A DNA stretch of 39,680 nucleotides, taken from the IMG/VR virus record IMGVR_UViG_3300042898_000380, positions 1 to 39,680 of that record; one strand, 5' to 3'. The notes beneath the pieces are model-generated. The model worked only from the letters and a program-made list of their open reading frames with translations. It was not told the origin of the DNA and made no database searches. This DNA is from a virus. The stretch's first letter is position 1. Every line of letters starts with the position of its first letter. Made by a program: the position numbers and the translations under genes. Of this stretch, positions 1-39,680 are shown one piece after another.

Positions 1-127
1 TCAGTAGCCTTTATTAAATACTCTTCTGCATTACTAGGATCTGTCTTAGACAAAATCCGTAACGCATAACTTTTCTCTGCTGGGAATACACTGACATCTA
101 AGTAACGCTTTAGAGTATCTGTAGATT
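1..127. repeat. Terminal 127-bp direct repeat, left copy (assembly circle overlap)
   Basis: Bases 1-127 are identical to 39554-39680. A length of 127 equals a common maximum assembler k-mer, so this is most simply the overlap of a circular contig rather than a biological terminal repeat. The repeat lies inside one glycosyltransferase reading frame that continues unbroken across the junction, which supports true circularity (or circular permutation) of the genome. Confidence 0.93.
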
Positions 128-752
128 CCACAGCCATACTGTGATAGAAATATTCTCTACCTAAGTAATATAAGTTACGAGCGTTTGGATCTTCTTCTGC
201 CGCTTTCTTGAGCATAGGCAGATAGTTACCACGTGACTTCTCACCATCTGGTAAATGCCACGACTCAATGTCGTACTCTTTAGATGTCTCTTCACCTTCA
301 CGGTAATACCCACTAGGTACTTCGTGTATTGGATAAACCCATCTGACGTTCTGTCTTGTATGGATTCTAAATCCTAAGAAAGATGCTTTAGGAGTTTTGT
401 CAGGATTGAAGTCCGTAACAAATCTATAGCGTGGTTTATGTATACCTTCTGCAAAAGCCTTTTCAAGTTCTGTTCGCCAACCTGGAAGCATTATCTCATC
501 TAAGTCCATTGCAATACAGTAATCAGCATCTGTTGGTACTAGAGCAAGACTTGCATTCCTAGCATCATCAAAACGCCAAGGCTTTACACTTATGGTATGA
601 ACCTGTATACCAAGTTTTTTAGCAATCTCAACAGTTTTATCTGTTGAACCAGTATCTGCTATAACGTGATAGTCAGCTTCTTTGGTTGATTCATACCAGC
701 GCTTAACGTGCTTTTCTTCATTAAGCGCAATGGAATAGACAGCAACTTTCAT
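1..752 (-). CDS. Glycosyltransferase family 2-like with C-terminal TPR-like helices (N-terminal part; continues at the right end)
   Basis: The gene starts at the ATG at 752, runs off the left edge at base 1 and continues at 39553 down to the stop at 39235, giving about 356 residues. The N-terminus is a GT-A glycosyltransferase fold: a beta strand starting MKVAVYSIALNEE, a nucleotide-binding DTGSTDKT at residues 33-40 and a metal-binding DLDE at 83-86. The segment after about residue 200 is helical and resembles tetratricopeptide repeats, a known pairing in family 2 transferases. The enzyme should transfer a sugar from a nucleotide sugar. It lies 9 bases downstream of the collagen-like fibre gene and overlaps the tail adaptor gene by 26 bases, so virion protein or host-surface glycan modification is plausible. 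No clear ribosome binding site precedes the ATG. The fold is confident; the acceptor is unknown. Confidence 0.85.
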   Translation of the reverse strand, partial: MKVAVYSIALNEEKHVKRWYESTKEADYHVIADTGSTDKTVEIAKKLGIQVHTISVKPWRFDDARNASLALVPTDADYCIAMDLDEIMLPGWRTELEKAFAEGIHKPRYRFVTDFNPDKTPKASFLGFRIHTRQNVRWVYPIHEVPSGYYREGEETSKEYDIESWHLPDGEKSRGNYLPMLKKAAEEDPNARNLYYLGREYFYHSMAVESTDTLKRYLDVSVFPAEKSYALRILSKTDPSNAEEYLIKAT

Positions 753-761
753 AAGAGTATC

Positions 762-2552
<1,791 letters not shown>

Positions 2553-2556
<4 letters not shown>

Positions 2557-2843
2557 GATGCCACCTCACGAAGAGCGGCAGCTGGTTCTAATCCAGTAGT
2601 GCCAGCAATTTTATTACAGATGCCAGCAATATCTAACATATCTGAACGGTTAGTAATACCACCAATGTAATTTACAACACCTACTAGGTCTGTTACTTTA
2701 CCAAGGCTGACTGAACTAGCAGAAGCCCAAGCCTGAGCTGCTCCTGCTCGATCTAAATATGCAGAGCGTGCAGGGTAGGTGCCACCGTTTGCTAGACGAT
2801 TTAATTCGTCATTAAGCGTTGAACCAAAATATCCGTATGACAC
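2553..2843 (-). CDS. Hypothetical late-operon protein, 96 aa
   Basis: The start is GTG at 2843 with a GAGG six bases upstream. The protein is Ala- and Gly-rich (MSYGYFGSTLNDELNRLANG), predicted mostly helical, with no recognised domain. It is translationally coupled to the fibre-associated gene downstream. Its location suggests a structural or assembly role. Confidence 0.72.
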
Positions 2844-2851
2844 CTACGTCC

Positions 2852-3013
2852 TCACTTCTTCTTTGTTTTTTTAGCAGCAGCGTTATCAACCAAATTTGGA
2901 TATGGTCTGCCTGCTGCTTTTGCTCTGGCCTTTGCTGATGCCTTTTGCTTTGGGCTTAAAGGCTTTGACTTCTTATTAGGATTTTTCTTATCCCAAAATG
3001 CTTTCTTTTCCAT
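2852..3013 (-). CDS. Small Lys/Ala-rich basic protein, 53 aa
   Basis: A compact gene from ATG 3013 to TGA 2852, sharing one base with the upstream stop (TAATG). About one third of the residues are lysine, with many alanines, and the ends are MEKKAFWDKKNPNKKSKPLS and AAAKKTKKK. There is no known enzymatic motif. It is one of several tiny basic proteins encoded in tandem here; DNA binding or a packaged basic peptide is possible, but this is inference from composition only. Confidence 0.75.
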   Translation of the reverse strand: MEKKAFWDKKNPNKKSKPLSPKQKASAKARAKAAGRPYPNLVDNAAAKKTKKK

Positions 3014-3276
3014 TAACAATCCCAAGCCCTTCTTGCTTTATTTAATCTGCTATTAGGATCTTTAGCAGCCTTTGGAAACATCTTTGCCTGACCTGCAGAA
3101 CGAGCACAATATGACTTGCGTCGTGCTGCTGCCTTTGGAGATTTGGCTGCTTCTGCCTTTTTAACAGGTGGCTTTAAGTTGTGACCTTGTGCTTTGGCGC
3201 TTGCGCGACCTTTAGCATTTAGACCACCCTTTGGGTTTTGTCCTTCTTTGCGTTGCCACGCTGCTGTCTTAGGCAT
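3013..3276 (-). CDS. Conserved small basic phage protein (NPKGGLNAKGR family)
   Basis: The 87-residue protein has the hallmark NPKGGLNAKGRASAK near its start, then NLKPPVKK and SPKAAARRKSYCARSAGQ, then DPNSRLNKARRAWDC at the end. This is a widespread marine/freshwater phage family that I believe is annotated as DUF6321, although I could not check this. Two or three Cys and many Lys/Arg suggest a small nucleic-acid-associated or structural protein. It is coupled by TAATG junctions to both neighbours. Its function is unknown in the family. Confidence 0.85.
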   Translation of the reverse strand: MPKTAAWQRKEGQNPKGGLNAKGRASAKAQGHNLKPPVKKAEAAKSPKAAARRKSYCARSAGQAKMFPKAAKDPNSRLNKARRAWDC

Positions 3277-3443
3277 TACTTCTTTTTACCCATTTTCTTT
3301 TTAGACATTTTTGCTTCGCTTAATGCAATAGCGATTGCTTGCTTGCGATTTTTAACTACTGGACCCTTTTTAGATCCAGAGCGCAATGAACCAGTCTTAA
3401 ACTCTTTCATTACTTTTTTAACTTTATTTGGCTTGGCGTTCAT
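3276..3443 (-). CDS. DUF6496-like small basic protein
   Basis: The 55-residue protein reads KKVMKEFKTGSLRSGSKKGP, followed by NRKQAIAIALSEAKMSKKK, a pattern typical of the DUF6496 family seen in phages and environmental bacteria. The first half is a short amphipathic segment and the second a KQAIAIALSEA helix. ATG 3443 and the stop at 3276 both form TAATG one-base overlaps with neighbours. Function unknown. Confidence 0.85.
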   Translation of the reverse strand: MNAKPNKVKKVMKEFKTGSLRSGSKKGPVVKNRKQAIAIALSEAKMSKKKMGKKK

Positions 3444-3550
3444 TAGTAGTTTTCCTTTTCGCCTGGTACTTCTTCGCCAACCATAGCGCCTGGAGCGCCT
3501 GTTTCAATATCGTCATATGATGCGTAACCGCATCCGCATACAGCACACAT
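3443..3550 (-). CDS. 35-aa Cys-containing acidic mini-protein
   Basis: A tiny open frame lies between TAATG couplings, starting MCAVCGCGYASYDDIETGAPG. Three Cys in a CxxCxC pattern could bind a metal. It is acidic, in contrast to its basic neighbours. The tight coupling on both sides is the main evidence that it is a gene. Confidence 0.65.
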   Translation of the reverse strand: MCAVCGCGYASYDDIETGAPGAMVGEEVPGEKENY

Positions 3551-3714
3551 TATTTGCTCACCGTCTTCTTACCGCCAGAGAACTTGGCTGTGTTTCCTTT
3601 TGTCTTACCAGTTGAAGCAGCGATAGATGAAGGAGTAATGCCCTTCTTGCTTCCTGGTCCAAAGCCTCTGTCATTGGTTGACTCAGCGCCACCATATGAT
3701 TTCATTTTTTTCAT
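3550..3714 (-). CDS. Small Gly/Ser/Lys-rich protein, 54 aa
   Basis: Starts at ATG 3714 with AGGGGAAAA upstream. The sequence MKKMKSYGGAESTNDRGFGP, then GSKKGITPSSIAASTGKTKG, is low in complexity and basic. It is coupled by TAATG to the next small gene. No domain was recognised. Confidence 0.68.
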   Translation of the reverse strand: MKKMKSYGGAESTNDRGFGPGSKKGITPSSIAASTGKTKGNTAKFSGGKKTVSK

Positions 3715-3743
3715 AGTTTTCCCCTATTTCTATTTAGTGACGC

Positions 3744-4028
3744 TTAGTCTCTAAATCCCATTGTGTTGCCATCGAAGGCTTTACCGACTTCATTGCTTAC
3801 AGCCATAGCTGCATCAATGTCTTTCTTCTTTGTAGAGATTGGTTCTACTCCCTGACGGATTGCATCGTAATAGGAAGTCAATTCTTTTTCGTCTTTCTTA
3901 ACTGCCTGCATAGATGAACGTGTACGAGTAGGCGTAGCACCGCCGTCAATCATTGGCATATTAGAACGCATACACTCACCATAGGTGACGTGATCTTGTG
4001 TTTTGCAAGACGATGTACAATTACTCAT
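3744..4028 (-). CDS. Conserved actinophage-type protein with CxxxCKTQDHxxYGEC motif
   Basis: The 94-residue protein begins with Cys-rich CTSSCKTQDHVTYGECMRS, followed by a helical region with YYDAIRQGVEP and a second helix DAAMAVSNEVG. I recognise this architecture from head-region hypothetical proteins of actinobacterial phages; no biochemical role is known to me. It overlaps the upstream gene by 4 bases (ATGA). The four Cys and one His at the N-terminus could coordinate zinc. Confidence 0.78.
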   Translation of the reverse strand: MSNCTSSCKTQDHVTYGECMRSNMPMIDGGATPTRTRSSMQAVKKDEKELTSYYDAIRQGVEPISTKKKDIDAAMAVSNEVGKAFDGNTMGFRD

Positions 4029-4375
4029 TGTTCCTCATAAATTGGTGTTAGATAATCGCTGTAACCTTTAGATGCCATAAAGTCACCTTGTTCGATTGTA
4101 ATGCTATAGACGTGACCACCGAGGAAATAGTAGTCAGCATCTTCTAAAGTGTTTTGGTATGGATATAAAGTTTCTTCAACTTCTCCATTTTGTATAATTA
4201 AAGTTACGCCACGAGCAATGTCTGTCATAAAATTTGGAATTGTTCCTGTAAGAGAACCACCAACCAAAGGTTTACCAGCAAGACGTGAGTACTTGTCAGG
4301 CCACGCTTTGCCTGCACCCCACGTCTGGTTCTCCCAAGGTGTGTTAATTGAATAACCCACGAGTACTTGTGTCAT
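4025..4375 (-). CDS. Hypothetical head-region protein, 116 aa
   Basis: An open frame upstream extends to 4420, but ATG 4375 is preceded by AGAAAGGAAG at good spacing and the extension crosses a hairpin, so I start at 4375 (MTQVLVGYSINTPWENQ). The protein is rich in aromatic residues and beta strands. It is the first gene after the major capsid gene, a position often held by head-decoration or connector proteins, but no family is recognised. Confidence 0.75.
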   Translation of the reverse strand: MTQVLVGYSINTPWENQTWGAGKAWPDKYSRLAGKPLVGGSLTGTIPNFMTDIARGVTLIIQNGEVEETLYPYQNTLEDADYYFLGGHVYSITIEQGDFMASKGYSDYLTPIYEEQ

Positions 4376-4394
4376 AACTTCCTTTCTAAGTGAT

Positions 4395-4418
4395 GGGAGG
4401 CGGTTCGACCCGCCCCCC
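4395..4418 (-). other. Intergenic hairpin after the capsid gene
   Basis: GGCGG (4399-4403) pairs with CCGCC (4410-4414). One mismatch follows, then GGG with CCC, giving about 8 bp around a 6-base loop. In the minus-strand transcript it is not followed by a U tract, so it is more likely an RNA processing or stability element, or a weak attenuator, after the highly expressed capsid gene than a true terminator. Confidence 0.5.
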
Positions 4419-4432
4419 ACCGAACGGATTTA

Positions 4433-5359
4433 TTAACCGTTTGTTGCAGCAGTTTCAATGCGGTAAAGAGCTGCTTGACGAAGGAGTGACCATCCGCCGA
4501 AGTAGTACCAACCGATTGTGTGGAAACGACGGAGCGCGTCAATCTGTGGTCCAATGACAGTTGAGATGTCTTGGCCCATTGCTTCTGCAAGTGCTTCACG
4601 ACCAGCAACAACCGCCTTGTAGACGTTTGTTGTACCGTTTGTAGCGAATGGAACACGTGGTGTTTCTACCACGAAAGCACCTTCAATTACGCCAACAGCG
4701 CCAGCCACGAATGGTGTGCGGTCTACGTACTTTGAAAGTTCTTGGAATCCACCAGTACCAGTTTCAGCACGAAGATCGGCTGTCTGACGTGGGTGTAGGT
4801 ATGCTGCATATAGTTCACCAATACGAGGCAAAGCCTTGTTTGTGCGAAGTTCTGTTACAGCCTGACGAATGTCAGATACAGTCATTAGCTGAGTTGCAGT
4901 AATGCCTGCTGTGTTTGTTGCTGTTCCTGCATAGATTGCGTTTGAGCCTGCTGTTAGAACAGAAGCTACAACAGAATCAATAGAGTCTGCAGCATTATAA
5001 GCAATGATGTCAGCAAGTGCTGAGTCAACATCGTTGAAAGAAGTTAGGTTTAACTTCTTAGTAGTTGTTACGGCTGAGCCGTATTCTTGTAGTGTAACTG
5101 CAACTTGTGTTGGGTTACCAAGAGCAATAGAAGAAACGTCAGATGCTTCTGTCAATGTAGATGTAGCCTGAGCTAAATCTGAATAGATTGAGAATACAAC
5201 TGAAGATCCTGGCATTGCCTGTTGAACTGGCTTGACGTCTGCAAGAGCACGCATAACAGGAATGGAACGTAGTGCCATTCTTACATACTGATCGTATGCT
5301 GTTTGTACGAGGTTGCTGATCGCCGAGGTACCAGTTAAATTACCACCTGGAATTGCCAT
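4433..5359 (-). CDS. Major capsid protein (HK97 fold, N4-gp56 type)
   Basis: The 308-residue product begins MAIPGGNLTGTSAISNLVQT and has the arrangement of N4-gp56-type capsid proteins: an N-terminal arm, an A-domain helix region around DAALADIIAYNAADSID-like sequence and a late stretch with LHPRQTADLRAE and VVAGREALAEAMG. These proteins assemble the icosahedral shell. It directly follows a scaffold-like gene, the usual order. It has no cleavable prohead protease nearby. A strong GC hairpin lies just downstream. The assignment rests on family pattern and gene order. Confidence 0.9.
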   Translation of the reverse strand: MAIPGGNLTGTSAISNLVQTAYDQYVRMALRSIPVMRALADVKPVQQAMPGSSVVFSIYSDLAQATSTLTEASDVSSIALGNPTQVAVTLQEYGSAVTTTKKLNLTSFNDVDSALADIIAYNAADSIDSVVASVLTAGSNAIYAGTATNTAGITATQLMTVSDIRQAVTELRTNKALPRIGELYAAYLHPRQTADLRAETGTGGFQELSKYVDRTPFVAGAVGVIEGAFVVETPRVPFATNGTTNVYKAVVAGREALAEAMGQDISTVIGPQIDALRRFHTIGWYYFGGWSLLRQAALYRIETAATNG

Positions 5360-5384
5360 TTAGCGTTAGCCTTTCGGATTGTTG

Positions 5385-5861
5385 TTAGAGTCCAGAATTA
5401 CGGATAACTTCGTCAAGCTCTTCTTTCGAGTTAGCGCTCATAAGTTTGCGAAGAACGTCATCACCTGAGTCTGGTGTTAAACCAGATTCGATAGCGTTAT
5501 TCATCTTCTTGTAAGCAGCAGCTTGTGCTGGGTCAACCACGTTCTGGTTAGATTCTTGTGACTGGATACCGAATACGTCGCCGTAATCGTCCAACCACTT
5601 AGACAAAGACTCCTCAGTTGGGTCAATGTCCTGTGGGATAAACGCAGAGATTTTCTTGTTTACCCCGCGAGCTTCGAGGACATCCTTAATTGCTCGTTCT
5701 CTTTGTGCTTTGGATACACCTTCAAATTGAGCACGAAGCTCTTGAAGTTCTTTATCCTTTTGCTTTGCTGCTTTACGCAGTTGTTTGACGAGATCATTGT
5801 TTTGGTTTGAAGAAGAATCTTCAAAGTCAAAGTCGTCGTCCTCGTAGTCGTTATTGGACAT
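5385..5861 (-). CDS. Scaffolding protein
   Basis: The product has an acidic disordered N-terminus (MSNNDYEDDDFDFEDSSSN), a Lys/Glu-rich coiled coil (about 25-65, LVKQLRKAAKQKDKELQELR) and helical C-terminal segments. This is typical for phage scaffold proteins that template the procapsid and then leave. Although the frame opens at 5879, ATG 5861 has GGGAG seven bases upstream and is preferred (158 aa). It lies immediately before the capsid gene. Confidence 0.82.
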   Translation of the reverse strand: MSNNDYEDDDFDFEDSSSNQNNDLVKQLRKAAKQKDKELQELRAQFEGVSKAQRERAIKDVLEARGVNKKISAFIPQDIDPTEESLSKWLDDYGDVFGIQSQESNQNVVDPAQAAAYKKMNNAIESGLTPDSGDDVLRKLMSANSKEELDEVIRNSGL

Positions 5862-5950
5862 AGTCCATCTCCCTATCATTAGTTGATTACGCCAGCCTCA
5901 TATTCCGTTGGGGTACGGGTATGGCTCTGACTCCTGGTATTAATGTCGCT

Positions 5951-5974
5951 CCACTAGGCCAGTCGTTCTAGTGG
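5951..5974 (-). other. Intergenic hairpin before the scaffold gene
   Basis: CCACTAG (5951-5957) and CTAGTGG (5968-5974) form a perfect 7-bp stem with a 10-base loop, inside a 124-bp gap between the internal virion protein gene and the scaffold gene. No U tract follows on the minus strand. It may tune the much higher expression expected for scaffold and capsid. Confidence 0.45.
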
Positions 5975-5985
5975 CAGGTTTATGT

Positions 5986-7134
5986 TTAGAAGCTACCTGC
6001 TCCTGATTCGCGGTATGCACCTGTACTTGATGCACGGTCACGACTTAATGCGTTACCTGCTATACCAGATGAACCTGAAAACTTTGCTGTTTCAAGTGAT
6101 GTTAATTTTTTACGTCGTTCTGCAGCAGATGCTGCACCACCTGTACCAAAGACTTCTGCTTCAGCAACTGCTTGTGTATAAGGATCTTGCTTATAGATAT
6201 CTGCTAGTTGTGATGCACGTGGCAACATTCCACCGATTGCTTGATATCCTTGTTCGGCTTGTTGCTTTGTGATTCCATAACGTGCAAGATTTTCTGCTGC
6301 TACAGCTTCAGTTGTAAGTCCTTGAGCAAGTGCTGCTCCACCAATTTCTGCTGCAGTAACCTTACGCTTAATAGCGTCAAGTGCCTTAGTAGGATCAAGT
6401 GTGTAAGCCAAGATATCGCCATTAGTAATGTCTGGATAAAAAGCCTTGAGCGCTTTATACACTTCTGGGTTGGCATTGACTACACGATTCTGTGCAGTCA
6501 TTACACGATCTTCTAGTTCTACTGCTGATACGTCATTAGCAATAAGTTGATTAAATCCAGCCTGTGTTCCTAATGAATCCTTTGCATAATATGATGCAGG
6601 AAGTCCATAATTACGCATAATGTTTTGGTATGAGTCTTCCATCGCAAGATATTCTGCTGGCTTTAGTGCAGTTAAACCTTTAGCAATACGGTCAGCATTA
6701 GCGCTAAAGCGCTTCTTGTACTGATCTGTTTGTTGTAAACGAAGACTAAATTCCGAAGGTGAAATGTTTTCTGTTATAAGACCTTTAAGTGATTCAACTA
6801 AAGAACCTAATCCATAGCGATTAAACTCTTCCATAAGAATATCGTAAGCAGATTTTCTATCAGCTTGTGCTTGTGATTGAAGAGCGTTTAAATTATTTCT
6901 ATTTCCACCACTTTGATTCTCAGATCCACCATAAAGAAATTTTTGAAATTCTTCAAAAGATACTAACTTACCATCAAGATAATTTTTACCTGTATCGGAT
7001 GTTCCAGAACGTCCTTCTGCTATGTAACTAGCATCACTACGATTTCCTGGGTTTACAATTTGTGTAGAATTGTTTGTCCCAGTAACAGGTGTAACACTTG
7101 TTGGTGCGTCAAGTCTATCGTATGCGCCAGCCAT
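5986..7134 (-). CDS. Putative internal virion / ejection protein, 382 aa
   Basis: The N-terminus is low complexity and the rest alpha-helical with Ala-, Gln- and Leu-rich segments (for example AAEIGGAALAQGLTTEAVAAEN and a basic GGAASAAERRKKLTSLE near the end). No enzymatic motif is seen. It is the last of three large consecutive genes (8750-13588, 7138-8718, 5986-7134) between portal and scaffold. In short-tailed phages a comparable trio encodes proteins ejected into the cell to extend the tail, so that role is inferred from position, size and helical content. Confidence 0.65.
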   Translation of the reverse strand: MAGAYDRLDAPTSVTPVTGTNNSTQIVNPGNRSDASYIAEGRSGTSDTGKNYLDGKLVSFEEFQKFLYGGSENQSGGNRNNLNALQSQAQADRKSAYDILMEEFNRYGLGSLVESLKGLITENISPSEFSLRLQQTDQYKKRFSANADRIAKGLTALKPAEYLAMEDSYQNIMRNYGLPASYYAKDSLGTQAGFNQLIANDVSAVELEDRVMTAQNRVVNANPEVYKALKAFYPDITNGDILAYTLDPTKALDAIKRKVTAAEIGGAALAQGLTTEAVAAENLARYGITKQQAEQGYQAIGGMLPRASQLADIYKQDPYTQAVAEAEVFGTGGAASAAERRKKLTSLETAKFSGSSGIAGNALSRDRASSTGAYRESGAGSF

Positions 7135-7137
7135 TGC

Positions 7138-8718
7138 TTACCCCACAAATCCAAAGTCCTGAAGGACTTTAGTAACTGAATCGGAAACTTCTTTACGTGC
7201 ATTGTTTGTGTATTGCCAACGTGCATCTTTACGAAGCTGACGTTGGAAATCATAGATAGGCATTTCGCCAGTAGTATTAATAGCGCTACGAAGTGTTTGG
7301 TCATTTATGTCAATAGACTTAGGATCTAATTCAAGAACAGATGCCATTGTAGTCTTATATGGAGCGTAGATTGTTTCAAGATCTGTTCCCTCAGCCATTA
7401 ATTTCTTGACATTATCTGGCAAACCTAATGATGCTGTAGAACGGATTTGATTTTTAATTACATCAAGTTTGGTTCCATTTTGAATGGCTTTTGTATAAGC
7501 ATCAATTTGAGATTGTGAAAGAGTCAATCCATTATTTCTTGCTGTTTCCATAAGGTCTTGAGCGGTAAGGTTACTAGCGTCCTGCTTCTTGGTCTTAAAC
7601 TCTTCGTTTAACTTAGCAGTAAAACCTTTTGTAATAGGTTTCTTTGTTTTGGAATCTGTGTAAGTACCTGTCTTAATAACGTTTTCAATGAATTGGTCTG
7701 GGTTAAATCCACCAGTTGTAATTCCATCTTTAGTTAATTTAAGGTTTTTTCTTTCAGCATCGTTTAGTATCTTTGTGAGAGCTGTTCTTTCAGCCTGAGT
7801 TGATTCACGACCTAATACACCAGAAAATACTCTGTCAATAATCATTTGAGCATCTAGTGCATTAGATATTGTTCCGTATGGTTGTGGAGCACCAGAACCA
7901 GAAGCACTAAATAGATTAGGAATTGTTGGAGCTGCAATAAACTCCATAAGGTTATTACCTTGCAAGGCTGCAGGTAGTTGTCCTCTTTGGGTATAAATCT
8001 GTTGAATAGCATCTTGAGTGGCTACCCAGCTATTAATACCATCTGCTTTGGCCTTGTAAACCTGTGGAAAGTTTTTTAACAAGTTTTCTTGAAGTGCTTT
8101 TAATTGTCCAGAATTTGCAGGATCTACAAGGGTATTGTAGATAGCACCAATATCTTCAATCTTTACGCCACCTGTTGGACCAGTACCAGTTGTGCCACCA
8201 GTACCGCCTTTATTGTCACCTTCAGGTCTTGGACCTACAACTATTTTAGGTGATGGAAGAGCAGCAGGTGGAGTTTTACCAGCAGCAACAATAGAGTTAT
8301 AGGCATCTTGTGCAGCCCAATAAGCGTTCTGATAATTCTCTTCGCCTTTGTATCCCTTAATACCAATTTCTGCTTCTTTTAATTTCTTAAGAGATTTTTC
8401 GTAGGTACCAATAGATGCTTTACCAGTTGCTTCTTCTAATTTTGCTTTTTCTTCTGTTTTTTCTAGGCGTTTAATTTGTAGACTAAGAGCATTCTTGCGT
8501 GTTTGCGCTTTTGTGTATGCCTCTAATGCTGCATCGTACAAAGGTTTAAGTCTAGCAATTTCTGCCTTGTCATCTTTCTTTAATGCTTTTAAGTAATTCT
8601 TTTTAAGCATTTCACGGTCATCAAAGAGAGGAGGATTTAATTTATCATAGGCTTCTTGTGTAGCATCGGAAACTTTTCTAAGTTCTTTTTTGAGTTCATC
8701 AAGGGTTTTAGCAGCCAT
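7138..8718 (-). CDS. Putative internal virion protein, 526 aa, coiled coil
   Basis: ATG 8718 has AAGGAG at ideal spacing, so I prefer it to the upstream ATG at 8736. The first 130 residues are Lys/Glu-rich coiled coil, followed by a Pro/Gly/Thr linker (GGTGGTTGTGPTGGVK) and a helical C-terminal region. This organisation fits an elongated virion-internal or ejection protein. No catalytic signature was found. It is separated by only 3 bases from the next gene. Confidence 0.65.
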   Translation of the reverse strand: MAAKTLDELKKELRKVSDATQEAYDKLNPPLFDDREMLKKNYLKALKKDDKAEIARLKPLYDAALEAYTKAQTRKNALSLQIKRLEKTEEKAKLEEATGKASIGTYEKSLKKLKEAEIGIKGYKGEENYQNAYWAAQDAYNSIVAAGKTPPAALPSPKIVVGPRPEGDNKGGTGGTTGTGPTGGVKIEDIGAIYNTLVDPANSGQLKALQENLLKNFPQVYKAKADGINSWVATQDAIQQIYTQRGQLPAALQGNNLMEFIAAPTIPNLFSASGSGAPQPYGTISNALDAQMIIDRVFSGVLGRESTQAERTALTKILNDAERKNLKLTKDGITTGGFNPDQFIENVIKTGTYTDSKTKKPITKGFTAKLNEEFKTKKQDASNLTAQDLMETARNNGLTLSQSQIDAYTKAIQNGTKLDVIKNQIRSTASLGLPDNVKKLMAEGTDLETIYAPYKTTMASVLELDPKSIDINDQTLRSAINTTGEMPIYDFQRQLRKDARWQYTNNARKEVSDSVTKVLQDFGFVG

Positions 8719-8749
8719 AGTTGAACTCCTTTTCATTTAGTGTGTACAT

Positions 8750-11700
8750 TTAGTCTCCGATTAATCCACCAAAGAGAACATCATATGCCCCTTGAGTGTT
8801 TGCATTATAGGATGCCAACTCGCGCAGTTTTGCGATTGTTTGGTCTTTTAACATTTTGACCATTTGCTGTGAACCACCGAACTGTTCATAGCTTGCTCTC
8901 TGATCTTGATATGTCTGGTATGTTTGAGACATTTCACGAAGTTTTGCTTCGGTATCTGGAGCAATATTAAGATTTCTTGAAAGCATAAAGTTTAAGTCGT
9001 TAAGAGTATCTTTACGCTTAAATGCTGTTTGACCACCCTGTGATAGTTGTTCAGCAGCTAATGGACGTCCAGCAAAGAATATAGTTTTCCAAGCAGTAAA
9101 TTCTTTGCGTAGTTGTGTTCTTTGGAAGTCAACTACTGCTGTGCTAAGTGATGATTCAAACTCATCTTTTTTATTGTAATAGGCTTGAAGATCTGCTGCG
9201 GTCTGAACTTCCTTTAGGTAGTCATCAACACGCTTGTTCTGTGTAAGACCTAGATCTCTCATAGACTTATACGCATCCCAAGAGAATCCAGCCTTGTGAG
9301 GAATTAAGAAACCTGCAGCCAAAGGATGGTCATTAAACAACGCTTGGTTTTCATTAACAAACTGACCTGCTTCTTCAGCATAACGCAGTGGAGCAAGTCC
9401 CTTGCGCTCTGATTCTGTAAGCGTAAACGGAACTTGATTAGGGAACAGTTCAACCCATTTAGCGTAAGCGTCATCTATGTTTGTATATTGATCACGTAGT
9501 TTATTAAAGGTCTGCTTAAAGTTTGCTCGCCCATTATCACTAATCCATTGAGCCATATCTGACTTTAACTGGACTTGTGGTGATGCTGGTGCAAAGAAAC
9601 CAAAAGCAAAACGCATTCCTAAAATACCAATAACTGTATTCTTAACCTTCAAACGGTAATTTTCCAAATCTTGCGCTGAAGGTGGAATCAAGTTACCTTC
9701 TGCATCGTACTCTTTTGGAATACCGTGACCTGAAGCCTCAAGGTATGTAACTGCTTTACGCCAAGCGCTCGCATACTGAGAGTTGCGGTCATCTTGATTC
9801 ATCGCAGCGTATGCACGATTAATATGTGCTGGTAAAACCAACGATAAGAACGGTTGATCTACAGAGTATTTACCAAGTGCGTAGCCTCTAATTGTATCTG
9901 CTGCGCCTTTGTCAAAGATATTGACAAGACTAGATACAGTTCCAATACTAAATCCAGCTATTGGGCCAGAGAATGTAGGAATCATTGAGTCTGGGTTCAG
10001 AGATGGTGTAAGCATTTTGACTCGTGCTCCAAATTCCACAGGGAATGGAACTTTAAACTCAGACTTAATACCTAAACTCTCTAAAGTATTTTGTACTGCG
10101 TTGTAAACTGGACCAATAGCAGGGTATACGAAGTAATCTTCACCCTGATCGTCTTGTTGAATCCATCCTGAATGCGTTACACCCTCATAAGTAAGGGCTG
10201 CCTTGACAAGCGCTTCTGGGTTGTAACGAACAACGCGGTACATACGGCGATAGAAGTCTTCTGTAGCGCGATAGAAACGAGCAAAGTTACGAAGACCAAA
10301 GGCAAGTTGTGTACGAACCAGTGGGTTATCTACATACTTAAGAATTTGGCTTACTGCTCGCTCTTCAACAGCAGTTGCTAAAGCAACCTTTGCTCTTTCA
10401 GTAACAATTTCAATACCAGTTGTATTTGTAGGATCCATACCTTTTGTGTATGAAGCAATCCAAGCATCTTCAAAGCCAGACTTACGCATCTCTCTTCTGA
10501 TTTTAACCATTTCTTGCAAAACCATAGGTTGACGTGAAATACGAGCGTTAGCCATACCTAAGAAAGTCCAGCCATTCATCATAATATTAGATGTTACTTG
10601 GTTGACATCAACTGCAGGTATAAGAGTAGGTCCTATAACACCACGTGGAACTTCATTATAGTTATCAGGTAGATCATCTAGTGATAGTTTACCTTCAACT
10701 TTGTAGTTTCCAGACTTGTCTAAGACACGAACTTTGTTCAAAAGGTCTAAATTGATTTCACCGTCACGCATAACAAAGTTATTTTTAGCTCGATCAAAAG
10801 CAAGGTTAATGATACCTTCTGCATCCATATCGTTTTGCAAACGAGCATCTGATAAAAATTGCTTACCTTGCTTAGTCTGAAGCCAAGTACGCATATTATC
10901 AAGCGCTAGTTTTTTATTATCTAAATTGGCAATAGCAATTTTACCAAGTTCATCGTTAGAATAACGACTGATACTTAGTAGCCAGGTAAACATAGACTCT
11001 GTGCTGCCTGGGTCAATAGCCTGGAATTTGTATCCACGCTCACCTGGCTTTTTAACAAGGTTGAGACCAGGTGCTGATATCTCAAGAGCGTGTACCTTAA
11101 CACCTGTTTGTTGTGCAAGGTTTGTAGCACGTGCAATGTAGTCATTACCTAGTGCGTAGTTTGCTCCGCTTTCAGAAACTTCACCCAAAGCATTGTCAAT
11201 ATTACCGTATTTAATTTGTTCGGTAAGAAGTTCAATCTCTTCTTTATTCATTGGACCCATACCGAGGCTTTTACGCATATTGTTAATGCGACCTTCTGAT
11301 AAAGCACGTGCAAATATTTCACGAGTTTGGTTAGTTAATCCACCAGCAAGACCTTTCTCAAGGTCCTTAATCTGTGTTTCTATCGCAGCAATTTTAGGAC
11401 TATTGGCTGGCAGTCCTTTGATATCTTTTCTAAGAGATGCAATAGTGCCGCGTGTAGTTTCAAACTTTCCTTGAAGGTCTGTTAATTCTTTAGCGTAGCG
11501 ATCAACGTCTCTCTTGTTAATAAGACGCAGTGCTATACCTAGTGGGTTTGCAGAATCTAATATACCCTGCTTAGCAACTCCTTCAGCTTTGTTAACTGCA
11601 GCCATAAATGTATTAATACGATTTGAAAGAATACGATTCTTTGCTAGACCCCAGGCTGATTCACCGATAGCAAGGTTTACCATTAAGTCTTCGCCAGCGT

Positions 11701-13588
11701 TACGGAGAGCATAACGTGGACCAGCAAGAGTCAAGAATGACCAAGCGCTGGTCATATTGTTTGCAAAATTTGTGTTTGGCAAACCCATCATCTTTTGAAA
11801 CAATGTATTACGAGCAGCGGCTCTATCAAGATCTTTAATGCTTGGAGCAGCTACGTAATTGTTAAAGTCAGATGGGATAGAACCCTTGTCTGGGAATAGG
11901 TCATCTACTCCACCAAAAACAGCATTTGTTTTACCAGTAAGGTAACGAACAATCTGCTGTCCTGGTTGAGTCGTATTCATACCACGAAGTTCAGCGATTG
12001 TTCCCCAAAGACCATAGTAAGCATCTTTCTTTTTACCAACATCTGAAAGTGATTCAAATGCTGTAGCAAACAATTTTGCTTGTTGCCTAGGCATAATCAT
12101 AACTGCTGTGCGATAAATTTTTTCCATTGCATCTTTAGCAGTTACATCAAATACTTCTTTTTCAAAAATAGGAGCAATAGTAAATGCTGCCTTGGCACGG
12201 TCAATACGATGTTGAATGTAGGCTGTTGAAAACTTAGCAATACCTTTGAAGTTTGTCTTTGGAGTTACTCGTTGGATAAATTCTTTTTGTCCATTAATGA
12301 ATACTTCAGCAATTCCATCTGCTGTAGTTGCTCCATCAAACCAATAGTCATCTGTAAGTTTAGGACCAACGCGATCTAAGTTAAGAACTTTGCGACCAGT
12401 AGTAACAGCAGCAACGCGGATATCACGACCAACATTCATACGAGGCAAAATGACTCGCTTCATTCCTGGCTTGCCAACAATCATTTCATCTAGTTGCTTA
12501 GTGTTTTCAAAAAACGCTTTAGCGGTTGCTGCATTCTGTACAGGAATTTCTGCAGATTGAAATGATTTAATAACTGCTGGGCCAAACTCAGGCGCAAGAG
12601 TTTTTAGTTCTTGGCGTGCTGCAATAATTGCTTCTGGGTTTCTAGCGGCTTCCGCTTTACCCAATACTTGAAGTTTCTCACCATAGGTATTCCAAAAATC
12701 AATAGTACCTTGTTTTGAAAAGTATTCAGTTAAGTTTCCTGCTTTTCCAGTAACTACTTCAAGTGCGTATTTATTAACGTCGTATATACGCTTTGCCTTG
12801 CCAGCCAAAAGTAAAGGGTCTGCAAAGATTCTGTATGCAGCATCTACGGTTCCAGATACAGCTTTGTAATAAAAGCCAGATCCTTCTAATTGCGCTGGCG
12901 TAACAAGGTTAGCAACAAATCGTCCAGGAGAATATTTGGCTGCAGCAACTGCATCTTGTGTATCTTGGAAATTAGCACGGGCTGCTTCAACATCTTCTTC
13001 TGAACCAAATCCTGGAATTTGCTTGTTTCTTGTATCTGCAAGCATTATGTACTTTTTTTGCTCTTCAGGTACAGATGCAATAATACTTTCAGGTGCTTCA
13101 CCAGCCTGCAAACGCATAGCAATATCTACAGCGTCAGAACCCCATTTGCTTTTAGCATCGCTAATACGACCAGGGCTAAATACGTTATTGCCATCTTCTT
13201 TTGCTAAAGTCCAAGCATCGGAAATACCAACACCTTGATCTGCTGCAAGTTGAATGCTTCGAGCAACACGAGTGCTGGTATCAGATACCTTTTGTAGACC
13301 AGCTAATAAATCGCCTGCAGCTTCAGCAATTTGACCGCCTGTGTAGTGCCAAGCAGTACCAAAGAAACCACGAGGTGGTTTTACAACTGGATCTTCTTCA
13401 CCAAAGTTTTGTTTTAGAGAAGCCTGTTGTGCTGGAGTTTTTTTATTGTACGCTTCTTTAGCCATATCAGCAGGCAAATTAGAAAGAGTTTTGTGGGCTT
13501 CTAGTGCTTTGTAAAACTCATCAATTCTTTGCTTTTCTGTAGGATCTAATTGCGCTGCATAAGAGGCTGCTTTTAGATTATTAGACAT
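8750..13588 (-). CDS. Very large internal virion / ejection protein, 1612 aa
   Basis: This is the largest gene in the genome. The product is mostly alpha-helical, with hydrophobic stretches such as GMRFAFGFFAPASPQVQL, and no Walker, protease or transglycosylase motif that I can identify. Size, position downstream of the portal and helical content parallel the giant ejected proteins of podoviruses (T7 gp16-like in role, not in visible sequence). The start ATG shares one base with the stop of the upstream gene (TAATG). An embedded enzymatic domain cannot be excluded without profile searching. Confidence 0.7.
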   Translation of the reverse strand: MSNNLKAASYAAQLDPTEKQRIDEFYKALEAHKTLSNLPADMAKEAYNKKTPAQQASLKQNFGEEDPVVKPPRGFFGTAWHYTGGQIAEAAGDLLAGLQKVSDTSTRVARSIQLAADQGVGISDAWTLAKEDGNNVFSPGRISDAKSKWGSDAVDIAMRLQAGEAPESIIASVPEEQKKYIMLADTRNKQIPGFGSEEDVEAARANFQDTQDAVAAAKYSPGRFVANLVTPAQLEGSGFYYKAVSGTVDAAYRIFADPLLLAGKAKRIYDVNKYALEVVTGKAGNLTEYFSKQGTIDFWNTYGEKLQVLGKAEAARNPEAIIAARQELKTLAPEFGPAVIKSFQSAEIPVQNAATAKAFFENTKQLDEMIVGKPGMKRVILPRMNVGRDIRVAAVTTGRKVLNLDRVGPKLTDDYWFDGATTADGIAEVFINGQKEFIQRVTPKTNFKGIAKFSTAYIQHRIDRAKAAFTIAPIFEKEVFDVTAKDAMEKIYRTAVMIMPRQQAKLFATAFESLSDVGKKKDAYYGLWGTIAELRGMNTTQPGQQIVRYLTGKTNAVFGGVDDLFPDKGSIPSDFNNYVAAPSIKDLDRAAARNTLFQKMMGLPNTNFANNMTSAWSFLTLAGPRYALRNAGEDLMVNLAIGESAWGLAKNRILSNRINTFMAAVNKAEGVAKQGILDSANPLGIALRLINKRDVDRYAKELTDLQGKFETTRGTIASLRKDIKGLPANSPKIAAIETQIKDLEKGLAGGLTNQTREIFARALSEGRINNMRKSLGMGPMNKEEIELLTEQIKYGNIDNALGEVSESGANYALGNDYIARATNLAQQTGVKVHALEISAPGLNLVKKPGERGYKFQAIDPGSTESMFTWLLSISRYSNDELGKIAIANLDNKKLALDNMRTWLQTKQGKQFLSDARLQNDMDAEGIINLAFDRAKNNFVMRDGEINLDLLNKVRVLDKSGNYKVEGKLSLDDLPDNYNEVPRGVIGPTLIPAVDVNQVTSNIMMNGWTFLGMANARISRQPMVLQEMVKIRREMRKSGFEDAWIASYTKGMDPTNTTGIEIVTERAKVALATAVEERAVSQILKYVDNPLVRTQLAFGLRNFARFYRATEDFYRRMYRVVRYNPEALVKAALTYEGVTHSGWIQQDDQGEDYFVYPAIGPVYNAVQNTLESLGIKSEFKVPFPVEFGARVKMLTPSLNPDSMIPTFSGPIAGFSIGTVSSLVNIFDKGAADTIRGYALGKYSVDQPFLSLVLPAHINRAYAAMNQDDRNSQYASAWRKAVTYLEASGHGIPKEYDAEGNLIPPSAQDLENYRLKVKNTVIGILGMRFAFGFFAPASPQVQLKSDMAQWISDNGRANFKQTFNKLRDQYTNIDDAYAKWVELFPNQVPFTLTESERKGLAPLRYAEEAGQFVNENQALFNDHPLAAGFLIPHKAGFSWDAYKSMRDLGLTQNKRVDDYLKEVQTAADLQAYYNKKDEFESSLSTAVVDFQRTQLRKEFTAWKTIFFAGRPLAAEQLSQGGQTAFKRKDTLNDLNFMLSRNLNIAPDTEAKLREMSQTYQTYQDQRASYEQFGGSQQMVKMLKDQTIAKLRELASYNANTQGAYDVLFGGLIGD

Positions 13589-14007
13589 TAGTTACCTCGT
13601 GCTAGTGCATTCTGGTACAAGATAGAAATGGACCCATCTGTATCATATGGCAACATCTTTACTAAAATGTCTGAAAGTTTTTCTGTTGATTTTTGCATCA
13701 TAAGAGCATTTGCTCCAACACCAGGACCCATATCAATACCGTTTGTAATTGGTTCGTCTGGACGCTGTGTTGGTGCAAACAATGGAGTTACTGGAGATTG
13801 TGGTGCTGCATTTGCAGCAGCAGCTTCCATTTGACCCATTGGCATTCCTTTAGTATCAGGAGTCTTTGCAATAGGAGCACCAGATGCAATCTGTGCTAAT
13901 TCTGTTTGATCCCCATATGAAGCAGCAGGGACTCTATCTGTACGCTTTGCGTACTTTCCAGGACCAGATACACCCGCGATTGGGTTCTTGGCATCTTCAA
14001 GCGCCAT
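13588..14007 (-). CDS. Conserved portal-associated small protein, 139 aa
   Basis: The sequence pattern GVSGPGKYAKRTDRVPAASYGDQTELAQIASGAPI, seen here in parts at residues 13-48, is one I associate with hypothetical proteins next to portal genes in environmental phages. The middle is Pro/Ala-rich, with a helical C-terminus (EKLSDILVKMLPYD). It could be a head-completion or assembly chaperone; the function is not established. It is coupled by TAATG to the giant gene. Confidence 0.75.
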   Translation of the reverse strand: MALEDAKNPIAGVSGPGKYAKRTDRVPAASYGDQTELAQIASGAPIAKTPDTKGMPMGQMEAAAANAAPQSPVTPLFAPTQRPDEPITNGIDMGPGVGANALMMQKSTEKLSDILVKMLPYDTDGSISILYQNALARGN

Positions 14008-14218
14008 CGGTATCCTCCTGTATCTTTTCTAAATCGTTTGAAAACTCTTCCCACACTCTACTCACTTTTGATTTGCGAGTTGCGTGGTATATGGATAGTT
14101 CCATTAATTCTTCTGTGAATACTGTAAAACTGTTTGATAAGTTATGCAGAAACCCAGTAAGTACTACCAAGAAATCTGCAAGATGAACCGAACGGGGAAC
14201 TTCATTATGATTATCCAC
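13997..14218 (-). CDS. Small helical protein, 73 aa
   Basis: Starts at GTG 14218, with GAGGTGG seven bases upstream. The product is mainly helical (VHLADFLVVLTGFLHNLSNSF) with an amphipathic hydrophobic centre and acidic end, and overlaps the next gene by 11 bases. No family is recognised. The strong binding site and tight packing support it as real. Confidence 0.65.
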   Translation of the reverse strand: MDNHNEVPRSVHLADFLVVLTGFLHNLSNSFTVFTEELMELSIYHATRKSKVSRVWEEFSNDLEKIQEDTDGA

Positions 14219-14243
14219 GTTCGGTCCACCTCACTGAAATTAA

Positions 14244-14384
14244 TTAACCCTTTTTGACTTTGTTGCCTGGACGTCCTGCTGGAGTTACTCCGAAGTATGT
14301 CTTTCCACCTGCTGGCTTAGAAGTATCCTTCTTGCCCTCAACTGGCTTTGACATAGGCGCTGGAGCCTGTGATCCTTTGTTCAT
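14244..14384 (-). CDS. Small basic Pro/Gly/Lys-rich protein, 46 aa
   Basis: ATG 14384 has a near-perfect AAAGGAGGTGC upstream, the best ribosome binding site in the late operon, so high translation is likely. The sequence starts MNKGSQAPAPMSKPVEGKKD, with GGKTYFGVTPAGRPG near the end. It is unstructured and basic, resembling the other tiny late proteins. It lies directly downstream of the portal gene. Confidence 0.72.
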   Translation of the reverse strand: MNKGSQAPAPMSKPVEGKKDTSKPAGGKTYFGVTPAGRPGNKVKKG

Positions 14385-14401
14385 ATTGCACCTCCTTTAC
14401 T

Positions 14402-16162
14402 TTATTGACCGCCGCCGATTGAGGCGAGCAATGATGCAATGTCTGGTTTTCCTTGTGGAGCTGGTGAACCAGCAGCAGGGGCCATACCGCCAGGTTGTGA
14501 CTGTATTGGCTGCGAGGCAGAAGCGGAGGCCGCACCTGCTGCTGGATTCATCATTCCAGGTGCCATTGCTGGCATCTGAGGTTGTGGTTCTGGCGCAAAA
14601 GCCTCTTCCACAATAGTTTCGATTTGCTTACCCTTTTGACGGCCTTTAATTACTTCGGCAATACGGGTAATAATCTGTGATGGATCTTGTCCTTGTTGAG
14701 CAGCCAACGGAATAGTTTGTGCATATTGTGCAACAGCAACGCGTAGTGCATCACGCATTTCTTCAATATCAACCTTTTGTTCTTCTTGCGATACGTTAAT
14801 TTCAACTGGTAGTTCACGGCGTACATAATCACGTGATACGAGTTTGTCTGAACGCATTTGTAGCAAAGCAATAGTTGCACGGTTTGGATCCATACCAGAC
14901 ATAATTCCATAGCGAACATCTACTGTGTAGTCGCCATTAATAACCTTGGCAGGAGAGTATTTCATTGAATACGGTGTACCGTCATCAATGCCGCGAATTT
15001 CTTTAATCTTGTTACCAAAAATCTTTTCATCTACCTTAAAGCACAAACCAATAACTTCAACAAAGAGTTTAGCAAATTGTGATTGGGCTGCTTTAATCTG
15101 TGTATCAAAGCCTGCTTGTAGTGCTTGGACTCCACGACCTGTAACAACGGAGGCATCTGTTTGACCTGAACGAGATTCAGGATAACGAGCACCCATACGA
15201 AGTTCACGCTCTAGGATGCTTGACTCTTGGAAGACACCTGCTGGTAGTTCTAGTGGAACACGTCGGATACCTTGTGGATTAGCAGAACGCATAATTGCAT
15301 CTGGTCCCAAAGCAAGTTCCTGTACATCTTGTGGAATAGCAATAGGTGCTTGGATAGACTTCTCAGCTGCTTGAATCTGCAATACTGCAAAGCGAGCACG
15401 AGCAAGTTGTACTGCAAGTACGTCATCAAACTGACCGCGTGACTCACCATCAATAGATGAGCGTTGTGCTACACGCACCATACACTCACCGATTGGGTTA
15501 GGTGTACGAGATAGGATAAGATCTTTACGCTCTGGTAGGTAGATTGTGTCTTGGTCTTTGTCGTGATAACGAATCAAAGATAGATACGGTGAACCTGGTG
15601 TAAATGAGTTCTTATTAAGAATCTGGTCTGCAAACTCTGGGTACATAGATGCTAGGGTCTGAGCATCCATACCAACAATTTGAGTCAATGAGATACAGCG
15701 ACCAAAGCGATCTACCTCTGGGTATGCACCAAATGGATTAACAAATTTAATAATTGGGTTGTTGTTCTCATAATCAAAGTCAATCATTGCAATTAACTGA
15801 CCGTAGGTATTAAACCAATCAGCACCTGTGTACATCTGAATTTGAACATCAGACTCACTAATGTAATAGTTAGCAACACGAGCACGCATATCAGCGGCAC
15901 GTCGTGCTGCGTCAGAGACCATATTAGATGCTGAGCAGTTAAACGATGGCAGTGGTGCCATTGCTTCTGCTAAGTCACGAGCTGATACGTCAATGAGGTT
16001 TGCAATCAGAGGCTTTGGATATTCCTCAGAAAACATAGAGGGATAGACCTTTGATATGTCGCCTTGGCGAACAGAAAGGACGTCGCGCATACGTCCGTCA
16101 CGCGCTGCGTAACGGGTCTGCATACGACTTACCTTTGCGGTAATCTCTCTAATGTTTAACAA
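14402..16162 (-). CDS. Portal protein
   Basis: The 586-residue protein has a portal-like wing and crown with a long helical region (residues about 250-280), then an extended Pro/Ala/Gln-rich C-terminus. Its size and location, two small genes after TerL and before the virion-internal genes, match a portal. This ring of twelve subunits is the packaging channel and tail attachment site. Segments such as LRMGARYPESRSGQTDASVVTGRGVQ are typical of podovirus-like portals from actinobacterial phages. Assigned by pattern and synteny. Confidence 0.85.
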   Translation of the reverse strand: MLNIREITAKVSRMQTRYAARDGRMRDVLSVRQGDISKVYPSMFSEEYPKPLIANLIDVSARDLAEAMAPLPSFNCSASNMVSDAARRAADMRARVANYYISESDVQIQMYTGADWFNTYGQLIAMIDFDYENNNPIIKFVNPFGAYPEVDRFGRCISLTQIVGMDAQTLASMYPEFADQILNKNSFTPGSPYLSLIRYHDKDQDTIYLPERKDLILSRTPNPIGECMVRVAQRSSIDGESRGQFDDVLAVQLARARFAVLQIQAAEKSIQAPIAIPQDVQELALGPDAIMRSANPQGIRRVPLELPAGVFQESSILERELRMGARYPESRSGQTDASVVTGRGVQALQAGFDTQIKAAQSQFAKLFVEVIGLCFKVDEKIFGNKIKEIRGIDDGTPYSMKYSPAKVINGDYTVDVRYGIMSGMDPNRATIALLQMRSDKLVSRDYVRRELPVEINVSQEEQKVDIEEMRDALRVAVAQYAQTIPLAAQQGQDPSQIITRIAEVIKGRQKGKQIETIVEEAFAPEPQPQMPAMAPGMMNPAAGAASASASQPIQSQPGGMAPAAGSPAPQGKPDIASLLASIGGGQ

Positions 16163-16172
16163 TTATTAGTCC

Positions 16173-16358
16173 TTAGAATCCTTGTTCTGTTTGACCAGCT
16201 ACTTTAGTAGGCCATTCAACTTTGTCAACGGATGCTGCTGCTTCTGCTGCTGCATACTGCTTGCGACCTTGCATTGACGGAGTAGGCTCTGTGATAGCGC
16301 CTTTGTCTACGTAGACTTCTTCGCCCTCGGCGTTAGTAATCCAACTTGTTTGTCCCAT
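16173..16358 (-). CDS. Small conserved protein between TerL and portal, 61 aa
   Basis: The protein begins MGQTSWITNAEGEEVYVDKG and has an Ala-rich helix (QYAAAEAAASVDK). It is coupled by TAATG to the Lys-rich gene upstream. It has no recognised family; it may be an assembly accessory. Confidence 0.7.
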   Translation of the reverse strand: MGQTSWITNAEGEEVYVDKGAITEPTPSMQGRKQYAAAEAAASVDKVEWPTKVAGQTEQGF

Positions 16359-16474
16359 TATTTTTTCCTCTTCTTTTTAGTTGCAGCCTTTTTGATCATA
16401 GACTTCTTAGCAACCTTGACAATTACATTCTTATCTTTACGACCTGGCGTTGTAGGTGGCATTGGCATTTCCAT
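16358..16474 (-). CDS. Lys-rich mini-protein, 38 aa
   Basis: ATG 16474 to TAA 16358, 10 bases after the TerL stop and sharing one base with the next start. The product goes from MEMPMPPTTPGRKDK to a tail of AAATKKKRKK type and is strongly basic. It belongs to the set of very small basic late proteins in this phage. Confidence 0.68.
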   Translation of the reverse strand: MEMPMPPTTPGRKDKNVIVKVAKKSMIKKAATKKKRKK

Positions 16475-16484
16475 ATTTATCCCC

Positions 16485-18344
16485 TTAGACGAAGTGTCGC
16501 TCTTGTGCTGCTATCAGTTCGTCAATGTTGACGACTACTCGTTTTTGTCTTTCCGCCCTTGATAGGAACGGATTACGCATATGGTTTTGTTGGTATTGAC
16601 CATAGTTGAGCATCTCACGTGCTCGGATTTCACAGAACCAAAGCGCCATTACTAAGTCAGTCTTACCCTTAGTAGTTGGAGACCACGTAATAAGTTGTTC
16701 GATTAAAGCCTTGATGTTCTCAGTTTGATCTGATGGCACGTGGATAAGGTTATCTCTATGGTGCTTTCCATCTGCCTGCTTTGTTCCAAACAAGGTAGAC
16801 ATACTTGCTACGCCGAAGCCAGCATCCCATTTATTAGAACCAGTGTGGTGTTCTTTTAATTGAACGCCACGTGATGCTAAGTGCTGACGGATTCCTTCGT
16901 CCTGCGTTAAGAAAGACTGGAAAGCGTTTTTCTCTACAATCCACTCTGACGGTTTGTAGATTTCAGTCCAGTCAAAAATAAGCTGCCTAATTTGTGCTGG
17001 AGTTGGTCTAGTAATTTTATGAGTATCCACAATATAGCGTTTATGATCGTGGCGATTAATTGCATAACATACAACGGCAGTATCACCAACCATAGCAGGG
17101 TCCAAGCCGCAAATGAAAGTGAATCCATTAAGGTCTTTAGGATGACCTGGATAGCCCGCATTTAATGCACCCGCCTTACGCATTCCGTCAATCGAACCAC
17201 GAACACATACAGGGTCAAAAATAGCGTCATCTGAAATGTCCTGTTGCTGGTAAATCAAAGCCCACGTGGAAGCATCCATAGATTGGCGCTCGTTATATAA
17301 GTTGCGACCATTCCAACGTGGGTAAAGTCCCTCTGGTGTTTTATCAGAATCTAGCTGCCCATCAAATGGGGCATCACTTGCAGGCCAGAGAGTTTCCCAC
17401 TTATCAGGGTCTTCATCTGTCTGCAGTAGTGCTGGCATAGCCAGATACTTCCAAGGTACTAGACCGCCTGGATATCTGTCTGGGTTACGCAGTTCGCGGT
17501 ACAGGTCAATACTTGCAACGCGGGTTCCAATAATGATGAGCTTACCTGTTGGGTTCAAACGAGAACGGACGTCCTGCGTTAGCCACTTGATTTGACGTTC
17601 AAAGTCATTTGCGTTGCTCAGTGTTACAGCATCGTCTACAATAATCATATCGGCACGCTTGCCGTAAATTTGACCGCCGATACCTACGGCTTCAATGTTC
17701 GGATCCTTTTCACCAGACTCACGAAGTTCATCTCCAAAGGTGATGCGGGTTGCCTGCCAAGATGCTGACTTAGAGTTAAAGCCAACACCTGCGGCGTATG
17801 CCTGCTGGAGTTCCTCATACTGTGGATGAGTCAGTCTCTGCTTAATAGCGTACAAGAAGTCAGCCGCTAGGCGCTGAGTCTGTGAGACTATTAGGATTCT
17901 AAAGTTAGGGTTTCGAGCTACCTGCCACGTTGCGTAGTCAACCGTTACGGTCATAGACTTTGCGTGATTTGGCGGGATGTTAATTAGGATGCGGTTATCT
18001 GCAAGTCCTTGTTCCCACTTCATACTGGGATGGAGCCAACCAGGCTCACGTCCCTCAATTACATCTATCAGATTCTGTTGGTGCGGAAAAGTCTCGGAGT
18101 GCAAGAAGCGCTTACGAAATTCAGAGAAGGAAATGTCGTGGACGTCTCCAGAGGCAAAGGACTTATCTTTCAGACCCAACCTAGTACGATCTACTTTATC
18201 GGAGAATACCTTGTCGGTTCTGCGGTAGTACTCGTAGGTTTTCATTGACTTACCAGCTGAGGCACAAGCCTGCTCGATAGTCATACCTTCTGCTACACAG
18301 CCAAGGATAATTCTCTTGGCAATGTCGGCGGAATTATCTGCCAC
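16485..18344 (-). CDS. terL: Terminase large subunit with fused N-terminal HTH
   Basis: The start is GTG 18344 with GGAG seven bases upstream. Residues 8-55 look like a helix-turn-helix (AKRIILGCVAEGMTIEQACA). The ATPase has a variant P-loop PPNHAKS (124-130), Walker B MIIVDD (233-238) and the coupling GTR (273-275). The RNase-H-like nuclease has D415 in GLDPAMVG, E471 in IVEKNA and D563 in KTDLVMAL. The protein pumps DNA into the prohead and cuts it. No separate small terminase was found nearby; the fused N-terminal domain may recognise the packaging site. It is the first gene of the late operon. Confidence 0.95.
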   Translation of the reverse strand: MADNSADIAKRIILGCVAEGMTIEQACASAGKSMKTYEYYRRTDKVFSDKVDRTRLGLKDKSFASGDVHDISFSEFRKRFLHSETFPHQQNLIDVIEGREPGWLHPSMKWEQGLADNRILINIPPNHAKSMTVTVDYATWQVARNPNFRILIVSQTQRLAADFLYAIKQRLTHPQYEELQQAYAAGVGFNSKSASWQATRITFGDELRESGEKDPNIEAVGIGGQIYGKRADMIIVDDAVTLSNANDFERQIKWLTQDVRSRLNPTGKLIIIGTRVASIDLYRELRNPDRYPGGLVPWKYLAMPALLQTDEDPDKWETLWPASDAPFDGQLDSDKTPEGLYPRWNGRNLYNERQSMDASTWALIYQQQDISDDAIFDPVCVRGSIDGMRKAGALNAGYPGHPKDLNGFTFICGLDPAMVGDTAVVCYAINRHDHKRYIVDTHKITRPTPAQIRQLIFDWTEIYKPSEWIVEKNAFQSFLTQDEGIRQHLASRGVQLKEHHTGSNKWDAGFGVASMSTLFGTKQADGKHHRDNLIHVPSDQTENIKALIEQLITWSPTTKGKTDLVMALWFCEIRAREMLNYGQYQQNHMRNPFLSRAERQKRVVVNIDELIAAQERHFV

Positions 18345-18419
18345 GTGTCATCTCCTATTAGGCGCGAAGCGCCGAAAAAATTTTTGGGCGGAATGCCCAT
18401 TTCATATACTAGGGAAGAT

Positions 18420-18601
18420 GATGATTACTAGGCGCCGACTATTAATAGAACTATCCCGACTAAAAACCGCGACTGCGGAATCGGCAAGGCTCCCGAAGGA
18501 GCCACCGCGACTGAGGGGTAAGTCAGTGCTCAGCCCTAGGGGGCCTCGCAAGAGGCCAACCAGACAGTAGACGGGGCTTTCCAAACTTACAGCCCCTACT
18601 G
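18420..18601. other. Tandem stem-loop array (structured RNA or cos/pac candidate)
   Basis: Four stem-loops lie in a row: CCGC-GACT-GCGG (18467-18478), GGCTCC-CGAA-GGAGCC (18488-18503), GGCCTC-GCAA-GAGGCC (18542-18557, a GNRA loop) and a longer one pairing CAGTA/TACTG and GGGGCT/AGCCCC (18565-18601). CGACT occurs at 18436, 18457, 18470 and 18508, the last two within a repeated CCGCGACTG. The region is immediately upstream of terL, so it could be its leader RNA, a small RNA gene or a terminase recognition region. Confidence 0.6.
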
Positions 18602-18673
18602 TATATAAGGCAGGAAAAATACTTCATTTCCCGCTTTCCGTTATTTTATTTTATTATTGTTACGCACATCACA

Positions 18674-18703
18674 GGTTTTACTATTCTGACCTGCGGTTTT
18701 ACT
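18674..18703. repeat. Direct repeat GGTTTTACT x2, 21-bp spacing
   Basis: GGTTTTACT occurs at 18674-18682 and 18695-18703. The 21-bp period equals two helical turns, so a dimeric DNA-binding protein could contact both copies on one face. They lie in the divergent regulatory region. Confidence 0.45.
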
Positions 18704-18813
18704 GGATCACTTTAACTTTAGGAAATATATTTATTTGGGGAGTATAGGGACCACGCGGGTGAAAGTTAAAGACACGGGGTACCGATTTTGCCCCGTAGCA
18801 GACCCCCCGCCCC

Positions 18814-18835
18814 CCTGCTGTTGCCCTGCTGTTGC
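18814..18835. repeat. Tandem 11-bp repeat CCTGCTGTTGC x2
   Basis: Two perfect head-to-tail copies, 18814-18824 and 18825-18835, inside a very C-rich run (18800-18815). This is either a slippage product or a binding site; no further inference is possible. Confidence 0.5.
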
Positions 18836-18936
18836 GCGGTCTGCTTGGGTAAACCTGCGGGGGCTGGCTGTACCTACGGCGCCCCCTGAGATTTAACAAT
18901 CACAATCCTGACCAGCTCTGCGACCCGTGAAGCAGT

Positions 18937-18981
18937 TACTCATCAGTAACCTACTCATCGGTAACTTACTCGCCAGTAACT
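18937..18981. repeat. Three tandem 15-bp repeats with internal dyads (iteron-like)
   Basis: Consensus TACTCATCAGTAACY is repeated at 18937-18951, 18952-18966 and 18967-18981, with two to four differences among copies. The first forms GTTAC-TCATCA-GTAAC, a dyad with the preceding base. Tandem repeats of this type act as replication-initiator iterons or clustered operator sites. They lie about 155 bp upstream of the first plus-strand gene. Confidence 0.7.
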
Positions 18982-19066
18982 TAAACCCTGTAATCGAACA
19001 CCTGTTCGTGTGACGTGATTCACAAAAATAATTGAAGAAACTTGCCAAATGGACTTGCGCTATACC

Positions 19067-19080
19067 GTACAGTCCTGTAC
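19067..19080. promoter_or_regulatory. Palindromic operator candidate GTACAG-TC-CTGTAC
   Basis: A perfect 6-bp inverted repeat with a 2-base centre lies 57 bp upstream of the first plus-strand start codon (19137). A TTGCGC at 19055-19060 with TACTTT at 19078-19083 is a weak promoter match at 17-bp spacing and would overlap the palindrome. A repressor or activator, such as the phage WhiB partner or a host factor, could act here. The dyad is visible; the promoter is tentative. Confidence 0.5.
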
Positions 19081-19136
19081 TTTGCTCCTATCAGCTTGAA
19101 ATGGTCGAGCTGAACGAACCGCAAAGGGGCAATACA

Positions 19137-19343
19137 ATGACACGCAAAGACTATGAAATCATCGCAAGTGTACTCAGCAACTCCGACGAAGTAATCGACC
19201 AAGACGCGATTGACGCACTTGCTGAAATGTTCGCCGATAAGTTGGAGCGATACAATCCGAACTTCAAGCGCGACATCTTTATCATCAAGGCAACCAACAC
19301 AACACAACGACGCCAAGAGTTCTTGGAGCTCTTGAATAAATAG
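19137..19343 (+). CDS. Conserved small actinophage protein (MTRKDYxxIA type), 68 aa
   Basis: A longer frame opens at TTG 19032, but ATG 19137 has AAAGGGG upstream and the N-terminus MTRKDYEIIASVLSNSDE matches small proteins common in actinobacterial phages, so I start there. The product is helical, ending FKRDIFIIKATNTTQRRQEF. Function unknown. The G of its stop codon is also the first base of hammerhead ribozyme 1, so transcription proceeds directly from gene into ribozyme. Confidence 0.85.
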   Translation: MTRKDYEIIASVLSNSDEVIDQDAIDALAEMFADKLERYNPNFKRDIFIIKATNTTQRRQEFLELLNK

Positions 19344-19392
19344 TCCGAAACGCCTTCGGGCGTCTGACCGTCACGCGGTCACTGATGAGGAC
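19343..19392 (+). ncRNA. Type II hammerhead ribozyme 1
   Basis: The order is stem II strand GTCC (19343-19346), core GAAA (19347-19350), stem III CGCC-TTCG-GGCG (19351-19362) with a stable UUCG loop, cleavage triplet GTC ending at 19364, stem I TGACCG-TCACG-CGGTCA (19365-19381), core CTGATGA (19382-19388) and stem II strand GGAC (19389-19392). All strictly required core nucleotides (CUGAUGA and GAAA) are present and every stem is perfectly paired. Stem II is the open helix, which defines type II. Predicted self-cleavage is 3' of C19364, upstream of the gene at 19416. Confidence 0.95.
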
Positions 19393-19415
19393 AACTACTA
19401 CCGAAAGGCAAGAAA

Positions 19416-19742
19416 ATGACAGTATACGTTGCAGATGGACACGGCAACTGGTTCGAGGTCGTAGAAGGCGAGACTGACCGCCTTTACATCGTAGACACTG
19501 ACGACCTGAACGACGAGCAGAAGGCAGAACTGAAGGACGCAATCGAGAACGACGGAGCAGAGGACACAATCAAGGAATTAGGTCGCTCAGTTGATTTTCT
19601 TAATCAGTACAATGAAGGCGCACAAGGCGCCGTGCAATGGTTGGAAGAGGTCTACGGGGACGGGATTCACGAAACCGACGCGTACAAGGAATACGTCGGC
19701 GATTGTGAGTGCCACACTGACGAAGATGAGGATGAGGAATAA
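19416..19742 (+). CDS. Acidic hypothetical protein, 108 aa, in a ribozyme-bracketed transcript
   Basis: Starts at ATG 19416 after ACCGAAAGGCAAGAAA, the SD-like pattern seen at many genes of this operon. The product begins MTVYVADGHGNWFEVVEGET and has a very acidic end (HTDEDEDEE), with a CECH motif just before it. Acidic proteins of this size can act as DNA mimics or inhibitors of host DNA-binding proteins, but no family is recognised, so that is only a possibility. It lies between hammerhead ribozymes 1 and 2. Confidence 0.78.
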   Translation: MTVYVADGHGNWFEVVEGETDRLYIVDTDDLNDEQKAELKDAIENDGAEDTIKELGRSVDFLNQYNEGAQGAVQWLEEVYGDGIHETDAYKEYVGDCECHTDEDEDEE

Positions 19743-19894
19743 TGATTACTTACAAGGGCTTCACAATCCAAGAGCGCGTTACCTTTGACGGTGTGAAGGT
19801 GTACGACGCTCTGAGGAGTAAGAACCACGCCATAGCTAGCCTCCAATCGTTAGCTGAAATCGTGGCTAGAATTGACGCAGAAGCTAGCGAATAA
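19742..19894 (+). CDS. Hypothetical protein, 50 aa, in a ribozyme-bracketed transcript
   Basis: ATG 19742 shares a base with the preceding stop (TAATG), indicating translational coupling. The product MITYKGFTIQERVTFDGVKV, followed by a helix (ASLQSLAEIVARIDAEASE), is short with a beta-then-helix pattern. Its stop codon is adjacent to hammerhead ribozyme 2. Function unknown. Confidence 0.75.
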   Translation: MITYKGFTIQERVTFDGVKVYDALRSKNHAIASLQSLAEIVARIDAEASE

Positions 19895-19944
19895 GACCGA
19901 AACGCCGAGAGGCGTCCAGTCGTAAGGCGACTGCTGATGAGGTC
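19895..19944 (+). ncRNA. Type II hammerhead ribozyme 2
   Basis: The elements are GACC (19895-19898), GAAA (19899-19902), stem III CGCC-GAGA-GGCG (19903-19914) with a GNRA loop, cleavage triplet GTC ending at 19916, stem I CAGTCG-TAAGG-CGACTG (19917-19933), CTGATGA (19934-19940) and GGTC (19941-19944). Compared with ribozyme 1, stem II (GACC/GGTC versus GTCC/GGAC) and stem I differ by compensatory changes that keep pairing, which is strong evidence of selection on structure. It begins directly after the stop codon of the 50-residue gene. Confidence 0.95.
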
Positions 19945-19983
19945 AAATTTTGATCGATTTTGCTATGAGAGAGAGGGCGAAAG

Positions 19984-20127
19984 ATGAGTTACACAATCGA
20001 GGCAACGGGGCTAGACGGCTGGATGTCGTTTCGCTATCAGTACAAGGTGGACGCGTCCGACTTCTTCGGTTACGCTGAAACGAGAGAAGAAGCCGAAGCG
20101 ATAATCGAGAAGGCGAGCAAGAAGTGA
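19984..20127 (+). CDS. Hypothetical protein, 47 aa
   Basis: ATG 19984 follows AGAGAGGGCGAAAG. The product starts MSYTIEATGLDGWMSFRYQY and ends in an acidic-basic helix (AETREEAEAIIEKASKK). It resembles the preceding 50-residue protein in strand-then-helix layout. It ends with GTGA coupling to the next gene. Confidence 0.72.
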   Translation: MSYTIEATGLDGWMSFRYQYKVDASDFFGYAETREEAEAIIEKASKK

Positions 20128-20225
20128 AAGAGTGCGGACTATACGAGTGTTACGAGCAGGTAGTTGAGGGTTCAATGTTTTGCCAGTACCATAGACCAAC
20201 CAAACCAATGAAGGAAGGCGAGTAA
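20124..20225 (+). CDS. Mini zinc-finger-like protein, 33 aa
   Basis: A GTG start at 20124 overlaps the upstream stop by 4 bases (GTGA). The sequence has Cys-x4-Cys then Cys-x2-His (CGLYEC and FCQYH), a spacing typical of small phage zinc-binding modules. Ends in KEGE, whose codons provide the ribosome binding site for the next gene. Confidence 0.62.
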   Translation: MKECGLYECYEQVVEGSMFCQYHRPTKPMKEGE

Positions 20226-20226
20226 A

Positions 20227-20571
20227 ATGGATACAGATACAAGAACAGACAACAGAACTGAGGGAGCTTTGGCGTGGGCGAGTGAGAACGCGCCGACCTA
20301 CTGCGAGGCAGTGGAAACGCTTTACTCTTGGGCGAGTAACTTTGAGGACTACGCCCCATTTCGTAAGTTCCTAGACCTTATCGGTTACGCAGATACCGCC
20401 TACGGTGACGACTCCATAATCTTTGGCGACTGGAAGCGACCTGCCTCATCACTTGGATACGTTGAGCTTGGCTATCTTGCAGACGCTTTGGGTGAGTACG
20501 CTAACCGACCACTGGACGTGGACAAGTGGGTTATGGAATTACTAGAGATTGAAAGCGAGAACGGACGATGA
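20227..20571 (+). CDS. Hypothetical protein, 114 aa
   Basis: ATG 20227 follows GGAAGGCGAGTAAA. The product is helical and acidic (ALAWASENAPTYCEAVETLY, FRKFLDLIGYADT) with no recognised domain. It overlaps the next gene by 4 bases (ATGA). Confidence 0.78.
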   Translation: MDTDTRTDNRTEGALAWASENAPTYCEAVETLYSWASNFEDYAPFRKFLDLIGYADTAYGDDSIIFGDWKRPASSLGYVELGYLADALGEYANRPLDVDKWVMELLEIESENGR

Positions 20572-20708
20572 AACTAACCAAGCGAGGCAAGAGAGTGAGG
20601 GCAATTTTGATCTTGGCAGGGGTGGCACTGGTCTATTGGGTGAGCGGGCAAGTATGGTGGACACCTGAAGGATATTGTTTTGGTGAAATGCTGGAGTGTT
20701 TTAAGTAA
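20568..20708 (+). CDS. Small single-pass membrane protein, 46 aa
   Basis: A basic N-terminus (MKLTKRGKRVR) precedes one hydrophobic helix (AILILAGVALVYWVSG, about residues 12-27) and a short Cys-containing end. Topology is likely N-in. It could act on the host membrane during takeover; no family is recognised. ATGA overlap with the previous gene. Confidence 0.7.
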   Translation: MKLTKRGKRVRAILILAGVALVYWVSGQVWWTPEGYCFGEMLECFK

Positions 20709-20828
20709 TAGCGGTATAGTCAGGTAGTGGTACGCCACCCGCGCTTACTCTCTCCTCTCGGTAGGGGGAGAGGGTGAGTGCGAGAGGTAGATCACCTCAC
20801 GAATAAGAGAGAGTAAGAGGGCAAAGAA
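20709..20828 (+). promoter_or_regulatory. Structured 5' leader with possible promoter
   Basis: This 120-base gap has GTGG-TACG-CCAC (about 20732-20743), a long interrupted stem joining CGC..ACTC..TCTCC to GGAGA..GAGT..GCG (about 20744-20780) and GAGGT-AGATC-ACCTC (about 20784-20798), followed by a ribosome binding region. A TATAGT at 20715-20720 is a good -10 box, but no -35 is evident. It could be a second promoter and leader for the distal small genes, or an RNA regulatory element. Confidence 0.45.
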
Positions 20829-21044
20829 ATGGCAGTGGACGTAGTATTTTGGTACGCAGAAGAGATAGTAAATAAAGCGTGGTTCACCGCAGAAAATAAA
20901 CAAGAGGGAGAAGAGTTGTTAAGGCAACTTAATGAGGGAGAGATTTCTATTGAAGATCTACCTAACTTCTATTCCAAGAGCAAAAATTATGAAGTAACAA
21001 TAGACACCCCTGAGTTCTATCCAGTAAAGGAAGAAGGCAAGTAA
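20829..21044 (+). CDS. Hypothetical protein, 71 aa
   Basis: ATG 20829 after AGAGGGCAAAGAA. The product is acidic (MAVDVVFWYAEEIVNKAWF, then QEGEELLRQLNEGEISIEDL), with a helix-loop-helix look. It ends KEEGK, whose codons form the SD-like element for the next gene, whose ATG directly follows the stop. Confidence 0.75.
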   Translation: MAVDVVFWYAEEIVNKAWFTAENKQEGEELLRQLNEGEISIEDLPNFYSKSKNYEVTIDTPEFYPVKEEGK

Positions 21045-21317
21045 ATGAATTATGAACCACCTATTGACGACCCTATTGCTACGGGCGCAGTAATCACGGG
21101 GCTAAGTGAGCACTATGGCTACCAGTGTGAGATGTGCGGTAGCGACTGGATACGTTATGAACACTTAGATTATAAAGAGTGCGACCAACTTAATTGCGAA
21201 GACCCTTGCAAGGAAAGATGTTGCAATGAGGAAGGGTGTGCTGGCGTTGCAATTTATATTGACCCTGATAATGTAAATGAAAGCTACGACACAATGGAGG
21301 AGATGTACGGTGAGTGA
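21045..21317 (+). CDS. Cys-rich zinc-ribbon-like protein, 90 aa
   Basis: The product has about ten Cys, including CEMCGSDW and a dense run CEDPCKERCCNEEGC, typical of metal-binding folds; the first pair resembles a zinc ribbon. It is acidic. No family is assigned. A short regulator or a host RNA polymerase-binding factor is conceivable, but this is speculation from composition. Confidence 0.75.
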   Translation: MNYEPPIDDPIATGAVITGLSEHYGYQCEMCGSDWIRYEHLDYKECDQLNCEDPCKERCCNEEGCAGVAIYIDPDNVNESYDTMEEMYGE

Positions 21318-21489
21318 ACCAACTAAAGAATACTGGGAGGCGAAAGCGCAACTATGCGAGACGGTGGCTATGGATCAGCTAATGCAAGCCGATAGCGCTG
21401 GCGCTATGCGTAACCTAGAGCGTATGGTATATGCACTATCAAAAGTGGAGGGCTTTAATAATGAAAGAGAGGGCGAGAACAATGGATAA
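21310..21489 (+). CDS. Small helical protein, 59 aa
   Basis: The frame opens at 21277, but GTG 21310 has GGAGGAGATG upstream and gives the 8-base overlap (GTGAGTGA) that recurs in this genome. The protein is helical: KEYWEAKAQLCETVAMDQLM, then MRNLERMVYALSK. No family recognised. Confidence 0.68.
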   Translation: MSEPTKEYWEAKAQLCETVAMDQLMQADSAGAMRNLERMVYALSKVEGFNNEREGENNG

Positions 21490-21619
21490 AGTAATGAGCT
21501 GGAGTGAGCTGGCAGAACTAACTCACGTCACACAGGTAGAACACTTTAACTTCTGTATGTGTGAGGATAACAACGGGCAAGAGAACCCTTATAGCGACTG
21601 TCCAAAGGAGGGCAAGTAA
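21482..21619 (+). CDS. Hypothetical protein, 45 aa, Cys-containing
   Basis: ATG 21482, preceded by GAGAGGGCGAGAACA, overlaps the previous stop by 8 bases (ATGGATAA). A longer frame from 21431 lacks such a site. The product contains FCMCEDNNGQENPYSDC, a possible metal site, and ends PKEGK. Confidence 0.65.
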   Translation: MDKVMSWSELAELTHVTQVEHFNFCMCEDNNGQENPYSDCPKEGK

Positions 21620-21870
21620 TGAGTGAAGTAATAGCCTTTCACCCCAAAGTATCACCCCTATTCACCTTCTATGAGGTGGTAGAGAGCGAGGGCGGGGCGG
21701 TATGGGGCGGTAACGACCCGATAGAAGCAGTCCAGTGGCTACGCCGTAGCCCTATCAACTCACGCTTATTGGTATCAGGGTGGGACTCAGAGGACGAGGA
21801 AGCTATGCTGGTAGGACAACCTTTAGACATAACCAAGATAGTATTCGCTACGCTGGCAGGTGTCCTATGA
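21619..21870 (+). CDS. Hypothetical protein, 83 aa
   Basis: TAATG coupling to the previous gene. The product begins MSEVIAFHPKVSPLFTFYEV, with a central segment PIEAVQWLRRSP like a small alpha/beta fold that often appears in phage early genes. No family recognised. Confidence 0.72.
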   Translation: MSEVIAFHPKVSPLFTFYEVVESEGGAVWGGNDPIEAVQWLRRSPINSRLLVSGWDSEDEEAMLVGQPLDITKIVFATLAGVL

Positions 21871-21941
21871 TACTGGGGATAATCGTAGTAATGGTACTCT
21901 TCTACGTAGTCCTAGTAGTGGGAGATAAACTTAATGACTGA
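21867..21941 (+). CDS. Membrane micropeptide, 24 aa
   Basis: ATG 21867 overlaps the previous stop by 4 bases (ATGA) and the stop overlaps the next start by 8. Nearly the whole product is one hydrophobic helix (MILGIIVVMVLFYVVLVVGD). Coupling on both sides makes a real micropeptide plausible; it may equally serve only to couple translation. Confidence 0.5.
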   Translation: MILGIIVVMVLFYVVLVVGDKLND

Positions 21942-22239
21942 TGAGCAGGAGAGCAAGACGGTGAGTGGCAAGCAAGCTATCTCATACCGTAACTACAGAC
22001 GAGCGAGAGATCGCGCACTGGTGAGGCTAACACACGCTTACCCCGACACGTACAGGCAACTGTTAGCAGAGGAGAAAGCCTTTGATGAAGTCAATGGTAA
22101 GAAGTGGGTTGGCATTACTGGTAGTACTAACCTTGTTGTGGGTATTCACACCCGCGCCAACCGTGCGGTTGGAATTATCGGAGCACAGGCCACTGATACC
22201 AGTGGTAAAGACGAAAGCTACAATGGAGGAGAAGCGTGA
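21934..22239 (+). CDS. Conserved actinophage-type protein (NYRRARDRALVRL), 101 aa
   Basis: The basic helical first half (SYRNYRRARDRALVRLTHAY, then PDTYRQLLAEEK) resembles short proteins frequent in actinobacterial phages, possibly nucleic-acid binding. The second half contains WVGITGSTNLVVGIHTRAN. The last 155 bases are shared out of frame with the signal-peptide region of the lytic transglycosylase gene. Start ATGACTGA gives an 8-base overlap with the micropeptide. Confidence 0.75.
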   Translation: MTDEQESKTVSGKQAISYRNYRRARDRALVRLTHAYPDTYRQLLAEEKAFDEVNGKKWVGITGSTNLVVGIHTRANRAVGIIGAQATDTSGKDESYNGGEA

Positions 22240-22513
22240 AAACATACGTGTATCGAAGCGTTACGCTTACATCCTATACAAGTGGGGAAAGCGAGAGCAA
22301 GCCTGCCTCGTCGCCCTTTGGACCCGTGAGAGCAGGTTTGACCACTACGCAAAGAACCAACAAGGTTCATCAGCTTTCGGAATTGCTCAACTACTTAGAG
22401 AAACAAGTAGAGACCCTAGAGAACAAATCCTTAAAGGCCTTATCTATATTTCTCACAGACACGACACACCTTGTCGAGCCAAGCGTTTCCACGATAGACG
22501 AAACTGGTATTGA
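22085..22513 (+). CDS. Secreted/membrane-anchored lytic transglycosylase-like endolysin
   Basis: ATG 22085 (GAGGAG ten bases upstream) gives 142 residues with a basic start and a hydrophobic helix (about 7-22), a signal peptide or signal anchor. The soluble domain follows SLT/goose-lysozyme logic: LWTRESRFDHYAKN with catalytic Glu82, SAFGIAQLLRETS (96-108), then PREQILKGLIYISHRH and the end CRAKRFHDRRNWY. It would cleave the glycan strands of peptidoglycan. It lies far from the late lysis cassette, in the plus-strand operon, and overlaps its upstream gene by 155 bases out of frame. A second frame at 22236-22526 on the same strand is a shadow. Confidence 0.85.
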   Translation: MKSMVRSGLALLVVLTLLWVFTPAPTVRLELSEHRPLIPVVKTKATMEEKRENIRVSKRYAYILYKWGKREQACLVALWTRESRFDHYAKNQQGSSAFGIAQLLRETSRDPREQILKGLIYISHRHDTPCRAKRFHDRRNWY

Positions 22514-22549
22514 GGTGCTAAACTAATCTTGCACCTCTCCATTCGGTCC

Positions 22550-22598
22550 AGTAAGGCCACACTGTTACTTGCCTTCCAGTGTGGCTTTACTTTTTGTT
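22550..22598 (+). terminator. Rho-independent terminator of the small-gene operon
   Basis: AGTAAGGCCACACTG (22550-22564) pairs over 15 bp with CAGTGTGGCTTTACT (22577-22591), with one G-U, followed by TTTTTG. An extra 7-bp hairpin (GAGGTGC 22512-22518 with GCACCTC 22531-22537) precedes it. Its T tract lies over the 3' end of the convergent FmdB-like gene. Confidence 0.93.
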
Positions 22599-22766
22599 AT
22601 CGGTAGAGTAGAAGCCAGGTGCGTTAAAGGTAATAACGGGAGCTGACCACTTGCGGATGAAAGCAGTATCGCAGTTGTCGCATATATAAGTATCTTCAGA
22701 ATCCGTCATCTTGCGCTCAATGATGCGAACGTCACCGCAACCTGGGCATTCGTATTCATATGTCAT
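22587..22766 (-). CDS. FmdB-like zinc-ribbon protein
   Basis: The 59-residue product has MTYEYECPGCGDVR, a second CDNCD pair and the ending APGFYSTDN, which is characteristic of FmdB-family regulatory zinc ribbons common in actinobacteria. Two Cys pairs bind one zinc. It likely came from a host and may affect transcription or translation; the family's exact role is unclear. Start overlaps the previous stop by 4 bases (ATGA). It is the last gene of the replication operon. Confidence 0.88.
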   Translation of the reverse strand: MTYEYECPGCGDVRIIERKMTDSEDTYICDNCDTAFIRKWSAPVITFNAPGFYSTDNKK

Positions 22767-23146
22767 AGTCTTATTGCATCCTCTAGTAGTAGGTAGCCAA
22801 CTAACTTTGGTACTTTAGCACGGTTCTCAAACTCAGTACTAGTTGGCATTAGGTGAGTAACCCACTCTGGTTCTGGTATCTCAGTTAGATCAAAAGAATA
22901 GATACCTTGTGGCGTAGAGTTGATGTAGAAAGGGAGCAGGTTGCGTGCTATTGCTTGTTCAATGAGAGCGCGATACTTTACCTGCTCAATAAGCAAGTCA
23001 ATGTAATGAGTGTGACGGCACTTGAGTTCTATAAAGTGACCAGCCTTCTCACTGATGCAGTCAAAAGAGTCATACGTACCTTCACTTCTAACTAAGTCTG
23101 GATACATCTCAGACTTTAAGTAAGTAAATAACTCTTGCTCGTTCAT
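22763..23146 (-). CDS. Putative small PD-(D/E)XK-like nuclease, 127 aa
   Basis: The sequence YDSFDCISEKAGHFIELKCR has D...ExK spacing like a PD-(D/E)XK nuclease core, with helices around it (YIDLLIEQVKYRALIEQAIA) that resemble helper segments. This is a weak, visual assignment. It is coupled to the sigma-like gene by a 4-base overlap (ATGA). Confidence 0.6.
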   Translation of the reverse strand: MNEQELFTYLKSEMYPDLVRSEGTYDSFDCISEKAGHFIELKCRHTHYIDLLIEQVKYRALIEQAIARNLLPFYINSTPQGIYSFDLTEIPEPEWVTHLMPTSTEFENRAKVPKLVGYLLLEDAIRL

Positions 23147-23775
23147 CTAAAGGGCGAGTTCCCGCCAAGCTGATCTATGAGGTGGCGCAAAGCAGTGGTG
23201 CATCTACGATCAGCAGTAGAGATAGCACACTCTAGCACTTGTGCTATCTGCGCGAGCTTAAAGTTCTCGTGGTAACGCATACGCAAAATGTTTTGATCTT
23301 CTATCTCTAATTTAAGATAACACTTCTTTATGTCGAGCAGGGTAGCAAGTAAGTTGCCGCCTTCTGCGGGAGATGATGAGCCACGTGGTTGCCCATCTTT
23401 AAGCATCTCTTGTGCTTGCTCTAAAACTGTACCGTCAATGACTGATGCAATTACAAAGGGTAGAAGTTGAGCAATAGTAGCGCTCTCGTAATAGGCTTCA
23501 TCTGCTACCTGATAGCCAGACTTAATAGCCTTCTCTTTGCGTGCGTATCGCTCTGCTACACGCCTCATCTGCCACGCTATACGCTGCTCATTGTGCTTAC
23601 GTTGAGCAGTATCAGGCTCAGCTAACTGGTCGTTGATGTAATCAACACGAGTAGTAGCCCAGTGGAAACACTCTTGCTTTATATCTTCTAGTTCAACCCA
23701 GTTATGAAACCGACGATGAATAGTACGAGCAACACTAGGTACTAGATCAAAGAGAATTGGGTTGAGTTCACTCAT
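23143..23775 (-). CDS. RNA polymerase sigma-factor-like protein
   Basis: The N-terminal helices contain NWVELEDIKQECFHWATTRV, similar to sigma region 2, and the end has NFKLAQIAQVLECAISTADR, then RRCTTALRHL, a region-4 HTH. I start at ATG 23775 because ATGAGTGA gives the 8-base overlap typical here; ATG 23790 is possible. Phage sigma-like factors redirect host polymerase to late or middle genes. Together with the WhiB protein this suggests a transcriptional switch. Confidence 0.78.
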   Translation of the reverse strand: MSELNPILFDLVPSVARTIHRRFHNWVELEDIKQECFHWATTRVDYINDQLAEPDTAQRKHNEQRIAWQMRRVAERYARKEKAIKSGYQVADEAYYESATIAQLLPFVIASVIDGTVLEQAQEMLKDGQPRGSSSPAEGGNLLATLLDIKKCYLKLEIEDQNILRMRYHENFKLAQIAQVLECAISTADRRCTTALRHLIDQLGGNSPFR

Positions 23776-24169
23776 TGGGCCACGTTTCATCTAGCACCAT
23801 CATTGCAATAGCAGAGTAATTCAGTAGGTCAATGAAACTATCACGCAAAGATTCGTTACTAGGATTAACGCCGCTATCTAACAAGTTGTTGATGCGTGCT
23901 ACCTTGTCCCACATACGTACACGCAGACCATTAAGTGGTCCACCTGGACTAAGGCTAATGTTCTTAGGACCGTAGTCGTGGTGTTTCTTAATGAGTAAGT
24001 TGCCTGCTGAGTCCAAGATACGCCAGACATCTGTAATAAACTTATCATCTATCTTGTTGGTGTTGGTCTGATTAACACTTGTTCGCTCTGGTAATTGGCT
24101 TCTAAGATCTGAAAGCCCATATGCTGCAAAGTCTGTAACATTACGATCCACTCGTCTTTCGTCATTCAC
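23768..24169 (-). CDS. Nmad1/DUF1599-like MazG-fold protein
   Basis: The core LLIKKHHDYGPKN, then RMWDKVARINNLL, then LRDSFIDLLNYSAIAMM matches the pattern of DUF1599 (nucleotide modification associated domain 1), an all-alpha MazG-like fold. The longer frame starts at TTG 24184, but GTG 24169 has a perfect GGAGG eight bases upstream, so 133 residues. It is likely a nucleotide pyrophosphatase or a binder of modified nucleotides. No DNA modification enzyme is recognised in this genome. Confidence 0.85.
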   Translation of the reverse strand: MNDERRVDRNVTDFAAYGLSDLRSQLPERTSVNQTNTNKIDDKFITDVWRILDSAGNLLIKKHHDYGPKNISLSPGGPLNGLRVRMWDKVARINNLLDSGVNPSNESLRDSFIDLLNYSAIAMMVLDETWPNE

Positions 24170-24815
24170 CAGCGTATCCTCCAATTAGAATCTTGCGTGT
24201 CGCTTCTGCCCCATTTGCAAGGTAATAGTCTGTAATGTCCATTCCTGCAGGTAAGGATACAATAGTGCTGTTCATCACCTCACTTGCGACACGCTTAGAA
24301 AACTCAGCTCCTGGATTAGAACCATCTTCTTTAATGTCGTTATCTCCTACTACAAATACAGTGTCGTAACCGTTAAATAGTTTAGGAAAGTGTGACTTCC
24401 AAGCAGCAACTCCAGGAACACCTGTTGCTGCCAGTCCCAATACACCTGATGCAATAACTGCATCTAACTCACCTTCACAGATGAGGATGTATGGACTCTG
24501 CAATAAAATATCTGAGACGTTATACAGGTGTGACTTCTGTCCAGTAGGCGAACCATACTTAGGCTTGCCATCATCTACTCGCCTGAACTTAAAGCCAACG
24601 CAGTCACCAGATGCGGTGATGTATGGAATAGAAATCCATCCTTCATACATCTCGTGTCCGTTAACAGGATGAGTAACAGTACCTAGCTGAAAGCGTGCTG
24701 CTACTTGTTCAGAGATCCCACGTTCTTCGAGGGCGACTAGCACCTCTGGACTTATTTCCTGAGCGTATTGGATCGCCGCTTCTAGTAGCAATTTCGACTG
24801 CACGTTTGAGGCCAT
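24162..24815 (-). CDS. DnaG-like primase, TOPRIM catalytic protein
   Basis: Residues 13-45 resemble the DnaG core entry (ALEERGISEQVAARFQLG). The TOPRIM metal sites are CEGELDAV (Glu114, Glu116, Asp118) and VVGDND (Asp158, Asp160). ATG 24815 has GGAG seven bases upstream. The protein lacks the zinc-binding module, which is encoded in the overlapping gene 24709-25086 in another frame (107 bases shared). It synthesises RNA primers at the replication fork, presumably with the RecA-fold helicase encoded upstream. Confidence 0.9.
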   Translation of the reverse strand: MASNVQSKLLLEAAIQYAQEISPEVLVALEERGISEQVAARFQLGTVTHPVNGHEMYEGWISIPYITASGDCVGFKFRRVDDGKPKYGSPTGQKSHLYNVSDILLQSPYILICEGELDAVIASGVLGLAATGVPGVAAWKSHFPKLFNGYDTVFVVGDNDIKEDGSNPGAEFSKRVASEVMNSTIVSLPAGMDITDYYLANGAEATRKILIGGYAGE

Positions 24816-25086
24816 CCTTGAACTCCATATTCTCTAGTATGCACACCAAGTTTACTGCGTTGCCACCCTTACCGCAGGTGTGGCAGTAGTACAAATTGTC
24901 TATTGTGTTAATTACTGCTGATCTTCTACTGTCGTTGTGCAAACAACAACGCACAGATGATGACCGTCCTTCTCTTACTTCACCACCATAGTTAGCAACG
25001 ATTGCTGCTATGGAGATTGTGTTTGCATCAACGGCGCCTTTGAACCTTTGCTTACGAACCACCCTGGACCAACCTTGTGCTGACAT
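24709..25086 (-). CDS. Primase zinc-binding (CHC2-type) protein
   Basis: The start chosen is ATG 25086, with GGAG seven bases upstream. The product (125 aa) contains a CHC2-type ribbon: Cys47-x2-His50 (RCCLHNDS) and Cys68-x2-Cys71 (YYCHTCGKGGNAVNLV), then a helix and a basic tail SRGASRPRRTW. In bacterial DnaG this module is fused to the TOPRIM domain. Here it ends in a frame different from the downstream TOPRIM gene. It may act as a separate subunit in trans, or be joined by frameshifting. Confidence 0.86.
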   Translation of the reverse strand: MSAQGWSRVVRKQRFKGAVDANTISIAAIVANYGGEVREGRSSSVRCCLHNDSRRSAVINTIDNLYYCHTCGKGGNAVNLVCILENMEFKDGLKRAVEIATRSGDPIRSGNKSRGASRPRRTWDL

Positions 25087-25190
25087 CCACAGTCTCCTTC
25101 GTACTCGCATTTGTCGTGCCAGTGTGTGGCACGCTTGAGATGACCTAGTGAGTTCTCATCACCAGCTTTACGACAGTTCAGGCAAATCAT
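25008..25190 (-). CDS. Cys/His-rich small zinc protein, 60 aa
   Basis: ATG 25190 (with GGGGA upstream) is preferred to the TTG two codons earlier. The product has CLNCRKAGDENSLGH, HWHDKCEYEGDCGCQH and a Gly-rich end, typical of a small zinc ribbon found next to phage primases. Overlaps the primase zinc-domain gene by 79 bases out of frame. Confidence 0.7.
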   Translation of the reverse strand: MICLNCRKAGDENSLGHLKRATHWHDKCEYEGDCGCQHKVGPGWFVSKGSKAPLMQTQSP

Positions 25191-25305
25191 TTTCAATCCC
25201 CAAATCTTTTTTAACTTCTTCCCAAGGTATCTTTTCTTCTTCTACTTCTTCAACTTCTGTTACATAAATATCTGATGTAGTAATAATTCCTTCAGGTGTT
25301 GGCAT
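25168..25305 (-). CDS. Acidic mini-protein, 45 aa
   Basis: TAATG coupling to the resolvase-like gene; stop at 25168 lies within the start of the next gene. The product is rich in Glu (VTEVEEVEEEKIPWEEVKK) and has no recognised family. The acidic composition could indicate a DNA mimic, but there is no supporting evidence beyond composition. Confidence 0.6.
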   Translation of the reverse strand: MPTPEGIITTSDIYVTEVEEVEEEKIPWEEVKKDLGIENDLPELS

Positions 25306-25655
25306 TACTTTTTCTCCTTTAACCATTGTTTAAGATCTTGGATTACCCAAGCGTTTTCTATACTGGAGTTGCGACGCTTAACTATTACATAGTGCAGTGG
25401 TACTTCCCCGATACCACGTGCCTTAGCGTAGTTAAGCGCCTCAACCTCAGCTTCCCTCCAGAACTCAGGCAAGGAAAGGGTTGCCCTGTTCTTGAGTTCT
25501 AAGATGTAGGTTTCCCCAGATATGATAACAACCATATCCCCTTCATCTTTTGCCCCAGCCTTAGTCAAACGCTCTGCCATAGCACCCATACTGCGGAACC
25601 ATTTCATTACATCTGTCTCAAACTGAGAACCTTTGCGACCATTTGGATTAGCCAT
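25305..25655 (-). CDS. Holliday-junction-resolvase-like PD-(D/E)XK nuclease
   Basis: The 116-residue product has Glu13 in a first helix, GAKDEGD (Asp40) and YILELKNR (Glu53-x-Lys55), followed by AEVEALNYAKARG. This E...D...ExK order and size match archaeal/phage Hjc-type resolvases or related endonucleases. It may resolve branched DNA before packaging. Start overlaps the previous stop by 8 bases (ATGGCTAA). Confidence 0.85.
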   Translation of the reverse strand: MANPNGRKGSQFETDVMKWFRSMGAMAERLTKAGAKDEGDMVVIISGETYILELKNRATLSLPEFWREAEVEALNYAKARGIGEVPLHYVIVKRRNSSIENAWVIQDLKQWLKEKK

Positions 25656-26154
25656 TGGGTAGCGTCTCCATCCTATTCAAAAAGTTTACTGGTACATACC
25701 AAGTCTTCTCATTGTAGCGCCATTCATCACGCTTGCAATCTCTACCATACAACCATCCTTGAGCTACATATCTAGGACCAGCCCAATCTGGTGCAGTTCT
25801 TCTAATCTTGTGAACCAAACCATCAGTTACTAATACATAAATTAAATCTTCTTTATCACGTGTAGTAAATCGCATCCCTCGCACTGGTGGGAATGCGTAT
25901 CTAACTTCACCAATACCAGGAATATCTAATTCACTTTTCCATTTATTATAGTGAGGAACAAAATCTTTCTTGCCCATCATTCTTGCAAACGCTAACTCAC
26001 TACCAGTGGTAACTACGTGTTGCCACATCTCCCATAGATCACCCTCTGAATAGTTTACGTTGCGTGTTGGGTCGCCAAGATAAGGCTTCTGTCTTTGATA
26101 CCCAACCTCAACGGCAGTTGCTTCTTCAGTATTAGTGAGTGCGTAATCCCACAT
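25648..26154 (-). CDS. Hypothetical protein, 168 aa, replication module
   Basis: The product has many aromatic residues and an alpha/beta pattern (ELAFARMMGKKDF, then VRGMRFTTRDKEDLIYVLVTDG, then GWLYGRDCKRDEW). The order of acidic and basic residues is reminiscent of a PD-(D/E)XK fold, without a decisive ExK. Position beside the resolvase-like nuclease suggests a role in DNA metabolism. TAATG start. Confidence 0.65.
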   Translation of the reverse strand: MWDYALTNTEEATAVEVGYQRQKPYLGDPTRNVNYSEGDLWEMWQHVVTTGSELAFARMMGKKDFVPHYNKWKSELDIPGIGEVRYAFPPVRGMRFTTRDKEDLIYVLVTDGLVHKIRRTAPDWAGPRYVAQGWLYGRDCKRDEWRYNEKTWYVPVNFLNRMETLPNG

Positions 26155-26306
26155 TACTTTACCTTGTTAATCTTATAGACCTGCTTACCATCTTCTTCTT
26201 TAATCTCAATGAGACCAGACTCAAGTAATGCAAGCAGTAAGTTCTTCATCTCTTCACGCAGTGCGTTAATCTGATTCTTTACATACTGGATTTCAGTACT
26301 GCCCAA
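26154..26306 (-). CDS. Small helical protein, 50 aa (TTG start)
   Basis: Stop at 26154 forms TAATG with the next gene. The likely start is TTG 26306, 14 bases inside the end of the epimerase gene. The product is a helix followed by strands (VKNQINALREEMKNLLLALL, then ESGLIEIKEEDGKQVYKINK). A winged-helix-like or coiled-coil character is possible, but unproven. Confidence 0.55.
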   Translation of the reverse strand: MGSTEIQYVKNQINALREEMKNLLLALLESGLIEIKEEDGKQVYKINKVK

Positions 26307-27153
26307 TTACAGTCACCGCCTCTGCTATGCCTTGTTCAAGTGTAATCTTTGGAGTGTAGAATGATAGCAGTTTACTGTTATCAGATACGCGGTGCATACA
26401 ACCAACAGGCTTATCAGGTCTAGTAACAATAGTTTGTTTGTATCCAACCTCATCCATACACATCTGAGCCAGCTCTAAGAATGAAGTAGATCTACCCCAA
26501 CCTAAGTTGGTAGGACCTTGTACGTTCTGTTCAACTGCAGTCATTACCGCGTTGACTACGTCAGTCATATGGATAAAGTCACGAGTCTGTGTGCCTGGAC
26601 CCCACACTTTGAACTCACTTCCTTTATGCAGAGCACGCACAATGTACTTTGGGAACGGATAGGTGCTGTCTTGGTCCCACGCATACCCAGAAAACGGTCT
26701 AAAAATATGGACATTCTCCACAAATTGGGACAGATATTCACCCATTAGTTTACCCCAACCGTATGTCATATCAGGTTGATGCACTATGTCTAAGCTGATG
26801 TCAGACTCTTTCAATCTCCACTCTGGGTTATCTCGTTGCATTGAGATTGGATACGCAGCACTAGATGAGAAGTAAACTACCTTGTGTGGCTGTGTCTTCA
26901 AGCACCACTGAAAGAACTCAGAGTCAATAGATAGGTTATCTGCAACAGCCATAGGTCTACCTTCAATGGACTCACGTCCACCGACAATAGCAGCTAAGTG
27001 GATGACCAGATCATACTGGGTATCTACTACCTTAAAGAATGCACGGCAGTCAACACCTTTCTTAATATCAATACAAGTCAGGTCGTGGTCTTGTAACTTC
27101 TGCTTGAAGTACTTACCTACAAATCCTTCACTACCTGTTATTAGTATCTTCAT
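26293..27153 (-). CDS. NAD-dependent nucleotide-sugar epimerase/dehydratase (extended SDR)
   Basis: ATG 27153 gives the natural Rossmann start MKILITGSEGFVGKYF with GxxGxxG at 7-13; the longer frame from 27243 encodes no sensible extension. Active-site residues are Ser97/98 region (YFSSSAAYP) and Tyr131-x3-Lys135 (TYGWGK). The product (286 aa) should convert a nucleotide-sugar intermediate, such as GDP- or dTDP-hexose. Two glycosyltransferase genes lie immediately upstream, so the three may form a glycosylation cassette. The exact sugar cannot be read from sequence. Confidence 0.9.
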   Translation of the reverse strand: MKILITGSEGFVGKYFKQKLQDHDLTCIDIKKGVDCRAFFKVVDTQYDLVIHLAAIVGGRESIEGRPMAVADNLSIDSEFFQWCLKTQPHKVVYFSSSAAYPISMQRDNPEWRLKESDISLDIVHQPDMTYGWGKLMGEYLSQFVENVHIFRPFSGYAWDQDSTYPFPKYIVRALHKGSEFKVWGPGTQTRDFIHMTDVVNAVMTAVEQNVQGPTNLGWGRSTSFLELAQMCMDEVGYKQTIVTRPDKPVGCMHRVSDNSKLLSFYTPKITLEQGIAEAVTVIGQY

Positions 27154-27874
27154 CATTACCCCAATCGTAGATGTACTTAACGTTACCTGACTGATCAAAC
27201 GATACTTCTTGGTCTGTGCGATAGACGAAAACATCGTTCTCATCCAACGCTGCTCCTATATGGCAGACCGTGTTAACTTTATTGCGTTCAATTCTTTTCT
27301 TAATAGATGGTGGTGTTGGCATATAGTTGTAATACTCATCGTGAATTAAACAGTTGCTTGCTACGTGTGGGTATATCTGATGTGCCATAAACTCTTGGTC
27401 TTGCATATAAGTATCACGCAGTGGTGTTTCATCCCATATCTTTTGAAAGAAGTGCAAGTCCTTAGTACGACAAGCAAACATACCAGCAGAAATAAGATAG
27501 CCGTGACCTGTTGGATGATCTCTAATAATGTGAAAGCCAAAGCCTGAGTCTAAGAACTCTTGGTGTGCCTCAGCTTCACGTAGTGATAGCCTTGCATCAC
27601 AATCTCTACTGAGAACAACATCTACTGTTGGATCACATATAGCCTGGAATCTCCACATACGAGACAGTGAGTTCTCAGGTAAATCAACCTGTACCTGTTC
27701 CACATTATGAAACAAATCAAGTGTCGTCCGTACCCACGTTGGAACAGATGCTCCTACATAAAAGCGCACTGTGAATCCAGGAAAGAATACCTGAGCTAAC
27801 TGTGCGTTCTTGATGGCACCAACCATAAAGCGTAGGTCTTTGCCATACAAAGAGTAGGAGATTACCTGTTTCAT
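27131..27874 (-). CDS. Glycosyltransferase-like protein
   Basis: The 247-residue product has the DxD-type motif in VVLSRDCDARLSLREA (about 85-100) and a second conserved block with YMQDQEFMAHQIYP and HDEYYNY. It resembles eukaryote-like or bacterial small transferases of the GT-A fold used for glycan capping. It overlaps the epimerase gene by 23 bases and the second transferase by 4. Donor and acceptor unknown. Confidence 0.78.
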   Translation of the reverse strand: MKQVISYSLYGKDLRFMVGAIKNAQLAQVFFPGFTVRFYVGASVPTWVRTTLDLFHNVEQVQVDLPENSLSRMWRFQAICDPTVDVVLSRDCDARLSLREAEAHQEFLDSGFGFHIIRDHPTGHGYLISAGMFACRTKDLHFFQKIWDETPLRDTYMQDQEFMAHQIYPHVASNCLIHDEYYNYMPTPPSIKKRIERNKVNTVCHIGAALDENDVFVYRTDQEVSFDQSGNVKYIYDWGNDEDTNNR

Positions 27875-28536
27875 AATATGTATTCGGCTACCTTGATTAC
27901 GTCATCCTTTAACTGGTTAGCAAAATATTCATCAAAGACTATCTTGTCGTGTGTGTACACCTCAGATGAGTTGACATCTATGTATCCCTCATCTTGTGTA
28001 GCTTTACCGTTGAGGTAGTGCATATGTTCAATGATTGCCTCTGGTATAAAGTCCAACGCATTTAATGCTTGGCCCAATGTCATCCAGAAGTTATCCATAT
28101 ACAAGTGAATTAATTTAGGCGGTGCCATAAAACCTAATGGCTTAATGATATTAGTACTCATCATCACTGCGGTTGCTAACGCTTCACGCTGAAATAAATC
28201 ATCACCATATGACAAGCCAAAACCACGTGCCTTGATAGGAGCGTAGAGCTTCTCATCCCAGCCTTCTGTACGTACTACGTGGTCATCTCCCATAAAGTAA
28301 ATAGTTTTGTAATCATCTACATACTTGTTGGCTACTAGGTTAAGTGTCCCATTCATACGCAGACGTGGGTTTACCTCATAGATCACGTTGTCTATGCGTG
28401 GGTATAAGTCTGCTTCATCATCGTCAATAGCAACGCAGATATCAGATATCTTGCTATGCAACTGCAGTTGCTCAACAGTTCGAGCAATGTTGTCTGGTCT
28501 ACCCCGCGAAGGGATAATTACTAAGTTCGTTACCAT
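27871..28536 (-). CDS. Glycosyltransferase family 2-like protein
   Basis: The product begins MVTNLVIIPSRGRPDNIART, a typical GT2 N-terminus, with acidic DDDEADLY and YFMGDDHVVRTEGWD as metal- and sugar-binding elements. I choose ATG 28536, with AGGA upstream; ATG 28542 is also possible. It lies between the helicase and the second transferase, overlapping the helicase end by 38 bases. Confidence 0.8.
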   Translation of the reverse strand: MVTNLVIIPSRGRPDNIARTVEQLQLHSKISDICVAIDDDEADLYPRIDNVIYEVNPRLRMNGTLNLVANKYVDDYKTIYFMGDDHVVRTEGWDEKLYAPIKARGFGLSYGDDLFQREALATAVMMSTNIIKPLGFMAPPKLIHLYMDNFWMTLGQALNALDFIPEAIIEHMHYLNGKATQDEGYIDVNSSEVYTHDKIVFDEYFANQLKDDVIKVAEYIL

Positions 28537-29401
28537 ATTCATCCTGTTCTTCTGGAATGTAATTAGCAGTGACTATCCCTGCTCGTGCATCTCTTGCAAG
28601 CATCTGACCGTAAACATTCTGGTCTGCTATCTGACACGCTCCATAGTTTACAAAGAGCGTAGCCCAGTCCTTGCCATCTGCTGCGTGTGGACCGAAGCGG
28701 TTCTTCACTGGTGCAATCTTGAGTTCACCTAGTGATGGGTCGTAACCCAAAGTAATAATCAGTGAAGGTAATTGACTTACCTTACCGTGAATAGCACGGC
28801 GAGCAGGTGGTGTAGTAGGAGATCCATACTCACTCTGCTCTGATACGTGGTGTAGTACTAATACACACGCTTCTGTCTTGCGTGCCATATCGTGTAGTTC
28901 CATCATAATTGCACGTAGTCCTGCCCACTCATTATCAGTCTCAGCTGCTACGTTCATCAAGTTATCTATCACGATTAGTTCTGGTGCTACTCCGAACAAC
29001 TCAACATATGCTCGAATCTCAAGTTCGATATCATCCAATGAAGGTGAAGAGTCAAAGACCCACTTAATATGATTGAGTTTGTCGAAGTATTTATTGTAGT
29101 AATTTTTGTCAGCAGAAAGGTTAGCCTCAACTAATAACTGACTGTGACCTGATGCGTGAGCTGCTGCTCTCATCATTACTGTTGTGGTATCTGTATCGGC
29201 TGAGAAGAATAATGTAGGTACTTGCGCCTTCATTGCATAGATAAGAGCGAACATACTCTTACCAGCATTAGGCGCAGCAGCAACCATACATACTTGTCCA
29301 CGTCGGAAGTTGATTTGCTTTTTCTTTAAGGCATCCCATACGTCAGGTAGCGGTGTTGCTTTGGTAAGCACACCACTCCAAGCACGGGATAAGTCAAGCA
29401 A
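28499..29401 (-). CDS. RecA-fold replicative helicase (DnaB/RepA-like)
   Basis: Walker A AAAPNAGKS (41-49), Walker B ELIVIDN (141-147), then LVLHHVSEQS (181-190) and a basic NRFGPHAADG near residue 235 describe a hexameric RecA-fold ATPase. The length (300 aa) is small for DnaB, so it lacks the N-terminal primase-interaction domain. It should unwind DNA at the fork together with the split primase. TTG 29401 overlaps the WhiB stop by 8 bases (TTGCTTGA), with AGAGGGCAACG upstream. Confidence 0.88.
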   Translation of the reverse strand: MLDLSRAWSGVLTKATPLPDVWDALKKKQINFRRGQVCMVAAAPNAGKSMFALIYAMKAQVPTLFFSADTDTTTVMMRAAAHASGHSQLLVEANLSADKNYYNKYFDKLNHIKWVFDSSPSLDDIELEIRAYVELFGVAPELIVIDNLMNVAAETDNEWAGLRAIMMELHDMARKTEACVLVLHHVSEQSEYGSPTTPPARRAIHGKVSQLPSLIITLGYDPSLGELKIAPVKNRFGPHAADGKDWATLFVNYGACQIADQNVYGQMLARDARAGIVTANYIPEEQDEYGNELSNYPFAG

Positions 29402-29660
29402 CGTTGCCCTCTTTCAGTGTAATTCCTCTTCGACTGCGAATCTTTGAACGCTCTCTACTTACTAGACCGCCCCATATGCCGTGAGCTTCTTTAACGATTC
29501 CCCACTCAGCACACTCAGATTGGTGTGGACAACTTCTGCAAATAGATTTTGCAAAGTTAATTTCAATTTGCCCAATAGATCGTAGTTCCTTTTCAGGAAA
29601 CCAGAAGTCACCACCAACCTCAGCACACGCGGGAGCTTCAAACTGATGTGGCTCCCGCAT
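29394..29660 (-). CDS. WhiB-family Fe-S transcriptional regulator
   Basis: Four invariant Cys at positions 12, 41, 44 and 50 (AKSICRSCPHQSEC), then the GIWGG turn (61-65) and a basic C-terminus RERSKIRSRRG form a full-length WhiB-like protein of 88 residues. WhiB proteins bind a 4Fe-4S cluster and the primary sigma factor; they are restricted to actinobacteria and their phages, so this gene marks the host group. It probably redirects host RNA polymerase. Confidence 0.96.
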   Translation of the reverse strand: MREPHQFEAPACAEVGGDFWFPEKELRSIGQIEINFAKSICRSCPHQSECAEWGIVKEAHGIWGGLVSRERSKIRSRRGITLKEGNVA

Positions 29661-29663
29661 TAG

Positions 29664-30029
29664 TTATCTAATCCAGGATGTCTCGCACTTATCTACAGCG
29701 CCCTTTGGTGATGGACACATCCACGCACGCCAAGGTCCCTTAGCAGAAGTTCCTGTCTTGTAAGTCATCGGCCCGTGTTTACACACTGGCGCAGCGCCTG
29801 CATCTGTTACTGGTGTTGCATTGAACTGTTGCGCTACAGCAGCCACTGTAGGAGCACTAGAAGAACCTCCGCTAAGTTCAGCTGAAGTTGATTTAATGAG
29901 AGCAGCAACCATTGATAAGTCATTGAGTCCCGTTTCTAATTCTTTGATTTCCGTTGCGTAAAGATTGATAAGTGTTCCATCGTTCAACTTGTAGTTGACT
30001 TGGAACTTTGTGTCATTCGGTGCAGCCAT
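29664..30029 (-). CDS. Putative DNA-binding/zinc protein, 121 aa
   Basis: An N-terminal beta/alpha region (KFQVNYKLNDGTLINLYATE), a Ser/Ala/Pro linker and a Cys/His zinc module at the end (CKHGPMTYKTGTSAKGPWRA, then MCPSPKGAVDKC). This C-terminal module is common in phages next to nuclease genes, where a single-stranded DNA-binding role is often suggested. The assignment here is by neighbourhood only. Confidence 0.7.
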   Translation of the reverse strand: MAAPNDTKFQVNYKLNDGTLINLYATEIKELETGLNDLSMVAALIKSTSAELSGGSSSAPTVAAVAQQFNATPVTDAGAAPVCKHGPMTYKTGTSAKGPWRAWMCPSPKGAVDKCETSWIR

Positions 30030-30985
30030 TACTTTCCTCCGTTTAACTTAATGGATAGTCGCTGGCTTTCAGCGCCTACTATCTTAGGAACAAAGCCAAG
30101 TAACTTCTCGACTTCATTACTATCAACTGTAGTTCTGCCTGCCACAGTTGTCCAACTAATCTCAGCACCACTTAACGTAGTACCGAGCACTCCCTCAAAT
30201 GATGCTTTAAGGGAATCCTTTTTCTTTTCTAACTCCTTGATTTGGGAGTCGTACTGTAAGTAAAGCACTGCGTTCTTGTCAACATCAGGATCAGGGATGA
30301 TTACTTCACTGACTTCTGTACGTCCTTTTTTTAGACCAACGCATCCCATCTCACCTGATGAATCGTAGTACTTGCAATAGAACTTGCAGTAGTTCTCATC
30401 CTTCTCAGGAGCTGGTGCTTCTTGCGCTTCTTTAACAAGTGCTAACCAACCTAGTGCTTGTAATGCAATAGCCTCATCATATGGTTCAGAGTGAACCTTG
30501 ACGTCTCGCTCATCACCATCTCTGGCAATAGCAACAAGGTTAACTGTGTTGACTTTAGCCTTACCAGACTTCTCTAATAGATAGCCATAAAGTTGTACCT
30601 GCCAACGCTGTTGCGTTGAAGGAAAGTATGAAAGGTTCTTAACCTTACTTGTCTTCCAGTCAACTACTGCACCTGTCTCTGGTATGAATAAATCTATGTG
30701 TGCTTTCATATCGCCATACTCAACTTCAGTTTCAACCCAATACTTCTCACCCTTTGGATCTAACTCAGTGATGGCTTCTTCAATAGCACCGTGAATAGCA
30801 GTACCCATAATGGCTGCTAATTTTAATTCGTTATCATTAGTAACAGGCTGGTCATTTAATCTGTACCAAACCTTGCGAGCGCAGCCACCAATTTCTGATG
30901 GACCTACTTGTGTTTGTACTGAACGTGAACGCTTAGCATCCTTATCACGCAACACACCTAGTAATAATTCTTTTGGATCAGTCAA
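30029..30985 (-). CDS. Cas4/RecB-like PD-(D/E)XK exonuclease with Fe-S cysteines
   Basis: TTG 30985 (AGAGGA seven bases upstream, 8-base overlap TTGACTGA) starts a 318-residue protein. The nuclease core has Gly-x3-His (61-65), Asp98 in AHIDLF, Asp109-x-Lys111 in VVDWKTSK and Gln129/Tyr133. Cys35, Cys200, Cys204 and Cys215 fit a 4Fe-4S cluster as in Cas4 and AddB. The C-terminus is a coiled coil (QIKELEKKKDSLKASFEG). It likely makes single-stranded ends for recombination or degrades host DNA. No Cas1/Cas2 or arrays are present. Confidence 0.88.
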   Translation of the reverse strand: MTDPKELLLGVLRDKDAKRSRSVQTQVGPSEIGGCARKVWYRLNDQPVTNDNELKLAAIMGTAIHGAIEEAITELDPKGEKYWVETEVEYGDMKAHIDLFIPETGAVVDWKTSKVKNLSYFPSTQQRWQVQLYGYLLEKSGKAKVNTVNLVAIARDGDERDVKVHSEPYDEAIALQALGWLALVKEAQEAPAPEKDENYCKFYCKYYDSSGEMGCVGLKKGRTEVSEVIIPDPDVDKNAVLYLQYDSQIKELEKKKDSLKASFEGVLGTTLSGAEISWTTVAGRTTVDSNEVEKLLGFVPKIVGAESQRLSIKLNGGK

Positions 30986-31154
30986 GGGAAATTCCTCTCA
31001 CTAAAGCAGCTGCGTCTGGACAACCCAGCATTACTTCAATTTCTTGAGCAATTCTCTCACGTAGTGCCACTTCGTCAAAACTGTTACCAAGACGACCAGC
31101 ACGATAGCCTGTTTCAAGCGCTTCGTTAATTGCATAGCTTAATGTTTTCTCCAT
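30978..31154 (-). CDS. Small helical protein, 58 aa
   Basis: ATG 31154 shares a base with the previous stop (TAATG). The product is mostly helical (YAINEALETGYRAGRLGNSF, then LRERIAQEIEVM), with a Gly-Cys-Pro near the end. No family recognised. Confidence 0.72.
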   Translation of the reverse strand: MEKTLSYAINEALETGYRAGRLGNSFDEVALRERIAQEIEVMLGCPDAAALVRGISLD

Positions 31155-31720
31155 TATTCAAAGATCCTTTCCTGGACCACCAACTGTACGGGCGGTGATG
31201 TATTGACGTCAAGCACCGACGCGATTTCTATTGCCTTGCGTGCCACACTCTTAGATGAGGCAAGTGTCTTGGTTGCTCCAGGTGCCAGGCTATAAAGATA
31301 ACCCAGTGCTATCTGACCACCTGAGCCAATACCATATCTGCCCTCTTGGTTAGATATAAAGCTCATATCGCAGGCAATGTGAAACAAGTTAGCGTCAAAA
31401 GAAATTAGGTAGTCAAAACCACCTTCTTTGTCTTGCTTAGCCCACTCGTATCCGTTTGCATCAAACGCACGGATAATAGACGGAATGATTTTCTTACCCA
31501 TCCATTGAATCGGATCTTCTCCGTTGTAAACAGGCGGGTTCCAGTTATAGGCAAGCACATCACCTGGACGTGTATCGCCTGTAATACCAAGGAGATACCC
31601 ATTGACCTCAATAATTTTTGGCGTGAGTACACTAATAGTGCGTAGGTTTTCTTCGGTGATTTGAGAGTCAGCTGACATCACCACAAAGTCTTTACCAGAT
31701 AGTCCAACGAGAGTAGTCAT
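31154..31720 (-). CDS. Proteasome/HslV-like Ntn hydrolase
   Basis: The start MTTLVGLSGKDFVVMSADSQ matches proteasome beta-type Ntn hydrolases: removal of Met exposes a Thr nucleophile, the conserved Asp lies in SADS (position 17 counting from the first Thr), and a Lys follows in TPKI (34). Later GIGSGGQIALGYLYS is also typical of this family. At 188 residues it has the length of HslV rather than of an actinobacterial proteasome subunit with propeptide. No partner ATPase is encoded. It may cut host or phage proteins, or hydrolyse another amide. It is the first gene of the operon and appears leaderless. Confidence 0.88.
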   Translation of the reverse strand: MTTLVGLSGKDFVVMSADSQITEENLRTISVLTPKIIEVNGYLLGITGDTRPGDVLAYNWNPPVYNGEDPIQWMGKKIIPSIIRAFDANGYEWAKQDKEGGFDYLISFDANLFHIACDMSFISNQEGRYGIGSGGQIALGYLYSLAPGATKTLASSKSVARKAIEIASVLDVNTSPPVQLVVQERIFE

Positions 31721-31732
31721 AGACCAAGTGTA
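31721..31732 (-). promoter_or_regulatory. Promoter -10 for the replication operon (leaderless)
   Basis: On the minus strand TACACT (31732-31727) lies 6 bases before ATG 31720. Transcription would begin near the A of the ATG, giving a leaderless mRNA, common in actinobacteria. No Shine-Dalgarno sequence is present. The -35 (AAGTCA at 17-bp spacing) is weak. Confidence 0.6.
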
Positions 31733-31783
31733 TCACGACACGCCGCGAATGACTTTAATACTAGGCCGAGGGTTACTAGAGAT

Positions 31784-31795
31784 TACAATATGAGC
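31784..31795 (+). promoter_or_regulatory. Promoter -10 for the 31796 gene (leaderless)
   Basis: TACAAT (31784-31789) lies 6 bases before the GTG at 31796, the same geometry as the divergent partner. An ATG directly after the box at 31790 would precede the expected transcription start, so GTG 31796 is the likelier start. Confidence 0.5.
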
Positions 31796-32098
31796 GTGAG
31801 CGAATTTACAGGGCGCCCCTCGATGGGGCGCAGCAGTAGCCGTACCGTTACTGTGCGGTTCCGTCTACCAACCTTGCGAAAATTCAAGCGTAGGATACCT
31901 GAGAAATTTGGTACCGACCTGCGAGAACTAGGACCGATTCACGTCTGTCCTTGTGGCTCTCAGGTCTTTTCTGTAATGGCATCCTTTGAAGATTACGAAC
32001 TGACCTGGTATTTCCTAGACGCAACCTGCGTCAACTGTGGCAACCTTGTTGTCGTACCGTGTCCTGCAGATAAAGATGCACCAGCTCAGTCAGATTGA
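31796..32098 (+). CDS. Zinc-ribbon-like small protein, about 100 aa
   Basis: The product has a basic N-terminal half (RTVTVRFRLPTLRKFKRRIP) and a zinc ribbon with CPCGSQ and CVNCGN, about 27 residues apart. I place the start at GTG 31796 on promoter geometry; ATG 31790 is the alternative. It precedes and overlaps the HNH gene by 23 bases. A DNA- or RNA-binding role is plausible, but unproven. Confidence 0.68.
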   Translation: MSEFTGRPSMGRSSSRTVTVRFRLPTLRKFKRRIPEKFGTDLRELGPIHVCPCGSQVFSVMASFEDYELTWYFLDATCVNCGNLVVVPCPADKDAPAQSD

Positions 32099-32426
32099 TG
32101 AACACGCCCGTACTGGCGTCTGCTGTATCTGTGGTCCTACTAAATTAAAAGTCAGAGATAGAAGAGCCTCTACTCCTAACGGTAGGTGGCGCTGTATTGC
32201 TGTCTACAAAAAGAACTATAAGAACTCTATCTACCCGTATGCAGTCCACAAGAAAGACAAGTGTGAGCACTGTGGCTTTGTGCCTGTACACGCCTCACAG
32301 CTTGACGTAGACCACGTAGACGGTGATCGGTGGAATAATGCGCCACACAATCTACGAACCCTTTGTGCTAATTGCCACCGTCTAAAGACACACTTGCACG
32401 GTGACTCTAACTCTGGTATTTTTTAG
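32076..32426 (+). CDS. HNH endonuclease
   Basis: Structural Cys pairs CEHC (63-66) and CANC (97-100) frame the active site DVDH (77-80), the central NNAPHNLRTL and final His101/His106. An extra N-terminal CxxC (CCIC, 16-19) is present. ATG 32076 gives 116 residues; the longer frame from 32037 starts with GTG. It is a free-standing HNH of homing-nuclease or phage-packaging type. Its place on the opposite strand between two minus operons fits a mobile homing-type gene. Confidence 0.9.
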   Translation: MHQLSQIDEHARTGVCCICGPTKLKVRDRRASTPNGRWRCIAVYKKNYKNSIYPYAVHKKDKCEHCGFVPVHASQLDVDHVDGDRWNNAPHNLRTLCANCHRLKTHLHGDSNSGIF

Positions 32427-32429
32427 CCA

Positions 32430-32452
32430 GAACAGATCCCTATGGTCTGTTC
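32430..32452 (+). other. Hairpin after the HNH gene
   Basis: GAACAGA (32430-32436) and TCTGTTC (32446-32452) form a perfect 7-bp stem, 4 bases after the HNH stop. There is no T tract after it on the plus strand, so this is a possible 3'-end stabiliser or weak terminator. Confidence 0.45.
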
Positions 32453-32487
32453 GAGTGCTGCTCCTGGGTATGAGCGAAACTGCCCAC

Positions 32488-32534
32488 ACAAATAAAAAGA
32501 AGCCCCCACTCAGGATTTCTCCTGAGCAGGGGCT
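32488..32534 (-). terminator. Late-operon Rho-independent terminator
   Basis: Two 15-base arms (32501-32515 and 32520-32534) pair with one 2-bp internal mismatch around a TTTC loop. Read on the minus strand, the stem is followed by TCTTTTTATT. It lies 20 bases after the holin-like gene and ends the late operon. Confidence 0.92.
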
Positions 32535-32554
32535 GTTGTGCCTCGCGCTATCGG

Positions 32555-32746
32555 TTACTTAGAACCGCGACCAAACTCTGTTGCCTTCGGATCTAGTGCC
32601 TTGAGCACTGGACCTGCTACTGCTGCTACTGCAGCCATCGCTAATGTTTTCACATCAGTTTCGCCTGCAAGATACAAAGCAATTACAGATGCAATACCTG
32701 CACGTAGGTAGGTAGTTGCGATTGCTATTAGCTTCTCTTTATTCAT
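32555..32746 (-). CDS. Holin-like membrane protein, 63 aa
   Basis: Two hydrophobic segments (AGIASVIALYLAGE, then LAMAAVAAVAGPVLKAL) flank a short acidic loop, with a charged C-terminus (ATEFGRGSK), typical of small holins that permeabilise the membrane. It follows the endolysin gene, and its SD sequence AAGGAG is encoded by the endolysin's last codons. Confidence 0.78.
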   Translation of the reverse strand: MNKEKLIAIATTYLRAGIASVIALYLAGETDVKTLAMAAVAAVAGPVLKALDPKATEFGRGSK

Positions 32747-32748
32747 TG

Positions 32749-33216
32749 TTACTCCTTCGGACTTGTTTGTTCTTTCTTCTTAGCCTTTACCTTAGTTACT
32801 TTAGCCTTTACCTTATTGAGGGATGTTGGCTTTGGCATCCAAGGAAACCAAGAAGAAGTATCATTTTCACACTGCTTCTTAATAGAGATATGCAGGTGTT
32901 TGTTGTGTTGATTAGAACCAGTGTAATCACGTTCACCTTTAGCCTTTGACCAAATCTTTCCTTTGAAAATAAGGTACTCAACACGGTCATCCTTTTGTAA
33001 TTCTGTATAGATAACATTGCAGTACACACCAGCAACAGGGTCGTGTGTTAAATCTACTGCGTGTCCTGAGTTGTGGTCTGAGTTTGGATTTTGATGGACG
33101 TGTGCTTTAGATGGGAGCAGCCCATCGGATGCTTTCATCCTCTTCGGCCATATTGCTGTTGCTTGTCGAAGCACAGCTATCGCAGCAGGTGTTGCTCTCT
33201 TTGCAAGTGGGATCAT
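32749..33216 (-). CDS. M15-type peptidoglycan peptidase endolysin
   Basis: A peptidase M15-like core: His48-x6-Asp55 (SDHNSGHAVDLTHDP) and HKHLHI (His107, His109) as metal ligands, with ASDGLLPSKAH upstream as in actinophage endolysins. It should hydrolyse a peptide bond in peptidoglycan stem peptides (carboxypeptidase or L-Ala-D-Glu type). The C-terminal 35 residues are Lys-rich (KVKAKVTKVKAKKK), possibly for wall binding. It has no signal peptide, so release needs the holin. Confidence 0.9.
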   Translation of the reverse strand: MIPLAKRATPAAIAVLRQATAIWPKRMKASDGLLPSKAHVHQNPNSDHNSGHAVDLTHDPVAGVYCNVIYTELQKDDRVEYLIFKGKIWSKAKGERDYTGSNQHNKHLHISIKKQCENDTSSWFPWMPKPTSLNKVKAKVTKVKAKKKEQTSPKE

Positions 33217-33476
33217 TTGTCATCTTCCTTCTTCTTACTCTTTAGTCCGTTAGCAGATACAATTCCAGCAAGGGTTCCTGTTAGGAACACACATAATGTT
33301 GATACAAGATCAATGGCTGCTTTATCATTAGGAGCCTGCTCACCTAGCGGTTGCGTAATAAACAAGAACGCATAGAGCAAACTAAATACTGAACCAGCAA
33401 ATACAATGGCTAAGATGATTCCAATAGCAACAATAAGTCGTGCGTGTAATTCTTCAGGTGCTAGGCGTTGTCTCAT
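33213..33476 (-). CDS. Two-helix membrane protein, lysis cassette
   Basis: I start at ATG 33476 (GAGGGG upstream); the frame opens earlier at 33563, inside the lipoprotein gene. Residues about 15-42 and 55-75 are hydrophobic (LIVAIGIILAIVFAGSVFSL, then TLCVFLTGTLAGIVSA) and the tail is LKSKKKEDDK. It may be a second holin or antiholin. Overlaps the endolysin gene by 4 bases (ATGA). Confidence 0.75.
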   Translation of the reverse strand: MRQRLAPEELHARLIVAIGIILAIVFAGSVFSLLYAFLFITQPLGEQAPNDKAAIDLVSTLCVFLTGTLAGIVSANGLKSKKKEDDK

Positions 33477-33651
33477 CATACCCCTCTGGTAAAAGGTCTT
33501 TAGTACATTGTGAAATAGCGTTACATTGAGGCGGGTTACACTCTGGCTTTTCCCAGTTTTCAAATTCCTGACACGGGTATCTAACCCAGCCTTGGTAACC
33601 GCAACCGCTAAGAGTTGTTGCGATTAAGAAGAATGCGATAAATCTCTTCAA
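33454..33651 (-). CDS. Conserved phage lipoprotein, 65 aa
   Basis: A TTG start gives a signal peptide MKRFIAFFLIATTLSGC with lipobox LSGC at 14-17; the mature part has GYQGWVRYPCQEFENWEKPE, then CNPPQCNAISQCTKDL with five Cys. This Tyr-Pro-Cys-Gln lipoprotein pattern recurs near tail or lysis genes in aquatic phages. A spanin-like or superinfection role has been considered for such proteins, but is not established. It overlaps both neighbours. Confidence 0.78.
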   Translation of the reverse strand: MKRFIAFFLIATTLSGCGYQGWVRYPCQEFENWEKPECNPPQCNAISQCTKDLLPEGYDETTPST

Positions 33652-33811
33652 CTTGTCGTTCCAATCTTGAGACGGAGTCCTTTACACTTGAGCCGCCATT
33701 GGGTTTAAGTTCGTTGAGATAGTGTTTAACCATCCATCTAACAGCTGCTACAAAACCGCCAATGATGGTACACACTGATATTGCAATCGTTGCGTAATCT
33801 TCTAGTTGCAT
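33608..33811 (-). CDS. Membrane-anchored coiled-coil protein, 67 aa
   Basis: One transmembrane helix (YATIAISVCTIIGGFVAAVRW) and a C-terminal coiled coil (VSRLERQVEEIYRILLNR). The layout of an N-terminal anchor with a following coiled coil and an overlapping out-of-frame lipoprotein gene (44 bases) is reminiscent of i-spanin/o-spanin pairs. TAATG start coupled to the tail gene. Confidence 0.72.
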   Translation of the reverse strand: MQLEDYATIAISVCTIIGGFVAAVRWMVKHYLNELKPNGGSSVKDSVSRLERQVEEIYRILLNRNNS

Positions 33812-35781
33812 TAGACTCTCCTAATTGTTACTAGCAAAACACCGCCGTAACCAGAAAAACGTTTATCTGTAGGTGTCTTATTGGTGAAATCCATCTCTTC
33901 GATTAGACCTATGTATGTTTCATTGGTACGGAAATCTTGGACACGGATGGTATCTCCAGCATCTTCAATGTTTTCAAGTCTAGTCATACGATCATAAGTT
34001 GAACCTTCATAACCTGAAGGGTTGTTAAACTTATCCATCTCATAGTCATACATCATTACTGGGTATTGAATAAGGCGCTGACGTGGAATAGCTGGTAATG
34101 AGTTCACTTGATATCCAGTAAAGACAGGACCCTGCGTTGAATCTGTAGTAGATCTAGTAAAGGCAAACTTGAATCCTAGGAACTGTTGTGGTCCTACAGG
34201 GTATGGAATACCAATAACATCTACAAAAGAACCTTGCGGATAGGTACCAATGTTGTATTCAATGTCACCATCTTGTACGGAATAGACAGTCATACCACCG
34301 TTTGTAGTATTAAAACGTGGTGTTAAATTTTTAAATAGTTTATTTTCTAACGTATTGTAACGAATAAATCCAGTACGTAATTCACCTTGAGCAATTTTAA
34401 CTGTGGCTGATTCTGAATAAACAGCACCAGCACTTGTTCCATTGTTTGCAGATACATAAGATAATCTGTCTAGGTTTCCTAAGAAAGCACAAGCTGTTGT
34501 TACACGCGAAGTTGCACTTGGATAATAAAGATCATAAGCATAAGCAAATACTAGGCTAGATATTTCTTGTCCTAGATTAACTCGAATAACTCCAGGTGAA
34601 CCCTCTACTCCAGTAGCACACCATAAGAATTTATCTCGTGCTGCAAAGTCATAACAAGGTTGGCTTGTTTCTACAAGTAATGGTCCATATGAGATAGCTC
34701 CATCTGTTGTATCAGATACAGCAGCAATACGAATACCTAAGTTGGTACCAATAGCCATATAACCAAGATAATAATAAATCTTAAAGACAACTTCACCTAC
34801 TGGTAGTTCAGCTGCTGTAATAGCGCTGGTCAATGTAGGCATAGCACCAGCAGTAGTCAATGTAAATTTTTGAATTGTAGATTGGATTCCGCTATACCCA
34901 GATAAATAAATAGCAGTACCAGATGATGTAATACTTGTGTAGGTAAACCCAGTATTTGGGTGAGTATAAACAGCAGTAGGTAAGACTGTTGCTGTTGTAG
35001 AAAACTCATAGACAGAGTTATTGACTGTCATTACAAGACGTTCTTTAGTAAATTCAATGACAGCATTAGTTGCAATGATGCTTGCTGATGTGAACATAGA
35101 TGTAGCAGATACACTGCTGTCATCTGAAAGAAGTTTTTTGAGTACTTCTACATATCCAGTGCTTGCATTATTAATAACCCAATAAGCATATACACCATCG
35201 TCACATACAGAAAATACAGGCGTGCCTGCAGTATAAGTTTGAAATGCTGTAACTGTTCCAGCTGAATCAATCTTTTTAATAAGGTAATCATCTGATACTA
35301 AAATGCCATCATAGTTTGTTGTGCTAATCTTCCAACGGATAGATCGTGTATATTGATTAGGACGGTTATTAGTTCTGTTAGTACCAATGGTTGCGTATCC
35401 AGTTACGCTGTCATTAAGCAGGGTTACTTGACCCTTGCTCCATACGTCACAGCCTTTGCTGTATGTGTACTGGAATCGTAGTGATTCATCTTGTGCTGGT
35501 TCAAAGAACTTAATGCCTTGACCTAAATGAAATGTTGATTGGCTTCTAATCCACCAACCAGTAAGTGTCTGCTCGCCTGGTTCACGGGTAGTATCAAGCT
35601 GTTGCTTACGGTATTGAGCGGTTACACGACGGTAAGGAGTGTCGTCACTGGTTTCCATAAAGAATGGTTGACCAGCAATGGAGATGTCATAGGCAACGCC
35701 AGTTAAAGAAAAGGTTTGATTGTTAACTGGGTTGGAGAGTACGTAGGGTATTCCCTCGGTAATGTCGTCGCCGTAGGCCAT
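33811..35781 (-). CDS. Large tail protein (beta-rich), 656 aa
   Basis: The product is dominated by beta strands with Thr, Ser, Gly and aromatic residues and repeats of strand-turn patterns (for example YAYWVINNASTGYVEVLKKL, then TALGIRIAAVSDT-like sequence), which suggests a beta-propeller or stacked sheet. It is next to tail genes and the lysis cassette. Probably a tail tubular, tail tip or host-recognition protein. No catalytic tailspike motif was seen. Confidence 0.78.
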   Translation of the reverse strand: MAYGDDITEGIPYVLSNPVNNQTFSLTGVAYDISIAGQPFFMETSDDTPYRRVTAQYRKQQLDTTREPGEQTLTGWWIRSQSTFHLGQGIKFFEPAQDESLRFQYTYSKGCDVWSKGQVTLLNDSVTGYATIGTNRTNNRPNQYTRSIRWKISTTNYDGILVSDDYLIKKIDSAGTVTAFQTYTAGTPVFSVCDDGVYAYWVINNASTGYVEVLKKLLSDDSSVSATSMFTSASIIATNAVIEFTKERLVMTVNNSVYEFSTTATVLPTAVYTHPNTGFTYTSITSSGTAIYLSGYSGIQSTIQKFTLTTAGAMPTLTSAITAAELPVGEVVFKIYYYLGYMAIGTNLGIRIAAVSDTTDGAISYGPLLVETSQPCYDFAARDKFLWCATGVEGSPGVIRVNLGQEISSLVFAYAYDLYYPSATSRVTTACAFLGNLDRLSYVSANNGTSAGAVYSESATVKIAQGELRTGFIRYNTLENKLFKNLTPRFNTTNGGMTVYSVQDGDIEYNIGTYPQGSFVDVIGIPYPVGPQQFLGFKFAFTRSTTDSTQGPVFTGYQVNSLPAIPRQRLIQYPVMMYDYEMDKFNNPSGYEGSTYDRMTRLENIEDAGDTIRVQDFRTNETYIGLIEEMDFTNKTPTDKRFSGYGGVLLVTIRRV

Positions 35782-35803
35782 TATTCTCCTTAGATTTTTT
35801 ACA

Positions 35804-35828
35804 ATAAAAAACCCCGCCGTAGCGGGGC
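35804..35828 (-). terminator. Internal terminator between fibre genes and large tail gene
   Basis: On the minus strand CCCCGC-TACG-GCGGGG is followed by TTTTTTATT, a compact canonical terminator (stem 35812-35817 with 35822-35827). It lies 7 bases after the 229-residue gene, so most upstream late transcripts would stop here and readthrough, or a promoter just downstream, would be needed for tail and lysis genes. Confidence 0.92.
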
Positions 35829-35834
35829 TTAATT

Positions 35835-36524
35835 TTATTTATATTCTTTTTTAATCCAAAACATTGTTTTATATCTATCAAAAAATTTAGTTTGTAATCT
35901 AGCAGTAATTCTAGATCCTAGCAAACGTTCTTTCTCACCACCAATTTTCATTTTCCAAGATTCACGTTTGAACGGAATGACTTGTGCAATCGGTGTTCCT
36001 TTAGGAATAAATCCTTCAAAATTAAAATCATTAATTACAAAAGGAAAATTAACTGGCGAGGCATATTCATCTGTGTCTACTATTCCTGGAAGAATAGTAA
36101 ATACAGATTCTCGGTGCATAGGTTGAACAAACAATACTGAATAACCTTTAGGTGTTTGAATTGACCAAGGATTATTCCATTTTGGATATTGATGTGGTTT
36201 ACGAGCAGGATGTTCTGGGGCTTGTTCTACTGGATGGAAAGAAACAAGATTAAAATTAGACCATTCAAAGTTTTGAACACCATCTTTTAATGACACATAA
36301 ACATCAGCTGGTAAAGTAATAATATATCCAGCAGTAATAGCATCAAATACTGGCATACATTTTTTAATTGTAGCCTGAGTATTTCCAGCACCATCGGGTA
36401 TTTTTTTACCATTAATATATGATTGTACATTTTTATACCATTCAGGTATAAACATAGATGCAGGCTTAGGTTCCTCTACCTCTGGTAAGGGAAACATACT
36501 TGTAAACTTTATTACATTGCCCAT
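35835..36524 (-). CDS. Conserved phage protein, probably DUF6065 family
   Basis: The 229-residue product has a characteristic series: FIPEWYKN, then TIKKCMPVFDAITAGYI, then EQAPEHPARKPHQYPKWNNP, then FVQPMHRESVFTILPGIVDT, then IPKGTPIAQVIPFKRESWKM. I recognise these as a conserved family in cyanophage, pelagiphage and other aquatic phage genomes, annotated as DUF6065 as far as I recall. The fold appears to be a dUTPase-like or cupin-like beta barrel; function unknown. ATG 36524 with AAAGGT upstream. Confidence 0.82.
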   Translation of the reverse strand: MGNVIKFTSMFPLPEVEEPKPASMFIPEWYKNVQSYINGKKIPDGAGNTQATIKKCMPVFDAITAGYIITLPADVYVSLKDGVQNFEWSNFNLVSFHPVEQAPEHPARKPHQYPKWNNPWSIQTPKGYSVLFVQPMHRESVFTILPGIVDTDEYASPVNFPFVINDFNFEGFIPKGTPIAQVIPFKRESWKMKIGGEKERLLGSRITARLQTKFFDRYKTMFWIKKEYK

Positions 36525-36532
36525 TTTTACCT

Positions 36533-36724
36533 TTACTCTATCGGTTGATCCTCTGCAGGTTGAGTAAATGATACACCATCATATGTCCAATTTATACTTA
36601 CTGGGTTCTCTTGAGTATATTCAATACAAATACACTCAGGATTGCACTGTTCTGCAATTTCTTGAGAATCAGCAAGGATTGTATTTACTACTAATCCATT
36701 TTTAATAACAGCAAATGTCGCCAT
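36533..36724 (-). CDS. Small fibre-associated protein, 63 aa
   Basis: Begins MATFAVIKNGLVVNTILADS, a pattern common in small proteins encoded behind phage tail fibres (sometimes chaperone-like). Three Cys (QCNPECICIEY). TAATG start. Confidence 0.75.
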   Translation of the reverse strand: MATFAVIKNGLVVNTILADSQEIAEQCNPECICIEYTQENPVSINWTYDGVSFTQPAEDQPIE

Positions 36725-36873
36725 TACAGTTTATCTCCTATCGCAATAGGACTATTTTCAATAGTCATTTCAATAAATTTATGTTGTGGGTATTGTTCTT
36801 TAGCTTTTGTTAATTCTTCTTCATTTCCTATAAATGGAGAAACAACTACATCATTTAAAGTAACAGCATACAT
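36724..36873 (-). CDS. Small protein, 49 aa, after Gly-rich fibre
   Basis: The open frame reaches 37014, but that extension is the shadow of the Gly-rich fibre gene. ATG 36873, 2 bases after the fibre stop, gives MYAVTLNDVVVSPFIGNEEE, then KAKEQYPQHKF. It is short and beta-like. Confidence 0.65.
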   Translation of the reverse strand: MYAVTLNDVVVSPFIGNEEELTKAKEQYPQHKFIEMTIENSPIAIGDKL

Positions 36874-36874
36874 T

Positions 36875-37918
36875 TTAGTAGTAGATGTAAAGGACACCGT
36901 TTCCACCATTTCCGCCAGTACCGCTGGAAGCGCCACCGCCACCGCCTCCGCCACCGTTACCGCCAGCACCACCAATAGCAGTATTGCCAGAGCCGCTACC
37001 GACACTGCCAGCATTCAGATAGCCCGCACCGCCACCGCCTGCGTTACCAAATTCTGCACCACCAGAACCCCCTACACCGTTTCCACCAGCAGATGCAGTA
37101 GGGTAAGCAGCTATTCCACCTCCGCCACCACCGCCAGTTCCTGTACTTGCAAGAGTTCCTGAACCATTATTTCCAGCATTGCTTGCACCATTATTGGCTG
37201 CACATCGACCACCGCTTCCAGCACCCATACCTGATGCGTGAGAAGCACCACCGCCAGCTGCAACAGTTGGGAAAGTGTTACCCAGTTGTCTGCGACCGCC
37301 AGTTCCACCACTAGCATAAAGATTTCCAAGTTGTGTTGTACCACCATCGGTACCAGGAGTACCACTATTCTGGCTTGCTAAATTTCCAGTTCCACCAGTT
37401 CCTACGTTAGCATTTGCTGCAGAAGCAATAAGACCAAACGCAATACCACCGCCACCACCACCTGCTGCAGAGCCTCCACCACCGCCACCAACTGCAAGAG
37501 CATATACAAAATTTACGTTGTTTGGAATGCTAGTAGCGCCAGATGAGTTTAATGTTGTTGTTGGTGATGCTTTTGTGGTTATATCAAATGGAGCCGTTGT
37601 CCACGATACGCCAGCATTTGCAGTTGAATCTGCTTTAAGATATTGACCATCTGTTCCAACTGCTACACGAGATACAGCAGCGGATCCAGTTGCTCCAATT
37701 AAATCACCTTTAGTTGTAACTGTAGACAAAGGTATAGCATTTACTGTTGCTCCATTAAGAGCATATGCAAGAGCATTCCAAGTAGATGAACCTGTACCAA
37801 TTTTGTATTTACCTGTATCTGTCTCAAATCCAATTTCACCAGCCGCAAGGGTCGGGTTGGTGGAAGTCCAGGAAGCAGCTGTACCGCGTCTTACCTGAAT
37901 CTGTGTCTGAACTGCCAT
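36875..37918 (-). CDS. Gly-rich tail fibre / adhesin, 347 aa
   Basis: An N-terminal module with IQVRRGTAASWTSTNPTLAA, then EIGFETDTGKYKIGTGSSTW, is the widely shared fibre attachment domain that starts many phage tail fibres. After about residue 125 the protein is over half glycine, with runs such as GGGGGGSAAGGGGGG, as in polyglycine-II receptor-binding adhesins. Host receptor binding is the likely role. TAATG coupling to the mini-ORF upstream. Confidence 0.88.
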   Translation of the reverse strand: MAVQTQIQVRRGTAASWTSTNPTLAAGEIGFETDTGKYKIGTGSSTWNALAYALNGATVNAIPLSTVTTKGDLIGATGSAAVSRVAVGTDGQYLKADSTANAGVSWTTAPFDITTKASPTTTLNSSGATSIPNNVNFVYALAVGGGGGGSAAGGGGGGIAFGLIASAANANVGTGGTGNLASQNSGTPGTDGGTTQLGNLYASGGTGGRRQLGNTFPTVAAGGGASHASGMGAGSGGRCAANNGASNAGNNGSGTLASTGTGGGGGGGIAAYPTASAGGNGVGGSGGAEFGNAGGGGAGYLNAGSVGSGSGNTAIGGAGGNGGGGGGGGASSGTGGNGGNGVLYIYY

Positions 37919-37968
37919 TAGTTGTTTCCTCCGATTGTTGTTGCCGTTGCCTGTATTTGATTATTCAT
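37918..37968 (-). CDS. 16-codon coupling mini-ORF
   Basis: ATG 37968 shares a base with the upstream stop and its own stop with the start of the Gly-rich fibre. The peptide MNNQIQATATTIGGNN includes codons GGAGGA, which form the SD sequence for the fibre. Its probable function is translational coupling; a real peptide is possible. Confidence 0.5.
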   Translation of the reverse strand: MNNQIQATATTIGGNN

Positions 37969-38348
37969 TACGGAGTTCCTCCGTCAATAGTAGGTGTGCT
38001 ACCAGGCGGTGTAGTTGATTGAATTGCCTGGTTAAAATAATTAAGATCACTGCTAGTTAGTACGTGTTTGACTGCAGCACCGCTTGCGTGAGCAACTGCA
38101 GTAGTACCAGCTTGACCACGAGTAATAGTAAACGAGTCAACTGATTGTGCAGTGATAAATACAATTTCTTCAAGAACTGTATCTGGATCAAGTGCTACTG
38201 TGAACTGATCTCCTGCTACTAAGGTGATACCACCCATTAGAGAAGAACCAGTACCTGCTACAACAGTCATTGAAGTAGCGGTGCTTGTGATTCCACCACC
38301 CGCAAGTGATGTCTGGATACTGATTGAGGAGTATCTGCGTACTGTCAT
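37968..38348 (-). CDS. Tail structural protein with IDGGTP C-terminus, 126 aa
   Basis: The sequence reads MTVRRYSSISIQTSLAGGGI, then a beta-rich region, then FTITRGQAGTTAVAHASGAA (typical of small tail-module proteins in phages). Its ending TIDGGTP repeats the end of the collagen-like fibre at 762-785. ATG 38348 follows AAGGATAAAC. Confidence 0.78.
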   Translation of the reverse strand: MTVRRYSSISIQTSLAGGGITSTATSMTVVAGTGSSLMGGITLVAGDQFTVALDPDTVLEEIVFITAQSVDSFTITRGQAGTTAVAHASGAAVKHVLTSSDLNYFNQAIQSTTPPGSTPTIDGGTP

Positions 38349-38357
38349 TGTTTATCC

Positions 38358-39260
38358 TTATTTGCTGTAGTGAACACGAATTGGGAAACGGTTTTGTAAT
38401 TTTGTTGATTCTTCTTGTAGACGTTGCTGGAATAAAGCAAAGACATATTTAGAGCTTGAAGCACCAGCAGTTGAAGGTAACTTAGCATCAGCTAAATCGG
38501 CCTCTGCTGAAGTGAGGTTAATTCGACCCGTATCAAGATATGAGAGGAGTCTGTATGAAGCGCCAAGGATAACGACATCCTGACAGGATTGCGGCAAGCC
38601 TGTAACTTCTGCAAAATCATCAGTAGCATTGGTAAGATTGCTTGGTAATGCTGAGTACCACACTTGTACTGTACGACCAGGCATAATTTTTTCATAAAGG
38701 TTCACCGTTGCTGTACTGTTAAATGCTTGGACGTTAGCCATACGATCCATACGCCAACGGTTAACTGGTAACCATTCACGAGATGGACCAACTGTTTGCC
38801 ACGAAATAAAGAGTGCATCACGAGCAGCAGATGGTAACGGATACGCTACTTGCGCTGCATTAAAAGTAAATGTTGTTGAGTATGTAGAAAATAGTTTTGG
38901 ATAGAACGAGTTAATAGTATCGTTAATTGCTGTAGCAATAGTAGATCGTGGAAATGTTGGAGTCATTGTTACTTGAGAGTTTTGGGCGTGAGGCGCTGGC
39001 GTTGTTCCTTGATACCCGCGACCAAAACCTGCAATAGCATTAAGTGTTGAAGTAGCTCTATCGTATGAGTCAATCCAGATAAGTTCGTTATCAATTTCGA
39101 TAATACCTTTAGCAAGGTTATCGGCTGATCCAAGAGTAATTGCTGTATCTGTAGAACTAATACCACCTATGTTGGCAAGATTAGAAATGCGATCTTGACG
39201 CAGCGTGTAACCAGCTAGGTTAGACCGTACCTCATCAATCATTTGAGCGAATGTTGCCAT
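38358..39260 (-). CDS. Head-tail adaptor / tail tube protein, 300 aa
   Basis: ATG 39260 has GGAG seven bases upstream. The protein contains a helical start (MIDEVRSNLAGYTLRQDRIS), a beta middle with IIEIDNELIWIDSYDRATST and GFGRGYQGTTPAPH, and later helices (YRLLSYLDTGRINLTSAEAD). The last two features resemble podovirus adaptor (tail tube A) proteins. It is the first gene of the tail module after the glycosyltransferase. Confidence 0.8.
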   Translation of the reverse strand: MATFAQMIDEVRSNLAGYTLRQDRISNLANIGGISSTDTAITLGSADNLAKGIIEIDNELIWIDSYDRATSTLNAIAGFGRGYQGTTPAPHAQNSQVTMTPTFPRSTIATAINDTINSFYPKLFSTYSTTFTFNAAQVAYPLPSAARDALFISWQTVGPSREWLPVNRWRMDRMANVQAFNSTATVNLYEKIMPGRTVQVWYSALPSNLTNATDDFAEVTGLPQSCQDVVILGASYRLLSYLDTGRINLTSAEADLADAKLPSTAGASSSKYVFALFQQRLQEESTKLQNRFPIRVHYSK

Positions 39261-39680
39261 TTACCTTCTCCTCATAGAACTTGACGTTCTTCTGTAGTCT
39301 TTCATCATTGGGTGATATCTCTAGTGCTTTTTTGCCATACTCAAACGCTTCATCCCATCGTTCAAGATTCCACGCTGATACTGCTATCAGGTCATCTGCC
39401 ATATGAGACCAAGCCCACTCTTCAGACATAAACTCTGAGGTCTTCACAGTTTGTTCTAAAGAAATCTTTGCTACCTTGTTGCACTCTGCCCACCGTTTCT
39501 GGTGGTAGTAATAGTTAGCCAAAGCCAAGATTGATTCTCTGCTCTGGTAAACTTCAGTAGCCTTTATTAAATACTCTTCTGCATTACTAGGATCTGTCTT
39601 AGACAAAATCCGTAACGCATAACTTTTCTCTGCTGGGAATACACTGACATCTAAGTAACGCTTTAGAGTATCTGTAGATT
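39235..39680 (-). CDS. Glycosyltransferase with TPR-like helices (C-terminal part of the gene at 1-752)
   Basis: This is the 3' part of the gene that starts at 752; the frame is open through the right edge and bases 39554-39680 duplicate 1-127. The helical repeats (EEYLIKATEVYQSRESILAL, then YYHQKRWAECNKVAKISL, then WDEAFEYGKKALEISPND) are recognisable tetratricopeptide-like units. Overlaps the adaptor gene by 26 bases. Confidence 0.85.
   Translation of the reverse strand, partial: STDTLKRYLDVSVFPAEKSYALRILSKTDPSNAEEYLIKATEVYQSRESILALANYYYHQKRWAECNKVAKISLEQTVKTSEFMSEEWAWSHMADDLIAVSAWNLERWDEAFEYGKKALEISPNDERLQKNVKFYEEKVNGNIRSND
39554..39680. repeat. Terminal 127-bp direct repeat, right copy
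   Basis: Identical to bases 1-127. Removing one copy gives a circle of 39,553 bp with an intact gene across the join. Confidence 0.93.

Follow-up and report, generated by a model that had tools for sequence, protein, structure and literature searches.

Introduction

Hammerhead ribozymes of prophages occur in clusters that flank genes, and Perreault et al. (2011; PMC3088659) proposed mRNA processing as their role. These authors report the expected cleavage in vitro for the clusters of three bacteria, one of which, from Agrobacterium, was cleaved in E. coli as well. However, 4 of the 18 consensus hammerheads tested by these authors were inactive. The same paper places the 5' end of a transcript of haloviruses HF1 and HF2 at most 3 nt from the cleavage site of their HHphage ribozyme. 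After hammerhead cleavage the upstream product carries a 2',3'-cyclic phosphate and the downstream product a 5'-OH, and a review regards the role of prokaryotic hammerheads as an open question (PMC6155905). Both the occurrence of hammerhead clusters between small phage genes, including clusters of type II, and their proposed role in processing have been described before (PMC3088659, PMC6155905).

Here we analyze a pair of type II hammerheads in a virus record of 39,680 bases (the window). Its two ribozymes lie on the same strand and flank a short block of phage genes, and the pair is a further case of clustered phage hammerheads, in a less described subclass.

Results

Two elements of 50 nt are present on the + strand of the window, ribozyme 1 at 19343-19392 and ribozyme 2 at 19895-19944, exactly where and in the shared orientation that the first-pass annotation had placed them. 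Each was recognized as a type II hammerhead by sequence, fold, motif finder and a held-out covariance model. The order of parts is the same in both: 5' strand of stem II, GAA, stem III, C17, stem I hairpin, CUGAUGA (CTGATGA in the DNA) and 3' strand of stem II. Ribozyme 1 consists of stem II (GTCC/GGAC; 19343-19346/19389-19392), GAA (19347-19349), stem III (ACGCC/GGCGT around TTCG; 19350-19354/19359-19363), C17 (19364), stem I (TGACCG/CGGTCA; 19365-19370/19376-19381) with loop UCACG, and CUGAUGA (19382-19388), with cleavage predicted at 19364/19365. The corresponding parts of ribozyme 2 are stem II (GACC/GGTC; 19895-19898/19941-19944), GAA (19899-19901), stem III (ACGCC/GGCGT around GAGA; 19902-19906/19911-19915), C17 (19916), stem I (CAGTCG/CGACTG; 19917-19922/19928-19933) with loop UAAGG, and CUGAUGA (19934-19940), with predicted cleavage at 19916/19917.

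By sequence and motif finder, both elements have the type II core, CUGANGA ... GAAA with an A15.1-U16.1 pair and H at position 17; stem III starts with A15.1, and U16.1 precedes C17. Folds and covariation agree on the topology, with loops closing stems I and III and stem II open. The minimum-energy fold of each element, with or without flanks, was the three-way hammerhead. Sequence and folds thus bear out the cores, cleavage sites and paired stems described in the first-pass annotation. The two sequences also agree with its statement of a constant stem III and compensated variation in the other two stems: stem III is identical, stem II has a single compensated pair (T-A vs A-T), and several compensated pair differences are found in stem I. 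No pseudoknot between loop I and the 3' tail was seen by eye in either window element. The pair are real type II hammerheads with all the features of active ones, and judged from their sequence these RNAs should cleave themselves. If both cut, the predicted sites would delimit a + strand RNA of 552 nt (19365-19916) carrying the genes that start at 19416 and 19742; here the earlier arithmetic and gene positions were correct. The expected product would be a two-gene mRNA with the stem I hairpin of ribozyme 1 at its 5' end and the stem III hairpin of ribozyme 2 at its 3' end.

One covariance model (R1) had been trained with the window's own elements included. We therefore used a second, held-out model (R2), for which 16 elements were taken from contigs that are not relatives of the window. 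R2 returned exactly two matches in the window, with 66.6 and 68.3 bits (E about 1e-21), and no third element; it also detected the elements of related contigs. The bare CTGATGA core, with 7 occurrences in the window vs 5.7 expected, is unremarkable alone, and it is the whole motif that is unusual. In contrast, Rfam Hammerhead_II (RF02276) gave no match in the window at its gathering score. When E values up to 10 were admitted, element 1 reached 25.7 bits (gathering score 37) and element 2 was not listed. On other contigs, RF02276 scored elements of the pseudoknotted class at 39-82 bits, but missed the two non-pseudoknotted ones of contig L078. RF02276 misses the window elements because it models the pseudoknotted form, while the window elements are non-pseudoknotted. 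Thus, the covariance scan suggested earlier as a check stayed below cut-off with the Rfam model and found both elements with the held-out model; the gap lies in the Rfam model.

Further loci were collected with a pattern fixing the core and part of stem III, and two further pattern searches added loci. Among the matches listed for the loci of the first pattern, the motif finder gave 143 matches, 4 of them repeat readings of the window's two elements, compared to 0 in reversed controls. The full viral set comprised 197 distinct elements among the matches listed; the patterns fix part of the motif, and the fractions given here hold for this sample. Covariation was analyzed in 39 distinct 50-mers found with a plain pattern that left the free stem positions free not to pair. 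All five free stem I pairs were formed in 38 of the 39 and all four stem II pairs in 39 of 39, with 26 different stem I arms. When arms were dealt to other elements, pairing was 47% for stem I and 81% for stem II. Pair counts on finder-chosen sequences agreed with this result, the plain-pattern set being the cleaner test because the finder sequences are selected for pairing. This covariation supports the selection on RNA structure proposed in the first-pass annotation.

Stem I hairpin length separated the elements into two classes. Among the matches listed, 31 of 136 elements had a hairpin of 16-18 nt (short class) and most others one of 21-25 nt (long class), with 20 nt in two. Stem II is nearly always 4 bp in the short class and mostly 2-3 bp in the long class. 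Complementarity of at least 4 nt between loop and tail, which is the published pseudoknot, was detected in 75 of 103 long-class elements vs 28 in shuffles (among the matches listed). For the short class the numbers were 5 of 31 vs 2.6, not clearly above chance (again among the matches listed). The short class prefers a UNANG pentaloop, a count partly biased by the loop letters in two of the search patterns. With a 4-bp stem II, a 6-bp stem I and a UNANG loop, both window elements are short-class. According to Perreault et al., the pseudoknot is absent from many hammerheads (PMC3088659), and we therefore consider the short class a subclass and not a new ribozyme. RF02276 and the window elements have in common the circular permutation (stem II open), the core, the GUC cleavage triplet and the ACGCC/GGCGU start of stem III. 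They differ in stem II, which is 2 bp long in RF02276 and 4 bp in the window, and RF02276 also models a 3' tail fitting the pseudoknotted form. Because the Rfam model misses the non-pseudoknotted class, such type II hammerheads are probably under-annotated in phages. The idea that the short class is missing from bacterial genomes was dropped: an exact pattern had 0 matches there, but a broader scan found 4 short elements among the 41 listed (P = 0.08). Two ribozyme variants were noted in relatives, one with CUGACGA, a change at the variable core position (L180:3612-3661), and one with an additional base adjoining CUGAUGA (L103:2954-3004).

The two ribozymes are closely fitted to the surrounding + strand genes. 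Upstream of ribozyme 1, a gene of 68 aa (19137-19343) ends in a TAG stop (19341-19343), the G of which is the first base of the ribozyme. The leader that follows ribozyme 1 (19393-19415, +; ACTACTACCGAAAGG...) contains the ribosome-binding region of the first inter-ribozyme gene (19416-19742, +; 108 aa, net charge -28, no family match). The second gene, of 50 aa (19742-19894, +), has a TAA stop (19892-19894) that directly abuts ribozyme 2, and a leader of 39 nt (19945-19983, +) then precedes a gene of 47 aa (19984-20127, +).

This arrangement is widespread in the collected loci, with ORFs called by simple rules. Among the matches listed, an ORF of 40 codons or more had its stop at -3 to +1 nt from the ribozyme start for 141 of the 197 viral elements, compared to 2.0% at control positions 100-700 nt away, and the G of a TAG stop coincided with the ribozyme start in 41 of 197. 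A separate collection of elements from bacterial genomes gave 22 of 41 vs 1.3% in the control (among the matches listed). The longest upstream ORF extended further into the ribozyme in only 7 of 184 cases listed. Median distances, measured to predicted cuts among the matches listed, were 24 nt from stop to cut and 55 nt from cut to next start. Phage genomes are compact, which may account for part of the stop-codon abutment.

The bracketing of genes by two elements, singled out in the first-pass annotation, is not special to the window. At least two elements were present at 35 of 139 loci, and neighbouring elements lay on the same strand in all 58 pairs, a median of 471 nt apart (all among the matches listed). 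In 52 of these 58 segments, likewise among the matches listed, an entire ORF was present that terminated at the second element. In the 35 contigs with at least two ribozymes among the matches listed, neighbouring ribozymes had interchangeable stem II strands about twice as often as expected, and an excess persisted when they were matched for overall similarity. Stem II incompatibility was dropped as a general argument against circular RNAs, since compatibility in other contigs exceeds expectation.

Genes adjoining ribozymes had median charges of -1 and -2, not unusual overall, and the proposal that the ribozymes mark acidic DNA-mimic genes was accordingly dropped as a general claim. A Pfam scan of 114 downstream proteins gave few matches and no dominant family. 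For the 108-aa protein (19416-19742), a search for relatives found only the near-identical contig, and single-sequence structure prediction was of low confidence (pLDDT 57). The acidity of this protein is reminiscent of DNA-mimic antirestriction proteins.

No promoter for the early operon was recognized. Upstream of the + strand early genes, a unit of about 16 nt (such as ACTCATCAGTAACCT) is present in three imperfect direct copies (18934-18984), and an operator-like palindrome, GTACAGTCCTGTAC (19068-19081), is located just 5' of the first of these genes. The protein encoded at 23143-23790 (-) has a weak match to sigma-factor region 4 (PHROG, Pfam) and is possibly a phage transcription switch. 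A terminator reading of the ribozyme sites was rejected, as the + strand there is without a terminator-like site.

A nucleotide search of cultured phages gave no match to the window. TerL and a 656-aa protein had distant matches only, to ct2KA10 and the Streptomyces phage WRightOn group. Because these distant relatives are Streptomyces phages, the host is perhaps an actinobacterium. Contigs that had been fetched solely by their ribozyme proved to be relatives of the window phage, with a DNA identity of roughly 65-99% across TerL and other genes. Their ribozymes are in similar small-gene clusters with different gene content, and ArdA (PF07275) is encoded by the gene following a ribozyme in L078 and L100. 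Two more distant relatives, L124 and L125, contained no element when scanned.

The ribozymes are conserved together with their leaders. Ribozyme 1 and the first part of its leader match contig L182, this part of the leader being identical; ribozyme 2 with its 39-nt leader is about 92% conserved in L078; and L100 and L144 match over ribozyme and leader at 96-98%. In all three pairs the match stops near the gene edges, and in the two pairs involving the window the proteins on either side had no BLASTP match. In addition, a ribozyme separates genes F26 and F15 in L180, whereas the two genes are directly adjacent in L103.

L123 (IMGVR_UViG_3300044627_003482) is 99.3% identical to the window over about 8 kb, but lacks 48 nt (window 19301-19348), so that the end of the upstream gene, the 5' strand of stem II and the GA of ribozyme 1 are gone. 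If the deletion is natural, and not an error of assembly, L123 has lost one of the two ribozymes, and ribozyme 1 may then be dispensable.

Discussion

We consider it likely that the two ribozymes act as stop-cut-start punctuation between genes of the polycistronic early mRNA of a tailed phage. Matches to the held-out model, covariation, recurrence in relatives, abutment of stop codons, intercistronic position and leader conservation all point to such a role, in which cleavage, its timing during infection and its effect on the mRNA are what these features lead us to expect. Each element would fold and cut as the + strand early operon is transcribed, at a site 21-22 nt past the preceding stop codon; the next start codons lie 51 and 67 nt beyond the two cuts. 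A distance of 21-22 nt beyond a stop codon suffices for normal translation termination. The stem III hairpin, carrying a 2',3'-cyclic phosphate, would form the 3' end of the upstream message, and the message after it would start at a blunt stem I hairpin bearing a 5'-OH. Enzymes that require a free 3'-OH or a 5'-monophosphate should have difficulty attacking either end. The products would be gene-sized mRNAs (here 552 nt with two genes), with structured and chemically blocked ends, whose decay and translation would be independent of each other. By further extension, ribozyme and leader might also serve as a joint for the swapping of small genes. A counterpoint is that the pseudoknot, which speeds many type II elements, is absent from the window elements.

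The mosaic flanks raise the alternative that the ribozyme-plus-leader island is a sequence joint at gene borders, allowing phages to recombine small early genes, with RNA cutting incidental. Conservation of ribozyme and leader between unrelated flanking genes in three pairs would fit, as would the F26-F15 junction with and without an element. Moreover, the local match ended near both gene edges in 342 of 410 similar pairs of ribozyme loci among the matches listed, though similarity at the ribozyme itself is inflated in loci fetched by it. However, a pure DNA joint has no need of compensated variation in stems I and II, and all neighbouring elements are on the sense strand of the genes. We therefore regard this explanation as unlikely; gene exchange may be an added consequence of the ribozymes. 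Cutting could instead be regulated, with folding controlled by a ligand or protein, or by the ribosome terminating at the abutting stop, such that cleavage reports upstream translation. The position of the stop in 141 of 197 elements (among the matches listed) is compatible with such control, a terminating ribosome would cover the 5' strand of stem II and the GAA, and the possibility is raised by Perreault et al. (PMC3088659). Nevertheless, compact gene packing can also produce the abutment and the 50-nt elements of the window have no ligand-binding extension, making regulation distinctly improbable.

Two ribozymes spaced 552 nt apart on the same strand might also excise an RNA that circularizes or propagates, in line with the analogy to retrozymes and satellite RNAs drawn in the first-pass annotation. 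Compatible stem II strands between neighbours in other contigs (40 of 58 vs about 20 expected, among the matches listed) would agree with this possibility, and circles may form in other phages. For the window, the analogy found no support: stems I and II are not the same in the two elements, the closing chimera (GACC of element 2 with GGAC of element 1) has an A-A mismatch at the third pair, and the segment consists of two coding, non-repeated ORFs. Furthermore, many loci have just one element (104 of 139 among the matches listed), and Perreault et al. sought spliced and circular products and found none (PMC3088659). Excision of a unit RNA that then circularizes or propagates is thus very unlikely here. 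That the elements are inactive, chance or decayed hammerhead look-alikes is scarcely credible: although the near-identical contig L123 lost part of element 1, the held-out scores of 66-68 bits, the strong covariation and the recurrence in related phages argue against it.

Returning to punctuation of the early mRNA, a broader version can be put forward tentatively, and we think it rather doubtful in its full scope. Phage type II hammerheads would in general be stop-cut-start cassettes: sitting on the stop codon, the ribozyme would link ribosome release to cutting and bring along its own leader and ribosome-binding region, and the small early genes beside it, including antirestriction genes, would be exchanged, so that the unit would act as both punctuation and joint. 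The geometry of stop, cut and start (~24 nt and ~55 nt) turns the processing idea into specific predictions for mRNA ends, decay and translation. Conservation of ribozyme and leader at swapped genes suggests that phages keep new early genes, including antirestriction genes, in working expression units.

In the open-access papers that the search covered, we found no statement of stop-codon abutment or of ribozyme-plus-leader conservation between unrelated genes. These two observations, together with ArdA following a ribozyme in two relatives, go beyond the accessible part of PMC3088659. The likeness to the clusters described there is close. In both cases several hammerheads surround one phage gene or a short run of them, and ardA adjoins ribozymes there as it does in L078 and L100. 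The proposal made there, that long phage transcripts are cut into gene-length mRNAs, is the same as ours. In contrast to those prophage clusters, the window is a contig of a tailed phage, distantly related to Streptomyces phages, in which the scanned genes included no integrase, and both its elements are non-pseudoknotted.

The HHphage of haloviruses HF1 and HF2 likewise belongs to a lytic virus and is located 13 nt upstream of the start codon of an early gene (PMC3088659). It differs in being a core-variant element of an archaeal virus, positioned ahead of the first gene of its transcript. Retrozymes and satellite RNAs resemble the window in that two hammerheads several hundred nt apart can free a unit RNA (PMC4918200, PMC7761336). 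Their ribozymes, however, are of type I or III, with the same ribozyme in direct unit repeats, and the unit-length RNA, mostly non-coding, is re-ligated into a circle. In the window, two different type II ribozymes, not arranged as a direct repeat, flank a coding segment of non-repeated ORFs.
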